Of a stretch of DNA of 64,000 nt, positions 1-64,000 are shown piece by piece. This DNA is from Bacteroidota bacterium. Its GTDB lineage: Bacteria > Bacteroidota > Ignavibacteria > Kapaibacteriales > UBA2268. The stretch is taken from assembly GCA_004322215.1 (NCBI GenBank), contig SCSM01000007.1, forward strand, positions 1-64,000. The letters are read 5' to 3'. The position numbers were made by a program, and so were the translations under genes. The notes below the pieces were generated by a model. The model searched no databases, was not told the origin of the DNA, and saw only the letters and a list, made by a program, of their open reading frames with translations. Numbering within the stretch: position 1 is the first letter of the stretch; each line of letters begins with the position of its first letter.

Positions 1-135
1 CAATGTTGCATCCTGCTGAATTGCATCAATTGTCGGCTGATTCACCATCATCATCTGCTCTACATTTTGCTGTGTATAGCTTACACCCGGCAGAAGTAAC
101 TGTAAGTACCATAAAATCGCAATGATAATATCCAT
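1..135 (-). CDS. small WYLQ-motif protein, 3' end outside window
   Basis: Reading leftward, an ATG at 135 is preceded by AGGAGT at 141-146, a good ribosome binding site. The frame then stays open for 45 codons to the window edge, so the C-terminus is missing. The visible protein starts MDIIIAILWYLQLLLPGVSY and continues with a polar Gln/Met-rich stretch. The N-terminus could be a signal peptide or a single membrane segment. The core I-L-WYLQ-L-P resembles the start of the next gene upstream (FFWYLQALVPDSAS), so the two look like tandem paralogues. I do not recognise the family and assign no function. Confidence 0.55.
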   Translation of the reverse strand, partial: MDIIIAILWYLQLLLPGVSYTQQNVEQMMMVNQPTIDAIQQDATL

Positions 136-174
136 AATAAACTCCTAAATAATGTTAAAAAAATTATTAAAATA

Positions 175-414
175 TTAATCAATTAAAATTTTGTCGAGAT
201 TATCTTCAAAATCCTCCACTTTATTTCTTGTTTGATTGTTTTTCCCCTGATTGAAAAAACTTTCAAATTTTGAAGAAGAATTAGAATTCATTTGAAATGA
301 ATTAGCATTAATCTTCTGCATATTCATCAGTGAATATATATCAGATGTTACAGCAGAAGCAGAATCAGGCACTAATGCCTGTAAATACCAAAAAAAACCA
401 ACTAAGAAAATCAT
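175..414 (-). CDS. small WYLQ-motif protein, 79 aa
   Basis: The frame is open further upstream, but I place the start at the ATG at 414 because GGAGG lies four bases before it; no such site precedes the longer start at 477. The protein has a hydrophobic N-terminus (MIFLVGFFWYLQALVP), which may be a signal peptide or membrane anchor. After this comes an Asn/Ser/Met-rich polar region and an acidic tail with Asp-rich residues near the C-terminus. The WYLQ-x-L-x-P core is shared with the truncated gene at 1-135, which lies 39 bp downstream on the same strand. Family unknown. The paired arrangement and strong ribosome binding sites support both being real genes. Confidence 0.6.
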   Translation of the reverse strand: MIFLVGFFWYLQALVPDSASAVTSDIYSLMNMQKINANSFQMNSNSSSKFESFFNQGKNNQTRNKVEDFEDNLDKILID

Positions 415-519
415 AAGACCTCCGAAATGTTTAAAAAAAATATATTTATAAATATTTTCTTCATTTGATAAGACCAATAAAAAAATAAAAAAACACTAAT
501 GCGAATGGAAGCAAAAACT

Positions 520-645
520 TCAAAACACAATAGTGTATAGTTTTTTCATAATTTTATGATTTTTATATTGATATAAATAACGATAAGATACAACCAAACC
601 AAGCATTAGCTGGTTTAAACTGACCAAAATGACCGTATCATCCAT
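520..645 (-). CDS. possible 41-aa small protein
   Basis: An ATG at 645 is preceded by GAGGT about six bases upstream and opens a 41-codon frame ending in TGA at 520-522. The product begins MDDTVILVSLNQLMLGLVVS and ends in a Lys/Tyr-rich tail, suggesting one short hydrophobic segment followed by positive charges. It lies on the same strand as the two WYLQ genes and could be the first gene of the same transcript. It does not share the WYLQ motif. Short length keeps confidence low; the ribosome binding site is the main support. Confidence 0.35.
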   Translation of the reverse strand: MDDTVILVSLNQLMLGLVVSYRYLYQYKNHKIMKKLYTIVF

Positions 646-1106
646 GATAACCTCATATTGTTTGTGTAGTGAACATCCTAATTCACCACTAATTTAATAA
701 AAAAAACAATTAATGCAAACATTTTTTTTTATTTATGAAAAAAAAATGAATTAAAAATGAACTTATTACATTTGAGCATTACAATCTTATTGATAATTAA
801 AGATTTATATGTATTACTCTATTCGATTTATATAATTCTGCTATATTTTTTTTAATAAAAAAATTAAAATTATTGCATAAACTAATTTATTTAAAATCCG
901 ACTAAATGGCTCGATATTTGCTATTTTTAATTTGATTATATTTTATAAAATATTAATTTTACTTAAAATAATTGTTTTAACTTATTTACTTTTTTGACTT
1001 TATTGAAGTTAAACTTAGTAAATTTATAAGTTAAAATCTTTTAAATATAATTTTATTTATATTAAAAAGCAAATAAAATTTTGATATTATATTATAAGGT
1101 TATAAA
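646..1106. other. gene-free AT-rich divergent region
   Basis: About 460 bases between the leftmost minus-strand small genes and the plus-strand histidine kinase. It is extremely A/T rich with long A and T runs, and presumably carries the divergent promoters. No convincing gene or hairpin terminator was seen. A 32-codon hydrophobic frame at 757-855 has no ribosome binding site. Confidence 0.5.
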
Positions 1107-3467
1107 TTGAAAATGTATAAAAAGGTCGGAATTCAAGTGCTGCTCTGCATTATGGGCATTTTAACCTTATCTTCAAAAGAGAATATCGAAACACTGGAAA
1201 TTAAGTTAAAAACTACGACAGGTACCGAAAAAGTAAATATTCTATTAACCCTATCCCAGGAATATATTACAGTCAATACAGATAGAAGTATTGTTTATAG
1301 TAACCAGGCACTTGCACTTGCTGAAGAAACTAATGATAAATTCAATGTCCAAAAGGCATATTCACAAATAGGAAAAGCATATTTGGAAAAGAAAGATTAT
1401 TCGACTGCTATGAATAATTTCGAAAAAGCACTAAAAGAAGTTGAACAAATAAATAATAATATCGAAAAAGCGAAGATTTTAAATAATATTGGTACTGTAT
1501 ATTATATCACAAATGTATTTGATAAAGCATTTGATTTTTACAAACAAGCATTAACATTAAGGGAGAAAATCGGTGACAAAGATGAAATTTCCAAATCTCT
1601 CAATAATTTAAGTGCCTTGTTTATAAACCAGGGTAAATTCGATATTGCATTGAATTATAAAAAGAAGCAGGTTGAATTGTGGGAACAAACTAACAACAAA
1701 CCTGAGCTCGCAGATGCATACAACAGTCTCGGACAGTTATATTTTGAATCCGGGCAAAATGACAGTGCACTTAGTTATTTCCAGAAAGATTTAAAATTGA
1801 GAGAAGAATTCGGTGATAAGAATAAAATGGACGACTTCCTTTATAATATCGGTAAAATTTATTATAATTTGAAAATGTATGCTAAAGCCGTCGAATACTA
1901 TCAAAGAGCTTTAAAATTAACTAAGGAAACCAATAATAAAGAAAAGATTGCCCAAATTGTAACAAGTATTGGTAATGTTTACTATGATTGGAAAAAATAC
2001 GATAAGGCATTGGATTTTTATCAAAAATCTTTGTCCCTTGCTGAAGAACTTGGTTCGCAGAGAGGAATCGCAAGAATTTTGAATAACATCGGATTAGTCT
2101 ATAAAAATATCGGGAATTACAATAAAGCTTTGGAGTATTGTAAAAAATCAATTGATATCAGAGTCGCTTTAAAAGAAACCAAAGATATTTTTTATCCCTT
2201 AACGAGCATTGCCGAAATTTATATGAAAATGGGTGAATACGGTCAGTCACTTGCTTACTTATTCCAGGCACAAAAATTAGCGCTTGAAACTAATCAGAAA
2301 AAACAAATTATGGAATCATATTATCTGATTCACGAAGTTTATTCCCAATCGGGAGATTATCAAAAATCGCTTGAATACCATAAACTTTTCTCAAACTTAA
2401 AGGATTCGATCAGCTCTGAAGAAATGAACAAAAGATTTGCCGAAGCATCCGTAAAAATGGAAACTGAAGCAAAAGAAAGGGAAAACCGTCTTCTTAAAGA
2501 ATCTAAACAGGCACAGCAATACTATTTCATTGTTATTTCCGGGTTATTTATAATATTGATTCTGGTTATTTTAAACAGGTACTTTAACAAAAATAAAGCT
2601 AATAAATTACTTAATGAGAAGAACCTTCAAATTAAAAATCAACATAAAAAACTGGAAGAAATGTTCATTGAATTACAAAAGAAAGAAGAAAATCTCAGTG
2701 ATGCTAATGCAACAAAAGATAAATTTTTCTCAATCATTGCTCATGACTTAAAAAATCCCTTACATTCTATTACTTTATCTTCAGACCTGCTGATTAATAA
2801 ATATAAGCAGATGTCAGGTGAACAATTGCTGGACCTGATTAACAGCATTTATAAGTCAGGACAGCATCTTTCAAGTTTACTCGAGAATTTATTACAATGG
2901 TCGAGAGCACAAAGCGGAAAAATTGAATTTGACCCAATACATTTCGATATTAGGGAACTTAGTGTTGAGAATATCAGTTTGCTTCTCGGAAATGCTATTA
3001 AAAAGAAAATCACCATCGAAAATAACATTCCCGATGCCACCTACGTTTATGGTGACCCAAACATGATTTCTACGGTTATTAGAAATTTGATTTCAAATGC
3101 AATAAAATTCACGAATGAGCATGGACAAGTGAAAATATTTGCAAAAGAAGTAAAAGGAATGATTGAAATTTCGGTTATTGATAATGGTGTCGGTATCGAG
3201 GATGAAGACCTCAAAAAGCTTTTCAGAATTGATATTCATCATACTACTATTGGTACACTTAGAGAAAAAGGTACGGGCTTAGGATTGATACTTGCAAAAG
3301 AATTCATTGATATTCATAACGGTAAAATTTGGGTCGAAAGAAACAAGGATGTTGGTTCTACATTCATCTTCACTCTTCCGAAAGAAGCACCAAAATCAAT
3401 TCCCGAACAATTTATGAAGGAATTTTCGATGAACAATTCGAGTTATCATATTAATAATTTAAATTAA
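1107..3467 (+). CDS. TPR-repeat sensor histidine kinase
   Basis: Two-component sensor kinase of 786 residues. A signal peptide or N-terminal anchor is followed by about ten tetratricopeptide repeats (roughly 40-440), which would lie in the periplasm. A membrane helix lies near 471-492, then a coiled coil, then HisKA with the phospho-acceptor in FFSIIAHDLKNP (His about 546). The HATPase domain shows the N box NLISNAIKF (about 661), DNGVGI (about 692) and GTGLGL. I use the TTG at 1107 because AAGG lies seven bases upstream; the ATG at 1113 is the alternative. No response regulator is adjacent, so it is an orphan kinase whose ligand or partner is unknown. It has a paralogue of the same architecture at 17719-20001. 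Confidence 0.93.
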   Translation: MKMYKKVGIQVLLCIMGILTLSSKENIETLEIKLKTTTGTEKVNILLTLSQEYITVNTDRSIVYSNQALALAEETNDKFNVQKAYSQIGKAYLEKKDYSTAMNNFEKALKEVEQINNNIEKAKILNNIGTVYYITNVFDKAFDFYKQALTLREKIGDKDEISKSLNNLSALFINQGKFDIALNYKKKQVELWEQTNNKPELADAYNSLGQLYFESGQNDSALSYFQKDLKLREEFGDKNKMDDFLYNIGKIYYNLKMYAKAVEYYQRALKLTKETNNKEKIAQIVTSIGNVYYDWKKYDKALDFYQKSLSLAEELGSQRGIARILNNIGLVYKNIGNYNKALEYCKKSIDIRVALKETKDIFYPLTSIAEIYMKMGEYGQSLAYLFQAQKLALETNQKKQIMESYYLIHEVYSQSGDYQKSLEYHKLFSNLKDSISSEEMNKRFAEASVKMETEAKERENRLLKESKQAQQYYFIVISGLFIILILVILNRYFNKNKANKLLNEKNLQIKNQHKKLEEMFIELQKKEENLSDANATKDKFFSIIAHDLKNPLHSITLSSDLLINKYKQMSGEQLLDLINSIYKSGQHLSSLLENLLQWSRAQSGKIEFDPIHFDIRELSVENISLLLGNAIKKKITIENNIPDATYVYGDPNMISTVIRNLISNAIKFTNEHGQVKIFAKEVKGMIEISVIDNGVGIEDEDLKKLFRIDIHHTTIGTLREKGTGLGLILAKEFIDIHNGKIWVERNKDVGSTFIFTLPKEAPKSIPEQFMKEFSMNNSSYHINNLN

Positions 3468-3512
3468 AAGCAGAGACAAATTTTATATACTTCCTTTTAT
3501 TATTGTATTATT

Positions 3513-4880
3513 TTAATCACTGGTTCTGTCTTTATACCTGATTTTAAATTTCAATACATTTTCCTTTTCTTTATCAACAGGTACTTTAAAAATAATATTC
3601 TGAGCATCCTTTTTTTCATATTCAAGAGAAGATTCAAGGATTTCCCAGTTATAACCCAAATAACGCTCTACTTCAACAGTAATATTTTCTGTTTTTCTGT
3701 TTTTAATTGTTATTTCGTATAAATGCTCATGCACTTTATCAGAAATTCTCTTATAATCTTGCTCTATATCCTCAACTACAATATCAAATGCCTCCCCTAC
3801 TTTCAGCTTTATCTTTTCATCCTTTGGGGTATGGTCAATCATATCTTCCCCTATAAATTCAACTGATTCACCATCAGATTTATAGAGTCTTGCCTTACCT
3901 TCAGGCATAGGAATACCGAGATTATTTTCCTTTTTATTTTCAAATTCAACCATTACAGCCACTTTGGAATTATTGTAATAGCCGCCGCTCCTGTATATAT
4001 ATTTTTTTATTACCTTTATATCATTCACATCAAAAAGAGAAATTTGTTTTGTTTCATTGTTAGCTATAGTTGTGGGTCTTTGTAGATTATAAATATGATA
4101 TTCAAAAAAAGATTTTTCTTTAAACTGCTCTCCCCTAACATCATAACCTGAACCTGCATTTTTATCCATGACAGCTTCAGGGATATATCTTTGGACACGG
4201 TTAACATCTCCGGCAACAAGTTTCAACTTAGCATCCTTATATGTTGCACCGGTATTGTTATTAATGCTTACCCATGCTTTCAAATCCATTTTGGTATCAT
4301 TTTCATTAAGAAGTGCAACGTATTCAGTATGCCAGTTTAGACCAGATGTCTGATAAGTTAACTCAACATCCTGTTTTCCGGCAGCTTCAGATTCGAGTGT
4401 CCATACTAATGTAGGTTTGGTAATCAAGCCTTCAGGCAAAGCCCCAACAGCGATTTGATAGTCGTCAATTTTAGGAAGCATTAATAAACTACCATCTTCT
4501 TTTCGAAGTACAATATTTCCTGTTGATAGAAGTTTGCCTTTGATTGTATTTTTATCAGAGGTAAGAGTTATGTCATTATCAATATATTTTTCTAATATCT
4601 TAGTCAGGCTGACAAGGTCGTATTGATAATTCTGCTCAATTACAGTGCCTTTAAATTTAATATGAACGCTTGTTGGATCTATCCTTTCTGCAACATCAGT
4701 TATTTTAATATGGGATATTCCTTTTTTCAAATCAATTTTTCTGACATCTTTAATGACACCAAGGTCACTATTATAAACGGTAACATTCAGTGAACTGTGT
4801 TCATATTCCTGAGCATTAAGTATCATTAATGATGAAAGAAAGAGAACAAAAATTAAAGTTGTGAGTTTCATAATAATCAT
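3513..4880 (-). CDS. secreted DUF4139 domain protein
   Basis: A 455-residue protein with a signal peptide (MKLTTLIFVLFLSSLMILNA, cleaved before or after the Gln). The body matches the DUF4139 family in its N-terminal beta domain (VYNSDLGVIKDVRKIDL) and in the motif TSGLNWHTEYVALL followed by KAWVSINNNTGATYKDAKL. DUF4139 proteins are secreted or surface-located beta-rich proteins with no well-defined biochemical role. The start is uncertain: ATG at 4880 or three codons later at 4871, neither with a clear ribosome binding site. It lies downstream of the M16 peptidase gene on the same strand, but a strong terminator separates them, so it is probably its own transcript. Confidence 0.85.
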   Translation of the reverse strand: MIIMKLTTLIFVLFLSSLMILNAQEYEHSSLNVTVYNSDLGVIKDVRKIDLKKGISHIKITDVAERIDPTSVHIKFKGTVIEQNYQYDLVSLTKILEKYIDNDITLTSDKNTIKGKLLSTGNIVLRKEDGSLLMLPKIDDYQIAVGALPEGLITKPTLVWTLESEAAGKQDVELTYQTSGLNWHTEYVALLNENDTKMDLKAWVSINNNTGATYKDAKLKLVAGDVNRVQRYIPEAVMDKNAGSGYDVRGEQFKEKSFFEYHIYNLQRPTTIANNETKQISLFDVNDIKVIKKYIYRSGGYYNNSKVAVMVEFENKKENNLGIPMPEGKARLYKSDGESVEFIGEDMIDHTPKDEKIKLKVGEAFDIVVEDIEQDYKRISDKVHEHLYEITIKNRKTENITVEVERYLGYNWEILESSLEYEKKDAQNIIFKVPVDKEKENVLKFKIRYKDRTSD

Positions 4881-4931
4881 ATATTAATTTATTCAACAAA
4901 TTAATTGACTAAAATAAATAAAACGAATGAG

Positions 4932-4958
4932 AAAAAAAACGGGGCATGTAGCCCCGTT
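4932..4958 (-). terminator. intrinsic terminator of the M16 peptidase gene
   Basis: Perfect 8-bp stem AACGGGGC / GCCCCGTT around a 5-base loop (4938-4958). On the minus strand it is followed by a run of eight T. It sits 36 bp after the stop codon of the M16 peptidase gene. Confidence 0.9.
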
Positions 4959-4993
4959 AATTCAACAATTAATAATTATGATTATATATATCT

Positions 4994-7816
4994 CTATTTA
5001 TCTTCAGGCATCAGAACAACTCTTATGTAATTATTTGTTTTGAAATACATCTTAGCTGCATCAAAAACATCATCGGCACTTAATTTATCAATCATTGCAC
5101 TTTCTTTAAGAATGTTGACAGGGTTTTCATTATAATAATATGCGTTATAAAGTGAATTGAGCCAATACCAATTTTCTTTCATGTTGACTTCATATTCCCT
5201 CTTTTGTATTTCTTTGACTTTATTCAAATAAGTTGAATCCGGCTTTTTCATCGTCATATCTTTCATAACGTCCAATACTGCATTGATTAGTTCATCAACT
5301 CTTTTGGGGTCACAGCCGAACGCAATGTTGATACTGTATTCTTCCCTCGGAAATTTTTCTGTGTTTTGCCATGCACCAACTCCATATACCCCGCCCTTAT
5401 CTTCACGCATAACTTCACGGAGCTTTATATCAAAAACATCCATTAATGCAGAAAAATCAAAATTGTTTTTTTCATTCCAGACATAATCGCCTGAAAAAAC
5501 CAAACGTACAAGACTTTGTGCTTCGATACCTTTCTTAACAACCTTTGAAATACTTCCTTTAGGTGATTTCATTCCGATATCCTTCCATTTTTCAATTTCT
5601 TTTTTAGAAGGAAGACTTGCAAGGTAAGTTAATATGAAAGGTTTGATTTTTTCAACATCAAAATTCCCTGCAAAGAAAAATGTAAAACCGTTTGCATTAG
5701 AAAATCTCTGCTTGTAAAATTCAATTGCCTTATCAAGATTGATTTTCTCAACTGTTTTTTCTGTCGTTGGTAAGCTTCTGAAATGATAGTTACCCAATGT
5801 TACTCTGAATGTGTCGTTTAATACGGCTCTAGGACTGTTTTTTGAATCCTTGATTTGTGATTTTAATTTTTCAATATATGCCTCGAAAGATTCTTTATCT
5901 TTTCGAGGTTGTATAAAGTATGAATAAATTAACTGAAACATTGTTTCAATATCATTAGGAGAACAAGTACCCGATATTTCCTCATCGAGTGTATTAATTG
6001 CTGCCATGACACGGGCGACCTTGCCTGTTAACTTTTTTGAAAGCTGAGTTCTGTTAAAATCTCCCAAACCGCTTTGGTTAATAATTGACGATGAAGCATT
6101 AGCGGAATAATAATCGTTATCCGGGGCGAGGGATGTACCCCCGAAACGGAAAGATTGAAATGAAATTTCATCATTCTGGAAATCAGTCGGTTTCAAAACA
6201 ACTTTAACACCATTAGATAATGTCAATTCGGTTACACCGATTTCTTTAATCAGTTTTTCTTGTGTTAAAGTTCCTTGTTTTGGGATATTCTGTAATAATG
6301 GTTTATCGACAACTACATCTGAATACGGCTCGATTTTCTTATTAGAAATTTCTTTATATAATGCTAATGCCTCAGCTTCTGTAGGAACAACAACGCCAGG
6401 TTTATCGGGAGCTGCAATTGTAATTACACAATTTTCATTCTTAATCAGTTTATGAACCAAATCATTCACTTCCTTCAAAGATATTTCGGGCAGATAATGC
6501 CTGTACATTTCAAGTTCGGTTTCGACTCCTGGTATTGATTCATCATCGAGAAAATTTCTTAAATATTCAAATGCATACATTTGTGAAGGAGTCTTGTCAC
6601 GTTCAGCAAATCCTCTTTCCATTCTTCTCAGTAAATTTGCTTTTGCCCTTTCGAGTTCCGATTCGTTGAATCCGTTTCCGACAACACGGAATGCCTCCGT
6701 TAGCAACGATTCAAGAGCATATTTTATACCGTCACTTTTTGCTCCGGCTCTGAATGTAAATGAACGTATGTCATCAACAAATCTCGACTCCCTTGCGTAT
6801 GCATATATGAACGGCGGATTTGGTTTTCTTGTTAAATCACTTAATCTTTCACTTATTATAGTAGAGAATAAATTTTCGACAATATCCTGCCTCGAAGATT
6901 CAACAGTACCTTCTTCCCTTCCGGGATGTTTGAAATAAATTTCAATGCCCGGCATTGATAATTCTGCATCTTTGGCAACGGACACGAGAATTTCTTTATT
7001 AGGAGGCACAGTGAATTTTTCTCTCTTACGTGGATTATCAGGATTTACAAGCTTGCCAAAATGTTCAATTATTTTTTTCTCGATTTCTTTTGAATCGAAA
7101 TCGCCGACGCAAATCACAGCCATCAGATTTGGTCTGTACCAGTCGTGATAAAACCTGCGCAATGCATCATAAGGTGCATGGTTAATTATTGTAGTATCTC
7201 CGATAACATCACGGACAGCATACTTCGAATTTTTAAAAAGTATGGGTCTTTGAATTCTATCTATTCTGTCTTCTGCACCTTTGCCCAATCTCCACTCCTC
7301 GCGAATGACACCTCTTTCGTTTTCAATATCCTGGTCATTATAAGTTACATTGTGCGACCAATCTTCGAGAACTCTGAATCCTTTATTCAGTATATCATCA
7401 TTATCTGTGGGAAGTGTTAACATGTAAACTGTTTCATCAGTATTTGTATAAGCATTGAGGTCATTACCGAATCTCACACCTGTTGATTCGAGAAAGCTAA
7501 CCAAATCGTTTTTGGGAAAATTTTTTGTGCCGTTAAAAGCCATATGTTCGCAAAAATGAGCAAGCCCGTCCTGGTCATCATCTTCGAGAATAGCACCCGC
7601 ATTGATAGCGAGTAAAAGTTCTGCCCTCTTTTCAGGTTTTTTATTTTCCTTAATATAATATATTAACCCGTTACTTAATTTACCCATCTTTATTTTCGGG
7701 TCAATCGGTAATTTTGCTTTTGTATTTGTGTAATCAATTTTGACTTGTCCGTCAAGAGATAAAATGAATGTAAAGAATACAAAAAGCGATGCTAATTTTA
7801 ATAATTTTAACTTCAC
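4994..7816 (-). CDS. M16 family zinc metallopeptidase (two-domain, pitrilysin-like)
   Basis: A 940-residue exported peptidase with an N-terminal signal peptide. The first M16 domain has the inverted zinc motif HFCEH (His87, Glu90, His91) and the downstream ENERGVIREEW segment (about 165-175) that supplies the third ligand. The second half is a further M16 pair without an HxxEH motif, as is usual for the non-catalytic half that closes the chamber. Such proteins degrade peptides in the periplasm or at the cell surface. The start is GTG at 7816, with AGGTGA just upstream. The gene is monocistronic by position: it is divergent from ileS and has a strong terminator downstream. The substrate cannot be inferred. 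Confidence 0.93.
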   Translation of the reverse strand: MKLKLLKLASLFVFFTFILSLDGQVKIDYTNTKAKLPIDPKIKMGKLSNGLIYYIKENKKPEKRAELLLAINAGAILEDDDQDGLAHFCEHMAFNGTKNFPKNDLVSFLESTGVRFGNDLNAYTNTDETVYMLTLPTDNDDILNKGFRVLEDWSHNVTYNDQDIENERGVIREEWRLGKGAEDRIDRIQRPILFKNSKYAVRDVIGDTTIINHAPYDALRRFYHDWYRPNLMAVICVGDFDSKEIEKKIIEHFGKLVNPDNPRKREKFTVPPNKEILVSVAKDAELSMPGIEIYFKHPGREEGTVESSRQDIVENLFSTIISERLSDLTRKPNPPFIYAYARESRFVDDIRSFTFRAGAKSDGIKYALESLLTEAFRVVGNGFNESELERAKANLLRRMERGFAERDKTPSQMYAFEYLRNFLDDESIPGVETELEMYRHYLPEISLKEVNDLVHKLIKNENCVITIAAPDKPGVVVPTEAEALALYKEISNKKIEPYSDVVVDKPLLQNIPKQGTLTQEKLIKEIGVTELTLSNGVKVVLKPTDFQNDEISFQSFRFGGTSLAPDNDYYSANASSSIINQSGLGDFNRTQLSKKLTGKVARVMAAINTLDEEISGTCSPNDIETMFQLIYSYFIQPRKDKESFEAYIEKLKSQIKDSKNSPRAVLNDTFRVTLGNYHFRSLPTTEKTVEKINLDKAIEFYKQRFSNANGFTFFFAGNFDVEKIKPFILTYLASLPSKKEIEKWKDIGMKSPKGSISKVVKKGIEAQSLVRLVFSGDYVWNEKNNFDFSALMDVFDIKLREVMREDKGGVYGVGAWQNTEKFPREEYSINIAFGCDPKRVDELINAVLDVMKDMTMKKPDSTYLNKVKEIQKREYEVNMKENWYWLNSLYNAYYYNENPVNILKESAMIDKLSADDVFDAAKMYFKTNNYIRVVLMPEDK

Positions 7817-7949
7817 TTGGTCACCTTGAGTTTATATGGAATAAAAAAAGTGTTATTAATTTCAAATACAATTTAAAAAAATAAATTTATTTTTGCTCAA
7901 ATTCATCAATCTTAAATAAGGTATTTATACGTCTCTTATTTGTATAATG

Positions 7950-7978
7950 TTACAAAAAATCATATAATTGTAGTCTTT
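7950..7978 (+). promoter_or_regulatory. candidate promoter of ileS
   Basis: TTACAA at 7950-7955 and a consensus TATAAT at 7973-7978, 17 bases apart, lie 31 bp before the ileS start. The -35 match is weak, and in this A/T-rich region TATAAT can occur by chance. A second TATAAT lies at 7943-7948. Confidence 0.3.
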
Positions 7979-8009
7979 TTTTTATAAAATTTAAGGAAAT
8001 TGTTGATTT

Positions 8010-11000
8010 ATGTTTAAACCTTTGCCCGATAAACTATCTTATCCGGAGCTTGAACATGACATATTGAAATTCTGGGAAGAATATAAAATTTTTGAAAAAT
8101 CTCTTAAGATGCGTGAAGGATGTAAATCGTTCAGCTTTTATGAAGGTCCACCTACTGTAAATGGAAAACCGGGTTTACACCATTTGATGGCAAGAACAAT
8201 CAAAGATGCAGTATGCAGGTACAAAACTATGACCGGCTATTATGTCCGAAGACAAGCCGGATGGGATACCCATGGATTACCTGTGGAAATTGCAGTCGAA
8301 AAAGAATTGGGTTTCAATACGAAACAAGAAATAGTTAAATACGGAATCGATAAATTCAATCAAAAATGCAAGGAATTTGTTTACCACAATATCGAAATGG
8401 ACCAGGGGTGGAGGTATCTTACAAATAGAATGGGATATTGGCTCGACCTCGATTCAGCTTACATCACATGCACTAATGAATATACTGAATCCGTTTGGTG
8501 GGCTCTCAAGCAATTCTTCGACAAAGGTCTTATATACAAAGGTTTCAAAGTTGTACCTCAATCTCCTACAATCGAAACTCCACTAAGTTCACATGAACTT
8601 TCTCTCGGGTATAAGGATGTTAGAGACCCGAATGTATATTTAAAACTGAAAGTTGTAACCTCACCTGTGAAAGAACTCGAAGGTGCAGAATTAACGGTTT
8701 GGACCACAACCCCATGGACTCTGTTTGCAAATGTAGCTCTTGCGGTAGGTAATGACATTGATTATGTACTGATTAAAAATAAAAGGAAAATAAAAGATGA
8801 GGAATTACTCGATAATCTAATACTCGCCAAATCGAGATTAAATGTTATCGAGGGTGATTATGAAATTCTAAAAGAATTAAAAGGAAGTCAAATAGTCGGA
8901 ACTGAATTTGAGCAAATTTTCAGCTATATAAAAATTGACAGGAAAAAATTTCCCAACGCATTAACAGTTCTTCCGGGAGAATTCGTTTCAACTGAAGATG
9001 GTAGCGGTATAGTTCATCTCGCACCTGCATTCGGCGAAGATGATTACCAAATGTCGAAAAAATTCAATTTGCCTTTTCTTCAGCCGGTGACTCCGAATGG
9101 ACATTTTACAAAAGAACTCGGAGAATTCGCCGGTAGGGCAATAAAACATTTTACATATACCGACCATGAGGAAGAAGGGTCTGATAAAGATATCATAATT
9201 GCTTTAAAATACGCAGGCAAAATTTATAAATCCTCTAATGATTATTTACACAGCTACCCTCATTGCTGGAGAACTGGAAATCCCGTGATGTATTATGCAC
9301 GTGAATCATGGTTCATCAAATCTCCCGAATATAAAGATGCAATGATAAGAATTAATAAAACAATAAATTGGCAGCCGCCTGAAATCGGGGCTGGAAGATT
9401 CGGACATTGGCTCGAAGAAGCAAAAGAATGGAATTTATCACGTGACAGATTTTGGGGAACTCCGCTTCCGATTTGGGTAGCAGAAGATGGCAGCGATATG
9501 TTTGCAATCGGTTCGATATCAGAATTGAAAGAAGGATTGTATGAATATCCCGATGGGAAGAAAGTTCCGGTGAAAGAAACTAATTTTGAAATTGACCTTC
9601 ATCGCCCATTCGTTGATAAAATTGTTTTCAAAAAAAATGGAAAACTTTACAGAAGAATACCCGAAGTTGTGGATGTATGGTTTGACTCAGGCTCGATGCC
9701 ATTTGCACAAATGCACTATCCGTTCGAAAACAAAGAATTATTCGAAAAAGAATTTCCTGGAGATTTCATTGCCGAAGGAATCGACCAGACACGCGGATGG
9801 TTTTACACATTACATAACATTGCAACTGGTATATTCAATAAGCCGGCATTTAAAAATATCATCGTCAATGAACTGATACTCGACAAAGACGGAATCAAGA
9901 TGTCTAAATCGAAAGGCAATGTCGTTGACCCATTTGAAATAATGGAGGAGTTCGGAGCCGATGCTGTGAGATGGTATTTATTTGTCAACAATCCTCCCTG
10001 GAAAGCAACATTATTTAATAAAGAAGACCTTGCAAAAACAGTTATCTCAGATTTCTTCAGGTCGCTATCAAATACCTATGCATTCTTTGCACTATATGCT
10101 AACATAGATGAATTCACCGGCAAAGAAGAAATTATTGAACCGGACGAATTACCTGAAATTGACAGGTGGCTTCTGTCGAGGGTTAATTCTCTTATTTCGG
10201 ATTTTAAAAAGTATTTCGATGAATATGACATTACGAAAGCTTTGAGAACAGTTCAGAATTTTGTTCGTAACGAATTATCCAATTGGTACATCCGCAGGAA
10301 CAGAAGAAGATTCTGGAAAGGAGAAAATGATAAGGATAAAAAATCTGCATACCAGACTTTAAGAAAAGTATTAATTAATGTATTAACTCTGATTTCACCT
10401 GCTGCACCATTTCTTGCAGAAATTTTATATCAGAGATTAAGAATTGAAGGTGATGAAGAATCAATTCATCTTCGCAGTATTCCCAAACCTGACATGAATC
10501 TAATTAACAAAGAATTGGAAAACAGAATGGAAATTGCGCAGACGATTGTTTTTCTTGTTCGTTCATTACGCGAAACTTCCAAAATAAAAGTCAGACAGCC
10601 ATTGAAAAGAATTCTCGTCCCGGTTCTTTCGCCGAAATACAGGAGAGATATTCAATACTTTGAAGATGTGATTAAAGAAGAAATCAATGTCAAAGAAATA
10701 GAGTTTGTGAGCGGTGAAACAGAGATTGTAAAAAAATCCGCGAAACCGAATTTCAAATCAATCGGAAAAAAATTCGGTAAAATCACCCAACAGGTTGCGA
10801 ATGCAATTAAAGAATTAAAAGAAAAAGAAATTAAAATATTGGAATCCAACGGTTCTTTAAAATTAAATATTTCAGAAACCGATGTTGAATTAGTTCCTGA
10901 TGATGTCGAAATAATCAGCGAAGACATTGAGGGGTGGCTGGTTGCGACACAGGATAACATTACAGTCGCTCTCGATACTCAAATTGACGATGAATTAATC

Positions 11001-11249
11001 AAAGAAGGAATTGCAAGAGAATTTATTAACAGAATTCAGAACCTCAGAAAAAATTCCGGCTTTGATGTTACCGACAGAATAAAAATTTTGTATGATGCAA
11101 CTGAAAATGTTACCAACGCTATCGAAGAAAAAAGCGCTCATATTATGAGTGAAACACTTGCTGAAATGCTGAGCCATGCTAAGTTTGAAGGTGGTGTCGA
11201 AATTGATATCGATGACGTAATAATTAAAGTAATTATAAATCGGTTCTAG
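8010..11249 (+). CDS. ileS: isoleucyl-tRNA synthetase, type 2, with GXHH signature
   Basis: Class I aminoacyl-tRNA synthetase of 1079 residues that charges tRNA-Ile. The N-terminal active-site motif reads NGKPGLHHLM (Gly55-Leu-His57-His58) in place of the usual HxGH. KMSKS is canonical at about 630-634. The CP1 editing insertion lies between, with TVWTTTPWTLFANVA and GSGIVHLAPAFGEDD. The anticodon-binding region contains RNELSNWYIRRNRRRFW, followed by a long C-terminal extension. Overall length and motifs fit the type 2 (eukaryote-like, mupirocin-tolerant) IleRS group rather than the E. coli type with its C-terminal zinc site. The gene stands alone, divergent from the M16 peptidase gene. An AAGGA lies 12-13 bases before the ATG. 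Confidence 0.97.
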   Translation: MFKPLPDKLSYPELEHDILKFWEEYKIFEKSLKMREGCKSFSFYEGPPTVNGKPGLHHLMARTIKDAVCRYKTMTGYYVRRQAGWDTHGLPVEIAVEKELGFNTKQEIVKYGIDKFNQKCKEFVYHNIEMDQGWRYLTNRMGYWLDLDSAYITCTNEYTESVWWALKQFFDKGLIYKGFKVVPQSPTIETPLSSHELSLGYKDVRDPNVYLKLKVVTSPVKELEGAELTVWTTTPWTLFANVALAVGNDIDYVLIKNKRKIKDEELLDNLILAKSRLNVIEGDYEILKELKGSQIVGTEFEQIFSYIKIDRKKFPNALTVLPGEFVSTEDGSGIVHLAPAFGEDDYQMSKKFNLPFLQPVTPNGHFTKELGEFAGRAIKHFTYTDHEEEGSDKDIIIALKYAGKIYKSSNDYLHSYPHCWRTGNPVMYYARESWFIKSPEYKDAMIRINKTINWQPPEIGAGRFGHWLEEAKEWNLSRDRFWGTPLPIWVAEDGSDMFAIGSISELKEGLYEYPDGKKVPVKETNFEIDLHRPFVDKIVFKKNGKLYRRIPEVVDVWFDSGSMPFAQMHYPFENKELFEKEFPGDFIAEGIDQTRGWFYTLHNIATGIFNKPAFKNIIVNELILDKDGIKMSKSKGNVVDPFEIMEEFGADAVRWYLFVNNPPWKATLFNKEDLAKTVISDFFRSLSNTYAFFALYANIDEFTGKEEIIEPDELPEIDRWLLSRVNSLISDFKKYFDEYDITKALRTVQNFVRNELSNWYIRRNRRRFWKGENDKDKKSAYQTLRKVLINVLTLISPAAPFLAEILYQRLRIEGDEESIHLRSIPKPDMNLINKELENRMEIAQTIVFLVRSLRETSKIKVRQPLKRILVPVLSPKYRRDIQYFEDVIKEEINVKEIEFVSGETEIVKKSAKPNFKSIGKKFGKITQQVANAIKELKEKEIKILESNGSLKLNISETDVELVPDDVEIISEDIEGWLVATQDNITVALDTQIDDELIKEGIAREFINRIQNLRKNSGFDVTDRIKILYDATENVTNAIEEKSAHIMSETLAEMLSHAKFEGGVEIDIDDVIIKVIINRF

Positions 11250-11423
11250 TTGGGAGTGTTAAATTAAGATATATTGTTGAAAAAAAAAACAAAAATATTT
11301 TTCCACACATGTTTGCATTATATATAAATTTTATTAACTTTATATTTGAAAGTTATTTGAAATAAAAATTATTTTTTGAAAAAAAATTCTGGGTGTACTT
11401 GTATAACTCTAAGGGGAAGAATT

Positions 11424-12608
11424 ATGCCAAGTAAAGCAAAAACAAAACCAAAAGCATCAGCTGCAAAAAAAGCAGCAGCAAAGAAGGCAAAGCCGGCAGC
11501 AAAAAAACCGGCAGTGAAAAAAGCAGCGCCGAAAAAAGCGGCAAAGAAACCAGCTAAAAAAGCAGCTCCAAAAAAAGCTGTGAGAAAAGCAGCTCCTGCA
11601 AAGGCAGCTCCAAAAAAAGCGGTATCCAAAAAACCAGCTAAGAAAGCTGCGCCTAAAAAAGCAGCTCCAAAGAAAGCAGCCAAGAAAGCTGCTCCGAAAA
11701 AAGCTGCAAAGAAGGGCACCAAGGGAAGTCCCTTCAAGCCGGTCCAGAAACGTATGATTAATCAGTCTAAGAAATCTCCTGTTAAGTCAGTTGCTCGGCC
11801 GGCTTCCAAAAAAATAAAACTCGAAAAAACCAAGAAAGCTGTCAAGCCGGCTAAGAAGATTTCTGTTAAAACTCAAAAGAAAGTCGTATCCAAAACTTCT
11901 TTGAAACCGATTAATAAAACAGTAAAGATGGCAACTAAAGTAATCGCTAAAAAACCGGTTGTTAAAGTTGCTCAGAAAAAAACTGTTGTTACTAAGAAGG
12001 TTGTAAAAACTCCTTCGAAGAAACCGGTTGCAAAGCCAGTTAAAAAAGTTACTAAAGTCATTCCGACTAAAGTAACCAAGGTTGAAAAACCGAAAACTGA
12101 GCAGAAAAAGGTAACTAGTAAAATTAACGTACTAACCCAGAAAAAAATAGTTACCGAAACTGAGCCAGTTCAAATTAAAAAGCTGAAGCCAAATGTCCGA
12201 TACTCTGATAAAGACCTCGATGCCTTTAAACAGAGGATTCTCGATATGAGGCAAGAAGCAATTGACGAACTCAGAATGCTCAGGGAACGGTTGGAAGACC
12301 TTAATGCTTACGATTTCGCTGAGGAAAGTATGATATATTCGATGCATATGGCTGAACAAGGTTCCGAAGCAATGGAAAAAGAGAAGACGTATGCTCAGAT
12401 TCAACGAATCAACGAATATATCAAGAAGCTGGATGACGCTTTGAGCAGAATCAAAGACAAAACGTATGGCATTTGCCGGGTCTGCGGTTGCTTGATTGCA
12501 AAAGAAAGACTTTGGGCTGTGCCTATTACTACTCTGTCTGCTTCATACAAAATCAGGAAGAAATGTCCTGAGGACGGAATAGACAGAATCGAGCCTATCA
12601 AAGAATAG
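11424..12608 (+). CDS. H1-like Lys/Ala-rich domain fused to a TraR/DksA-type domain
   Basis: A 394-residue protein. I choose the ATG at 11424 because AAGGGG lies directly upstream; the frame extends further but with no such site. Residues 1 to about 230 are almost only Lys, Ala, Pro, Val and Thr in KKAAPKKAA-like repeats, as in histone H1-like bacterial DNA-binding proteins. The last 130 residues are a TraR/DksA domain: a coiled coil rich in Arg/Glu (ILDMRQEAIDELRMLRERLE), an acidic turn, and a zinc-finger-like end with CRVC but only one later Cys (KKCPEDG). The second CxxC pair is thus degenerate. Likely roles are nucleoid association and/or RNA polymerase binding; which applies is inference. 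A strong terminator follows. Confidence 0.85.
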   Translation: MPSKAKTKPKASAAKKAAAKKAKPAAKKPAVKKAAPKKAAKKPAKKAAPKKAVRKAAPAKAAPKKAVSKKPAKKAAPKKAAPKKAAKKAAPKKAAKKGTKGSPFKPVQKRMINQSKKSPVKSVARPASKKIKLEKTKKAVKPAKKISVKTQKKVVSKTSLKPINKTVKMATKVIAKKPVVKVAQKKTVVTKKVVKTPSKKPVAKPVKKVTKVIPTKVTKVEKPKTEQKKVTSKINVLTQKKIVTETEPVQIKKLKPNVRYSDKDLDAFKQRILDMRQEAIDELRMLRERLEDLNAYDFAEESMIYSMHMAEQGSEAMEKEKTYAQIQRINEYIKKLDDALSRIKDKTYGICRVCGCLIAKERLWAVPITTLSASYKIRKKCPEDGIDRIEPIKE

Positions 12609-12634
12609 GCACTATAATTACATATTGTAATTTT

Positions 12635-12666
12635 GAAGGGGACAAAATTATTGTCCCCTTCTTTTT
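12635..12666 (+). terminator. intrinsic terminator after the H1/DksA fusion gene
   Basis: Perfect 11-bp stem GAAGGGGACAA / TTGTCCCCTTC with loop AATTA, followed by TTTTT. It lies between the stop at 12608 and the lspA start, so lspA probably needs its own promoter or readthrough. Confidence 0.93.
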
Positions 12667-12677
12667 GTGGAGTTCAA

Positions 12678-13307
12678 ATGAATAAAATTAACAAAAGCAC
12701 ATATTTTTTATTTTTAACTGCAACATTATTAATATTGTTTGACCAGGTTACAAAGCTGCTCGTTAAAGGTTTTGTATTTGGTGGTTTGAATTTCCATGGT
12801 ATGTCCATCGGTGAGAGTATTTCCGTTATCGGTGATTTTCTCCAAATTACTTATGTCGAAAATTCCGGCATGGCTCTTGGAATTACTTTCGGCGCCGGAA
12901 AAATATTTTTAAGCATTTTTTCTATCATTGCTAGTATTGGATTAGCTTATTATCTTTTAAAACTGGATAAATTTTCTATATGGGTAAGGATTGGCGTAAT
13001 GCTGATTTTTGCCGGTGCTTTCGGAAATTTGATTGACCGTGTATTCTATGGTATATTTTTTAATGAATCTCCTTTATTCTATGGCAGAGTCGTCGATTTC
13101 ATCCAGGTAGATATCCCTGACATTAATATTTGGAATATTCATTACACTCATTTCCCTGTTTTCAATATTGCCGATTCATGTGTTTCGGTCGGTGTTGTAC
13201 TCCTGCTTATTGCTCACAATAAGATTCCGACATTTAATGAAGTATTCAGAAATAATTATAATGCTGCCGATGAACAGCATTCTAACCCCTCATCTGAAAC
13301 TAATTAG
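12678..13307 (+). CDS. lspA: signal peptidase II (prolipoprotein signal peptidase)
   Basis: Inner-membrane aspartyl protease of 209 residues that removes the signal peptide of prolipoproteins after lipid attachment. The two catalytic Asp motifs are visible: GNLIDRVFYG and VFNIADSCVSVGV. There are four predicted membrane helices, beginning with TYFLFLTATLLILFDQVTK. The start is the ATG at 12678 with GGAG six bases upstream; the longer open frame overlaps the upstream terminator and is rejected. It has an insertion-like stretch (FNESPLFYGRVVDFIQVD) between helices, as in other FCB lspA proteins. Its substrates in this window include the lipoproteins at 32663, 33468, 34278, 44138 and 63734. Confidence 0.96.
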   Translation: MNKINKSTYFLFLTATLLILFDQVTKLLVKGFVFGGLNFHGMSIGESISVIGDFLQITYVENSGMALGITFGAGKIFLSIFSIIASIGLAYYLLKLDKFSIWVRIGVMLIFAGAFGNLIDRVFYGIFFNESPLFYGRVVDFIQVDIPDINIWNIHYTHFPVFNIADSCVSVGVVLLLIAHNKIPTFNEVFRNNYNAADEQHSNPSSETN

Positions 13308-13386
13308 ATTATTAATTTATTCTGAATTGAAAACAAAACCTGATGTATTCCCGTCATTAGAATAAATAAATTTATCAGGTTTAATT

Positions 13387-16300
13387 ATGAAATGTTACTT
13401 TATTATCATTTTATTATTTGTGAGTTCTTCTACTTTCTCATTAAGTCAGAACTCAAACTTTCATTCATACATAATAAAATTCAAATCAGAAAAAAGACAG
13501 CTTACAATTAATTATTTAACATCTGAAAATATTCATTCGAATTATACTTTCAAATCCTTCCTGAATAATTTAGATAATTTGAAAACCGAAAAAACTCTTT
13601 CAGCAGAAATAAATATTCAGATAAGTGAATTAAATAAATATATAACAATTAACATTTCGGGTGATAATGATTCAAAAAAAATTATTTCGGAAATTAAAAA
13701 ATATGATGAAGTAGATATAGTTGAACCGAATTATATTTATCATATCGAAAAATCAGATGATGAACCGAATGATGCTCTATATAAAGACCAGTGGGCTTTA
13801 AAAATCATTAACGCTTCAAAAGCATGGAAGAAAGCAAGCGGCAAAGGAATTATTATCGGAATAATTGATACCGGTATTGATTATCTTCATCCCGATTTGG
13901 TCAATCAATTATATATAAACTCTAAAGAAGATATTAACCAAGACGGAAAATTTGAACCCTGGTCAAGCGAAGAAACAAGAAATGGTATTACAGGAGATTT
14001 TAATAATATTGATGATGATAATGATGGATTTATTGATGATGTTATCGGATATGATTTCGTTGACCAGTCATTCGGTAATGTCGGCGACTATATTGAACCG
14101 GACCCAAATCCTTATGATGAAAACAGCCACGGAACAACGGTTGCAGGTGTTATAGCAGCTCAAAGAAATAATAGTATTGGAATCACGGGTTTAGCTTATG
14201 ATTCTAAATTATTAACTGTAAGGGCAATGGACGCTACAGGTAATGGCGAAAGCGATGATATCGCAAATGCTATTGTTTATGCTGCACTCATGGGAGCTAA
14301 AGTTCTAAACTTTAGTTTCGGTGAAGCTAATCCTTCAACAATAATGCATGACGCAATAAAATTCGCATATTCGCTTGGTTGTGTAATGGCTGCATCATCA
14401 GGTAATAACAATTGGTCATTTCCACATTACCCTTCTGATTTCGAAGAAGTTATCTCAGTAGGAGCAGTAAGTGATAACGGTAAAAAATCTTCTGTTAGTA
14501 ATTATGGAAGCCGGCTTGATTTAACAGCACCCGGAAGCCAAATAATGACGACTACACCCGGCGGGAACTATCAAAAGAAAAGTGGTACTTCGTATGCAGC
14601 ACCTCATGTTTCAGCTGGCTCAGCTTTATTATTGGAAATTGACCCTACCTTAAATCCACAAGATATCAAAGGAATTCTCATGGCATCTGCCGATGATGCA
14701 GGTGAATCCGGATGGGATATATATTATGGTGCTGGCATTCTCGATGTCGGAAGGGCTGTCAATACAATCGGAAGAACTTCTTTACTCATTTCCTATCCTG
14801 TAAACGATTCATATATTAACAAGGATAAAACCCCTGTTGTTCCTGTTATCGGTGATGTTATCACTCCCCTTTTTGATAGTTACGAAGTATTTGTTGGTAT
14901 AGGTGAAAATCCTGATAATTGGAAGAGTATAACAAATAAAATAAACTATCAAATTTTAAATGACACCATAGAAAAAATTGATTTCAGTAAAATTCCTGAT
15001 ACAAGTTGCGTTGTAAGAATTCTTGTTAATCTGAAAAATGGAAATACAATTGAGAAAAGAATTAATCTTGAAATATTATCGAATAATAACAGTTTAACAA
15101 TTCAAAATATAAATAAATTAACTGCATTATATAATAATAAAAGAATTCTTCTTATTGCTATCGAAACCAATTTCAAATCAAATTGTAAAATTATATTTCG
15201 AAGAAAAAACAGTAATGACCAATATAAAGAAATTACAGAATCTAATAATTTTACTAAAGAACATTTACTGGTAATTGATGATATTTGTCCTCCAAACGAT
15301 ACAATGCAAGCCGTAATTACACTTATTCGTCAGGATGGTTCTAGTATGACTTATATCACGGAATTCACCCGTTCGTCGGACGACATGCCTCAAACCGGAT
15401 TTTCAATGAAGAATTATTCCCTCCCGCTTTCCTATTTATCAGACAATGTTTTTGACTTATATAATGATGGTAAGTCATCCCTTGTTGTCAATGATATTTC
15501 TGGTGGTACCTGGGGTAATATAAAAGTTTATGAATTCGATAAGTCAGGATTTATTGAAAAGGATACTTTAAATGAATTGCTTATTCCCCATGGAATAGGT
15601 AATACAGATGGCAATAATTTACCTGATATTTTATGCTCGGGTGTTGGAAAGACTTTTCTGTATCAGCAGGAAAGTCCTGGCAAATCTCTTTTTTCAAAAA
15701 TTCTCTATAGTAATCCGGATACGCTTAATATTTGGGCATCTGCATTATTTGACATTGACAAAGACGGAAAAGATGAAATAATTTGTCACGACGATACTTC
15801 AATAATAATCCTAAAATATCAAAATAATATCTATACAAAGTTTGCAAAAATAAATCCGCCTGAAAATCTGAATAACATTAATACATTTCCCGGGATTGCA
15901 GAAGGTGATTTCGATGGTGATGGGAAAAACGAAATATTCATCAGCACCTGGAATGGGAATATGATGATTTATGAATTCGATAATAATCAATTCATTCGTA
16001 TATTTAATGATACAAATAAAACTACAGATGGTGAACAATTTGTCTGCACTGTCGATGTTGATAGCGACGGAAAACCGGAAATATTAATTGGCAACAGCAG
16101 CAGTTACCCTCTTTATAGAAAGCTCTATACCGGAGAACCAGTTTGGAGATTTCGGCTTTTAAAAGGTATTTCGGATAATTCATACAATTTTATCTGGACT
16201 GATTATATATACGGAGTCAGAGCCGGTTCCGATTACCAGCAAGGAGTATCATCAGGCAATCTCGATGGTAAACCCGGCGATGAAATAATTATTTCTGCAT

Positions 16301-17673
16301 TCCCGAATTTATATATATTCACATATAAAAATAATAAGATGCTTCCTCTCTGGTCGTACCCTTATTCTTTTTCGAATAGTGCAATTGTATATGATTTTGA
16401 CAAAAACGGTACAAACGAAATCGGCTTTTCAACTTTTTCTCGTACAAGATTTTTTGAGTTCAACACAAAGCCGCAAAAACCGCATCCTCCGCTTGGAGTT
16501 AAGGGTTGGGCTTTAAACGATTCGTCAGCATATTTGGAATGGTATCTTTCTGCTGATGCTCAGCGTTACCAGGTTTTATTATTAGAATCCGATACATCTG
16601 CAATCATTGTCGGTGAAACCGATTCATCTGATTTTATAATTCATAATATGTCTGCAAATGTAGGTTATACCTTTACGATAAGAAGTGTAAATACACAGAT
16701 GCAGGATTCTCTGAGTGATATTTCAGAGAGAGTCGGTATTTACACTCATAATCCGATTAAACTTGATTCTGTCATAATTCATAATAATAAAGAATTGATT
16801 TTAATTTATACAGGAAAAATTCCAAGTAAAATTGACCCTTCTAATTTTAAAATTTTTGATACCGACAGTATTGCATATATTTCACCTAATAACTGCATAT
16901 CAATTAGTGATACTTCCTTCTTAATTGATTTTGATAATTCGCTTACTGATTTTACAAAACTATTTGGAAATAATCTGTGGTTTACATCTGCATCTTTCCC
17001 GGATTATTATAACACACCCACCATCAAAACAGATTATGGAATGTATAAACTTTATATTCCTCAAGATACTATTATACGTGAGGTTTTTCTGAAAAAATTA
17101 AACATAATTTCTACAAGCGAAATTCAAATCGAATATTCAGAACCTGTTATTGAATCAACTGCAATTAATGTTTCTAATTATATATTAAAACCATTTGGTA
17201 TTATTGATAAAGTCATTTATGATAATAATAATCCCGATTTGGCTAATATTGTTTTCAGTAAAACACATAAACCAGGTCCTTTCGGACAGACTTATACTAT
17301 TACAGCAAAAAATATAATGTCGGTTAACAACAATAAAATGACTGTAGGTGCAGGTAATACTCTTGCTTTTAACTTCAATGTAAAAAATAATGATGATGCT
17401 TTTGTTTACCCGAATCCGATTAAGTTAAATGAAACAAATACGGCATACTTTGGAAATATAGTTAATCACAGTGAAATTATTATTATGAATCTCGAAGGAA
17501 ATTATTTGAGAATATTAAATGAAGATGATAATAACGGTGGTGTTGATTGGGATATTAAAGATGATAATAACAATAGTCTAAAACCAGGAATTTATTTATT
17601 TAAAGCACGTCAGAAAAGCAATGATGAAATAATTTCAGAAACAGAATTTAAAAAATTTATGATTTTACCATAA
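13387..17673 (+). CDS. secreted subtilisin-like serine protease with T9SS sorting domain
   Basis: A 1428-residue multidomain exported protease. A signal peptide (about 1-20) is followed by an I9-like propeptide ending near DIVEPNYIYHIEK. The S8 domain carries Asp161 (GIIDTGID), His248 (NSHGTTVAG), Asn340 (SSGNNN) and Ser402 (GTSYAAPH), so the triad is complete. The middle carries FG-GAP/VCBS-like repeats with calcium-type motifs such as DIDKDGKDEI and DFDGDGKNEI, followed by a fibronectin-III-like segment (EWYLSADAQRYQVLLLE). The C-terminus is a type A T9SS sorting domain (YPNPIKLNET ... LKPGIYLFKA). It should be exported through the outer membrane and anchored or released. It is the only gene between lspA and the convergent histidine kinase. 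Confidence 0.93.
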   Translation: MKCYFIIILLFVSSSTFSLSQNSNFHSYIIKFKSEKRQLTINYLTSENIHSNYTFKSFLNNLDNLKTEKTLSAEINIQISELNKYITINISGDNDSKKIISEIKKYDEVDIVEPNYIYHIEKSDDEPNDALYKDQWALKIINASKAWKKASGKGIIIGIIDTGIDYLHPDLVNQLYINSKEDINQDGKFEPWSSEETRNGITGDFNNIDDDNDGFIDDVIGYDFVDQSFGNVGDYIEPDPNPYDENSHGTTVAGVIAAQRNNSIGITGLAYDSKLLTVRAMDATGNGESDDIANAIVYAALMGAKVLNFSFGEANPSTIMHDAIKFAYSLGCVMAASSGNNNWSFPHYPSDFEEVISVGAVSDNGKKSSVSNYGSRLDLTAPGSQIMTTTPGGNYQKKSGTSYAAPHVSAGSALLLEIDPTLNPQDIKGILMASADDAGESGWDIYYGAGILDVGRAVNTIGRTSLLISYPVNDSYINKDKTPVVPVIGDVITPLFDSYEVFVGIGENPDNWKSITNKINYQILNDTIEKIDFSKIPDTSCVVRILVNLKNGNTIEKRINLEILSNNNSLTIQNINKLTALYNNKRILLIAIETNFKSNCKIIFRRKNSNDQYKEITESNNFTKEHLLVIDDICPPNDTMQAVITLIRQDGSSMTYITEFTRSSDDMPQTGFSMKNYSLPLSYLSDNVFDLYNDGKSSLVVNDISGGTWGNIKVYEFDKSGFIEKDTLNELLIPHGIGNTDGNNLPDILCSGVGKTFLYQQESPGKSLFSKILYSNPDTLNIWASALFDIDKDGKDEIICHDDTSIIILKYQNNIYTKFAKINPPENLNNINTFPGIAEGDFDGDGKNEIFISTWNGNMMIYEFDNNQFIRIFNDTNKTTDGEQFVCTVDVDSDGKPEILIGNSSSYPLYRKLYTGEPVWRFRLLKGISDNSYNFIWTDYIYGVRAGSDYQQGVSSGNLDGKPGDEIIISAFPNLYIFTYKNNKMLPLWSYPYSFSNSAIVYDFDKNGTNEIGFSTFSRTRFFEFNTKPQKPHPPLGVKGWALNDSSAYLEWYLSADAQRYQVLLLESDTSAIIVGETDSSDFIIHNMSANVGYTFTIRSVNTQMQDSLSDISERVGIYTHNPIKLDSVIIHNNKELILIYTGKIPSKIDPSNFKIFDTDSIAYISPNNCISISDTSFLIDFDNSLTDFTKLFGNNLWFTSASFPDYYNTPTIKTDYGMYKLYIPQDTIIREVFLKKLNIISTSEIQIEYSEPVIESTAINVSNYILKPFGIIDKVIYDNNNPDLANIVFSKTHKPGPFGQTYTITAKNIMSVNNNKMTVGAGNTLAFNFNVKNNDDAFVYPNPIKLNETNTAYFGNIVNHSEIIIMNLEGNYLRILNEDDNNGGVDWDIKDDNNNSLKPGIYLFKARQKSNDEIISETEFKKFMILP

Positions 17674-17718
17674 TAATTACATTCTTTATTTGCATCGATT
17701 TTTTTTATTTTTAATTAT

Positions 17719-20001
17719 TCACTCATTTCCCGCTTTTTTTTTCGGTAATGTAAATTTAAACGTCGAACCTTTTCCAATATCACTTTCAACACTAATCTTA
17801 CCGCCATTTCTTTCTACAAATTCCTTGCATAGTATTAATCCGAGACCTGTTCCGTGTTCCTTGCCTGTACCCAATGTTGAAATTCGAGAATCAACTCTGA
17901 ACAACTTACTTATTAAATCCTTATTCATTCCTACCCCATTATCGGTAACCTTAATCTCGATGAAATTACTGTTTTCTTCTGTATGGATTTTAATCTTACC
18001 TCCTTCATTAGTGAATTTAAGTGCATTCGATACCAAATTCCTAATTATTGTTGTAACCATGAATGGGTCTGCATAGACAATCAAATTATCATTTATTGAA
18101 TACTCGAATCCAATATTTTTCTTATCCGCATTTAATCTCATTAGATAATAAATATTGTCGATGATATATTTAATATTAATATTGTCCGGATTGAAGGCAA
18201 TCTTGCCCGTTTGTGTACGAGACCATTGCAATAGATTTTCCAGCAAGGCATGAAGATTCTTTGATGAATCGCTTATATCCCCCAATAATTCTTTAATTTC
18301 TTTAACTGTCAGTTTATTGTAATTTTCATATAGGAACTTTGTTGTTTCCATATATGCATTGAATGGATTTATCAGGTCATGTGCTATAATCGAAAAGAAT
18401 TTATCCTTCGTAACATTAAGTTCCTTCAGGTGTTTTTCGGATTCGGTCAACCTTGCATTTATCACCTCAAGGTCTTTATTTTTTTGCGATATAAGTTTAA
18501 ATGTTTTTCTACGGAAAATGTACCTGCTTAATAATAATATAAGCAGTATAACAGAAAGAATTGTCAGTAAAATAAATTGCAATGCGATTTTATTCCTCGA
18601 TTCACTCTCTTTTTTCAATGCTGCATTTTCTTTATTCTTTTTCTCGATGTCGAATTTATATTGTAAATCGCTAAGTGATTTTGCTATTTCAATATTATAA
18701 ATGGAATCCTTAAGTTCCTCGTATTTCCTAATGTAATCTACTACTTTTTTATAATCACCTTTCGATTCATATATTTCAGATAAATATAAGTAATCGTCTT
18801 TTATGATTTCCTTGATACCAAGTTCTTCGGCTATTACAAGACTTTTTTGGACATAATCGAGTGCTAACCCGAACTTCCGCTTGCCAATATATATATTTCC
18901 CATGTTCTGATATATTATTGCAAGTCCCTGCTTATCATCAATTTCATTATGAATTTTTCTTGCACTGAGATAATAATAAAGGGCTGAATCTTTCTCGCCG
19001 ATGCGAAGTTTAAGATTCCCCATATTATTCATGCATTTTGCCAGCATCTTTTTGTCATCCAATTTTAAAAATGATGTCATTGACTTATTCAAATACTCTT
19101 CAGCTCTGAATAAATCATTTAACTTTAGATAAATATTTCCTATATTATTTAATGTTCGTGCATACATTTTATCATTATTCGACTTCCTGAATGATTCAAG
19201 AGCTTTTTTTGAATAATCGAGAGACTTATTATAATCTTCGAGATTTTTATATATTATTCCAATATTCATGTATGAAAGTGCCACATCATTCTCATTTCCA
19301 AAATCATTATAAATTGATAATGCTTTTAACTGATATTCCAGTGCTTTTGTGTAATCACCTATATCCTTATATATAATGCCGATATTGGTACATGTGTTTG
19401 CTACACCTTTTTTATCATTAATTTTTTGTTTGATTTCCAGTGATTTCCTGTAATAATCCAATGCCGCATCATAGTTCCCGATTCCATCATATACACCTGC
19501 CAGTTGATGATATATTCTCGCCCATCTTGAACTGTCCTTCAGTTCTTTAAAGATGCTTAATGAATAATTATAATATTCTATGGATTTTGTATTTTCACTG
19601 AGTTCTTTGTATGAATCTCCTAATTCTGAAAATACTAATCCAATTTCTTTTTTTAAATTGTTTTCTTTACAAAAATTCAGTGCTTTCAAAAAATTTTCAA
19701 ATGACTGATTGTAATTTTTTAACTGAAAATATCCCGAACCAATATTTAAGTATGCTATTGCTTCCTCCTTTTTCTCTTCGGTTGAACGGGCGTATATTAA
19801 TGCTTTTTTTGCGAATTCAATGGACTTCTGCGGATTGGTTTTCAAATATCTGATTGAAATTTTATTTGACAATTTTGCCTTTTTTTCGACAGGGGAATTT
19901 TGTAATAATTGAAATAAACTATCAATTTTGTTTTGACTATAAATTTTTTGATTTAAAAAAGTAAATAGTAATATGAAAAGAAAAATTTTAAAGTATTTCA
20001 C
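17719..20001 (-). CDS. TPR-repeat sensor histidine kinase
   Basis: A 760-residue orphan sensor kinase of the same architecture as the one at 1107. A signal peptide is followed by about ten TPR units (roughly 35-440), a membrane helix near 471-496 (IALQFILLTILSVILLILLL), a coiled coil, HisKA with His541 in FFSIIAHDLINP, and HATPase with NLVSNALKFTNE, DNGVGM and GTGLGL. The start is GTG at 20001 with GAGGT nine bases upstream. No response regulator is next to it, so the output is unknown. Its repeats are of the NIGIIYKDIGDYTKALEYQL type, close to those of its paralogue, suggesting lineage-specific expansion. It is convergent with the subtilisin gene. Confidence 0.93.
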   Translation of the reverse strand: MKYFKIFLFILLFTFLNQKIYSQNKIDSLFQLLQNSPVEKKAKLSNKISIRYLKTNPQKSIEFAKKALIYARSTEEKKEEAIAYLNIGSGYFQLKNYNQSFENFLKALNFCKENNLKKEIGLVFSELGDSYKELSENTKSIEYYNYSLSIFKELKDSSRWARIYHQLAGVYDGIGNYDAALDYYRKSLEIKQKINDKKGVANTCTNIGIIYKDIGDYTKALEYQLKALSIYNDFGNENDVALSYMNIGIIYKNLEDYNKSLDYSKKALESFRKSNNDKMYARTLNNIGNIYLKLNDLFRAEEYLNKSMTSFLKLDDKKMLAKCMNNMGNLKLRIGEKDSALYYYLSARKIHNEIDDKQGLAIIYQNMGNIYIGKRKFGLALDYVQKSLVIAEELGIKEIIKDDYLYLSEIYESKGDYKKVVDYIRKYEELKDSIYNIEIAKSLSDLQYKFDIEKKNKENAALKKESESRNKIALQFILLTILSVILLILLLSRYIFRRKTFKLISQKNKDLEVINARLTESEKHLKELNVTKDKFFSIIAHDLINPFNAYMETTKFLYENYNKLTVKEIKELLGDISDSSKNLHALLENLLQWSRTQTGKIAFNPDNINIKYIIDNIYYLMRLNADKKNIGFEYSINDNLIVYADPFMVTTIIRNLVSNALKFTNEGGKIKIHTEENSNFIEIKVTDNGVGMNKDLISKLFRVDSRISTLGTGKEHGTGLGLILCKEFVERNGGKISVESDIGKGSTFKFTLPKKKAGNE

Positions 20002-20085
20002 GAAAAACCTCAGTTCAAAAACAATAATTTATTTTTCAAATATGTAAATAATCCCAAAGGATTCATCTGGAATCAATAAATATAA

Positions 20086-20304
20086 TTATTTGATAATTCC
20101 GCTATCTCTGTATTTATTCTCGATTTTTTTATAAAATATTACTGCAGAAACTGATGTAATAATCAGCAAAACTACGGGTATTATTAACCAATAATTCTTC
20201 AGATAAAAGGCAACCAATGCAAATACAATGCTTGCTATTGAATTTGCTCCTATAATGTAGATTTTACTTTTATTTAAATCTCTGAGTAATTTATCCTCCG
20301 GCAT
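20086..20304 (-). CDS. small two-helix membrane protein
   Basis: A 72-residue protein with two membrane helices (about IIGANSIASIVFALVAFYL and YWLIIPVVLLIITSVSAVIF). Short charged ends flank them: MPEDKLLRDLNKSK and KKIENKYRDSGIIK. AAGGA lies five bases upstream of the ATG. It starts 22 bp after dapD on the same strand and is probably the last gene of that operon. I do not recognise a family. Confidence 0.7.
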   Translation of the reverse strand: MPEDKLLRDLNKSKIYIIGANSIASIVFALVAFYLKNYWLIIPVVLLIITSVSAVIFYKKIENKYRDSGIIK

Positions 20305-20326
20305 AATGTCCTTTTTTTAAAATTAT

Positions 20327-21193
20327 TTATCTCAATGCCTGTTCAATTGCTGTTCTCGCATCTGTTTTTTCATCCCTGTATTTTACTATTATTGCAGTCG
20401 AAACTGATAATCCGTTTTCTTTTGCAAATTCTGTATGAATTGACCTGGCACCCGGTATTACAACGGCACTTTCCGGTATCTCAAGCGGTAAGCCATTATC
20501 GGCTCTCAATATTTTCTCATTTACTATATCATAAACTCTTGTTGATGAATTAATTATTACCCCTGAGCCAAGCACGGCTCTTTTACGAATCAGAACGCCT
20601 TCATAGACACCGCAATTGCCACCTATCATAACATCATCCTCAACAATCACTGGTCTTGCTCCTGGTGGCTCGAGAACTCCGCCGATTTGTGATGCAGCAC
20701 TTAGATGCACTCCCTTTCCTATTTGTGCACATGTACCGACAAGTGCATGTGAATCTATCATCGTATTCTCATCGATATAAGCCCCAATGTTAATATACAT
20801 TGGTGGCATGCATATTACTCCTTTAGCAATAAAACTACCCGTCCTGACTGATGAACCCCCCGGAACTATCCTTACTGAATCCTCGAGTGTAAAAGGATGA
20901 ACCGGTAAAGTATTTTTATCAAAATAAGTAAATCCGTTTTCCATACTCCAATCTTTAAGTTTACCGTATTTAAACATTAACAGGATTCCCTTTTTCACCC
21001 ATTCATTTACTTTCCAGATACCATTATGCTTCTCTGCGGCTCTGATTTTACCTATATTTAGATTTGAAATCAGTTCGTGCTGAATCGGCTCTATGTCAAA
21101 TTCAGTAATACTCGCATTGGATTCATACAATTGTTCTATTTTATTCTTAAGTTCTGTCATTCTATTTGTTAGTATATTATTGCATTTTATCAT
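20327..21193 (-). CDS. dapD: 2,3,4,5-tetrahydropyridine-2,6-dicarboxylate N-succinyltransferase
   Basis: Cytoplasmic acyltransferase of the lysine/diaminopimelate pathway. It transfers succinyl from succinyl-CoA to tetrahydrodipicolinate. The protein shows the DapD N-terminal helical domain (IEPIQHELISNLNIGKIRAAE) and the left-handed beta-helix hexapeptide region with GSSVRTGSFIAKGVICMPP, GAYIDENTMIDSHALVG and GVLEPPGARPVIVEDDVMIG. Length 288 or 277 is close to the family norm of about 270. The ATG at 21193 overlaps the stop of the upstream OmpA-type gene by ATGA, which suggests translational coupling. A start at 21160 (MTELKNKIEQLY) would match the usual N-terminus better, but neither has a clear ribosome binding site. 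Confidence 0.95.
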   Translation of the reverse strand: MIKCNNILTNRMTELKNKIEQLYESNASITEFDIEPIQHELISNLNIGKIRAAEKHNGIWKVNEWVKKGILLMFKYGKLKDWSMENGFTYFDKNTLPVHPFTLEDSVRIVPGGSSVRTGSFIAKGVICMPPMYINIGAYIDENTMIDSHALVGTCAQIGKGVHLSAASQIGGVLEPPGARPVIVEDDVMIGGNCGVYEGVLIRKRAVLGSGVIINSSTRVYDIVNEKILRADNGLPLEIPESAVVIPGARSIHTEFAKENGLSVSTAIIVKYRDEKTDARTAIEQALR

Positions 21194-22722
21194 CTTAAAA
21201 TATTTCGCCAGACCTTAAATTCGACTCGTCTGTTATATTGCCTGCCTTCTGGTGTGGTATTGCTCCAAAGTGGTCTCATCTCTCCGAATCCCTCTGATTG
21301 TACCCTGCTTGGGTCAATTCCCCTTTTAAATAAATAATTTGTTACTTCATTTGACCTTTTTTCCGATAATCTCTGATTCATATCTTCATCGCCGACACTA
21401 TCGCAATGTGCATATACATCGAGGTTTATATCTTCGTATGTACTCATGAATTTTACAATTTTCTCCAATTCAATTATTGACTCTTTAAATAATGCGGACT
21501 TACCTGAATTAAATAATATATTTCTGAAACACATGATTGAATCTTCCATCGGTATTAGTTCGATGTCCCTCTCCAATTCGGTATATAAAGACAAAAACCT
21601 TAAATCCAAACTATCGGTGAAAGTAAAAAAACCGTCAGATTTTGCATGGAATCTGTACCTGTAGCCGGCTGGCAGCACTATTTTATAATTTCCCATAGGG
21701 TCTGAACGTGCAATACCCGCTTCAGGCCTATCCGGAATTCTGTCATACGTTATAATGGCTTCCATTGGAGTTCTTGTTTTCTTATTAATAACCTTCCCGT
21801 GAATCAACAATACAGGCAGTGGTCTTAATGTTTCGGGTAGTCGAATCCTGAATATATCTTCCTTCCCGTAGGAATTTTCAGTAGATACAAAATAAGCAAA
21901 ATCTCCCGCAGCAGATAATTTCAGGTATATGTCCGAACCCGCAGTGTTGATTGCCGGTCCAAGATTCTTCGGCTGTTTCCAATTTGTCCAGCTGCTGTCA
22001 ACTTTTCTTGAAAAGAAAACATCAGAATTTCCATAACCACCGTGTCCAGTACTCGAGAAATACAATGACACACCGTCAGAAGCCAAAAAAGGTGTGCTTT
22101 CATCTCCCGGTGTGTTAATTGTTGGTCCTAAATTCATCGGCTCGGTAAACTCTCCGTTCGGTTGCAAAAAACTAACATAAATATCCTTATCGCCGTAAGA
22201 GTCTTCCCTTTGTATCGACATTAAAAGCGTTACTCCGTCATTAGCCAGATAAAAACTCGAATATTCACTCTGATTATAATAATATTCTATATTTATCTTC
22301 TCAGGAAAAGTCCATCCGTCCGCTGTCCTGTGTGCTATTGAAATCCCCCTCTCGACTGTACCGTCCGGCTTATAAACATTTCCGAGCAACAGCGTATTTC
22401 CGTCTGGAGTTACCGATATTACAAAATTATTGTATTCATCATTCAATGGCGGACCCATATTTATCGAAGGTAACCATTTCCCGTTCTCATCCTGAACCGA
22501 ATACCAAATATCCTGCTTACCATAATTACCTTCAAAATCATCCCTGCAAAAATATATTGTCTTTCCATCGGGTGAAATCACTGGCATTAGCTCATCACCT
22601 TCAGTGTTTATTGTCGGTCCCAAATTTTCCGGTTTCTCCTGTTGACAAAGCAAACTCCCGTTTGTACTCACAAATATAACTAATACTATTCCAGCTAATA
22701 TATATCTTATATATACACTCAT
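21190..22722 (-). CDS. PD40-repeat / OmpA-like outer-membrane-associated protein
   Basis: A 510-residue exported protein. After a signal peptide come about five PD40 (WD40-like) beta-propeller units such as SPDGKTIYFCRDDFEG, SPFLASDGVSLYFSSTGHGG and DIYLKLSAAGDFAYFVS. A small carboxypeptidase-regulatory-like beta domain follows (GKVINKKTRTPMEAIITYD). The C-terminal OmpA domain (about 390-510) has NLDVYAHCDSVGDEDMNQRLSEKR-type peptidoglycan-binding features and ends NRRVEFKVW. Such proteins usually tether outer-membrane or secretion complexes to the cell wall, and PD40-OmpA proteins resemble T9SS-associated PorE-like proteins; that link is inference. AGGATGAGGGA precedes the ATG. It overlaps dapD by four bases, an unrelated partner. 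Confidence 0.9.
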   Translation of the reverse strand: MSVYIRYILAGIVLVIFVSTNGSLLCQQEKPENLGPTINTEGDELMPVISPDGKTIYFCRDDFEGNYGKQDIWYSVQDENGKWLPSINMGPPLNDEYNNFVISVTPDGNTLLLGNVYKPDGTVERGISIAHRTADGWTFPEKINIEYYYNQSEYSSFYLANDGVTLLMSIQREDSYGDKDIYVSFLQPNGEFTEPMNLGPTINTPGDESTPFLASDGVSLYFSSTGHGGYGNSDVFFSRKVDSSWTNWKQPKNLGPAINTAGSDIYLKLSAAGDFAYFVSTENSYGKEDIFRIRLPETLRPLPVLLIHGKVINKKTRTPMEAIITYDRIPDRPEAGIARSDPMGNYKIVLPAGYRYRFHAKSDGFFTFTDSLDLRFLSLYTELERDIELIPMEDSIMCFRNILFNSGKSALFKESIIELEKIVKFMSTYEDINLDVYAHCDSVGDEDMNQRLSEKRSNEVTNYLFKRGIDPSRVQSEGFGEMRPLWSNTTPEGRQYNRRVEFKVWRNILR

Positions 22723-22937
22723 TCCCTCATCCTTTTGAATTTCAATTCAAATCCTCAACTTACCTATTAAGTAATTTCTTACTCTTATTATAAACAACAG
22801 AATTATTAAATATCATGTAATTTAACAAATTTCCTTAAATTTATAAAATTTCAAATCCTTAAGTTAATTCCTATATCATAAATTTACTGCTGTAATCATC
22901 TACTTACAACCTACGGCTTACGGCAAAATCTTCCTAT

Positions 22938-25751
22938 TTAATTTCCTATTAAAACGAATGCACCCCAATAAAAAGGGTCGGAATATAAATTCCTGATACT
23001 TAGTTGTGCTTCCCTGAAAGCTGTATCGATGCTTTTACCTCCAAGCCAGTATTTATAAAACTTTGTCATCAATTCCTGGGTCACTTTATCATTCACTACC
23101 CACAGACTCATGATAATGTTTTCGGCTCCTGCAATTCGGAATGCCCTCTGCAATCCGTACACACCTTCGCCCTTTAAAATTTCTCCCAATCCTGTCTCAC
23201 AGGCACTCAACACAACCAATCCTGTATTTTCCAGGTTCAAATTCAATGCTTCATAAGCTGTAAAAATTCCATTATCACTGGTGTAATTCAAATCTTCGGA
23301 ATTCAATGCTTCACCCGCTCCGGCTAGCAGGAGTCCCGACCTCAGCAATGGGTCGGTCATTGCCTTGTCAATTCTTACTCCGAATACCTTTTCATGTTTC
23401 TTGAGTATTTCGTCCCCAAGGAAAAAACCATGTGTTGCTATATGTAATATATACGGACTCTTTAATGATTTCAGATTATTTTCATTTGCGTTTGTACCTG
23501 TGAAATATTCAACCTTCCATTTTTTTTCTTCGAATAAACTGTCAATTTTATATACCTCAATTTCTGTACCTGGCAATGATGAAACAGGTATGATATTTTT
23601 ATTCATAACCAAATTGTTACTGATTATGCTGACATCCCTGTTCAAATTAGGATTAGGAATTAATTCATTAAGTGAATCATTGCTGAATTTCGGATTCCCG
23701 ATTAAACACGCTTGTTTGGATGATGGCATTCTCTTTGCCATTGTCTCAGTTTTGATTATATCCGATGTGCCGGAAACATATTTTATATTCATTCCATCAA
23801 TTACATGAGAACCGTCCGGTTTTTTCAGTGTATTAATATTAATAATATTATAAATGCCGTCAGTCGAAAGGTAAACGAAATTCTTCCCCTCTAATTTCTC
23901 ATCGATTTCCTCCCAGAAGATTTTATAAGATTCATTGTCGGGTATTGTATTCATTATGCTTCTTTTATAATAAAAAAGATACATTGAATCCAATAAATTC
24001 GCATGTGGAATTACAACGACTTCCGGATATTCATTTGTTTCTTTTGTTAAAATCAAAGCTGCATAAAATGCATCGTCAGTCCACCCTTTATCAAAATAAT
24101 CTACCCTGATTATTTCTATTGCCGCTTCATTTTGTTTTAATGCCTGTTGTATTTTATACCAATCATTTTGAATATTTTGATTGACATTTTTCAGTTCGAC
24201 TATAACTGATGAAAGCACCTTTTCAATTGCATTTGCTTCTTCTTCGAGAGAATCGAGGTTTTTATCCATCAATTTAAGCTGCTTTTTTGATAATGAATAA
24301 AGGAACGCCAATTCTTCCTTCATTCTTTTCCATTCATCAAATTTACTGATTAATTCCTTATCTCCGCTTTCCTGCACTTTCTTTCTGATGTCTCTCGATG
24401 TTTTCAGTAAGATTGCTTTCGTCGCCAGACGCTGGTTATATACATCATCTAATATCTGCGGCTTCTCTTTCATCCGTTTAACTGCAAAACAATTGAACAT
24501 ATCCAGCCGCTCTTTCAGTGTTCTGTTGAAATTCAATCGCTCTGCCTCACTCATAAACGGAAAATATTTATCTATCTGCTCCAGCATCAACGATTGGGAT
24601 TCCTTATATAACTCCTCTGCTTTGTCCATATCTTCGAGGTCTTTGTAAACTCCAGCAAGGTTACTCAATGTCGAAGCATATATGGGACTTTTCTCACCAA
24701 ACAAATTCTTTCTCCAAAAAACTGCCTCCTCTAATAAATCTCTTGCTTCGTCCAGGTCCCCAAGCACCCACTTGACAATTCCATAAGAATTAAGGCAATC
24801 AGAATAAAACGGCACCGATTTCCCAATCTTTTTCTCCACTATTTGTATCGCTCCGGCTAATAATGAATCTGCAGCTTTGTGATTATAAGTCCTGATATAA
24901 AGATTTGCAAGGTTATACAAAGTCAAGGCATACTGCGGGCTGCTTTCCCCTTCCGATTTAATCTGTTCATCTTTTATCCGATATAAAATAGCTTCGGCTG
25001 CAAGCATTTTTCCCTGTGATATATAAACCGATGCCTCTTCGAATTCTGCCATCGCAATTAACGGGTCATCCTCTTGAAGTTTTGACTGAAATATAAATAA
25101 TGCCTGTTCAATCAATTCCTGTGCCCTGTCATTGTTCCCCAAAATTCTGTATAGGTGAGCTAAATTGTATAGTGTCACCGAGTATGATACATCGTCAGTC
25201 CCAAGCTTTTCCTTTTTTATTTCCAATGCCTGCAAATAAAGTCTTTCTGCCTCAGGATACTTTCCTAAAGATTGATACAATTCTCCCAAATTATTTATTG
25301 ACACTGCATACGATGTATCATGCTCACCGAATAATTTCTTCTTTATCCCGATTGTTTCCTGCAAAATCGGCTCTGCTTCGATGTACCTTCCCAATTTTTG
25401 ATATGAGGCACCTAGATTGTTTAATGCTGATGTATATTCATCATTGTTTTCACCTTTTACTTTTAAGATAATTTCACTCTGCCTTTTGTAATTATCTATT
25501 GCTTTGTAAAAATCACCCAAGGAATAATAAATTGATGACATCAATCCAAGTGTATTAATGTATTCATCCGAACTGTCGCCGAATTCCCTTTGAGCATTTA
25601 CTAGAGCCATTCGGCAAGAATTTGAACCGTTTATTAAATCTCCCTCTTTGAATTGTTCAAGTGTTTTAATATAATACTTCTCCCAATCCTGGCTATGTGA
25701 GGTTGACACCCCGGATAATAATATGACTAAATATATGTAATATGTTTTCAA
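22938..25751 (-). CDS. secreted CHAT-domain protease-like protein with TPR repeats
   Basis: A 937-residue protein. A signal peptide (MKTYYIYLVILLSGVSTSHS) is followed by about ten TPR units of the kinesin-light-chain type (roughly 25-400; ALNNLGASYQKLGRYIEAEP and similar), a helical linker (about 400-530), and a C-terminal CHAT (caspase-like) domain. The catalytic pair is visible: His774 in LHIATHGFF and Cys851 in VVLSACETGLGE. The ending FREAQLSIRNLY then WGAFVLIGN is typical of the family. The start is TTG at 25751, chosen because the signal peptide begins there; there is no clear ribosome binding site. The substrate is unknown. It has the same orientation as the PD40-OmpA gene, 215 bp away, so operon membership is uncertain. 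Confidence 0.9.
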   Translation of the reverse strand: MKTYYIYLVILLSGVSTSHSQDWEKYYIKTLEQFKEGDLINGSNSCRMALVNAQREFGDSSDEYINTLGLMSSIYYSLGDFYKAIDNYKRQSEIILKVKGENNDEYTSALNNLGASYQKLGRYIEAEPILQETIGIKKKLFGEHDTSYAVSINNLGELYQSLGKYPEAERLYLQALEIKKEKLGTDDVSYSVTLYNLAHLYRILGNNDRAQELIEQALFIFQSKLQEDDPLIAMAEFEEASVYISQGKMLAAEAILYRIKDEQIKSEGESSPQYALTLYNLANLYIRTYNHKAADSLLAGAIQIVEKKIGKSVPFYSDCLNSYGIVKWVLGDLDEARDLLEEAVFWRKNLFGEKSPIYASTLSNLAGVYKDLEDMDKAEELYKESQSLMLEQIDKYFPFMSEAERLNFNRTLKERLDMFNCFAVKRMKEKPQILDDVYNQRLATKAILLKTSRDIRKKVQESGDKELISKFDEWKRMKEELAFLYSLSKKQLKLMDKNLDSLEEEANAIEKVLSSVIVELKNVNQNIQNDWYKIQQALKQNEAAIEIIRVDYFDKGWTDDAFYAALILTKETNEYPEVVVIPHANLLDSMYLFYYKRSIMNTIPDNESYKIFWEEIDEKLEGKNFVYLSTDGIYNIININTLKKPDGSHVIDGMNIKYVSGTSDIIKTETMAKRMPSSKQACLIGNPKFSNDSLNELIPNPNLNRDVSIISNNLVMNKNIIPVSSLPGTEIEVYKIDSLFEEKKWKVEYFTGTNANENNLKSLKSPYILHIATHGFFLGDEILKKHEKVFGVRIDKAMTDPLLRSGLLLAGAGEALNSEDLNYTSDNGIFTAYEALNLNLENTGLVVLSACETGLGEILKGEGVYGLQRAFRIAGAENIIMSLWVVNDKVTQELMTKFYKYWLGGKSIDTAFREAQLSIRNLYSDPFYWGAFVLIGN

Positions 25752-25820
25752 CTTAGTATTTAATAATTCTTAACTAAATTGCGTTTTATATAACCCAACA
25801 ATGAAAATATAATTATTATT

Positions 25821-26612
25821 ATGGCTCAAAACAAGTTAAATATGAAAATGAAAATAAAATCCTCACACGGTTCCAATTTAAAAGGTATTGGGAGTGGGGC
25901 TCCGGTCAGATTAAATAAATATCTCGCCGATGCAGGAATTGCATCCCGCAGAAAAGCCGATGAGCTAATCAAACAAGGTCTGGTTTCGGTAAATAATCAT
26001 GTCATAACAGATTTAGGCACCAAAATTAAATCAACTGACAGGGTTTCTGTTAATGGTAATCCCGTTAAAATGAATCAAAAACTTGTATATATATTATTGA
26101 ATAAACCGAAAGATTACATCACTACTACAAGCGATGAAAAATCTCGGAAAACCGTTCTCGACATTGTCAGGTCAAGTAAGCGTATCTATCCTGTCGGTCG
26201 GTTGGACAGAAACACCACCGGAGTTCTGTTGCTGACAAATGACGGTGAACTTGCTTACAGGTTAACACATCCCAAATATGAAATCGAAAGAGTTTATAAT
26301 GCAACTTTGGACAAAAACCTAACTGTTCAGGATGCAAAAAAAATTGCCGAAGGAATTGAACTCGATAATGAGCATACATCTCCCTGCGAAATTATTATAA
26401 ATCCGAAAAATAAGTCGAATGTTATTCTCACTTTAATCGAAGGTAAAAACCACGAAGTCAAAAGAATTTTCGAAAAGTTCGGATACACGGTGAAAAAGTT
26501 AGACCGTAAATATTTTGCCGGCATTTCTACCCAGGGATTGACTCGTGGACAATACAGGCACCTGAAATTGTATGAACTTCAAATGCTGAAAAAATTTACA
26601 GGTTTATATTAA
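25821..26612 (+). CDS. rluB: 23S rRNA pseudouridine synthase, RluB/RsuA family
   Basis: A 263-residue RNA-modifying enzyme that converts uridine to pseudouridine in rRNA. It has an N-terminal S4 RNA-binding domain (about 29-85; RLNKYLADAGIASRRKADEL), then the catalytic domain with the conserved motif YPVGRLDRNTTGVLLLTNDG (Asp129 catalytic) and the late motif IEGKNHEVKRIFEKFGY. The first 27 residues are basic and unstructured. RluB (large subunit) is more likely than RsuA because of the GLVSVNNHVITDLGTKI-type S4 domain, but RsuA-like or RluE-like specificity cannot be excluded. The gene is divergent from the CHAT gene and 75 bp upstream of a secreted protein gene on the same strand. Confidence 0.92.
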   Translation: MAQNKLNMKMKIKSSHGSNLKGIGSGAPVRLNKYLADAGIASRRKADELIKQGLVSVNNHVITDLGTKIKSTDRVSVNGNPVKMNQKLVYILLNKPKDYITTTSDEKSRKTVLDIVRSSKRIYPVGRLDRNTTGVLLLTNDGELAYRLTHPKYEIERVYNATLDKNLTVQDAKKIAEGIELDNEHTSPCEIIINPKNKSNVILTLIEGKNHEVKRIFEKFGYTVKKLDRKYFAGISTQGLTRGQYRHLKLYELQMLKKFTGLY

Positions 26613-26687
26613 TCAAAAAAAATAATTTTGAAATAATACGCTAAATATGTTATTTTTCATTTTTCTTAAGAAACTAATCAGGTAAAT

Positions 26688-27161
26688 ATGAAATTAATTT
26701 GCTTTGCAATAGGAATATTTTTCCTATTTAATATAAATTTATTTCCACAGGAAAATTCCTTACCAAAATCCGGAATTGGTGAAAGTAACAGTATGGCTAA
26801 TGTTCCGAAGGAAATTCAATCGAGCTGCACTGCATTCTTCAAACTTCTCGTCAATGCTGAAGTTGACAAAGCATTCGAATCAATTTTAAAAAACAGTCCT
26901 ATTGCAAAAAAAGACGACCAAATAAAAAATCTTACTGAACAAACAAAAAAATCATTCAAGCTGTACGGCAACATGCAAGGATTCGAACCCGTAAATTACG
27001 AGCAGGTGTCGGAATCGCTGCTGCGTGTTCGCTATCTCAGCATTCATCCCGATATGCCCATGCGTTGGATAATCACTTTTTACAATTCACCCTCGCGCGG
27101 CTGGATTGTAATCAACATCAAATTCGATGACCTCGCCGAATACTTCTTCACCGACCAATAA
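26688..27161 (+). CDS. hypothetical secreted protein
   Basis: A 157-residue protein with a signal peptide (MKLICFAIGIFFLFNINLFP, then Gln). The mature part is a single alpha/beta domain of about 110 residues, from SSCTAFFKLLVNAEVDKAFE to SPSRGWIVINIKFDDLAEYF. The layout resembles small NTF2-like or DUF4019-like periplasmic domains: a helical start, then a beta sheet ending in a Trp strand. I cannot name a family with confidence. CAGGT precedes the ATG. It follows rluB after 75 bp and may be co-transcribed. Confidence 0.75.
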   Translation: MKLICFAIGIFFLFNINLFPQENSLPKSGIGESNSMANVPKEIQSSCTAFFKLLVNAEVDKAFESILKNSPIAKKDDQIKNLTEQTKKSFKLYGNMQGFEPVNYEQVSESLLRVRYLSIHPDMPMRWIITFYNSPSRGWIVINIKFDDLAEYFFTDQ

Positions 27162-27501
27162 AAAGAAGTTTTAAGTTTTAAATAATAAGTTTTGAATATT
27201 ATTCTGAATTTATTTCAGAATCCATATCCTTGTCATTCTTCCCGAGGCGAAGAATCTTCTTAATTCATAAATCGTTAATCCTCATTCTTAAATCCTTTTT
27301 GTCATTCCGAGAAAAGCAAAGAAACTCCCTTCCTTGAGGAAAGGTCAGGTTTTAGTGCAACGGAAATCCCGCTCAATCGGAAGATAAATTTCCTCCCTTA
27401 TTAAAAAGGTTCTCCATTTATTATGTCGAAGTTTTCAAATTTCTAAACTTATTTATTTCGAATTCATTTCAAATTTTAAATTCTATTACAATTAAGGTAT
27501 G
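27162..27501. repeat. gene-free region with dispersed-repeat-like remnants
   Basis: No gene is seen. The stretch contains an inverted repeat ATTCTGAA-N5-TTCAGAAT (27201-27221) and two similar segments: TGTCATTCTTCCCGAGGCGA (from 27231, running on into AGAATCTT) and TTGTCATTCCGAGAAAAGCA (from 27300). These have the form TGTCATTC-(C)CGAG-GCAAAGAA known from interspersed elements in many genomes of this group. A further imperfect palindrome, CCTTCC-TTGA-GGAAAGG, lies at about 27329-27345. I read the stretch as a mosaic of decayed interspersed elements; copy number elsewhere in the genome is not visible here. Confidence 0.45.
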
Positions 27502-27534
27502 AAAAAAAAAAGCCCCCTTTTGCAAGAGAGCTTT
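27502..27534 (-). terminator. intrinsic terminator of the ftsQ-ftsA-ftsZ cluster
   Basis: On the minus strand an 11-bp stem with two G-U pairs (AAAGCTCTCTT / AAGGGGGCTTT) closes a GCAA loop and is followed by a run of about ten T. It begins 26 bp after the ftsZ stop. Confidence 0.88.
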
Positions 27535-27559
27535 CACCCAGAAATTTTTATGATTATGG

Positions 27560-28915
27560 CTAATCCATTATCTTTCTCAGGAATGCGGGCTTTTCGAAAT
27601 GATATTTACCGTTTCCGTTGGCATCGGCTAATTCTCCTTCCGAAATGTGATGAACTTTCTCTATCTGGTTCAGGGAATTTTCCATCACTTCCATATCATC
27701 TCTCGCCATCCGCCTTTCGTAAGCAGGCACATCATACCGCTTCAGTTCTTCGTGTCCACGTGGACTATGCATCGGTTCAGCCACAGCCGGTTTCACGAAT
27801 ACGGTTTCGGTTGCCGTGTGAGGTGCGGTGATACCACCTGATGCAACCGCAGTATTAAAAGGATTTCCCTGCTCTACCATTCTTTTATTAAAAGGAAGCT
27901 CTTCAGCTTTGAAATTCAACGAAGAATCGGCGGGAAATTTCTTCCCGTTCAATTTACTCTTGTTGAAACCGGTTGCAACGACAGTAACTGAAACTTCATC
28001 CATCGGTTCCGGTTTATAAACAACACCATGAATAAGATTGACATCGGCACCAGCCGCTTCTTCGACGATAGTAACTGCCTCTGCAATCTCGTGCATTGTC
28101 ATGTCACACCCGCCTGTAATGTTGACCAGCACACCCTGTGCACCTGCAATCGTAATGCCATCGAGCAAAGGTGAATTGAGTGCATTCTGAGTTGCTTCGG
28201 CTGCCCTGTTATTACCTGTTGATATGCCGATACCCATTATTGCATCACCCATTCCTTTCATCACGGTTCTAACATCGGCAAAATCAACGTTGACTACACC
28301 GTGCTGTGATATGATATCGGCAATCCCGCGAGTGGCATTGTAAAGCACTTCATCCACTTTCAAAAATGCATCGCCGAAGTTTGTATTCTTTTCGATGATT
28401 TCCAGGAGTTTTTGATTTGGAATAACGATTAAGGCATCGACATACTGTCGCAATTCATCGATGCCGGATTCGGCAACCGCAATTCTCTTTTTCCCTTCCC
28501 ATGTAAACGGTTTGGTTACGATTCCGACGACTAAAGCACCGACTTCCTGGGCAACTTTCGCAACTGCGGGAGAACCACCGGTACCGGTTCCGCCACCCAT
28601 ACCGCAGGTTACGAAAACCATGTCAGAGCCCTTGAGAGAATTTTTAATATCTTCGATGCTTTCTTCGACAGCTCTTTTGCCGACATCGGGACTGGAACCC
28701 GCACCAAGCCCTTTTGTAAATTCCCTGCCCAACTGGATTTTGATAGTTGCAAGGTTGTGGTCGAGTGCCTGTTTATCAGTGTTTGCAGCGATAAAATCCA
28801 CTGAATCCAGACCGCGGTATATCATATTGTTAATTGCGTTACCGCCGCCGCCGCCGACCCCGATGACGCGCAATCTTGCACCGTCGAGCATCGTATTGTC
28901 AAAATCAATTGCCAT
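27560..28915 (-). CDS. ftsZ: cell division protein FtsZ
   Basis: Tubulin-like GTPase of 451 residues that polymerises into the division ring at mid-cell. It shows RVIGVGGGGGNAINNM (N-terminal nucleotide loop), the tubulin signature CGMGGGTGTGGSP, and the T7 loop region NVDFADVRTVMKGMGDA. After about residue 320 comes a variable linker, then the C-terminal peptide EKPAFLRKIMD that binds FtsA. GGGGA lies six to seven bases before the ATG. It is the third gene of ftsQ-ftsA-ftsZ, 39 bp after ftsA, and is followed by a strong terminator. Everything expected for a functional FtsZ is present. Confidence 0.98.
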   Translation of the reverse strand: MAIDFDNTMLDGARLRVIGVGGGGGNAINNMIYRGLDSVDFIAANTDKQALDHNLATIKIQLGREFTKGLGAGSSPDVGKRAVEESIEDIKNSLKGSDMVFVTCGMGGGTGTGGSPAVAKVAQEVGALVVGIVTKPFTWEGKKRIAVAESGIDELRQYVDALIVIPNQKLLEIIEKNTNFGDAFLKVDEVLYNATRGIADIISQHGVVNVDFADVRTVMKGMGDAIMGIGISTGNNRAAEATQNALNSPLLDGITIAGAQGVLVNITGGCDMTMHEIAEAVTIVEEAAGADVNLIHGVVYKPEPMDEVSVTVVATGFNKSKLNGKKFPADSSLNFKAEELPFNKRMVEQGNPFNTAVASGGITAPHTATETVFVKPAVAEPMHSPRGHEELKRYDVPAYERRMARDDMEVMENSLNQIEKVHHISEGELADANGNGKYHFEKPAFLRKIMD

Positions 28916-28954
28916 AAGCTATCCCCAAATTAGTTTGTAACAATTTATAATAAA

Positions 28955-30250
28955 TTAAAGTTCTTCCAAATAATGTTTAACTTTTTTGAAAAATGATTTC
29001 TTTGTTTTTTCAGATTTTAACGGCTCCTCGACATCATCGAAAGGAATATCATTCTGAGCCAATCCTTTCAGCTCGTGCAATACCAACCCGACTACGGTTG
29101 AATACACAGGATTTTCAACTTCCTGCACAAGTCCCGAATAAGTAACGCCCGATGGAATTCCGATTTTTACAGGCATACCGAATACCTCCTGGGCAAGCTC
29201 TTCAATACCACCGACTAATGCGCTCCCACCTGTAAGAACAATACCGGCACCGAGACTGCCCGAATAACCGGAACGCCGTATTTCACCGAGAGCAAATTCA
29301 AATATTTCTTCGTAACGCGGCTGAATGATTCTGCACAGATAACTCTTTGTAATTTCCATCGGTTTTCTTCCACCAATCCCCGGAACCATGAAAATGTCAT
29401 CATGCAAAATGTTATTCATATATGCGTGTCCGTATTCTCTCTTGATTCTTTCCGCCTGCGATGGAATAATTCCCAAGCCCTTCTTTATATCATCTGTTAC
29501 CTGCTTTCCAGCTATACCGAATCCAGATGTAAATCTGACAATCCCCTCTTCGAAAATTGCAATATCGGTTGTACCTCCTCCAATATCAATCAAAGCCACC
29601 CCAACTTCTTTTTCATCACTATCGAGTACGGCATGACTGCTTGCGAGCGGCTCCAGCACAATATCTTTCACTTTGATTCCGCATCGTTCGACACACTTAT
29701 AAATATTCTGTATTGCCGTAATCAAGCCGGTAACTATATGAACATTGGCTTCCATTCTTACCCCGCTCATTCCTATAGGGTCTGAAATTCCATCCTGACC
29801 GTCAATAATGAATTCCTGGGGAATTACGTGGAGAATTCTCCTGTCGCTCGGAATTGCAATTTTACAGCTTTCTTCCAAAAGCCGGTCAACATCCTGCTCG
29901 GAGACTTCTTTATTAATATTAGATATTCCGATTATGCCTCTCGATTGGTAAGATTCGATATGGTCGCCAGCAATACCGACAATCACTTCTTTTATTTGCA
30001 AGCCGGATTGCTGTTCAGCTTGTTCTATCACCTTCTGAATAGTTTTAACGGTGTTGTCAATTCTTACGACAACGCCTCTGAACAAGCCCTCTGCTTCGGA
30101 AATACCTATGCCGAGAATATCGAGCTTTTTGGTCTTCTCATCAGGTGATGCGACAAGACAGCAAAATTTAGATGTTCCAATGTCGAGTCCGACAATCACT
30201 TTTTTCGAGTGCGGACTGCCGTTGTTTCTGCTTGGTGTCAAAAATGCCAT
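28955..30250 (-). CDS. ftsA: cell division protein FtsA
   Basis: Actin-like ATPase of 431 residues that tethers FtsZ to the inner membrane. Motifs visible: VIVGLDIGTSKFCCLVA (phosphate 1), the SHS2/1C domain region EVIVGIAGDHIESYQSRG, GVALIDIGGGTTDIAIF (phosphate 2) and IVLTGGSALVGG (adenosine). The last residues (KKSFFKKVKHYLEEL) form the amphipathic membrane-targeting helix. It lies between ftsQ and ftsZ with short gaps, so the three are probably co-transcribed. Confidence 0.97.
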   Translation of the reverse strand: MAFLTPSRNNGSPHSKKVIVGLDIGTSKFCCLVASPDEKTKKLDILGIGISEAEGLFRGVVVRIDNTVKTIQKVIEQAEQQSGLQIKEVIVGIAGDHIESYQSRGIIGISNINKEVSEQDVDRLLEESCKIAIPSDRRILHVIPQEFIIDGQDGISDPIGMSGVRMEANVHIVTGLITAIQNIYKCVERCGIKVKDIVLEPLASSHAVLDSDEKEVGVALIDIGGGTTDIAIFEEGIVRFTSGFGIAGKQVTDDIKKGLGIIPSQAERIKREYGHAYMNNILHDDIFMVPGIGGRKPMEITKSYLCRIIQPRYEEIFEFALGEIRRSGYSGSLGAGIVLTGGSALVGGIEELAQEVFGMPVKIGIPSGVTYSGLVQEVENPVYSTVVGLVLHELKGLAQNDIPFDDVEEPLKSEKTKKSFFKKVKHYLEEL

Positions 30251-30278
30251 TATAAAACTTTCTTTATAATTAATTATT

Positions 30279-31109
30279 CTATATTTTCTTAGTTAACGAA
30301 TCAGGTGGCAGTACCTGAACAAATTTTCTTTTCACCACAATCTGATTTTTCCATCTTAAATCAATAGATTCGGCATCAGCCAAATCCTGCTCCTGTTCAA
30401 TATTGCGGAGCAATACAATTAATTTTTCCGATTTATCTTCAATATCAACGGAATTACCGATTAAAATTTCCTTTCCGGATTCAGATAATGATACTCTAAA
30501 ATTATTTTCATTCTTATTGTAAATTATTTCTGAAATTGATTTGGATAAATCATAAGGAGAACCCGATTTGATTCCAGATAATAAATGAATCGCAGATTTT
30601 AATATTTTTCTGCAGTTTGATTTTGTAACATCAATGCCGCGAATAATCGGGAAATCCAATTCGGTAAATTTTGAATAATTCGGTAATACTGTTCCGTCAT
30701 TAGCAGCAAATGAATTGTTGCCATCATCATCAATAATAATAGCTGTCGGTTGTTTTTCATGAACTTCAACTATTATTTCCGATGAATTTTTTTGATATAT
30801 ATATGCAAATTCAACATAAGGATTTTTCTCAACCCTGCTCTTCAGTTGATTGAGAAGATTAGATTTTTGTTTTGAATTATATTCATTAAGATTAATATTT
30901 TTAATTAAGTCTGCAGAACTGACGATTTCATTACCTGTTAATGTGATTTTGGTGATATTTTGCTGCTGTGCAAAGCTATTGGACAGGTAAACAATACCTG
31001 AAATAAAAAGCACGACAAGGAATAGCAATAAGTAAAGCCAGCCCTTTTTGCTGCTCACTTCAACTCCGCTGTCCCCCTCTGCGGAATATGTCTGTTCATA
31101 CTCGTCCAT
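30279..31109 (-). CDS. ftsQ: cell division protein FtsQ/DivIB
   Basis: Bitopic division protein of 276 residues that links FtsB/FtsL to the early divisome. I start at the ATG at 31109 (MDEYEQTYSAEG), giving a short cytoplasmic tail, a membrane helix (GWLYLLLFLVVLFISGIVYL) and then the POTRA domain (ITKITLTGNEIVSSADLI ... NPYVEFAYIYQKNSSEIIVEV). The beta domain follows, with DGTVLPNYSKFTELDFPIIRG. The open frame extends to 31181, but those residues look like untranslated leader. Sequence conservation in this family is low; the position directly before ftsA supports the call. Confidence 0.88.
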   Translation of the reverse strand: MDEYEQTYSAEGDSGVEVSSKKGWLYLLLFLVVLFISGIVYLSNSFAQQQNITKITLTGNEIVSSADLIKNINLNEYNSKQKSNLLNQLKSRVEKNPYVEFAYIYQKNSSEIIVEVHEKQPTAIIIDDDGNNSFAANDGTVLPNYSKFTELDFPIIRGIDVTKSNCRKILKSAIHLLSGIKSGSPYDLSKSISEIIYNKNENNFRVSLSESGKEILIGNSVDIEDKSEKLIVLLRNIEQEQDLADAESIDLRWKNQIVVKRKFVQVLPPDSLTKKI

Positions 31110-31554
31110 CAAATAGAAAGGTTTTATGTTAATTTTCAGGATGATGCTGCTCACCCCGGTTGTTAATTTATATTCTATCAATAGCTAAAAACAGCGAACC
31201 ACACTGTTTAAATACACTATTAGCTATATCAAACAAATCATATAATTATTTAAATTTTACAAATACCTTACGGTATTTTTATGATGTACGGATACATCTA
31301 TGCTGCAAAATATGTATCTCGTTTATTCAAATTTACATTACTTTTCTATAAATGTCAATAGGTAAATTAAAAAATTTACTCATTTTTAATAATTTAGCTC
31401 ATGTTTAATCAAAAATTCATTTTGTATTAATAAAAAACGATACGTTTTTTTCTTTCATTTTACTAATTTTAACGGCTTATTAAATTAAGGTTTCAATTCA
31501 ATATTCTATTCCTGATACAACAATAGGTTATAAAGTTCATTTGAGACAATTTGA
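31110..31554. other. intergenic region upstream of ftsQAZ
   Basis: About 445 A/T-rich bases between the SDR gene end and ftsQ, both on the minus strand. It holds a 7-bp hairpin AAATACC-TTAC-GGTATTT (31261-31278) and an A/T stem AAAAAACG-ATA-CGTTTTTT (31432-31450). The latter may act as a weak terminator for the SDR gene. The ftsQAZ promoter must lie here, but I cannot pick it out. No gene is supported. Confidence 0.45.
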
Positions 31555-32343
31555 TTACAATGTCCTCAAAAAGCCACCATCAACAGGAAGATTTATACCT
31601 GTAATAAATGAGGATTCACCCGATGCAAGAAAGCCGGCAGCATTAGCTAAATCCTCAGGTTTACCAAATCTTCCTGCAGGAATTTCTGCAATCATCCTTT
31701 TTTCCATTTCTTCAACACTGATACTTGCAAGGTTAGCACTGTTTCGAATAAGAGCTTCCAATCTTGTTGTATGGGTATGCCCTGGCAAAAGATTGTTAAC
31801 CGTGATACCGAATGGTGCAAGTTCACGCGATAATGTTTTTGACCAACTACCCATAGCACCGCGAATTGTATTCGATACACCAAGATTCTCGATTGGTTGT
31901 TTCAATCCGATTGATATAACATTGATAATTCTCCCGAAACCTGCCTTCTTCATACCGGGGATAAGTAATTGAACGAGTAACTGGCTCATAATCACATGCT
32001 GATTGAATGCCTGCAGAAGGTGTTCAGCACCAGCAGTATTGATTTCTCCGGGTTGAGGTCCTCCTGCATTATTAACAAGAATATGATAAATTTTATTCCC
32101 GGAAATTTCAGATTTGATTTTCTGAATCGCGATTTCAGGTTTAGAAAAATCTACAGAAATAAAATTATGTTCCTGCTCACCGGCTAAATTAATCTCCGTC
32201 ACTGTAGATTTTAAAGTAACTTCATTTCTTGCCAACAGAGTTACATTTGCCCCCATTTCAGCAAAACGCTGAGCAATGGCTTTCCCCAATCCCTGGCTGC
32301 TACCGCAGACAATGGCATTCTTCCCATCAAGTCGTAAATCCAT
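31555..32343 (-). CDS. SDR-family oxidoreductase-like protein with altered catalytic residues
   Basis: Rossmann-fold protein of 262 residues. The cofactor loop is normal for NADP(H)-type short-chain dehydrogenases (GKNAIVCGSSQGLGKAIAQ), as are the NNAGG motif and the C-terminal ITGINLPVDGG. At the active site the usual S-x12-Y-x3-K reads S-x12-S-x3-R (ISIGL ... VSNTIRGAMGSW), so the general base Tyr and the Lys are both replaced. A subgroup of SDRs with SNTxR at this place exists, and its members may bind ligand or use other chemistry. The start is the ATG at 32343; a GTG three codons upstream is less likely. The gene is alone, upstream of the division cluster, and its substrate is unknown. 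Confidence 0.85.
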   Translation of the reverse strand: MDLRLDGKNAIVCGSSQGLGKAIAQRFAEMGANVTLLARNEVTLKSTVTEINLAGEQEHNFISVDFSKPEIAIQKIKSEISGNKIYHILVNNAGGPQPGEINTAGAEHLLQAFNQHVIMSQLLVQLLIPGMKKAGFGRIINVISIGLKQPIENLGVSNTIRGAMGSWSKTLSRELAPFGITVNNLLPGHTHTTRLEALIRNSANLASISVEEMEKRMIAEIPAGRFGKPEDLANAAGFLASGESSFITGINLPVDGGFLRTL

Positions 32344-32467
32344 ACTTTTCACTTATAGATAATTAAATAATTTATACAAAAATAAATACAAACACTAATA
32401 AGGCAAGAAACCTCTTTGTATTTACAAAAAAAAGTCGGAATTTTGTAATCTCAAAAATATACCATTA

Positions 32468-32549
32468 GGAGGGTTCGCATAATGGTATTGCAGCGGTCTT
32501 GAAAACCGCCGGGCTTCTGCCTGTGGGGGTTCGAGTCCCTCACCCTCCG
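32468..32549 (+). tRNA. tRNA-Ser (anticodon TGA)
   Basis: Class II tRNA of 82 nt. Acceptor GGAGGGT pairs with ACCCTCC. The D arm is GCA...TGC. The anticodon stem is GCGGT/ACCGC with loop CTTGAAA (anticodon TGA). A 15-base variable arm contains a GGC/GCC stem, and the T arm is GGGGG-TTCGAGT-CCCTC. The discriminator is G, and CCA is not encoded. The long variable arm and the anticodon agree on serine. Confidence 0.95.
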
Positions 32550-32558
32550 CAAATGATT

Positions 32559-32587
32559 AAGCTTCGTTTCGACGGAGCTTTTTTTTT
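32559..32587 (+). terminator. intrinsic terminator of tRNA-Ser
   Basis: Nine-bp stem AAGCTTCGT / ACGGAGCTT with one G-U pair, loop TTCG, then seven or more T. It begins ten bases after the tRNA. Confidence 0.93.
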
Positions 32588-32662
32588 ATTTAAAGTAATT
32601 ATAATTATTTTTTATCTTACCCGTTTTCATTATATTAATAAATGTTATGAGCATAGGTATAT

Positions 32663-33439
32663 ATGAGAAAAAATCAGATTTTATTTTTGTTTATTTGCTT
32701 GTCATATTTTATTTTATCATGTTCTGATGATAATCCTGCGGGTAGCGATTCAACAACACTATTACCAAGCAAACAAGGAACATATTGGATATATATTAAT
32801 TATACGCTCGATTCTAACTGGAATAGGAATACTGATAATCCAACTATTGATTCAACTATAATTGCAGGGAATATTACAATTCATGATACAACCGGTATTG
32901 TTGCTCTATCGTATTCAAGTGACAGCAGCGGAATAACTAATGGAGATAGTACATATTACTATACTGAAAAACTAAAGGTATTTACTTATTCGAACTATTT
33001 TTCCAATCTGTTAGGTAATCTCCCTATTAATCTCAATATACAGATTAACGAACAATGGGTCAAACTTGTTGATGGTGATGATGAAGATTGGAAGGTAATC
33101 GAACAAGAAATTCCTGAAACTATAATTTTCCCGGGATTAACAATGAAAGGTAACGTTACAATATTAGGTTCCAAATCAGGTACAGAAACAATTCAGGCAG
33201 AATCTCAAAATTATAATACAAGAAAATTCACATTAAAAATGACATTTACAGGAAGCGTTACATTTTTATCCAATACATTTCCGCTCAATTTCGAGAGGAA
33301 AACTTATTTATACTTTGCCGATAATATCGGGCTAATAAAATCAGTGATAGAACCGATGAAACTTAGCATTTTGCAATTACAGAATTTAAACCTGGACGGT
33401 GAAGAAAGAATTCTAATAAGACATCATATAGCAAATTAA
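32663..33439 (+). CDS. lipoprotein, first of three tandem paralogues
   Basis: A 258-residue predicted lipoprotein with a type II signal peptide and lipobox (YFILSC, Cys20) followed by an Asp/Asn-rich tether (SDDNPAG). The mature domain is beta-rich and begins with KQGTYWIYINYTLDSNWN. The same position in the next two genes reads DGNWWVYERYYIDSLGNR and VGNYWVYESFMLDTAGNR, so the three share a fold and order. AGGT lies upstream of the ATG. It is the first gene after tRNA-Ser and is followed after 28 bp by the second copy. Function unknown; acylation and a surface or periplasmic location are inferred from the signal. Confidence 0.8.
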   Translation: MRKNQILFLFICLSYFILSCSDDNPAGSDSTTLLPSKQGTYWIYINYTLDSNWNRNTDNPTIDSTIIAGNITIHDTTGIVALSYSSDSSGITNGDSTYYYTEKLKVFTYSNYFSNLLGNLPINLNIQINEQWVKLVDGDDEDWKVIEQEIPETIIFPGLTMKGNVTILGSKSGTETIQAESQNYNTRKFTLKMTFTGSVTFLSNTFPLNFERKTYLYFADNIGLIKSVIEPMKLSILQLQNLNLDGEERILIRHHIAN

Positions 33440-33467
33440 TTTTTTAAAATAAAAATCAGGTGGTTTA

Positions 33468-34259
33468 ATGAAATACTCAAAATTACTTATTTTAACATTT
33501 TCCTCATTCATTATCGCATTGCTCAGCTCATGTTCAAGCGATAATCCAACTAATAATACGCAGCAGGGGAAATTTGAATTTCTTTTTGATGGCAACTGGT
33601 GGGTATATGAACGCTATTACATTGATTCACTCGGCAATAGAAAATCCGGTAATTCTTATTCAGATTCAACATTTATTGAAGGAACTGAAGATATTTTGGG
33701 AAAAACTGCTTTCAAGATGAAAACTGTTACCGAGGGCTCTGAGGATATGGAAAATTATTGCTATACACAAGGCGAACAATTCTTCATGTATTCTGATTTC
33801 GTTAACCAGGTATTATCTTCCATGCTGAAGAATCTGCCAGTAGAATTACCGATTTCACTCGACAGTATTTGGGTGAAAATTGCAGATTACAACAGCAATA
33901 CATGGCTTGTCAAAATAGATACCGTTCCATCAACCGAGATTGCTCCGGGTGTTTCTATAAACGGAACTTTCACCGTCAGCGGTGAAAAAGGAATTACTAA
34001 AAATATTACAGTAAATTCAAAAACATTTAATGCACAGGAATTCAAACTAATCTTCAAATTTGAAGGATATATTAGTGCCTTGCCTACAGTAAAACAAACT
34101 TTTACAATTACTGTACATTCATGGTTTGACAAAAAAGTGGGAATACTTCTACAAACTTATGATGAATCCAAATTTACAACTCCTTTAATGGGAACTTATA
34201 CATTCGAAGGATTTGAGAAATCTTTATTACGATATAATGTTAAAGGAAAAATAGATTAA
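33468..34259 (+). CDS. lipoprotein, second of three tandem paralogues
   Basis: A 263-residue predicted lipoprotein (lipobox LLSSC, Cys22; tether SSDNPTNNTQQ). The domain begins FDGNWWVYERYYIDSLGNRK, with a later shared block (DSIWVKIADYNSNTWLVKID, GVSINGTFTVSGEKGITKNI) that aligns with the third copy (DAWIVIADPDSASWSIF, LNGTFLIMGEKGLKQTI). AGGTGG lies just before the ATG. The gap to the third copy is 18 bp, so the three probably form an operon. I know no function for the family. Confidence 0.8.
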   Translation: MKYSKLLILTFSSFIIALLSSCSSDNPTNNTQQGKFEFLFDGNWWVYERYYIDSLGNRKSGNSYSDSTFIEGTEDILGKTAFKMKTVTEGSEDMENYCYTQGEQFFMYSDFVNQVLSSMLKNLPVELPISLDSIWVKIADYNSNTWLVKIDTVPSTEIAPGVSINGTFTVSGEKGITKNITVNSKTFNAQEFKLIFKFEGYISALPTVKQTFTITVHSWFDKKVGILLQTYDESKFTTPLMGTYTFEGFEKSLLRYNVKGKID

Positions 34260-34277
34260 TTATATTAAGAGGTATAT

Positions 34278-35300
34278 ATGAAAATTAATTCATTAATTTA
34301 CTTGGTATTATTTTTTATTTCAATAATACTTATTAATTCCTGCTCGGAAACCACTTCTGTCAATGATTCCCCGGTGATTAATTCTTTATCTAAAACAGTT
34401 GCTGTCATTGGTGAAAATATAACAATCACAGGGATGAAATTCGGTTCTGTACAAAATACAAGTGCTGTTTCATTCAATGGTATCCAGGCAACAGATTACA
34501 CAAGCTGGAATGATACATTGATTGTTGTAAAAATTCCACTCGGCGCAACTTCCGGGAATGTGATTGTTACCGCAAACGGGAAACAAAGTAATGCTGTAGC
34601 AATAACGATTCTTCAAAATTATTTTCCAAACGCAGTTGGCAATTACTGGGTATATGAAAGTTTCATGCTCGACACTGCCGGCAACAGGGATAATGGAACA
34701 AGAACAATTGATTCTGTTGCAATAACAGGAAGTTGGAATTTCCTTGGAAAATATTCTGATATATATACTGCATATACTGGCACAAGTGGAGAAAAAGAGA
34801 AATATTATTATTCAGAAAACGGTAGATTTTACACAAATATTACTAATGTTATGCCTCCTCAAATGCCAATTCCAATTGATTATACTGATGCCTGGATTGT
34901 TATTGCAGACCCTGATTCTGCAAGCTGGTCAATTTTTTCACAGGAACTCAAAGATGTAGAAATGGATCTCCCTGGAGGACAAGGCAAAGGTATATTAAAT
35001 GGGACATTTTTAATAATGGGTGAGAAAGGATTAAAACAAACAATAACTACCGGTGAAACACCATCTATCAATCCTATGTCTCAGGAATATAAAATTTTGT
35101 ATTCATATCAGGGAAAAATAACAGTTCAAGGAATTCCTTTTGACTTAAATTTTACTGTTACTGAACATCAATGGTATGGTGAAAATATTGGTTTAGTTCT
35201 GGACAAAGTTGATCCAACAACTATTCAAATTAGCTTTTTATTCAAATATGTTATTCAGGGAAGCGAATCATCTATGCTTCGGTATCATGTAAGTCAATAA
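34278..35300 (+). CDS. lipoprotein with IPT/TIG domain, third of three tandem paralogues
   Basis: A 340-residue predicted lipoprotein (lipobox LINSC, Cys22). Unlike its two neighbours it carries an extra IPT/TIG immunoglobulin-like domain at about 35-110 (INSLSKTVAVIGENITITGM ... FNGIQATDYTSWNDTLIVVK). The shared domain follows, starting NAVGNYWVYESFMLDTAGNR. AGAGGT precedes the ATG. TIG domains usually serve as spacers or binding modules in surface proteins. A strong hairpin terminator follows the stop, ending the three-gene unit. Confidence 0.82.
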   Translation: MKINSLIYLVLFFISIILINSCSETTSVNDSPVINSLSKTVAVIGENITITGMKFGSVQNTSAVSFNGIQATDYTSWNDTLIVVKIPLGATSGNVIVTANGKQSNAVAITILQNYFPNAVGNYWVYESFMLDTAGNRDNGTRTIDSVAITGSWNFLGKYSDIYTAYTGTSGEKEKYYYSENGRFYTNITNVMPPQMPIPIDYTDAWIVIADPDSASWSIFSQELKDVEMDLPGGQGKGILNGTFLIMGEKGLKQTITTGETPSINPMSQEYKILYSYQGKITVQGIPFDLNFTVTEHQWYGENIGLVLDKVDPTTIQISFLFKYVIQGSESSMLRYHVSQ

Positions 35301-35312
35301 AAAAATAAAAAA

Positions 35313-35347
35313 AAATTAAGGGACACAAAATTGTGTCCCTTTTTTTA
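35313..35347. terminator. bidirectional intrinsic terminator
   Basis: Stem AAGGGACACA / TGTGTCCCTT around a 4-base loop, flanked by an A run on the left and a T run on the right. It can serve both the lipoprotein operon (plus) and the convergent T9SS cargo gene (minus). Confidence 0.9.
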
Positions 35348-35380
35348 TTTATAATTTTTCAAAATTACTTATTTTAATCT

Positions 35381-38008
35381 TTACTTTACAACAAGCATTA
35401 ATTTCTCAGATGAATATTCATCAATACTAAGACGCAGAAAATAACTTCCACTCAAAAATTGTTTAGTATTAAATTTCTTCTCATAAGTTCCCTGATTTTG
35501 AACTTCATTAGTGATTGTTAAAATTTTTTGCCCAAGATTATTAAATAGCTCAATTCTGACGTTTGAATTTTCTTTCAATGAATAGACGATTACCGCTTCT
35601 CCATCATTAGGATTAGGATAAACAGAAAATTCTGAAGTATTTAATTTGGAATCTGCAATTTTAACACCTGTTGCAGGCGTTCGGGTTAATGAAAATATAC
35701 CTTCGTTTGTCAGTGCATAAGTGGTATCGCCAAAAGAAATGAGTTTCGATACAATTACACTATCGAGTCCGACAGGATACCAATTATTTCCATTATCCGT
35801 TGTAAAATACACTTTATTAGGGAATACGGAAGTATTATCCTCACCACTTGTGAAAGCGGCAAAAAGGGCTCCACTTGAGTCAACCGATATTGCCGATGCA
35901 CTTGAAAATTTTCCCAATTCATCTGGAACTCGTAATTTTCCCCAATTAATTCCATTAGAATATAAAATCCCTTGACTATACCCTACTCCGTACTTACCAC
36001 CATTTTTATCAGGAGTAATTAAATAAATAATATCTTCATTCATACCTAAAGTATCAGTTGACCAAACACCTGAAAGATTTCGTTTCCATAGTATTCCCTT
36101 TGTTCCGCCATTTGAAATTGAAAAATAGAGATTTCCTTGTTTGTCAAAACCAAAGGATTGAGCATAATCACCCTTGACACTAACAAATCCGTTTTCATCA
36201 CGTACCCAGGGGGAGCCCGGTGCTTTTTTAAATAATTGAAGAGGAGCATTTATCAATTGTAATGCTAAATGCTGTTCACCATTTCCATCAACGAAAAACA
36301 AACCTTTCGATGGTATTGAGCTAATGCCGGAAGAATCAATCAACCAGTTATTTCCATTATCGGAACTTATGTAGGTAACCGGCTGGAGAGTATTGTAATT
36401 TTCCGTTCTGGAAGGTCCCAATGTGTATAGAATTCCATTATTATCTTTGAATAAAGCAGTACCATTCATATAACCATTAACAGGATAAATTTTTTGCCAG
36501 CTTGCCGAATCATTTAATGTGCCTTTGTATAATCCACGGTTTGAACTAAGGACAATGCTTCCATCTTCATTTTTAATTAAATAATAAAAGTTCGTAGAAG
36601 GAATTGAAATATTTGCTTCTGACCAGGTAACACCCCGGTCGGTACTACGAAATAAACCAAATAATGTACCTATCAGAACAGCACTATCACCGGTCACGGA
36701 ATGGAACAGGTTTGTATTGCTGTTATCAACTGCTAAAGCTCTTACAGTTTGAGCTATTTCAGTCCAGCCGCCGGTGCCGCCGGATGAACGGAGTAATTTA
36801 TTTGGTTCTGAAACAGATAAAGTGGTTGCATAAATATTTCCATAAGCATCGTCACCAAGATTAGAAATATGTAAACCTGATAATCCGGAAGTGTCGGTGA
36901 GCCAGGTTTTTCCCTTGTCAGAACTCAAATACAATCCGTTAAAACTAATTGCAAAAATTCTATCAAGCCGGTCTATGAAAAGAGAAGATATGAATTTTGC
37001 GGATAATGAATTTACTAAAGACCAGGTATTATCATTAGTACCTTGCTTGAATAATCCTGATGATGTAGCTAAATAAACATTCTGACTGCTATCGAGAGCC
37101 ATTGAATACATAAAAGCACCGTTTAAGCCGTTTGTATCAATTTCCCAGGTTTTGCAATAGTCCCGTGTAACATAAATTGCCCTGTCAGAACGAAGATAGA
37201 GAGCATCACCCTTTAGCTCAATCCATTGTTCAATTATGGATTTATTTGGTGGCATTCCAACTTCTATTGGTTCGGCGAAACCAATTTTTGCCCGATATGT
37301 AGCTCTATAAATAGTGCCATCATCAAGAAGTATATTGATGACATTCGGTTCGCCTTGGCTCGGACTAACTTCAATAATTCTTTTTCCTTTTGGGGCTTCC
37401 CAAAAATCATCTGTTGTGAAATCATAAGGATTGATTTTGTGAAATCCATTTATTTGATAAATTTTTGTTGGAGTAAAGGTGAATAATGTCAAGAAACTAT
37501 AATTTGAATGAGGATTCGTTAAATCCTCGATGACATTAATATCAACCGGAATAACTTTACTGATATCAGGTGCTTGTTTATATGTTGAATCATGAAGTTC
37601 AGCTCCCCATAGAGTTAAGACAGAAATATGAACAAATTCTTCCCCGCTGTCTGCTTCACAGCCGGTTGCCTGGCAGCGATATTTGAGCTTGACAAGATAT
37701 TCACCTGGTTTTTTACCGGAAATTGTCAACAACCTGTGATTTACAGAATCCAAAGAAGTATAATAAAACTTAATTCCATCAGGGTTTCCATTAACTAATG
37801 ATAATTCAATATGATTGGGACGGTTTTCAGGGTCATCGAAACGGATATGAGTGTCATTGCTTACTTTAGTAAAAGGAGACCAGACAATTATTTTTCTAAG
37901 TGTGTCATTCACAGGATATTGTGCAAAAGATTTAATTGGGAATATAAATATGTGTATTAAAAACACAGTAAAAAATAACAAAATGGTGGAAATATATTTT
38001 GAGTTCAT
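35381..38008 (-). CDS. secreted BNR/sortilin-like beta-propeller protein with T9SS sorting domain
   Basis: An 875-residue exported protein. A signal peptide is followed by an N-terminal beta domain (about 40-130) and a long series of BNR/photosystem-assembly-like propeller blades with the repeated theme LYLSSDKGKTWLTDTSGL, LFRSTDRGVTWSEANI, TYISSDNGNNWLIDSSG and VYFTTDNGNNWYPVGLD. The last 85 residues are a type A T9SS sorting domain (VYPNPNDGEAVIVYSL ... LSGSYFLRLS). AAGGGG precedes the ATG. It is probably a cell-surface binding or adhesion protein; this is inferred from architecture only. Its end faces the lipoprotein operon across a shared terminator. Confidence 0.88.
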   Translation of the reverse strand: MNSKYISTILLFFTVFLIHIFIFPIKSFAQYPVNDTLRKIIVWSPFTKVSNDTHIRFDDPENRPNHIELSLVNGNPDGIKFYYTSLDSVNHRLLTISGKKPGEYLVKLKYRCQATGCEADSGEEFVHISVLTLWGAELHDSTYKQAPDISKVIPVDINVIEDLTNPHSNYSFLTLFTFTPTKIYQINGFHKINPYDFTTDDFWEAPKGKRIIEVSPSQGEPNVINILLDDGTIYRATYRAKIGFAEPIEVGMPPNKSIIEQWIELKGDALYLRSDRAIYVTRDYCKTWEIDTNGLNGAFMYSMALDSSQNVYLATSSGLFKQGTNDNTWSLVNSLSAKFISSLFIDRLDRIFAISFNGLYLSSDKGKTWLTDTSGLSGLHISNLGDDAYGNIYATTLSVSEPNKLLRSSGGTGGWTEIAQTVRALAVDNSNTNLFHSVTGDSAVLIGTLFGLFRSTDRGVTWSEANISIPSTNFYYLIKNEDGSIVLSSNRGLYKGTLNDSASWQKIYPVNGYMNGTALFKDNNGILYTLGPSRTENYNTLQPVTYISSDNGNNWLIDSSGISSIPSKGLFFVDGNGEQHLALQLINAPLQLFKKAPGSPWVRDENGFVSVKGDYAQSFGFDKQGNLYFSISNGGTKGILWKRNLSGVWSTDTLGMNEDIIYLITPDKNGGKYGVGYSQGILYSNGINWGKLRVPDELGKFSSASAISVDSSGALFAAFTSGEDNTSVFPNKVYFTTDNGNNWYPVGLDSVIVSKLISFGDTTYALTNEGIFSLTRTPATGVKIADSKLNTSEFSVYPNPNDGEAVIVYSLKENSNVRIELFNNLGQKILTITNEVQNQGTYEKKFNTKQFLSGSYFLRLSIDEYSSEKLMLVVK

Positions 38009-38170
38009 AATTTTCCCCTTTATAATATTATTAATTATTATTTAATTAACCTAATTTTTATTTAAGCTGAAACTAATAATAAAAACGAATACATTAATAT
38101 TTAATTATTTTATAAATGGAAAATAATAAAATTGTGTATTTTGTATAAGAAGAGTATGAAGATTGGATTT

Positions 38171-38206
38171 ATAATAAAATCAGCAACAGAGGATACTGTT
38201 GCCGAT
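38171..38206 (-). terminator. intrinsic terminator of tRNA-Thr
   Basis: On the minus strand an 11-bp stem (ATCGGCAACAG / CTGTTGCTGAT, one G-U pair) with loop TATCCT is followed by TTTATTAT. It begins eleven bases after the tRNA. Confidence 0.88.
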
Positions 38207-38216
38207 TGATTTGCAG

Positions 38217-38289
38217 AGCCAACAGGCGGACTCGAACCGCCGGCCTGCTCATTACGAATGAGCTGCTCTACCAGCTGAGCTATGTTGGC
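38217..38289 (-). tRNA. tRNA-Thr (anticodon CGT)
   Basis: A 73-nt cloverleaf on the minus strand. Acceptor GCCAACA pairs with TGTTGGC. The D arm is GCTC...GAGC. The anticodon stem GCTCA/TGAGC carries loop TTCGTAA (anticodon CGT). The T arm is GGCGG-TTCGAGT-CCGCC. The discriminator is T, and CCA is not encoded. Confidence 0.95.
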
Positions 38290-38350
38290 AATTCACAAAA
38301 TTAACCTATTATTTATTTATTCACAAATATTGATAAAATTGAAATGATTT

Positions 38351-39763
38351 TTACAAACCGGTTTTTATCAGTTTCGCCAGATAAATTTTTTCATGAAAAA
38401 TAAATCTTACAAAATAAATTCCTGATTTTACTTCAACTTCATATTCATCTTTTCCATCCCAAATTTTATTCAATAAATCCCCTGATTTGAATTCTTTAAT
38501 TTTATTTCCGAGAATATCATATATTTCCATAGTATAATCATTATTAATAGCACCAATATCAAAATAAATTTTATTAGAAAATGGATTTGGATAAATATTA
38601 ATTTTATCCAATCCGGATTCATCATCATTTTTTTTTAAGGTCGAAGGTGTTACTTCAATTATTCTGTCGTCACCTGAACGCGGGCTTCCCCTGCCATCCT
38701 TATTACTTGTGGCTATATAAACTTTACCGTCAGGTGAAATGCAAATATCCCTCAATCTTCCGAATTTACCTGCGAAATAATTTGTTTGGGAAACAATTTC
38801 AGTCCCCGGCTCACTAAGCTTTAATTGAACCAGCTTTGAACCTTTCAAAGCTACAAGTAAAATTGAATTTTTCCAATCGCTAATCAAATCATAATTGTAA
38901 TAATCAATACCTGCCGCAGCTATTGTCGGTGTCCAGCACGCAATCGGCTCAACAACATCATTCTGCTCGCAAAAAGTTTTTTCGGCAGGTAAATCACAAA
39001 ATCCGCGAACATTAGGCCAGCCGTAGTTCCTTCCTTTATATATTATATTCAATTCGTCATCGGTATCGGGTCCATGCTCCGAGCTATATATTATACCCTT
39101 TGCAACGACTAAACCCTGCGGATTGCGGTGTCCCCAGCTCCAAACATAGCTGTTCCCATAAGGATTATCGGACGGAATAGTACCATCAAGATTCATTCTC
39201 AGAATTTTCCCGTTTAAACTGCTAAGATTTTGTGCCCTGTCTGAGACAGCAGCATCTCCCATTGTAACATACAAAGTCCAATCATTCGGATTAATCCACA
39301 ATCTCGAGCCGTCATGGTTCCAGGCACCGGGTATGTCTTTCATTAATTCGACAGGTGAATCGAGTTTATTATCAGAATAAGTGTACCTGACTATTTTGAC
39401 TTTTGAATCGGCTTTTGTCCCATAATTATAGATTAGGTAAACATAAGGATAGTTAGGTATTTCAGGAACCTGTGAATAAAACTGCGGATGAAGAACCATA
39501 CCCATCAAACCTCTCTCACCGTCCTCCAGGACTTCTGGTAATCTTAAAATCTCTGTTAATTCACCTGTTTGAGGATTAACACGGCTGACTCTCCCATATC
39601 TTTCGGTCATCCAAATATAATTATCCGGTCCCCATATTATTTCCCAGGGTGTATCCAATCCGGTAACAAGGTCTCTTGTTTTCAATTCGGTTTGTGCCGA
39701 TGATAAGGAATACATTAGGATGATAAGAAATGTATTTATCAAAATCTTTTTTATACAACCCAT
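38351..39763 (-). CDS. secreted PQQ-type glucose/sorbosone dehydrogenase-like protein with T9SS sorting domain
   Basis: A 470-residue exported protein. After the signal peptide comes a six-bladed soluble aldose dehydrogenase-type propeller: LVTGLDTPWEIIWGPD, ERGLMGMVLHPQF, AWNHDGSRLWINPND (His position of the family's active site), WSWGHRNPQGLVVAKG and DELNIIYKGRNYGWP. These motifs belong to the family that oxidises sugars with pyrroloquinoline quinone. The C-terminus (about 385-470) is a T9SS sorting domain (IYPNPFSNKIYFDIG ... VKSGIYFVRFIF). GGTGGAA precedes the ATG. Whether it binds PQQ is not certain from motifs alone, and no PQQ synthesis genes are in the window. Confidence 0.9.
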   Translation of the reverse strand: MGCIKKILINTFLIILMYSLSSAQTELKTRDLVTGLDTPWEIIWGPDNYIWMTERYGRVSRVNPQTGELTEILRLPEVLEDGERGLMGMVLHPQFYSQVPEIPNYPYVYLIYNYGTKADSKVKIVRYTYSDNKLDSPVELMKDIPGAWNHDGSRLWINPNDWTLYVTMGDAAVSDRAQNLSSLNGKILRMNLDGTIPSDNPYGNSYVWSWGHRNPQGLVVAKGIIYSSEHGPDTDDELNIIYKGRNYGWPNVRGFCDLPAEKTFCEQNDVVEPIACWTPTIAAAGIDYYNYDLISDWKNSILLVALKGSKLVQLKLSEPGTEIVSQTNYFAGKFGRLRDICISPDGKVYIATSNKDGRGSPRSGDDRIIEVTPSTLKKNDDESGLDKINIYPNPFSNKIYFDIGAINNDYTMEIYDILGNKIKEFKSGDLLNKIWDGKDEYEVEVKSGIYFVRFIFHEKIYLAKLIKTGL

Positions 39764-39922
39764 GAAATTCCACCAATAATATTTGTTTTACCTAAAATAT
39801 TATTACGGAATAGTTAAATTATTATTGGTACTATCTTGGTTATAAATTTAAAAGGAGCAATAATTGATTGTATCATTGATAAGAATACAATGAATAAATA
39901 AAAAATAAGAATCAAATTAAAG

Positions 39923-40591
39923 CTAATTGACTAATTCAACGTATATTTTTCCGGCAACTTCGTAACCGATAACTTTTTCTACATTATCATGTTTGATTGA
40001 AATTGGACCGTTAAAAGGACTTTTAGACAATACAGAAACCTTTACGTTTGGCATTAGTCCGATTTCCTCAAGATAACCAAGTAATTTTTGGTCACTGTCA
40101 GCCAATCTTCTGATAACTGTTTTCTTCCCGGGTTCGACTTCCGATAGAGGAACTTCGTGAATAGTCGGCATCTTACCTTCCTTAGTAGGAATCGGGTGAC
40201 CATGCGGGTCGAATTTGGGATTGCCGAGCATATCGTAAATTTTATCGGCAAATTCTTCGGAAATGACATGCTCGAGCCGGCAAGCTTCCTCATGCACCCT
40301 GTCAAGTTTATAACCAAGTTCTTCTTTTAAAAATAATTCAAGTAACCTGTGATGCCTGATAATTTCGAGTGATACTTTTTCCCCACGAGATGTGAGCTTA
40401 ACACCTTTGTAGGAGTTGTAATCAACTAAACCCATTTTTGAAAGGCGCTTGAGCATACCTGTAACCGATGCACCAGATACTTCCAATTCTTTTGCTAATT
40501 CAGTAGTAGATACTGCACCCTTGCCTTCAAGTTTGTAGATTGCTTTTAAATAATCCTGCACTGATTGAGTTAATAATTCACTACCTTTCAT
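39923..40591 (-). CDS. DtxR/MntR-family metal-dependent repressor
   Basis: A 222-residue transcription regulator. It has an N-terminal winged helix (about 8-65; QDYLKAIYKLEGKGAVSTTE, SGASVTGMLKRLSKMGLV), then a metal-binding and dimerisation domain (EIIRHHRLLELFLKEELGY, ACRLEHVISEEFADKI) and a C-terminal FeoA/SH3-like domain (about 150-222). The family represses metal uptake genes when Fe(II) or Mn(II) is bound. It lies 103 bp downstream of feoB on the same strand, so it is very likely the regulator of feoAB, possibly also of itself. GGAG precedes the ATG. Iron rather than manganese is inferred from the feo neighbours. Confidence 0.93.
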   Translation of the reverse strand: MKGSELLTQSVQDYLKAIYKLEGKGAVSTTELAKELEVSGASVTGMLKRLSKMGLVDYNSYKGVKLTSRGEKVSLEIIRHHRLLELFLKEELGYKLDRVHEEACRLEHVISEEFADKIYDMLGNPKFDPHGHPIPTKEGKMPTIHEVPLSEVEPGKKTVIRRLADSDQKLLGYLEEIGLMPNVKVSVLSKSPFNGPISIKHDNVEKVIGYEVAGKIYVELVN

Positions 40592-40694
40592 ATTTGCTCC
40601 GATTTCTATTTTTTTATTTTAGAATTTGATAATATATTCTTTAACGAATTTACGAAATTCAAATTTTCTATTACAAATATTTTTTTTAACCATA

Positions 40695-42614
40695 CTAAAC
40701 ATTTAATACCAATTTAAACAAAAATGCCGAAACAGTTGCAACTATGACGCTTGTTATTGAAGAAAGAAATACGCCTTTGAATCCAAGTTCTTTCCATAGG
40801 ACAACAAATGTTGTCAAACATGGGAAATATAATGACACGAAAATTACAAACACCACAACTTGACCTATTGATAATGGTAACTGCGACAAAGCAGTTATAT
40901 TCATTGCCTGGTTCATCATAACTATAATAAGTTCTTTTCTAAGAAAGCCGAAAACAAGTGTTGAACCTAACTCAGGAGGTAGCCCGAGAATATACTTTAC
41001 AACAGGAGCAAAAGCAATATTAATATAATTTCCAAAATTGAAATACTCGAACCATCCGAGAACAATACTACCACCCATCAGAAACAAGGAAGCATCTTTA
41101 AGAAATCCTCTGATTCTAAACCAGGTTTTTCTGAATGAATAATTTATAGAGGGTATTTTCAGTGTCGGAATTTCCATAACGAAACCGGTTGGCTTTTTCA
41201 GGAAAAGTGTCATGATTCTTCCTGCAACTGCTATAACAATCATTAAATATATAAAAATCAATATTGCCCATAATGGACCGGTAAAAGCGGCTGCTAAAGC
41301 GAAAATTACAGATATTCTTGCTGAACAAGGTATAAAAGGAATGATTATACCTGTTACCATTTTATCACGCTTATTGTCGATTAATCTGGTGGCATAAAGA
41401 GCGGGAATAGAACAACCGAATCCAAGAATTATTGGCACTACGGATTTACCATGCAAACCTATTTTATGCATAATTCCGTCAATTAGAAAAGCTACACGGG
41501 AAAGATACCCGAGGTCTTCAAATAATGTTGTCAAAAAAACCAGGGGCAGAAAATATGGCAGAACTATTCCGAAAATTCCTGCAAATCCCATGAATGCACC
41601 GTTGATTGTATGCCACAAAAACGGCTGTGTGGGTTTTAAAGGTGCGAAAACGTTTCCTAATGCCTGGATTGGAGCATCAACTGCCATTCCTATTAAGCTT
41701 CCGACAGCAAAAATAATTACAAAGTACAAAATGAAGAATCCGATTAGAAAAACGTATCCCATAACCGGGTGCAATAACCAATCATCCAGCTTTTCGCTGA
41801 AAGGTCTTTTCCTTTTCGCAACGAATGATGAAACCTGCTCGGCTATCTTCATTGCCTGGTGGTGTCTCTCGTAATGAATTGTTTCGAAAACATCCTTATG
41901 ATGATTTTCAGTTAAATTAAATTCGATTAGATTTCTTTGTTCGAGTATTACTTCAGATATAACATGAGGTAATAATGACGGATTTTCAATTGACTTGATA
42001 GCATAAAACCTCGATGAACCCTTCAACCCGTCCATAAATGGTTTTATTCTGGATATTAATTTTTCGATATCGCGCTCGAGATGTTTTGTGTATTCAGGAA
42101 AATATGGAATTGCATTTCTTCCCGATGAAACTTCATAAATCCTATCAACCAATTCTTTACCACCTTTACCATAAAGTGCTACTGTTGGAACAACAGGAAC
42201 TTTAAGAATTTCTTCGAGTTTTAGCGGATTGATTTTCAAACCGTGCTTTTCCGCTTCGTCGAGCATGTTCAATGCAACAATAACAGGCATTCCGAGTTCA
42301 GCAAGCTCGACCGTCATTTCAAGACTGCGTGAAAGGAGAGATGCGTCAACGACATTGATAATCATGTCAATATCGGATTTCATAATGAATTCATAAGTAT
42401 GCTTTTCTACGTCATCAGTCGGATTTAGTGAGTAAACTCCGGGAAGGTCAATAAGATTATAGGTGTCTCCATAAATATTAATCTGGGACTCTTTTAGCTT
42501 TACTGTTGTACCCGAAAAATTTGATGTTGATGCTTTGATATCCGAGAGTACATTGAATAAAGTGCTTTTTCCTGCATTAGGTTGTCCGACTAATGCTATT
42601 GTCTTAGTTCCCAT
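40695..42614 (-). CDS. feoB: ferrous iron transporter FeoB
   Basis: Inner-membrane Fe(II) importer of 639 residues. The N-terminal G domain has ALVGQPNAGKSTLFN (G1), the G2 Thr in SGTTVK, IDLPGVYSL (G3) and ALNMLDEAEKHG (G4). A helical GDI-like domain follows, then about eight or more membrane helices with the conserved Cys motifs GFGCSIPALYATR and FIPCSARISV. It is shorter than E. coli FeoB (773) but within the range of the family. Its start overlaps the end of feoA by 11 bp, indicating tight coupling. The DtxR-type regulator lies downstream. Confidence 0.97.
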   Translation of the reverse strand: MGTKTIALVGQPNAGKSTLFNVLSDIKASTSNFSGTTVKLKESQINIYGDTYNLIDLPGVYSLNPTDDVEKHTYEFIMKSDIDMIINVVDASLLSRSLEMTVELAELGMPVIVALNMLDEAEKHGLKINPLKLEEILKVPVVPTVALYGKGGKELVDRIYEVSSGRNAIPYFPEYTKHLERDIEKLISRIKPFMDGLKGSSRFYAIKSIENPSLLPHVISEVILEQRNLIEFNLTENHHKDVFETIHYERHHQAMKIAEQVSSFVAKRKRPFSEKLDDWLLHPVMGYVFLIGFFILYFVIIFAVGSLIGMAVDAPIQALGNVFAPLKPTQPFLWHTINGAFMGFAGIFGIVLPYFLPLVFLTTLFEDLGYLSRVAFLIDGIMHKIGLHGKSVVPIILGFGCSIPALYATRLIDNKRDKMVTGIIIPFIPCSARISVIFALAAAFTGPLWAILIFIYLMIVIAVAGRIMTLFLKKPTGFVMEIPTLKIPSINYSFRKTWFRIRGFLKDASLFLMGGSIVLGWFEYFNFGNYINIAFAPVVKYILGLPPELGSTLVFGFLRKELIIVMMNQAMNITALSQLPLSIGQVVVFVIFVSLYFPCLTTFVVLWKELGFKGVFLSSITSVIVATVSAFLFKLVLNV

Positions 42615-42837
42615 CTTCCACTTTTATACTCTTAGCCACATTTCTGTCAATTGCTATTTTCGAATTACCGTTGGATAATGGCTTAACAAGTATAGGGCCC
42701 CATTTTGCATCATAAATCTTCAACAATAATTCATCGGTCTGAATACCAAGAGTATTTAATTTTCTTTTCATTTCTTTGTTGGTCTTGATTTCGCTTATTC
42801 TCAATTCAACATTTAATGGTGCTTCACTCAATCTCAT
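42604..42837 (-). CDS. feoA: ferrous iron transport protein FeoA
   Basis: A 77-residue SH3-like cytoplasmic protein (MRLSEAPLNVELRISEIKTN, KRKLNTLGIQTDELLLKIYD, GPILVKPLSNGNSKIAIDR) that assists FeoB. Length and motifs are typical. Its last codons overlap the feoB start. A short inverted repeat, candidate metal-regulator operator, lies 44-57 bp upstream. Confidence 0.93.
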   Translation of the reverse strand: MRLSEAPLNVELRISEIKTNKEMKRKLNTLGIQTDELLLKIYDAKWGPILVKPLSNGNSKIAIDRNVAKSIKVEDGN

Positions 42838-42880
42838 AACAATATTAAAATCTTTTGCTTAAATAATACTATATTCAAAA

Positions 42881-42894
42881 TTAGTCGAAACTAA
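42881..42894. promoter_or_regulatory. candidate DtxR-type operator upstream of feoAB
   Basis: Perfect inverted repeat TTAGT-CGAA-ACTAA, 44-57 bp before the feoA start. Operators of the DtxR/IdeR/MntR group are short palindromes whose ends resemble TTAG/CTAA. The position fits repression of feoAB by the regulator encoded just downstream of feoB. Only this one copy was seen in the window. Confidence 0.4.
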
Positions 42895-43048
42895 AATAAT
42901 TTCCAAATAATTAACGCTTAAATCATTAATTTATTCTAAAATTGTAATATATTGTTGCTAAATATAACATTTCAATTTAATTTCAGTCAAAGCGTCTTAA
43001 CGGATTATTTCTTTATTAATGAAAAATTTATAATCATAAGGAATTAAA

Positions 43049-44035
43049 ATGAGCGTGAATAATGATGATGTAAAATTATTGCAAAATTTCTCTCAATCCA
43101 TAAAAAAAGTCAAAAGCGAAATTGGTAAAGTAATTATCGGACAAGAAGAAACCATCGAGCAATTGTTAATTGCACTTTTTGCACGTGGGCACTGTCTCCT
43201 GATTGGTGTCCCGGGGCTGGCAAAAACTTTGCTAATATCAACATTATCACAGGCACTCGATTTGAAGTTTAGCAGGATTCAGTTTACACCGGATTTAATG
43301 CCCGGAGACATAACCGGAACGGAGGTTATTGAAGATAATATAACAACCGGCGAAAAGCAATTCAGGTTTGTTAAAGGTCCTGTTTTTGCAAACATAATTC
43401 TTGCTGATGAAATCAACCGTACACCACCTAAGACACAATCAGCTCTGTTGGAGGCAATGCAGGAACATAAAGTGACAGCAGCAGGAACGACATATACTCT
43501 CGAAGAGCCGTTCTTCGTTCTTGCAACTCAAAATCCAATCGAGCAGGAAGGGACATATCCATTACCCGAAGCACAACTTGACAGATTCATGTTTAATATT
43601 TGGCTTGATTACCCCGCAACCGATGAAGAAAAGGAAATAGTAAAAACGACAACAGCAGAATATACACCTGATGTAAAAAAAGTTCTGAATGCAAAAGAAA
43701 TAATCGAATTTCAGGATTTGATTCGGCGTGTACCTGTTGCCGACAATGTAATTGATTTCGCTGTTAATTTTGTACGCTCGACAAGACCCGGTAATGGTTC
43801 TCATCAGCTTATAAAAGATTATCTCAGCTATGGTGGAGGTCCGAGAGCTTCCCAGTATTTAATACTTGGAGCAAAATCGAGAGCGGCAATGCAAGGAAGA
43901 TACACTCCTGATATTGATGATATCCGTGCAGTTGCTTCACCTGTGTTGAGGCATAGAATCGTTACAAACTTCAATGCCGAAGCTGATAATATAAGCCCGA
44001 ATGAAATAGTGCTGAAGCTGCTTGAGAAAGTATAA
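43049..44035 (+). CDS. MoxR-family AAA+ ATPase
   Basis: A 328-residue ATPase with GVPGLAKT (Walker A), FANIILADEINRTPPKTQSA (Walker B and MoxR signature), the sensor region FFVLATQNPIEQEGTYPLPE and the C-terminal lid GGGPRASQYLILGAKSRAA. MoxR ATPases act as chaperones or metal-insertase partners, usually with a DUF58 and vWA protein encoded next door. Here the downstream genes are on the other strand and unrelated, so the partner must be elsewhere. AAGGAA precedes the ATG. A VIT-vWA protein is encoded about 6 kb away, on the other strand; a link is speculative. Confidence 0.95.
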   Translation: MSVNNDDVKLLQNFSQSIKKVKSEIGKVIIGQEETIEQLLIALFARGHCLLIGVPGLAKTLLISTLSQALDLKFSRIQFTPDLMPGDITGTEVIEDNITTGEKQFRFVKGPVFANIILADEINRTPPKTQSALLEAMQEHKVTAAGTTYTLEEPFFVLATQNPIEQEGTYPLPEAQLDRFMFNIWLDYPATDEEKEIVKTTTAEYTPDVKKVLNAKEIIEFQDLIRRVPVADNVIDFAVNFVRSTRPGNGSHQLIKDYLSYGGGPRASQYLILGAKSRAAMQGRYTPDIDDIRAVASPVLRHRIVTNFNAEADNISPNEIVLKLLEKV

Positions 44036-44137
44036 ACTCAAAATTTTCAATTTACAATTTTACAATTTTCAATGAATTTTTAATTTTAAAATGAATTAAA
44101 ATTTCAAATTCCTCTTATCAAAAACTATTCAATTAAT

Positions 44138-44503
44138 TTATTCATCTCTCTTAGCTGAATTTATAAAAATAAATCTATAGGTTGGTCCAATAAATGTACA
44201 AGGTGGAGCTTCACCTTCTATTAGTTCTCTACATTTTATTTTTATATTCAAATCTCTGATTTTAAGACTATCTGGTAAATTTAAAGCCCAAAATTCAGGA
44301 TACATGCCAAATTTAGGATTTTTTATATAATCCGGCAATAAGGTTGTATCAACAAATTCTATAATATAAATTGTCTTACAATCAACGCTCGTTCCTATAA
44401 CTTTTGCTTTAAAATAATCATTTTCTTGCACTGGGTTATTATCTTTACAAGACAAACAAATGATAATAATAATTAAAATCAAGGATAATTTTAAATGTTT
44501 CAT
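44138..44503 (-). CDS. small hypothetical lipoprotein
   Basis: A 121-residue protein with a type II signal peptide (lipobox ICLSC, Cys19) and tether KDNNPVQEN. The mature part is about 95 residues, beta-rich, with three Cys after the lipid-bearing one (VDCKT, KCREL, PPCTF). No family is recognised. It lies 30 bp downstream of the first DUF3160 gene on the same strand and may be the last gene of that transcript. Confidence 0.7.
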   Translation of the reverse strand: MKHLKLSLILIIIIICLSCKDNNPVQENDYFKAKVIGTSVDCKTIYIIEFVDTTLLPDYIKNPKFGMYPEFWALNLPDSLKIRDLNIKIKCRELIEGEAPPCTFIGPTYRFIFINSAKRDE

Positions 44504-44533
44504 AGTTTCATTGAATTATTTTTCAAAATAAAT

Positions 44534-47113
44534 TTATTTCAAAATCATCTTCCCTGAATACTTATCACCGTTAAGATTAATTACATAAAGGTAAATACCT
44601 GGATTAACCCTGGCACCTTTGAAATCGGTACCGTTCCATTTCGAAATATAATTTCCCGATGGAATTGTGCCAGTGAATATAGTGTTAATAGGCTTCCCGT
44701 TTATATCAAAAACATCAATACTCACATCATAAACACCATCACTTTGAGGCAAAGTAAAGTTTATTAATGTTGAATTAGAGAATGGATTCGGATAATTGGA
44801 AAACGTTATTTGTTTTGGTAAACTAATATCACCATCATCAACACCAACAGGTAAAGAAGCAGGATTAATTTCCCTGCATTGTCCATTTAAATCTGCAAGG
44901 TATAAATTGACAAAGAAAGGACGGTTAGCAGGTAACTCATTTATACTTTCCTTCCATTCTTCATCTGTCAGCCGTTTGAAGTTTGTAGATGTATATTCAT
45001 AATAGCTCATCACCGGACCTACAAATGATGTCAAATTCCCTACATTATTTTTTACTGTAATTACAGCAAGGTTAATTGGACCTGTACCGACATGTTTCAC
45101 CCATCCTACCGGATTACCATATTCATCAGTCGGTGCAGTATGGACATCAGCTACAACAAAATCTTGTTTTTCAGCATTATATTTACTAATATAAAATAAA
45201 CTTGAATACCATCCCGTATATAGGTAAATATCTTCTCTATTATTCCAGGTTGAAAAGACTCTTTTAAGAAACGAAATTTCATCACTGCTAAAATTTATAT
45301 TCTTTAATTCTTTTTGAGTAATTGAATATAATATCAGAGATATATCATTCATATTTTCAAAATATTTTTTGATTTTTTTTCTATAATAAAACTCAAAAGT
45401 TTGCCCACTATCTAATTGTAAAAATTTTTCTATTTTCTCGATTGTAAATTTAGAAATGTCTGACAAAACCTTATAAAATTCAGGTATAGGTTCAATATAT
45501 ATATCAGGATTTGTATCTGATATTGAACCACCAAACGAACCTGAGTAAGATTGTTTTGCATATAATAAATTGTCATGTCTCAGTTGAGCCCATGATGCAA
45601 GTTGTGTATTCATCTTCTGTTGCCACCATGCAGCGGTTTGCATAAATTCCGGGTATTTTTCCCTGTTATTGATTGATGGAACATTTAATGTCCTGATTGA
45701 ATTTAGCCAGCCATTATAAAATGATAGCTTCCAGTAATCGCTGTCATAGCTGTCAATCAGGTATCTCAACCCACTTAAATATAAAGCATATTTGAATCGC
45801 TCAAGTTCGGGTTTTAGTAGATCTGAAGCAGCATTATTACCAAGTGCAAACAGAACATCTAAAGAAGAAGGAAGCATCCTAAGAATTTTTTGGTTCTCAA
45901 AAATAATTCTGTCAAATACAACATTAGAAAATACATAGGAATCAATTACGAATCTCTGCCCAAATAAAAGAAATGCAGATGCAGGTTTTATTTTTGTAGG
46001 ACTGCATGGATTTGAGGACAATATTTGTGATAGAATTTGCTGTTCAGCATAATGCTTAGAAGAGAGAGCATTTTGAAAAGTTTTGCAAACATTTGTATCA
46101 AGTAATTCTGTTATACTCAGCAAATTAATTTCATCAATAAGTTCACCTATATGTTCCACTTTGACATTATCTGATTCACCAACCAATGCTTTTATTATAT
46201 TATCAATATCATCTAAATCTTTTTTCAAACTAAGTTCGTTAAATGTTTCATTGATTAATACCGCATCAATAATTTGTCTTCTGATATCCAGCATTGTTTG
46301 CTTTGGCCAATCATCAGACTCCGGTGGTATGAGATAAAATTCTGTTCTGCCAAGCCAAATCATTGATTTAAAATATCTACCTAATTCTTCTGTTTGTGAA
46401 TAATGTCCTCTAACAGTAAACTGACTGAAGTCAACCAATCTTTTAGTTGATGAAAATAATTTATTTGCTGCAGGAAATTCATTATTTATTAAAACAAGTA
46501 ATTCATCAGTTACAGTTTTATTTGAAGTTATAATTGGGGCACAATAGCCATTCAATAATGTTCTTGCAATGGTGAAATAAACATCATAATCGTTTAACAT
46601 TTCCTGCATATCGGGATAATCTTTGTATTTTTCAATCAATACAGGCAAATGTCCATGGAGTTTTTCAAGCAATGTATCTAATTTTGAAAAGATTATCGCT
46701 TCTTCAAGATCTCTTAAAATAGCATCGTAAGACATATGCAAGGCATGTAGAATTGCATCAGTTGTAATAAAAACCGGTAAGTCTTTTTCCCAAATATCTT
46801 TATATGCTCCCCAAAATGATGGATATGAGAGTCTTTCCGAAACCATGAATCCATGCTCATCAATCAGTTGTTTTTCAAAATCGGTGAGATTATATTTTGT
46901 ATTAATAGAATCGAAATAATTTGCTTCATTCGATTGATACTGAACTTTTTTGTTGAATAAACCGACAGGATACAAACTATACATTTCTTCCGTAGTCATG
47001 TTCTTATAAGTGTTAAGGAAATTTTTGTACTCTTCGAGGCTGAAATTTTGTGCCAGTAACAGGCATGACAATGCAGAAAAAATAACAAACAGTGCGAATA
47101 ATTTTCTTTTCAT
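44534..47113 (-). CDS. secreted DUF3160 protein with T9SS sorting domain
   Basis: An 859-residue exported protein. After a signal peptide (ALFVIFSALSCLLLA, then Gln) comes the DUF3160 region (about 60-700) with FEKQLIDEHGFMVSERLSYP, LPVFITTDAILHALHMSYDA, FTVRGHYSQTEELGRYFKSM, LRYLIDSYDSDYWKLSFYNG and the late block VADVHTAPTDEYGNPVGWVK. The C-terminal 80 residues are a type A T9SS sorting domain (FSNYPNPFSNSTLINFTLP ... VNPGIYLYVINL). AAGGG precedes the ATG. DUF3160 proteins are exported proteins without a known activity. The next gene upstream is a close paralogue 79 bp away; a 176-bp segment of the two is nearly identical. Confidence 0.9.
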   Translation of the reverse strand: MKRKLFALFVIFSALSCLLLAQNFSLEEYKNFLNTYKNMTTEEMYSLYPVGLFNKKVQYQSNEANYFDSINTKYNLTDFEKQLIDEHGFMVSERLSYPSFWGAYKDIWEKDLPVFITTDAILHALHMSYDAILRDLEEAIIFSKLDTLLEKLHGHLPVLIEKYKDYPDMQEMLNDYDVYFTIARTLLNGYCAPIITSNKTVTDELLVLINNEFPAANKLFSSTKRLVDFSQFTVRGHYSQTEELGRYFKSMIWLGRTEFYLIPPESDDWPKQTMLDIRRQIIDAVLINETFNELSLKKDLDDIDNIIKALVGESDNVKVEHIGELIDEINLLSITELLDTNVCKTFQNALSSKHYAEQQILSQILSSNPCSPTKIKPASAFLLFGQRFVIDSYVFSNVVFDRIIFENQKILRMLPSSLDVLFALGNNAASDLLKPELERFKYALYLSGLRYLIDSYDSDYWKLSFYNGWLNSIRTLNVPSINNREKYPEFMQTAAWWQQKMNTQLASWAQLRHDNLLYAKQSYSGSFGGSISDTNPDIYIEPIPEFYKVLSDISKFTIEKIEKFLQLDSGQTFEFYYRKKIKKYFENMNDISLILYSITQKELKNINFSSDEISFLKRVFSTWNNREDIYLYTGWYSSLFYISKYNAEKQDFVVADVHTAPTDEYGNPVGWVKHVGTGPINLAVITVKNNVGNLTSFVGPVMSYYEYTSTNFKRLTDEEWKESINELPANRPFFVNLYLADLNGQCREINPASLPVGVDDGDISLPKQITFSNYPNPFSNSTLINFTLPQSDGVYDVSIDVFDINGKPINTIFTGTIPSGNYISKWNGTDFKGARVNPGIYLYVINLNGDKYSGKMILK

Positions 47114-47192
47114 AACACACCCTTTTATATAATTGTTAGATTTTTTCTAATATAATACAAATTATATTATAATATTTCAGGTAAAAATAAAC

Positions 47193-49739
47193 TTATTTCA
47201 TGAGCATTTTACCTGAATAATTTTCTCCGTTAAGATTAATAACATAAAGGTAAACACCTGGATTAACCCTGGCACCTTTCATATTTGTACCATTCCACTT
47301 ACTCATGTAATTTCCGGATGGAATTGTACCTTTGAATACGTTGTTGATTAATTTCCCGTTTATGTCAAAGACATCAACATTAACGTTATAAACATTATCA
47401 TTTTGTGGTAAAATAAAGTTAATTAATGTAGAGTTTGTAAAAGGATTTGGATAATTTGAAAAACTCAATTGCTTCGTAAATGTAACATCGCCATCATCAA
47501 CACCGACAGGAAGTGAAACAGGATTAATTTCCCTTGATTGACCGTTTGAATCTGCAAGGTATAAATTGACAAAGAAAGGACGGTTAGCAGGTAACTCATT
47601 TATACTTTCCTTCCATTCTTCATCGGTCAGCCGTTTGAAGTTTGTAGATGTATATTCATAATAGCTCATCACTGGACCTACAAATGATGTCAAATTCCCT
47701 TCATTATTTTTTACTGTAATTACAACAAGATTTATCGGACCTGTTCCGACATGCTTTACCCAGCCAACGGGTTCACCATTTTCATCGGTTGGTGCTGTAT
47801 GTACATCTGCAACTACAAAATCTTGTTTTTCCGCATCTTGACTTTCGTTGAAGAAAAGGGAAGCAAACCAGCCGGATGGTTCAGTTGTAGTTCCGCATCC
47901 CCAATCCACGATATATATACCATAAATACTTCTCATGAAATCATATTCTTTTTCTGTAAGAATTTCATTAGCTAATTCTTTTGAAGCTATTGAATAAAGT
48001 GTATCCATCACATTTTTAAGGTTTTCAAAATAGTCTTTTACTTTAATTTTTTTCTCATCCCAATAACCTTCATTTAATATTTCAATAAGCCGTTCACTTG
48101 ATATTATTGCAAGGTCATAAATAGATTTATAAAATTCAGGGATAGGTTCCAAATATGCATCAGGATTTGAACACCCAATGCCACCGGTATATGATTGTTT
48201 TGCATATAATAAATTATCATGTCTTAATTGAGCCCATGAAGCAAGTTGAGTATTCATTTTCTCCTGCCACCAGGCAGCAGTTTGCATAAATTCAGGATAT
48301 TTTCCTCTATCACTTATTGATGGAGCGTTTAAAGTCCTAATCGTATTTAACCAGCCATTATAAAATGATTGCTTCCAGAAATCAGGAGAATAACTATCAA
48401 TTAGATATCTCAAACCAGATAAATTCAATGAATATCTATACATATCAAGTTCTGGCTTAAGCAAATCACCTGCTCCATTGTTTCCAAGTGCAAACAGTAC
48501 ATCTAATGATGAAGGCAACATTCGAGATAATACTTTATCATAAACGACATTAGAAAAAACGTAAGAATCAATTATAAATCTTTGGCCAAAGAGCAGAAAT
48601 GATGATGCAGGTTTGATTTCACCAACAGAAAATGGTCCTCCAAAAAGAATTTGAGATAGAATTTTCTGCTCGGAATAAGGTTTTGTTGCCAATATCTCCT
48701 GGAAAATTATTACTTTATTTGAATCACTGAATTCAGATGCATCCAAATATCCTGTCTCATCAATTAATTCTCCGATATGTGGTAACTGTACATTATCCGA
48801 TTCGCCAACCAAAGATTTTATTATTTTATCAATATCATTTATTGGCTTTGATAGATTTAATTCTTCTGATGCATTATAAATAAGTGCAACATCAATTATT
48901 TGTCTTTGTACATCTTCAAATGTCGGAATACAATCAATTGTTTGAGGTGCAATCAAATAAAATTCTGTTCTGCCAAGCCACATCATTGATTTGAAATATC
49001 TTCCTAATTTTTCAGAATCGGTATAGTGACCGCGAACTGTGAACTGACTGAAATCCAGCCATTTGCATGTATAGGAAAAGAGTGGATATGTAGTAGCTCC
49101 TAAGCTGGAAATTAATTCCATAATTTCATCAACTGTTTTAGTATTTTCCTGAAATTTCGGTTCAATACCATATCCTTGAAGTAATTTCAGAGCAATAGTA
49201 AAATATACATCATAATCATTTAAAGATTGCTGCATCATTTGATTGGATGAATATTTTTCTTTTAATACAGGTAAATAGTCATGAAATTTTCTCAATACAG
49301 TATCTAATTTAGGAATAATAATAGAAACTTCAAGGTCTTTCAAGATTGCATCATAAGACATGTGCAAAGCATGAAGAATAGCATCTGTCGAAATAAAAAC
49401 GGGTAAGTCTTTGTACCAAATATCACGGTATGCATCCCAAAATGAAGGATAGGAAAGTCGTTCCGAGACCATGAATCCATGCTTATCTATTAATTGTTTT
49501 TCAAAATCAGTGAGATCGTATTTTGTATTAATAGAATCGAAATAATTTACATCATTCGATTGATACCGAACTGTTTTGTTGAATAAACCGACAGGATATA
49601 ATTCGTACATTTGTTCCGAAGTCATATTTTCGTACTTTTTCAGGAAGTCCTTATATGCTTCAATACTGAAACCCTGGGCATTTATAAGACAAGACGATGC
49701 AATAAAAATAACAAGCAGTGCGAATATCTTCAGTTTCAT
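47193..49739 (-). CDS. secreted DUF3160 protein with T9SS sorting domain (paralogue)
   Basis: An 848-residue protein with the same layout as its neighbour: signal peptide, DUF3160 (FSIEAYKDFLKKYENM, HGFMVSERLSYPSFWDAY, DAILHALHMSYDAILKDLEV, RRMLPSS-like block, QTAAWWQEKMNTQLASWAQL), then the T9SS sorting domain (FSNYPNPFTNSTLINFILP). It lacks a few short loops found in the other copy. AAGGTAAGAAT precedes the ATG. The pair is a tandem duplication; the first gene of the unit is this one. Confidence 0.9.
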   Translation of the reverse strand: MKLKIFALLVIFIASSCLINAQGFSIEAYKDFLKKYENMTSEQMYELYPVGLFNKTVRYQSNDVNYFDSINTKYDLTDFEKQLIDKHGFMVSERLSYPSFWDAYRDIWYKDLPVFISTDAILHALHMSYDAILKDLEVSIIIPKLDTVLRKFHDYLPVLKEKYSSNQMMQQSLNDYDVYFTIALKLLQGYGIEPKFQENTKTVDEIMELISSLGATTYPLFSYTCKWLDFSQFTVRGHYTDSEKLGRYFKSMMWLGRTEFYLIAPQTIDCIPTFEDVQRQIIDVALIYNASEELNLSKPINDIDKIIKSLVGESDNVQLPHIGELIDETGYLDASEFSDSNKVIIFQEILATKPYSEQKILSQILFGGPFSVGEIKPASSFLLFGQRFIIDSYVFSNVVYDKVLSRMLPSSLDVLFALGNNGAGDLLKPELDMYRYSLNLSGLRYLIDSYSPDFWKQSFYNGWLNTIRTLNAPSISDRGKYPEFMQTAAWWQEKMNTQLASWAQLRHDNLLYAKQSYTGGIGCSNPDAYLEPIPEFYKSIYDLAIISSERLIEILNEGYWDEKKIKVKDYFENLKNVMDTLYSIASKELANEILTEKEYDFMRSIYGIYIVDWGCGTTTEPSGWFASLFFNESQDAEKQDFVVADVHTAPTDENGEPVGWVKHVGTGPINLVVITVKNNEGNLTSFVGPVMSYYEYTSTNFKRLTDEEWKESINELPANRPFFVNLYLADSNGQSREINPVSLPVGVDDGDVTFTKQLSFSNYPNPFTNSTLINFILPQNDNVYNVNVDVFDINGKLINNVFKGTIPSGNYMSKWNGTNMKGARVNPGVYLYVINLNGENYSGKMLMK

Positions 49740-50145
49740 ATTCTTACCTTTTATTTATTTTAAACAAAATTTAATTTATTTTAAAAATATTCTCTGCTCT
49801 TTTGATTGATGCTGAACCCCAACTTTTGGGCAATTCGCGAATTACCCCTGCTATCAATTGCTATTATCGATATGCCAAACTAACAAACATTTCCATAAAT
49901 TGCATCAATTATATATACAATGACACATTAGACGACTAAAAGTTTCAAAAAATAAATAAATTTTAAAATTTGCCGCCACTCCTACTTAAATAACACAAAA
50001 AATCGTAAAATGTTTCAATAAAATATAAATTATTTTAATAAAACAAAATTCAATGTAACTTTAGACCTTAATAAATCCCTTGTTACAATGATTAAACGGA
50101 TAAATAATTTTTTATCATAATTCAAAATTCAAAATTCAAAATTTT
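49740..50145. other. gene-free region with a palindromic element
   Basis: About 400 bases between the VIT-vWA gene end and the upstream side of the DUF3160 pair, all minus strand. It includes the palindromic element at 49828-49847 and, next to the VIT-vWA stop, three tandem ATTCAAAATTC-like units (about 50119-50142). No gene is supported. Confidence 0.5.
49828..49847. repeat. imperfect palindrome of the GGGGCAATTC-type interspersed element
   Basis: GGGCAATTCGCGAATTACCC is a 20-base palindrome with one mismatched pair, inside a locally GC-richer patch of an A/T-rich gap. It resembles the palindromic elements of form GGGGCAATTC-NN-GAATTGCCCC known from many genomes. Only one copy is in the window. 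Confidence 0.5.
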
Positions 50146-52824
50146 TTAATTAACGCCTATCAACTCCACTTCAAAATAAACTTTTGTATCAGGAGGTACT
50201 TTCCCTTCCAATCCTGAATGTCCGTAAGCCAGTTCAGACGGCACTTCAAGCACTCTCTTACCTCCAACTTTCATTGTCAATAATCCTTCATCGAATGCTT
50301 TGATTACTTCTCCTTTTCCAACTACAAATGATAATGGTTTGCCTGATGCTAAAGTTTCTTCGAATTTCGTACCGTCTGATAAGTATCCCTTATAATGAAT
50401 TGTTACTTTCTGATTTTTCTGTAACGGCTCCCCATTCCCAATAACTATATCCTTGAATTTTAATCCCGATGGAGTTGTTCTGAAATCTTCCCTGACAAAA
50501 TTCATAGGAAAGTCTTTATCATCAATTTTAAATTGTACAGGTACGCTGACCCAGCATACAACTGCCTTCCCATTAGATTCTGCAGGTGTGAATTCAGCTT
50601 TTTCCACTGCATCTTTTGCCGCATTGTCAAGTAAAGAATTATCAGAATATTCAATTAAAGATTTTTCAACTTTTCCATCTTTGCCTATCATTGCTCTTAT
50701 CTGTACTTTTCCTTCGATAACCAAAACTCTCGCAATTTCCGGGTAAACAATATTCTTTTTCAAAGCTTCCAAATCTATTTCGGGTCGCTTGTCGAAAGCT
50801 ACATAATCATAAGGACCGGGGTCTCTGTCACTTGTTTTTCTCTCAGTCGGAATAAGCGGATTATCAACTTCACTTTCGGTTTTCACCATGCTTTTTTGCA
50901 TCAATTTTGGTGCTGCTCCCAGATTCCCTCTGCCAACAGCAAAATCGGTAACATCTTCGGGCATTGGTAGTGGCTGCTGAACTTTTACCAAAGAATCTTT
51001 ATTCCTCGAAATATAATCCACTGCAACAAATGAAGTAAAATTTGTCAAAAGATTATATTTCAAACCTAAATCCGTAATTTCATTTTTTCTTGCTTCCTTG
51101 TTCCTAATGGAATTGTAATCTGAAATAATTGCAATTTTATTTCTTGCCCAAAGATATTTAAGTGCATCCCCTTGTGTCATTGTTGAAAATTTTTGAACAC
51201 CAATATCTACTTTATATCTTGTATCACCTGAAATACCTGTTACAATTATGTTTCCAGTTGGATGTCCCATCCATTTCCCGTAAACAAGAATGGGCCTTTC
51301 TGCAAGAACATCGGGAATAGACAGCGGCTCAACATCATAAGTCATAAATCCGTCATATTCTACTTTTATATCAGTCATCACCGGCGATTCAATATATTTC
51401 CTGAATTTATCAACCGTAGCATCCTTATCCTCATATTTTGTGATAATAAACGGTTCTCCCATTCCAACCCTTGCCAATCCTTCAATCAAAAACCTGTTCA
51501 CACTGCTGCCGATTCCAAACGCAAAAACATTGCTTTGGTTCAATTTACTCCTTATTAAATCAAATGCTTCTTCTTCGACATCAACAAATCCATCGGTTAG
51601 AATTACTATCGTTCTTGATTTTCCTTGTTCTTTTGGTAAATCAAATACCCTCTTCAATGCAGGAAGTAGCTCTGTTCCTCCGTACCCTTTCTGTGCATTG
51701 ATAAAATCAATTGCCTTTTGAATATTTCTTTCCGATACATCAATCGAATATTCCGATAAAACTTCATTTCCGCCTGAAAACAGCAGCACATTAAATTTCT
51801 CTCCCTGTTTCAGATTTCTTAATAACTTTTTCATCATGTCTTTTGAAATGTCAAGTGGCTTTCCGTGCATTGAGCCGGATACATCGATTACGAAAACAAA
51901 TTCACGTGGAGGTATCTGCTTCGGCTCTACCCTTTTTGGTGGTTGTAGCATTAACAGAAAGAAATTCTCTTTATCATTTTCTGAGAGCAATAATCCTGAC
52001 TGTATTTTATTACCGGTTAATCTGTACTTCAAAATATAATCCCTGTTTCCACCTTTTTTCTCTGTTTCATTTAAAGTAATGAATGACTGAACAGGACTGA
52101 TTTTTTCAATATTCACATTATGGGTTTTACATTCAACATCATCCAATGGTACAGCAGATGCAATATTGACTTTTACATCAAACAAATAAGTGGGTTTTTC
52201 TCCCTCGTGCTGATAAGGTGTTTCGACAAACCTGTCTCCGGGCTTTGATGAATCTGAAGATTTATTTGAGTATCTTGGTCCGACAACAGAAGGATATACA
52301 AATTCATAAATTCCATCTGTAGGAATTAGAAGTTCGGTGTACTTTAATTCAACAATTATCGTATCTCCGGGCATTATATTCCCGACATTCATCTGGAATA
52401 CATTCGGTCTTTGCTGCTCAAGAAGTGAGGCACTCTTTCCTTCTTTTAAAGCTTTCTCATACGTCTTACGTGCTTCTTCTTTCTTTTGTATTTCAGCTAC
52501 CAGAATACGTTCTCCTATTGTCATTGTCATACCATATACTGCAGCACGAGTCGAAGCAGGAAATATATATATCGCTTCAATCGGTTTCTTGCCTGTGTTT
52601 CTATAAACCTGTATTACCTTCACATCAGCAATAACACCTGCTATATTTACATCTGCAGATGTTGATAATAATGGTAACTGCTCGACAGATGAATCCCCGC
52701 TCTGAACAAAGAAATAGGGAGACAATGTTTTGTCATCCTGATTTTCGATTAACTGAGTATTTTGTGCATAAGATTTAGTAAGGAATGCACTTAATATTGC
52801 AAGCAAAAAAAGAAGCTTTTTCAT
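50146..52824 (-). CDS. VIT and von Willebrand factor A protein fused to TonB_C and FKBP domains
   Basis: An 892-residue exported protein with four recognisable parts in order. After a signal peptide is a VIT domain (about 40-180; SADVNIAGVIADVKVIQVYR, QQRPNVFQMNVGNIMPGDTI). The vWA domain (about 305-480) has an intact MIDAS start (FVFVIDVSGSMHGK, near 312) and TIVILTDGFVD. A TonB C-terminal-like domain follows (about 680-765; NIVYPEIARVLVIEGKVQIR, AAKDAVEKAEFTPAES). The end is an FKBP-type peptidyl-prolyl isomerase (about 785-892; VTIHYKGYLSDGTKFEETLA, GGKRVLEVPSELAYGHSG). GGAG precedes the ATG. VIT-vWA proteins occur widely, but this fourfold combination is unusual. A periplasmic scaffold or folding role is a guess. 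Confidence 0.92.
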   Translation of the reverse strand: MKKLLFLLAILSAFLTKSYAQNTQLIENQDDKTLSPYFFVQSGDSSVEQLPLLSTSADVNIAGVIADVKVIQVYRNTGKKPIEAIYIFPASTRAAVYGMTMTIGERILVAEIQKKEEARKTYEKALKEGKSASLLEQQRPNVFQMNVGNIMPGDTIIVELKYTELLIPTDGIYEFVYPSVVGPRYSNKSSDSSKPGDRFVETPYQHEGEKPTYLFDVKVNIASAVPLDDVECKTHNVNIEKISPVQSFITLNETEKKGGNRDYILKYRLTGNKIQSGLLLSENDKENFFLLMLQPPKRVEPKQIPPREFVFVIDVSGSMHGKPLDISKDMMKKLLRNLKQGEKFNVLLFSGGNEVLSEYSIDVSERNIQKAIDFINAQKGYGGTELLPALKRVFDLPKEQGKSRTIVILTDGFVDVEEEAFDLIRSKLNQSNVFAFGIGSSVNRFLIEGLARVGMGEPFIITKYEDKDATVDKFRKYIESPVMTDIKVEYDGFMTYDVEPLSIPDVLAERPILVYGKWMGHPTGNIIVTGISGDTRYKVDIGVQKFSTMTQGDALKYLWARNKIAIISDYNSIRNKEARKNEITDLGLKYNLLTNFTSFVAVDYISRNKDSLVKVQQPLPMPEDVTDFAVGRGNLGAAPKLMQKSMVKTESEVDNPLIPTERKTSDRDPGPYDYVAFDKRPEIDLEALKKNIVYPEIARVLVIEGKVQIRAMIGKDGKVEKSLIEYSDNSLLDNAAKDAVEKAEFTPAESNGKAVVCWVSVPVQFKIDDKDFPMNFVREDFRTTPSGLKFKDIVIGNGEPLQKNQKVTIHYKGYLSDGTKFEETLASGKPLSFVVGKGEVIKAFDEGLLTMKVGGKRVLEVPSELAYGHSGLEGKVPPDTKVYFEVELIGVN

Positions 52825-53008
52825 GTTTTCTCCAGTTTTTTAAAAAATATACTCAAGAATCACACTCCTTTTATATATAAGAGTTATGAATATATAAAAA
52901 AGTTACAAAAATTCGATAAGTTACAATAAATTTTTACATTTTTTTTTAAAATATCCGTTTAACATGAGGAATTATTGCTGATATATTATAATTAATTAAT
53001 ATTAGATT

Positions 53009-54136
53009 ATGAAAGTAGGAAAAGAATATTACAGAACAATATGGAAAGATGAAAATAAGCCAGGTGTTATTAATATAATTGACCAGAGATGGCTCCCTCA
53101 CAAATTTATAATTGAAACTCTGAAAAGTGTAGATGATGTCACAAAAGCAATTCAGGAGATGCACGTACGAGGTGCACCCCTGATTGGAATAACTGCTGCT
53201 TATGGATTATACATCTCATCTATCGAGGGGAAAAAGAAAGGTTTTAATAAAAAATACATTTTCGATTCTGCCGAAAAAATCAAATTAACAAGACCAACAG
53301 CTAAAAATCTGTTCTGGGCTCTTGATGAGATGTTATCCTCAATCTCAGGATTAGATAATATCGATGAAATCATTCATACAATTCGAATTAAAGCAAAAGA
53401 TATGGCTGACAAAGATGTTGCTGATTGCAAATCAATCGGTGAACATGGTTTTAAAATAATTGAAAAATTAGTAAAGAATAAAAGTAGGGGCATAGAATCT
53501 TATGCCACTACAATGAATATATTAACCCACTGCAATGCCGGCTGGCTTGCAACTGTTGACTACGGTACAGCATTAGCCCCATTATACATTGCCCGGGAAA
53601 GAGGTTTAAAGATTCACGTTTGGGTAGATGAAACAAGACCGAGGAACCAGGGGGCAAAACTCACAGCATGGGAATTAACTGAAAATGGCATTCCGAATAC
53701 AGTTATAGTAGATAATGCAGGCGGGCATTTAATGCAGAAGGGAATGGTTGACCTTGTCATCGTCGGAAGTGACAGAACAACCGCTTCGGGGGATGTCGCA
53801 AACAAAATCGGGACATACCTGAAAGCTCTCTCAGCTTATGATAATAATATTCCTTTTTATGCTGCTCTCCCCTCTTCCAGTATTGATTGGGAAATCGAAA
53901 ATGGAGAGGATATCCCGATTGAAGAAAGAAATCCGGATGAAGTGCGATATGTTAACGGATTATATAAAAATGAGATTGTAAATGTATTGATACCACCTGA
54001 ATCAAGCCCTGCTCTAAATTACGCATTTGATATAACGCCTGCAAGATTAGTAACTGGCTTAATCACAGAACGAGGAATCTGCAAAGCAAATAAAGATAGC
54101 ATTGCTGAATTATTTCCAGATAAAATAAAAAAGTGA
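53009..54136 (+). CDS. mtnA: methylthioribose-1-phosphate isomerase
   Basis: A 375-residue cytoplasmic isomerase converting 5-methylthioribose-1-phosphate to 5-methylthioribulose-1-phosphate in methylthioadenosine recycling. Family motifs are clear: MHVRGAPLIGITAAYGLYIS, LTHCNAGWLATVDYGTALA with Cys175, and GSDRTTASGDVANKIGTY with Asp255. These two residues match the catalytic pair known in the B. subtilis enzyme. It is the first gene of a pair with a class II aldolase-like gene three bases downstream. The upstream gene is divergent. Confidence 0.96.
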   Translation: MKVGKEYYRTIWKDENKPGVINIIDQRWLPHKFIIETLKSVDDVTKAIQEMHVRGAPLIGITAAYGLYISSIEGKKKGFNKKYIFDSAEKIKLTRPTAKNLFWALDEMLSSISGLDNIDEIIHTIRIKAKDMADKDVADCKSIGEHGFKIIEKLVKNKSRGIESYATTMNILTHCNAGWLATVDYGTALAPLYIARERGLKIHVWVDETRPRNQGAKLTAWELTENGIPNTVIVDNAGGHLMQKGMVDLVIVGSDRTTASGDVANKIGTYLKALSAYDNNIPFYAALPSSSIDWEIENGEDIPIEERNPDEVRYVNGLYKNEIVNVLIPPESSPALNYAFDITPARLVTGLITERGICKANKDSIAELFPDKIKK

Positions 54137-54139
54137 AAC

Positions 54140-54727
54140 ATGAGTGAAGGTGTAATAAAATTTAATTGTAAATGGATTAAGGATAAACCTCTACAGCTAA
54201 GTCTGCTTAATGATATTATTCACTGGAGAAATCATTTATTCGCTCTTAACTTTATTGGTATTGGTCAAGATGGTATTGGTTATGGTAATATCAGCATTAG
54301 ATATAAGTCTAATCAATTTATCATCAGCGGCTCGCAGACAGGGAATAAAGAAATAGCAGATGAAAATGATTTCACACTTGTTACTTTTTTTGCTCTTGAA
54401 AAGAATTTAATTCATTGCAAAGGTCCTGTTCAGGCATCATCTGAATCATTAACTCATGCTGCAATTTATTCTGCCTGTGAAGAAGCAAATGCAGTTTTAC
54501 ATATTCATAACTTGAAAATATGGAATGAGCTTAAGAATAAAATTCCGACAACACCTGAATATGCAGAATATGGTACATCCGAACTGGCAAATGAAATAAT
54601 AAAATTATTTGAATCTTCTGATATTATTAAGCATAAAATTCTCGTGATGGGAGGACATCCCGAAGGGATAATAAGCTTTGGAAAGAACTTGGAAGAAGCA
54701 TTTCAAATTCTGGAAAAATATATGTAA
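54140..54727 (+). CDS. class II aldolase/adducin-family protein, MtnB- or Ald2-like
   Basis: A 195-residue metal-dependent protein starting three bases after mtnA. It has the class II aldolase fold signals: YGNISIRY, SGSQTG (phosphate site), SSESLTH with Glu102 at the proton-acceptor position, the zinc pair His121 and His123 (LHIHN), and a third His173 (GGHPEG). Next to mtnA, two functions are possible. It could be the methylthioribulose-1-phosphate dehydratase MtnB of the methionine salvage pathway, or a methylthioribulose-1-phosphate aldolase that yields DHAP and methylthioacetaldehyde (DHAP shunt). The sequence is divergent from both; I cannot decide. No other mtn genes are nearby. Confidence 0.82.
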   Translation: MSEGVIKFNCKWIKDKPLQLSLLNDIIHWRNHLFALNFIGIGQDGIGYGNISIRYKSNQFIISGSQTGNKEIADENDFTLVTFFALEKNLIHCKGPVQASSESLTHAAIYSACEEANAVLHIHNLKIWNELKNKIPTTPEYAEYGTSELANEIIKLFESSDIIKHKILVMGGHPEGIISFGKNLEEAFQILEKYM

Positions 54728-54730
54728 TAT

Positions 54731-56119
54731 TTACTTCCTGTACTTTGAAATAAATTCCTCAACTTCAGGAATACCACCCTGATAAATAAGGTAGCCGTTG
54801 CTTGGCTCTCTTTCGGTTATATCATGCGAAATTGGGGTTAACATTATTTTCTTTACTTCATCAAGGTCATTTGATTGGCCCAAAGCCCAGCAAAGTTTCA
54901 TATATGCAACTTCCGGAAGCATGTTTGCGGTAGGAACTACACCAAGCTCCATCATATCCCTGCCAGTATCGTAAACGTACATCTGAACATATCCCCAAAG
55001 TGTTTGAACAGTCATATAAACTGCTATGTTTTTATCCTTGGCTCTTTGCAATGATGGATAGAGCGGCTTATTGACATGTCCCAAGCCGGTACCGGCAATA
55101 ACGATACCCCTGTAATCATTATCAATAAGTGAATCTATAATATCCGGTTTCATATTTGGATAATAGTAAACGATTGCTACTCTGTCATCAAAAGCAGTGT
55201 TGATAATGACATTTTTATCATTTCTTCTCTTATTGTAATCTTTTCTTAGAGGTGTAATTTTTTTCCTGTCAACCATTGCAATAGGAATGTCACCGATTGT
55301 TCTGAAAGTAGAACGGTAACTCGAATGCATTTTTCTCAATCTCGTACCCTGATGAAGCAGTCCATAACTATCTGAGGTTGGACCAAACATACATACCATA
55401 ACTTCAGCAATGTCACTCTCGGCAGCAGTTTTAACGCTGTGCATAAGATTCAATGCCGCATCCGAAGAAGGTCTGTCGCTCGAACGCTGGGAGCCAACCA
55501 TAACAATCGGTACCGGAGAATTCTGTACCATGAATGAAAGAATTGCAGCAGTATGGTGCATTGTATCGGTTCCATGTCCGATTACAATACCCTGCACGCC
55601 TTTTTCAATTTCATTTCCAATGGCTTTAGCTAATCCTTTCCATTGTTCGGGACCCATGTTCTCACTGAATACACCATAAAGCTTTTCAGTTTCAAGATTG
55701 CATATATCCGCAAGCTCGGGTACAGAACCATAAAGTTCCCCCGGAGAAAAAGCGGGAATTACCGCACCTGTGCGATAATCCAGGCGACTTGCAATTGTTC
55801 CTCCTGTACCTAAAAGTTTCACTCTCGGCTTTTTCGGTGAGTATGGAAATTCTTTTTCGGGTATTTTATATTCAATTTCTTTTCTTCCGTTAACTTTAAT
55901 ATTTGAAATTTTGTTTGCGGCGAGACCGATATTATAACCAGACCTTAATTTCAATACAATATGATTCGGGTCAGCTGTTTCAGAACGCGGTAAAATAATT
56001 CCAATAAAATCACCATCAGATGTGCTGACTTCAACGTCGCACCAAATCATCGCATTAAACTTTTTAAGTGTTTCGAATGATTTTCCTTTATAACCTTTAT
56101 ATAATTCTTTATCTTCCAT
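54731..56119 (-). CDS. gatD: archaeal-type Glu-tRNA(Gln) amidotransferase subunit D
   Basis: A 462-residue asparaginase-like subunit that releases ammonia for amidation of Glu-tRNA(Gln). An N-terminal AnfO/SH3-like domain (about 1-85), typical of GatD and absent from plain asparaginases, precedes the two asparaginase domains. The catalytic set is complete: Thr108 (LLGTGGTIAS), Thr184-Asp185 (GHGTDTMHHT) and Lys263 (TRLRKMHSSY). Other GatD blocks include SYGLLHQGTR and GTGLGHVNKPLYPSLQRAK. It starts two bases after gatE, whose end carries GGAAG as ribosome binding site. GatD is normally archaeal, so its presence next to bacterial ffh and rpsP is striking. A plain L-asparaginase is unlikely given the N-terminal domain and gatE. 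Confidence 0.93.
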   Translation of the reverse strand: MEDKELYKGYKGKSFETLKKFNAMIWCDVEVSTSDGDFIGIILPRSETADPNHIVLKLRSGYNIGLAANKISNIKVNGRKEIEYKIPEKEFPYSPKKPRVKLLGTGGTIASRLDYRTGAVIPAFSPGELYGSVPELADICNLETEKLYGVFSENMGPEQWKGLAKAIGNEIEKGVQGIVIGHGTDTMHHTAAILSFMVQNSPVPIVMVGSQRSSDRPSSDAALNLMHSVKTAAESDIAEVMVCMFGPTSDSYGLLHQGTRLRKMHSSYRSTFRTIGDIPIAMVDRKKITPLRKDYNKRRNDKNVIINTAFDDRVAIVYYYPNMKPDIIDSLIDNDYRGIVIAGTGLGHVNKPLYPSLQRAKDKNIAVYMTVQTLWGYVQMYVYDTGRDMMELGVVPTANMLPEVAYMKLCWALGQSNDLDEVKKIMLTPISHDITEREPSNGYLIYQGGIPEVEEFISKYRK

Positions 56120-56121
56120 TT

Positions 56122-58041
56122 TTATCTTCCAAAATTCCGGGATTTGACATATTCATACACTTCATTACCATTAATCCTTAAACGTAAATGATTCATCATC
56201 TTACCCATTACAATCTTTTCTCTTTTCTCTTCTTTTATAATTTTAATCCCTTTTAATTCATCTTTGACCGATTTGTAAACATCCTCCAATTCTTTTGTTG
56301 AGCATGGTTCAGCTATCAGTTCATTTGAATATCCATTATTCGATATTATTTTTTCAAGCAAAGCCAAAATCGAATCTTTAACTATTTTATTTTCTTTGTA
56401 AAGCTCAAATACTTTAAGAAAATCATTTTCACTAAGTAAGTCGGTATCCAATTTTTTTCGTTTTAATCTTTTTGGATATTGAATCAATACCATGCCTGCA
56501 AATTTAGATTCTAATTTCATTTCTTTGATGCATTTATCAAATAACCTGACAAACTTCGAACCTGATAAATCTCTTCTTAAATCTTTTGGTACACTAATTT
56601 CCTCAAACCATTTTTCATACTCCCAGTATGGTTTGATGAGACCGGACCTAATAGTATCCAGCCGTTCTTTTGTAACTTTTTTCGGAGGTAAATCAGTGTC
56701 GGGATACATCCTGTCCGGACCGGGAAGAATTCTTTCAAAGCCGGTTGTACCGTCACGAAGTGCCTGTCTTGTTTCCGAAGGTACTCCTATAGTTGCCTCT
56801 CTTGCTCTGATTACAATTTCATTTGCTCCCATTTCGGAATCCTGCTGATTTCCCCAGACTATCACTAACGTATCATCATCGGTTGCTCCTACTGTCTTTC
56901 TTATCTTCAAGCCCTCTGAAGTTGATAATGTATTTTCTGCACTATCGGAATGAATTATATTTGGTAATGTTGTTAAACAAGCAATTACTCTTACCCTATC
57001 GGAAAATTCTTTTGAGAAATAAGTATCAGTCTGGGTTTTCCTTGTGAGTATTCCTTTGAAACCCCTGAGAGTAACACATTTCACGAACATGCCCTCTTCG
57101 ATTGCCTTGCTTATTGGCTGATAATATGTTTTTCTCAACAATTTCGTTATATCATCAATCCTATATCCGAATGAATCCTGAGTTATTCCTCTTTTATGCA
57201 GTTCTTCTCTGATTCTTAACAGGTTCCATTGCCTCATTGCCTCATTATAAGTCAGCAGAGGAATTCTTTTAATGCTGGGAACACCTTTTATTTCAATTCT
57301 TGTTCCGCCTGTAACACTGACGTTAACATCTTCTCTTCCAGCACCAACCCCGGTTCTTACTTTGCCAGTACACCTCGAAAGCCGGCGGATGATGTCATTG
57401 ACTTCAGCTACCTCAAAAGGAGTCTTCATATCAGGATAAGTAACTGTTTCAATAAGAGGCATACCAAGCCGGTCAGCAATATATACCCTTTTATGACCAA
57501 CATCTGACGCTTCCCTGCATGAATCTTCTTCGATTGACATCTGAATTAACCTTATTTCACGGGTTTTATAAGGAATTGCACCACCGACTGAAACAATTGC
57601 TGTCCTTTGGAACCCAGTTGGAATGCTGCCGTCGAGATACTGCTTTCTTGCTATGTGCATTTCATCTACAATTTTCGATTTGGTCATCAAAGCAATTTCC
57701 AGGGCAATATCGAGCGCCTGCTCATTGATTTGAAACGGTGGTGTGTCATCCATTTCGTAAGTACAAACAGTGTCATGATGTATCCTGTAAATAATATCTT
57801 TTTTTGTTTTAAATTCCATCAGAGCTGTGCCGTCGTACTCACCCAATTCGGACAGTGTTGGTCTCATGTGTCTTAATATTTCGGCATCATAATCTTTACT
57901 GTATAATCCGGCAGGGCATCTGCAAAACAATTTATGGTTAGTCAGTAATTGCTGGTGAACTTCCAAACCCGACATAAACCCGACACGGGCATAATCACCG
58001 GGTGTCATCTCTTCAAAAGTTTTAAATTCGAAATCGTACAT
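56122..58041 (-). CDS. gatE: archaeal-type Glu-tRNA(Gln) amidotransferase subunit E
   Basis: A 639-residue kinase/transamidase subunit that phosphorylates and amidates Glu-tRNA(Gln) using ammonia from GatD. The GatB-like core is clear: GFMSGLEVHQQLLTNHKLFC, FQINEQALDIALEIALMTKS, MHIARKQYLDGSIPTGFQRT, QMSIEEDSCREASD, and TGVGAGREDVNVSVTGGTRI. The insertion specific to GatE, a GAD-type domain related to bacterial AspRS, spans about 340-425. The block FERILPGPDRMYPDTDLPPK follows. The C-terminal helical/YqeY-like tail reaches the end. These features separate it from GatB. No ribosome binding site is evident before the ATG. gatD follows after two bases. A weak hairpin lies between rpsP and this gene. 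Confidence 0.94.
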   Translation of the reverse strand: MYDFEFKTFEEMTPGDYARVGFMSGLEVHQQLLTNHKLFCRCPAGLYSKDYDAEILRHMRPTLSELGEYDGTALMEFKTKKDIIYRIHHDTVCTYEMDDTPPFQINEQALDIALEIALMTKSKIVDEMHIARKQYLDGSIPTGFQRTAIVSVGGAIPYKTREIRLIQMSIEEDSCREASDVGHKRVYIADRLGMPLIETVTYPDMKTPFEVAEVNDIIRRLSRCTGKVRTGVGAGREDVNVSVTGGTRIEIKGVPSIKRIPLLTYNEAMRQWNLLRIREELHKRGITQDSFGYRIDDITKLLRKTYYQPISKAIEEGMFVKCVTLRGFKGILTRKTQTDTYFSKEFSDRVRVIACLTTLPNIIHSDSAENTLSTSEGLKIRKTVGATDDDTLVIVWGNQQDSEMGANEIVIRAREATIGVPSETRQALRDGTTGFERILPGPDRMYPDTDLPPKKVTKERLDTIRSGLIKPYWEYEKWFEEISVPKDLRRDLSGSKFVRLFDKCIKEMKLESKFAGMVLIQYPKRLKRKKLDTDLLSENDFLKVFELYKENKIVKDSILALLEKIISNNGYSNELIAEPCSTKELEDVYKSVKDELKGIKIIKEEKREKIVMGKMMNHLRLRINGNEVYEYVKSRNFGR

Positions 58042-58075
58042 ATATAATGTTTTACTTTATTCAATCAACCATGTA

Positions 58076-58107
58076 AATACAAAAGAAACCAAATAAGAAA
58101 TTTGGTT
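58076..58107 (-). terminator. possible weak terminator between rpsP and gatE
   Basis: Eight-bp A/T-rich stem AACCAAAT / ATTTGGTT with a 5-base loop (58087-58107), followed on the minus strand by TCTTTTGT. It begins 25 bp after the rpsP stop. The stem is weak, so partial readthrough into gatED is plausible. Confidence 0.45.
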
Positions 58108-58131
58108 CTTATTTATTATTCTTACTCATTT

Positions 58132-58590
58132 TTATTCTGCGGATTCGGCTTTCACTTCTGGCTCAGCCGGAGTTTCGGTTTTTTTCTCTGCTTCTTTCTT
58201 TGCCGCTTCTGCTGCTTTTTCCTTATCGCTTACCTTCTTTTTGCGTAAATCTTTTCTTCTGAAATATCTTGCCTTTGCAACTTCTTTATGAAGTTTCACA
58301 GCTTCCTCTATTTCTACCTGGTTACTGCCTTTCATAGCCATATATTTTCTGAGCAAAATTCCTTCGTAGCTCAAAAGATTTCTTACGAGGTTTGTCGGCT
58401 GTGCACCCACACTCAGCCAATAAACTGCCCTGTCCGGGTCAATCGAAATTACCGATGGCTGATGATGAGGGTCATAATAGCCCAATCTTTCTATAAATGC
58501 ACCGTCGCGTTTTGCTCTCTCGTCGATTGCGACAATGTCATAAACGGGGTGATGAACACGCCCTTTTCTTCTTAATCTTAATTTTACCAT
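58132..58590 (-). CDS. rpsP: 30S ribosomal protein S16
   Basis: A 152-residue S16. I start at the ATG at 58590 (MVKLRLRRKGRVHHPVYDIV) with AAGGTT just upstream. The open frame reaches to 58662, but those residues overlap the end of ffh and do not match S16. The S16 core covers about 1-85 (DGAFIERLGYYDP, YWLSVGAQPTNLVRNLLS). Beyond it lies a charged Lys/Glu/Ala tail, as often seen in Bacteroidota-type S16. It follows ffh by 43 bp. In most bacteria rimM, trmD and rplS come next; here they are absent and gatE follows. Confidence 0.97.
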   Translation of the reverse strand: MVKLRLRRKGRVHHPVYDIVAIDERAKRDGAFIERLGYYDPHHQPSVISIDPDRAVYWLSVGAQPTNLVRNLLSYEGILLRKYMAMKGSNQVEIEEAVKLHKEVAKARYFRRKDLRKKKVSDKEKAAEAAKKEAEKKTETPAEPEVKAESAE

Positions 58591-58633
58591 TTTTAACCTT
58601 AATAATTTATAAATAAATAATAATTTTTTATTT

Positions 58634-59971
58634 TCACCTGTTAAAGCCCTTAGGCATGCCAAGCCCCTGGAGTAATTTCATTTTATTGCCACGTGCAAAA
58701 TTCTTCATCATCTTATTCATTTCTTCGAATTGTTTCAGCAGCCGGTTGACTTCCTGAATAGTATTACCGCTTCCGTCAGCTATTCTCTTTCTTCGCGAAC
58801 CATTCAGAATTTTCGGATTGTTCCTTTCTGATTTTGTCATTGAAAGTACAATCGCTTCTACTTTTGAAAAATTCTTTTCATCAACATTCACACCCTTTAA
58901 TGCTTTGTCCATTCCCGGCAGCATACCTAACAAATCCCTGATGGAACCCATCTTTTTTATAGTTCTCATCTGCTCGAGAAAATCATCGAATGTGAACTGA
59001 TTTTTCCTGAGCTTTTCTTCAAGCTTCTGTGCCTGTTTCTCATCAACTTCCAACTCTGCTTTTTCGACAAGAGTGAGAATATCACCCATTCCGAGTATTC
59101 TCGAAGCAATTCTTTCGGGATGGAATGGTTCGAGTGCATCAAGCTTTTCCCCCACACCAACATATTTTATCGGTTTTCCGACAACAGAAAGTACGGATAA
59201 TGCCGCACCGCCTCTTGTGTCTCCGTCAAGCTTAGTAAGTATTACTCCTGTTAGATTCAATCTCTCGTGGAATGCCTTTGCAGTCGTTACCGCATCCTGT
59301 CCAATCATCGCATCAACAACGAAAAGAGTTTCAGTCGGTTTCACAGCATCTGAGATTTCAACAACCTCTTTCATCATCTCTTCGTCAATCGTCAAACGAC
59401 CGGCAGTGTCTATGATGACAGTATCTCTTGCAAATCGCTTCGAATAATTAATTGCTTCGGTTGCTATTTTAATCGGATTAGTGCTGTCATACGCAAACAC
59501 AGGCAATCCCGCAGACTGCCCAAGCTGTTTCAACTGGTCAATAGCCGCCGGACGGTGAACGTCGCATGATACTAATAACGGCTGTCTTCCCTTCTTCCTC
59601 AGTGATTTTGCCAGCTTTGCACAGAATGTCGTCTTACCCGAACCCTGCAAACCGGCAACAAGAACAACTGTCGGAGGATGTGGCGAAAAGACAAGGTCTG
59701 CCCGCTTATTTCCCATGATTTCGACAAGTTCGGAATGAACTAACTTTACAATTACCTGTTCGGGTAAAAGTGTTCCTTTTACTTCTGTTCCGATTGCTTT
59801 TGTCTTTACATTTTCTACAAACTGACGAGCTACATTCAGATTGACATCCGCTTCGAGCAAGGCACGGCGAATCTCTCGCATTGCCTCCTCGATATTATCT
59901 TCTGTTATAGTTGCCTGACCGCGAAAACGCTTCAGAGCTAATTCAAGTTTTTCTGTTAAACTTTCAAACAC
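58634..59971 (-). CDS. ffh: signal recognition particle protein Ffh
   Basis: GTPase of 445 residues that binds signal sequences and the SRP RNA. It has the N domain (MFESLTEKLELALKRFRGQA), the G domain with GLQGSGKTTFCAKLA (G1), DTAGR and TKLDGDTRGGAALS, and the M domain with MGSIRDLLGMLPGMDK and ERNNPKILNGSRRKRIADGS. The C-terminus is basic (GNKMKLLQGLGMPKGF). The start is GTG at 59971 with GGATGACG upstream. It is the first gene of the run ffh-rpsP-gatE-gatD. Confidence 0.97.
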   Translation of the reverse strand: MFESLTEKLELALKRFRGQATITEDNIEEAMREIRRALLEADVNLNVARQFVENVKTKAIGTEVKGTLLPEQVIVKLVHSELVEIMGNKRADLVFSPHPPTVVLVAGLQGSGKTTFCAKLAKSLRKKGRQPLLVSCDVHRPAAIDQLKQLGQSAGLPVFAYDSTNPIKIATEAINYSKRFARDTVIIDTAGRLTIDEEMMKEVVEISDAVKPTETLFVVDAMIGQDAVTTAKAFHERLNLTGVILTKLDGDTRGGAALSVLSVVGKPIKYVGVGEKLDALEPFHPERIASRILGMGDILTLVEKAELEVDEKQAQKLEEKLRKNQFTFDDFLEQMRTIKKMGSIRDLLGMLPGMDKALKGVNVDEKNFSKVEAIVLSMTKSERNNPKILNGSRRKRIADGSGNTIQEVNRLLKQFEEMNKMMKNFARGNKMKLLQGLGMPKGFNR

Positions 59972-60290
59972 TTTACGTCATCCAAAATAATCAAGACATC
60001 AAAATTAAGAGGAAAAACTGACTTTACCAAAAAATTAAGTACCAAATATTAAAAATATTTGCGTAATTTTTTTGCGTTTAGGAAAAAAGAATTTGGATTA
60101 TAAAATAATAATTGATAGTTTAATATAAAATAAATTTTAAATAGTTTTTACTGCTATTATAAATGTATATATAATGATGTAGGTGATTATATAGGTAAGA
60201 AATTAATTACTGAACCTTATGGTAAATTACAATGTTGTTATGGTACTCCATTAGACCCCAAAAAAGTTAAATGTCCGTTATAAGAATTTT
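59972..60290. other. very A/T-rich divergent region with a gene remnant
   Basis: About 320 bases between ffh (minus) and a small barrel-like gene (plus), markedly A/T richer than the neighbours. It includes the ffh promoter and a start-less open frame (60134-60283) entered separately. Nothing else is supported. Confidence 0.5.
60134..60283 (+). pseudogene. possible 3' remnant of an unidentified gene
   Basis: The frame after the TAA at 60131 runs 49 codons to a TAA at 60281-60283. It contains no ATG, GTG or TTG start with a ribosome binding site. The last part reads GDYIGKKLITEPYGKLQCCY followed by a Pro/Lys/Cys-rich end, which looks protein-like rather than random A/T sequence. I take it as a decayed C-terminus. 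It is directly followed, ten bases on, by the next gene. Confidence 0.3.
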
Positions 60291-60791
60291 ATGAATTATA
60301 AAATATTATATATTATTTTTATTTCATTTATTTCAGTATTCAATTTAAAGTCAGCTGATGTTCATCCTCAAGATAGTTTAGGGGATCACTTGTGGTATAT
60401 AGAAATTTGGGGTTCAGGTTTAGGTGTATCTTTTAATTATGAGTATAATATTATTAATAATATTATCTATATTGATAAAATTAATATAAGAACCGGAATT
60501 GGTTCAACCTTGTTTTTATTAAATTATTTTGATTTACCTGTCATGTTAAATTTTTTAATTGGAAAAAAATATTGCTTTGAATTTGGTTTTGGTGGCTTAT
60601 TTGATTATGTGTCTCAACTAGAACATAAAGATTTTCCATATCCATCTCAGGTAATAAAATTTATCTCTGTATTTGGTTATCGTTATATCGGTGATAGTGG
60701 TTCAATTTTTAGAACTTCATTTACTCCTATTATATTCCCAAATGGGGTGATAATTCCATATATAGGTATTAGCTTTGGTCATTACTTTTGA
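60291..60791 (+). CDS. hypothetical exported beta-barrel-like protein
   Basis: A 166-residue protein with a signal peptide (MNYKILYIIFISFISVFNLK, Ala next to the likely cut). The mature part is made of alternating short strands with aromatic and Gly residues (GSGLGVSFNYEYNI, FEFGFGGLFDYVS, FRTSFTPIIFPNGVIIPYIG) and ends in Phe (SFGHYF). A C-terminal aromatic residue is typical of outer-membrane barrels. The base composition is lower in G+C than the surrounding genes. Family unknown. It is convergent with dnaB, with 14 bp between stops. Confidence 0.65.
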   Translation: MNYKILYIIFISFISVFNLKSADVHPQDSLGDHLWYIEIWGSGLGVSFNYEYNIINNIIYIDKINIRTGIGSTLFLLNYFDLPVMLNFLIGKKYCFEFGFGGLFDYVSQLEHKDFPYPSQVIKFISVFGYRYIGDSGSIFRTSFTPIIFPNGVIIPYIGISFGHYF

Positions 60792-60805
60792 TTTTTCCTT
60801 TCAAC

Positions 60806-62305
60806 CTAAAACACCGGCTCTTCTTCCTCTTCGTCTGCATCGAATTTGACGAGGTCTTCAGGTATGTCCTGGTACTCGAAGGCGAGTGTTTCGAACCTTG
60901 CATACTCCTTGACAAATGCGAGACGTGCAACTCCGACAGGACCGTTTCTGTGCTTGCCTATTATAGCTTCGGCTGTGCCTTCCGTAGGTGTGTTGTCCTC
61001 GTAGGTTTTGATTTTATAGTACTCCGGTCTGTGGACAAACATAACAACGTCTGCGTCCTGCTCTATACTTCCCGATTCACGCAAATCGGAAAGCATAGGT
61101 CGTTTGTCTTCCCTTTTCTCGCTCGAACGGTTTAGCTGTGCAAGAGCCACAACCGGAATCTTCAGTTCCTTTGCCATCTGCTTCAGTGTCTGCGAGATAA
61201 TTGAAATTTCACGTTCACGGCTTTCAGCTTTCGGCGACCTGATAAGCTGGAGGTAGTCAACCATTACAATGTCAACTCCGTATTCGGCAATCATCCTGCG
61301 GCACTTTGCACGAAGCTCCATAATCGTAAGAGATGCACTGTCGTCTATTATTATTGGTGCATCGCCGATTTTTGTCATTACTTTTACAATTTTATGAAGG
61401 GCATCAACAGTTACCTTTCCGATTCTTATATCATTCGCATTGACTTTGGCTTCAGCCGCAAGAAGACGCAGAGCCAACTGCTGTGAATCCATCTCAATGG
61501 AAAAGAAACCGACTTTCTTCTTATATTCTACAGCCATGTTTCTTGCCATTGACAATGCGAGTGCAGTCTTGCCCATCGAAGGACGTCCGGCAATCACTAT
61601 GAAGTCAGAAGCATGGAACCCGCCGAGAAAGTCATCAACTTTTTTGAATCCCGAAGGAATACCCAACATTCCCCCCTTACCTTCTTCTGCATGGCTTTCG
61701 ATTAGCTTGAATGCATCATAAACAATCGGCTTGATTTTAACGTATCCCTTATGAAATCTTTTATCGGACAATTTGAAAATCTCGCTTTCCGCATAATCAA
61801 TTTCTTCGAGTGCATCGGTAGATTCATCATAAGCACTCGAAAGAATTTTTCCTGCTGTTGAAATTAGATTTCTCTTAAGATATTTCTCCTGCACAATCAT
61901 TGCATAATGCTCGACATTAGCTGCTGTGGGTGTTTTGCGGTTTATATCCGATAAATATGCAGTTCCCCCGATTTCCTCGAGTTGTTTTCTTGCAATCAAC
62001 TCTTCCGATAAAGTAATAATATCAACATCAATTTTGCGGTTGAACATACCGAGAATTGCATCATATATTTTTCGGTTTGCTTCGCTGTAAAAGCTTTCGA
62101 CATCGAGGATTTCAATCACCTTGGCAATCGAGGACTGCTCGAGCATCATAGAGCCGATTACAGCCATCTCCGCTTCGGGTGAATGAGGAGGAATTTTTGA
62201 ACCGAAAGATTCAAAATCAATCTTTTGTGATTTTTCTCTCCCCCCGCCAAACTTTTTTGCATAAGGATATACATTGTCGAACTCGTTAATGTATGAACCG
62301 CTCAT
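60806..62305 (-). CDS. dnaB: replicative DNA helicase DnaB
   Basis: Hexameric 5'-3' helicase of 499 residues for replication forks. The N-terminal domain begins after about 35 residues (PPHSPEAEMAVIGSMMLEQS, GGTAYLSDINRKTPTAANVE). The RecA-like domain has AGRPSMGKTALALSMARNMA (Walker A), GFFSIEMDSQQLALRLLAAE, DIVMVDYLQLIRSPK (Walker B) and LAQLNRSSEKREDKRPMLSD. The C-terminus is acidic (DADEEEEEPVF). AGGGT precedes the ATG. No neighbouring replication genes are present. No intein or insertion was seen. Confidence 0.97.
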   Translation of the reverse strand: MSGSYINEFDNVYPYAKKFGGGREKSQKIDFESFGSKIPPHSPEAEMAVIGSMMLEQSSIAKVIEILDVESFYSEANRKIYDAILGMFNRKIDVDIITLSEELIARKQLEEIGGTAYLSDINRKTPTAANVEHYAMIVQEKYLKRNLISTAGKILSSAYDESTDALEEIDYAESEIFKLSDKRFHKGYVKIKPIVYDAFKLIESHAEEGKGGMLGIPSGFKKVDDFLGGFHASDFIVIAGRPSMGKTALALSMARNMAVEYKKKVGFFSIEMDSQQLALRLLAAEAKVNANDIRIGKVTVDALHKIVKVMTKIGDAPIIIDDSASLTIMELRAKCRRMIAEYGVDIVMVDYLQLIRSPKAESREREISIISQTLKQMAKELKIPVVALAQLNRSSEKREDKRPMLSDLRESGSIEQDADVVMFVHRPEYYKIKTYEDNTPTEGTAEAIIGKHRNGPVGVARLAFVKEYARFETLAFEYQDIPEDLVKFDADEEEEEPVF

Positions 62306-62528
62306 ATTATTACCCTGATTTTTTATCTAATTTGAAAACTAATGGGAAACAAATGTAAGCATATTGAATAATCGAAAATAAACAAATTCTCAACACAGAT
62401 TTTGTTTTCTGTGGAAAAATTTCCAATTTTATACTTGGATTCATAGCAAAATTTAATTATATAATTGAAAATTATTTGCTGCTTTGAAATAGACAGAGAG
62501 TTTTATAAATTATTTTAGGAAGGTTAAA

Positions 62529-63605
62529 ATGAAAAGAATAGCTAATCTACTCATTGTGATTTTTACGGTTATTTTGTTTACCAATTTATTTTCACAGGAA
62601 TACAGCCACCCGAAAAGCATGGTTTATGATGCAGCAAGAGATAGGTATTTGATTTCCAATGTTCAATCGGGACAAGTTCTTGCATTAAGCAATTCAAATG
62701 AGCTTACTGTTTTTATTGATGGGCAAATGGCTCAACCGCGGGGAATGTTGATTGTCGAGGATACATTACTTGTCGTCGATGGCAGTGCTTTAGTTTGGTT
62801 TAAATTAGATGATGGTTCGTTTATAAAGGATACTGTCATAGAAGGTGCTTCTAAATTAGTTGATTTGACAATTGATGATGAAAAATATATATATTTTACT
62901 GACATTATTGAAAAAAAATTATTCATTTACAATCTTCTTGACAAATCTATGTTGATTTATAATTTTAAACAAAGCACCTGGCCCAATGGTATAATTTATG
63001 ATAAAAACAAATTATATGTAACTACTTATGGGGATTCTGCACAAATTGTCGTTTTTGATTTGAGTTCCTGGAGTGAAACTAAATATGATTATTCAAATTA
63101 TAAATATTTCGATGGTATTGTAACAGACGGGAATGGTACCTTTTATGTAGCATGTTGGGAAGATATGATGTCTTATGATAGCGTTGGTAAAATCCTAAAG
63201 TTCAGTGTTGAAGATATTAATAATCTTACCGTTTTTAAAACCGGTTTATGGGGACCGAGTGACATATACTTTAATCCAATTAAAAATGAAATAGCCGTAC
63301 CCAATTACACGGGTGATACTGTATCATTTATTCCGTTGGCAACCAATGTATTTGATAATCAGAATGAGAATGATTTGTTCCAGGTCGAGCATAATAAAAT
63401 AAATAATGCATTAAAAATTAGATTTAAGAAAAATTTAACAAGTAACGAATATTTATATGTCTATAATATTTATGGTCAATTGATGCAAAAAGTACAAATT
63501 TCATTAAATCAAAATGAATATAATCTTAATTTGAATGGTTATATTCAGGGAATTTATTTTATCAAAATCGGGAATAATATAAGTAAGTTCTTAATTTCTA
63601 ATTAA
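62529..63605 (+). CDS. secreted SMP-30/NHL-like beta-propeller protein with T9SS sorting domain
   Basis: A 358-residue exported protein. The signal peptide is followed by a propeller of the SMP-30/gluconolactonase or NHL kind (HPKSMVYDAARDRYLISNVQ, DGQMAQPRGMLIVEDTLLVV, WPNGIIYDKNKLYVTTYGDS, FDGIVTDGNGTFYVACWED, GPSDIYFNPIKNEIAVPNYT). The last 70 residues form a T9SS sorting domain (LYVYNIYGQLMQKVQI ... YIQGIYFIKIG). AGGAAGG precedes the ATG. Its substrate is unknown; a hydrolase activity cannot be claimed from this. It is divergent from dnaB. Confidence 0.85.
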   Translation: MKRIANLLIVIFTVILFTNLFSQEYSHPKSMVYDAARDRYLISNVQSGQVLALSNSNELTVFIDGQMAQPRGMLIVEDTLLVVDGSALVWFKLDDGSFIKDTVIEGASKLVDLTIDDEKYIYFTDIIEKKLFIYNLLDKSMLIYNFKQSTWPNGIIYDKNKLYVTTYGDSAQIVVFDLSSWSETKYDYSNYKYFDGIVTDGNGTFYVACWEDMMSYDSVGKILKFSVEDINNLTVFKTGLWGPSDIYFNPIKNEIAVPNYTGDTVSFIPLATNVFDNQNENDLFQVEHNKINNALKIRFKKNLTSNEYLYVYNIYGQLMQKVQISLNQNEYNLNLNGYIQGIYFIKIGNNISKFLISN

Positions 63606-63733
63606 TTAACACTATAATACAAAAATTAATTTATTTTTAATTTTTTTGCAACCTTTTTATAAAAATTGTGTTATTCCTTATGTTATGAAGTGCAAATTCT
63701 TATAATTTAGTAATAAATAATCTTGAGGGACCT

Positions 63734-64000
63734 ATGAATTTCTTAAAAAATTTACCACGTTTCTTTTTACCGGTAATTTTTCTAACATTTATTTTTATTC
63801 TTGCTTGCACAAAAGACAATAACACAAATCCTACAAACAATAACCAGATTGCAGGGATTATAAAAGACGAGCAGGATAATGGTGTTCCAAATGCAATTAT
63901 CGAAGCAATTAACAGCGGTACTGCTATTCAGGGACTGCTTGGTTCGGATACAACTGACGAAGACGGGAAATTCCTTTTAAACGGAATGCCTGATGATGTC
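63734..64000 (+). CDS. lipoprotein with carboxypeptidase-regulatory-like domain, 3' end outside window
   Basis: ATG at 63734 with GAGGGA upstream opens a frame that stays open for 89 codons to the window edge. The N-terminus is a type II signal peptide with lipobox FILAC (Cys24) and tether TKDNNTNPTNNNQ. After it comes a carboxypeptidase-regulatory-like (CarboxypepD_reg) beta domain: IAGIIKDEQDNGVPNAIIEA ... DTTDEDGKFLLNGMPDD. The rest is missing. Confidence 0.8.
   Translation, partial: MNFLKNLPRFFLPVIFLTFIFILACTKDNNTNPTNNNQIAGIIKDEQDNGVPNAIIEAINSGTAIQGLLGSDTTDEDGKFLLNGMPDDV

Follow-up and report, generated by a model that had tools for sequence, protein, structure and literature searches.

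A predicted GatDE amidotransferase pair beside GlnRS in a genome of the Ignavibacteria

Why would a bacterium that encodes a glutaminyl-tRNA synthetase (GlnRS) also carry gatE and gatD, genes for the two subunits of an amidotransferase that the available text of a 2022 review describes as now found only in archaea (PMC9499178)? We addressed this question from a window of 64,000 nucleotides (the whole stretch of DNA analyzed) in a genome of the class Ignavibacteria, where an earlier note had recognized the pair.

The gatE-gatD pair and its surroundings

The pair and its upstream neighbors lie on the minus strand:

56122..58041 (-), gatE, 639 aa, predicted Glu-tRNA(Gln) amidotransferase kinase/transamidase subunit
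56887..57171 (-), GatE insertion, about residues 291-385, within the interrupted GatB_N domain (limits set by us)
56140..56544 (-), GatE tail, GatB_Yqey domain, residues 500-634, poorly conserved
54731..56119 (-), gatD, 462 aa, predicted GatDE glutaminase subunit, beginning 2 bases after gatE
55892..56035 (-), GatD_N domain, GatD residues 29-76 (Pfam PF18195, E 4.7e-14)
54734..54814 (-), bacterial GatD C-terminal extension, residues 436-462
58042..58131 (-), rpsP-gatE gap, 90 nt, containing a hairpin and then a T-rich stretch, a potential terminator
58132..58662 (-), rpsP (30S ribosomal protein S16), upstream neighbor kept in loci L122, L123, and L145
58634..59971 (-), ffh, upstream neighbor kept in the same three loci

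Both reading frames were complete and free of internal stops, with the 2-base spacing and the GatD-specific N-terminal domain that the earlier note had described. In profile searches with NCBI equivalog models, GatD scored 517 bits against NF003217 (cut-off 310) and 510 bits against TIGR02153 (cut-off 324). The next-best family was type I asparaginase at 390 bits, also above its own cut-off of 260.5. GatE scored 530 bits against NF003107 (cut-off 456) and 460 bits against TIGR00134 (cut-off 319.6), with the best GatB model reaching 138 bits (cut-off 338) and the TIGR00133 gatB model 126 bits (cut-off 314.8). The Pfam domains of GatE were GatB_N and GatB_Yqey; the GatB_N match spanned residues 24-461 for a model of 277 positions and is thus interrupted by an insertion, which we take to be GAD-like, in agreement with the GatB-like core plus insertion proposed previously. 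By sequence and by fold, the nearest solved structures for both proteins were the archaeal GatDE of Pyrococcus abyssi (1zq1) and Methanothermobacter thermautotrophicus (2d6f), which share with the window's pair the two-subunit composition, the asparaginase-fold GatD, and a GatE made of a GatB-like catalytic part, an insertion, and a YqeY-type tail.

We also considered that the pair might be an asparaginase and a GatB, and rejected this reading because family scores and nearest structures point to GatD and GatE. A stand-alone L-asparaginase would lack GatD_N, which is present here together with top-scoring GatD models; a GatCAB would show a GatB equivalog and an amidase GatA, and neither was found for the pair or its genome. 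GatB sequences also fell apart from GatE in the tree described below. With both subunits above their equivalog cut-offs and carrying the expected domains, the window's genes are predicted to encode GatD and GatE.

The catalytic positions were invariant. GatD T108, T184, D185, and K263, the glutaminase residues as named in the earlier note, were identical in 83/83 bacterial loci (including the window) and in the two archaeal structures, as were GatE E27, H29, E171-E172-D173, E198, N240, and K252, which are presumably metal/ATP-site residues. Mean pairwise identity across the bacterial loci was 78% for GatD and 76% for the N-terminal catalytic part of GatE, and fell to 28% over GatE residues 481-639. 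The GatD C-terminal extension, missing from the two archaeal chains, had a mean identity of 78% over the 83 loci; the structural model, of low confidence in this part, places a helix at 451-459. Pairwise distances of GatD and GatE were correlated over the same loci (r 0.77; none of 500 permutations exceeded 0.24). Wherever both genes were found, gatE preceded gatD on the same strand (68/68 loci of other records; 20/20 loci of the window's class). gatD was not found in 12 loci, of which 8 end near gatE and 4 (L171, L175, L195, and L197) extend 1.7 kb or more past gatE with no gatD found there.

The genes neighboring the pair are bacterial, in line with the earlier note. The order ffh-rpsP-gatE-gatD recurred in two other assemblies: L122 (GatE 88% and GatD 95% identical to the window), with dnaB also upstream and, immediately downstream on the opposite strand, aldolase and mtnA genes, and L123 (GatE 78%, GatD 91%), with the aldolase and mtnA genes ~2.4 kb further on. 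No point was found in favor of an assembly chimera or contamination, against which stand this shared order and a contamination value of 0.01 for the genome (96.7% complete); the probability of such an artifact is vanishingly small, and the contig is not chimeric. Although ffh-rpsP lies ahead of gatED in the window and in L122, L123, and L145, we do not claim an operon with ribosomal protein genes: the hairpin and T-rich tail in the 90-nt gap argue against asserting co-transcription with rpsP. The hairpin itself was not significant (z -1.2); the corresponding gaps of L122, L123, and L145 appeared hairpin-rich by eye.

Distribution and descent of bacterial GatDE

GatE scored above cut-off in 22/73 sampled genomes of the window's class, and a scan of named genomes yielded 80 loci that were kept, with bacterial titles naming 12 phyla. 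In a GatE tree from a quick search without bootstrap, after removal of 3/101 rows shorter than 560 aa (L169, L177, and L199), three archaeal GatEs (all euryarchaeal) formed a clade of their own, separated from the bacterial GatEs by a branch of 3.3 changes per column, and GatB rows formed another clade. The bacterial rows need two changes in this tree because L190 sits at the root with zero length.

These data bear on the inter-domain transfer suggested in the earlier note, taken here as a recent move of archaeal gatDE into this one bacterial lineage. The top family models are indeed named for archaeal GatD and GatE. However, identity to the two archaeal chains is only 32-33% for GatE and 45-48% for GatD, relatives occur across many bacterial phyla, a long branch carries the single archaeal clade, and the GC content of gatD (0.39) and gatE (0.38) lies inside the 0.26-0.43 range of seven neighbors. 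A private inter-domain transfer is therefore very unlikely, and an old transfer from an archaeon outside the sample is possible. No relative turned up in either of two scans of viral contigs. Of 29 matching plasmid records, the best was one archaeal GatE, frameshifted; the other matches among the best 20 had 31-41% query coverage, and those with a named feature were gatB.

Routes to Gln-tRNA(Gln) in GatDE-bearing genomes

To place the pair in context, the rest of the window's genome was searched for GatA, GatB, and the synthetases listed in the earlier note. This 96.7% complete genome has no GatB and no amidase-family protein, so GatA is lacking. GlnRS (TIGR00440, 783 bits; cut-off 426), AsnRS (TIGR00457, 485 bits; cut-off 343), a bacterial-type AspRS, and a single bacterial GluRS were present at full length. 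Since GlnRS is encoded, GatDE is not required as the sole route to Gln-tRNA, and AsnRS provides a direct route for Asn. The suggestion that GatDE had replaced GatCAB for Gln thus stands as regards the missing GatB and GatA, but not as regards GatDE taking over the Gln route; altered Asn-tRNA formation, also suggested, is not supported, with AsnRS and a bacterial AspRS encoded.

In our reading, both tRNA-Gln genes had U1:A72 and G73. Besides the D-loop, GatDE recognizes A1:U72 of tRNA(Gln), a pair reported for the archaeal enzyme in the available text of the review (PMC9499178) and absent from the host tRNA-Gln. The same text states that GlnRS is absent from all archaea, whereas it was present in 53/67 GatDE-bearing genomes tested here (one as a fragment under cut-off), so absence of GlnRS does not mark GatDE in the window's genome or in these others. 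The phrase "without GlnRS" describes the archaeal distribution rather than a property of the enzyme.

Gln-tRNA(Gln) could nevertheless be made mainly by GatDE, as it is in archaea, with GlnRS secondary or serving only one of the two tRNA-Gln isoacceptors. The strong conservation of GatD and of the catalytic part of GatE is consistent with this, as is genome G318, which has GatDE and two GluRS and in which neither GlnRS nor GatB was found. We consider a main route unlikely, given the full-length GlnRS of the window, its presence in most GatDE-bearing genomes, and U1:A72 and G73 in both tRNA-Gln; G318 is a metagenome-assembled genome (MAG) of unknown completeness. GlnRS and GatB were both missing in 6/67 GatDE-bearing genomes, of which 4 had no class-Ic synthetase at all and are incomplete; the others are G318 and G321, both MAGs of unknown completeness.

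A possible parallel or repair route beside GlnRS

GatCAB and GatDE catalyze the same chemistry. GatB shares the catalytic and tail domains of GatE; GatCAB differs in using an amidase, GatA, as its glutaminase, and in a GatB that forms its own clade. A survey covering GluRS, GlnRS, and gatCAB across 366 genomes, in whose main text GatDE is neither included nor mentioned, describes genomes (group 1|+|+) that combine direct and indirect enzymes (PMC3927822). In the window's genome, the indirect partner of GlnRS is GatDE instead. In genomes with GlnRS and GatCAB, GatCAB can serve Asn.

We propose that the pair encodes a functional GatDE belonging to a distinct bacterial branch. This GatDE probably works beside GlnRS, amidating the Glu-tRNA(Gln) that a GluRS of imperfect discrimination leaves behind. 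GatD would hydrolyze glutamine and the freed ammonia would pass to GatE, which would use ATP to activate the glutamate on Glu-tRNA(Gln), yielding Gln-tRNA(Gln). The substrate would come from a GluRS that incompletely separates tRNA(Glu) from tRNA(Gln). GlnRS would make most Gln-tRNA(Gln) directly, leaving GatDE as a parallel or repair route. We infer the activity, the tRNA substrate, and the incomplete discrimination; the chemistry is carried over by homology from archaeal GatDE, for which it is established. In favor of a parallel or repair route we count the equivalog scores, invariant catalytic residues, mean identities, fixed gene order, and correlated distances, together with the GatB counts, the shared GluRS clade, and the GluRS paralogs given below. 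U1:A72 in the host tRNA-Gln counts against it.

Within the class, GatB was missing from 6/22 GatDE-bearing genomes and 2/51 without GatDE (Fisher p 0.008), a comparison among related, non-independent genomes in which 27/51 were judged solely from matches to the GatE model; among directly tested genomes the counts were 6/22 and 2/24. If GatDE fulfills for glutamine the role that GatCAB has in relatives, GatCAB could be lost. Against the proposed route stand G009 and G140, two genomes of the class that manage with GlnRS and neither GatB nor GatDE.

In the window's order, six genomes (G109, G279, G023, G027, G043, and G287) have GatB and no GlnRS, and must therefore use a non-discriminating GluRS. 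The window's GluRS shared a clade with that of five of them (SH-aLRT 100), but these five formed their own sub-clade (98) with the window's GluRS outside. Two GluRS paralogs occurred in 7/45 GatDE-bearing genomes of other records (G318, G320, G322, G326, G327, G329, and G330), and four of these (G320, G322, G326, and G329) had GlnRS and no GatB. GluRS pairs without GatDE, which count against the proposal, were seen in G271 and in G128, where one frame is short. Position 358 (Arg358 of Thermus thermophilus GluRS), which we take to have a discrimination role, was Arg in 18/18 GluRSs of the class, including the five necessarily non-discriminating ones. Residue 358 was thus rejected as a guide, and sequence cannot settle discrimination. 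Among copies from other phyla that extend to the site, 11/18 carry Arg and 7 carry His, Lys, Tyr, Asn, or Glu, a spread from which we conclude nothing; another 2, both fragments, stop short of it.

Alternatively, bacterial GatDE may have been repurposed for another aminoacyl-tRNA or for a metabolic reaction that plays no part in reading Gln codons. Coexistence with GlnRS and, in the class, with AsnRS (20/22 GatDE-bearing genomes), the divergent GatE tail, the conserved GatD extension, and the four loci with gatE and no gatD would fit such a change. The catalytic residues of both subunits are unchanged, however, and no conserved neighbor betraying a function, metabolic or other, was found: the commonest clusters beyond gatE and gatD occurred in 12 and 11 of 101 loci. 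We regard repurposing as somewhat unlikely.

Extending the repair proposal, GatDE may be an old enzyme common to both domains, with a deep bacterial branch (Ignavibacteria-Kapabacteria, Calditrichota and neighbors, Phycisphaerae, Aminicenantes and related lineages) kept beside GlnRS for dedicated Glu-tRNA(Gln) repair and its tRNA recognition shifted from A1:U72 to U1:A72. This extension is conceivable but on balance doubtful. If true, GatDE would not be an archaeal enzyme, and it would represent a mode of translation quality control in bacteria, of which we found no description in the literature searched. No paper on bacterial GatDE appeared among the titles and abstract openings listed, which covered few subscription papers and no bioRxiv preprints.

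Conserved GatDE in many bacterial phyla, mostly with GlnRS, directly contradicts the review's statement that the enzyme is found only in archaea. It also bears on two further statements in the available text. One is that bacteria possibly arose from a LUCA population that had only GatCAB; the other is that archaea never acquired GlnRS because GatDE and tRNA(Gln) had co-evolved (PMC9499178). Genomes that encode GlnRS, one or two GluRS, and GatDE but lack GatCAB offer a way to test whether an amidotransferase for glutamine is still needed in a cell that has GlnRS.

Genes and neighborhood of the gatE-gatD pair

Two adjacent genes, separated by a gap of two bases in the window sequence, encode the putative amidotransferase:

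56122-58041, minus strand: gatE, over the NCBI equivalog cut-off for GatE
54731-56119, minus strand: gatD, over the NCBI equivalog cut-off for GatD

The window GatE scored far below the cut-offs of the NCBI equivalog models for GatB. Pfam domains were GatD_N plus two asparaginase domains in GatD, and GatB_N plus YqeY in GatE. Archaeal GatDE provided the nearest solved chains by sequence (E 6e-96 for GatE, 1.6e-119 for GatD) and also by fold, occupying ranks 1-3 for both predicted structures (mean pLDDT, 74 for GatD and 79 for GatE). Equivalog scores, domains, and nearest structures thus bear out the claim of the earlier note that a complete GatD-GatE pair is present, and the two-base spacing it described was recovered at the same coordinates.

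We found no indication of a chimeric contig, a concern raised in the same note: the order ffh-rpsP-gatE-gatD was kept in L122 and L123 (L numbers denote gatE-bearing loci of other records), both from other assemblies, and the window's genome has a completeness of 96.7% and a contamination value of 0.01. The gene pair is no artifact. Aldolase and mtnA genes lie on the opposite strand directly beyond gatD in L122 and ∼2.4 kb further on in L123; in the window (53009-54727, plus strand), two genes converge on gatD, namely mtnA and one resembling class II aldolases, with weak mtnB and fucA matches. The window also encodes an 892-aa protein (50146-52824, minus strand), an odd three-part fusion of a TIGR03788 region (marine sortase-target, below cut-off), a TonB C-terminal domain, and an FKBP-type prolyl isomerase, in that order.

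gatE and gatD were linked in 68 loci; in contrast, no gatD was found in the loci L171, L175, L195, and L197 despite 1.7 to 5 kb of sequence downstream of gatE. A ∼288-aa frame with ankyrin-like repeats (by eye) lies beside or between the two genes in L086, L094, and L130. Near gatE in 12 loci (L086, L088, L090, L091, L093, L094, L130, L131, L133, L134, L136, and L200), there is a gene for a 447-aa protein that by eye resembles PhoH carrying a PIN domain; it is on the same strand in 11.

Conservation, distribution, and descent of bacterial GatDE

The catalytic positions checked were identical in all 83 bacterial loci. Mean identity across these loci was 78% for GatD (lowest pair, 66%) and 59% for GatE, with 76% in the N-terminal catalytic part of GatE versus 28% in its tail. 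These figures point to a constraint pattern in which the chemistry of GatDE is tightly kept and the GatE tail, which we take to be the tRNA-binding part, is variable. Two archaeal chains compared share 58% identity in GatD and 52% in GatE, and lack a counterpart of the C-terminal stretch 436-462 (78%) of bacterial GatD. The GatE of L102 (genome G156) stands far apart from the rest of the class (44% identical to the window's; end branch, 2.5), although GatD of this locus is at 70% identity.

Among 296 sampled genomes of the phylum, 22 passed the GatE cut-off, all in the window's class: 4/5 in its family (window included), 0/20 in the rest of the order, and 18/48 in the rest of the class. In named genomes, at least 590 stretches matched and 566 were confirmed by tblastn at E 1e-3, not all of which we claim as bacterial GatE; the best 80 of the 566 were retained. 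A bacterial phylum was readable for 61 of these 80 (Ignavibacteriota, 19; Bacteroidota, 14; Planctomycetota, 9; Acidobacteriota and Calditrichota, 4 each; Chlorobiota, 3; Latescibacterota and Fidelibacterota, 2 each; Aminicenantota, Gemmatimonadota, Cloacimonadota, and Krumholzibacteriota, 1 each), and the other 19 were titled bacterial without a phylum rank.

A tree was built from GatE of 99 bacterial and 3 archaeal rows plus 6 GatB rows. In it, the window GatE's nearest rows were titled Ignavibacteria, then Kapaibacterium, which makes the Kapabacteria the most likely group of the organism. Bacterial GatEs grouped loosely by phylum (Planctomycetota fell together, Aminicenantes mainly in two clades), with exceptions. 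The bacterial L190 was unplaced, the root being open. The three archaeal GatEs formed a single clade (SH-aLRT 100), and the branch that carries it measures 3.3 changes per column. This speaks against the inter-domain transfer previously suggested having been a recent one from the euryarchaea in the sample. The tree is compatible with either an old shared enzyme or an old transfer from an archaeon outside the sample. A frameshifted archaeal gatE lies at ∼4001-5870 of L222 (Natrinema thermotolerans plasmid CP031304.1), with no listed gene in PLSDB's table.

A 2022 review (PMC9499178) places GatDE now only in archaea and GlnRS in no archaeal species. Our literature searches found no paper on bacterial GatDE among the titles listed; automatic annotation may well bear GatD/GatE names already.

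Companion enzymes and a putative repair role

Searches of the 96.7%-complete window genome found no GatB besides GatE itself and no amidase-family protein, the latter search being positive in 12/14 control genomes. The genome encodes two class-Ic synthetases, GlnRS (559 aa) and GluRS (486 aa); three class-IIb synthetases, AspRS, LysRS, and AsnRS; and two tRNA-Gln (UUG and CUG), both reading U1:A72 and G73. Since GlnRS and AsnRS are present, direct routes exist for both Gln and Asn. Of the proposal that GatDE may have replaced GatCAB for Gln, the absence of GatB and amidase is borne out, but with a full GlnRS present replacement of the Gln route is not supported; nor, with AsnRS present, is altered Asn-tRNA formation, also proposed.

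We tested 67 GatDE-bearing genomes, 22 of the class and 45 reached through loci; in a few, GatE alone was seen, with gatD past the contig end or not nearby. GlnRS occurred in 53/67 (20/22 class; 33/45 other, 32 over cut-off plus a fragment in G323) and GatB in 34/67 (16/22 class; 18/45 other, 17 over cut-off plus a split G319). Both were present in 26 genomes, GlnRS only in 27, GatB only in 8, and neither in 6, and no class-Ic synthetase was seen in 4 of these 6. G308 carries a GlnRS C-terminal fragment on a 3.8-Mb contig (C1:3598641-3598940; 91 bits; model 428-524) and otherwise no full GlnRS match; it is a possible relic or recycled domain. AsnRS was over cut-off in 44/46 class genomes examined.

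GatB was missing in 6/22 GatDE-bearing versus 2/51 GatDE-less class genomes (P = 0.008, with kinship making genomes non-independent and 27 of the 51 judged for GatB only from GatE-model matches), and in 6/22 versus 2/24 among directly tested, likewise related and non-independent, genomes. Within the window's order, GatB occurs with a single GluRS, and without GlnRS or GatE, in five genomes (G109, G279, G023, G027, and G043). G287 combines GatB and GatE but lacks GlnRS, whereas GatE and GlnRS are present without GatB in the window's genome, G160, and G196. The order looks like a series with, in the direction we infer, GatDE and GlnRS gained and GatCAB lost.

GatDE may serve in repair of Glu-tRNA(Gln), on genomic grounds that include the commoner loss of GatB with GatDE. 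Five GluRSs come from genomes without GlnRS and so must charge tRNA(Gln); the window's GluRS shares a clade with them (SH-aLRT 100), although the five make up a sub-clade (98) that excludes it. Two GluRS paralogs occurred in 7/45 GatDE-bearing genomes of other records: with GlnRS and without GatB in G320, G322, G326, and G329; with both in G327; with GatB only in G330; and in G318, where neither was found. Two GluRS-type frames also occur without GatDE, in G271 and G128 (one short). In six genomes of Aminicenantes and kin (G298, G299, G300, G301, G303, and G304), the class-Ic model matched GluRS in two pieces within one frame, skipping ∼50 model positions with only 9 to 21 bases between, a catalytic-domain deletion.
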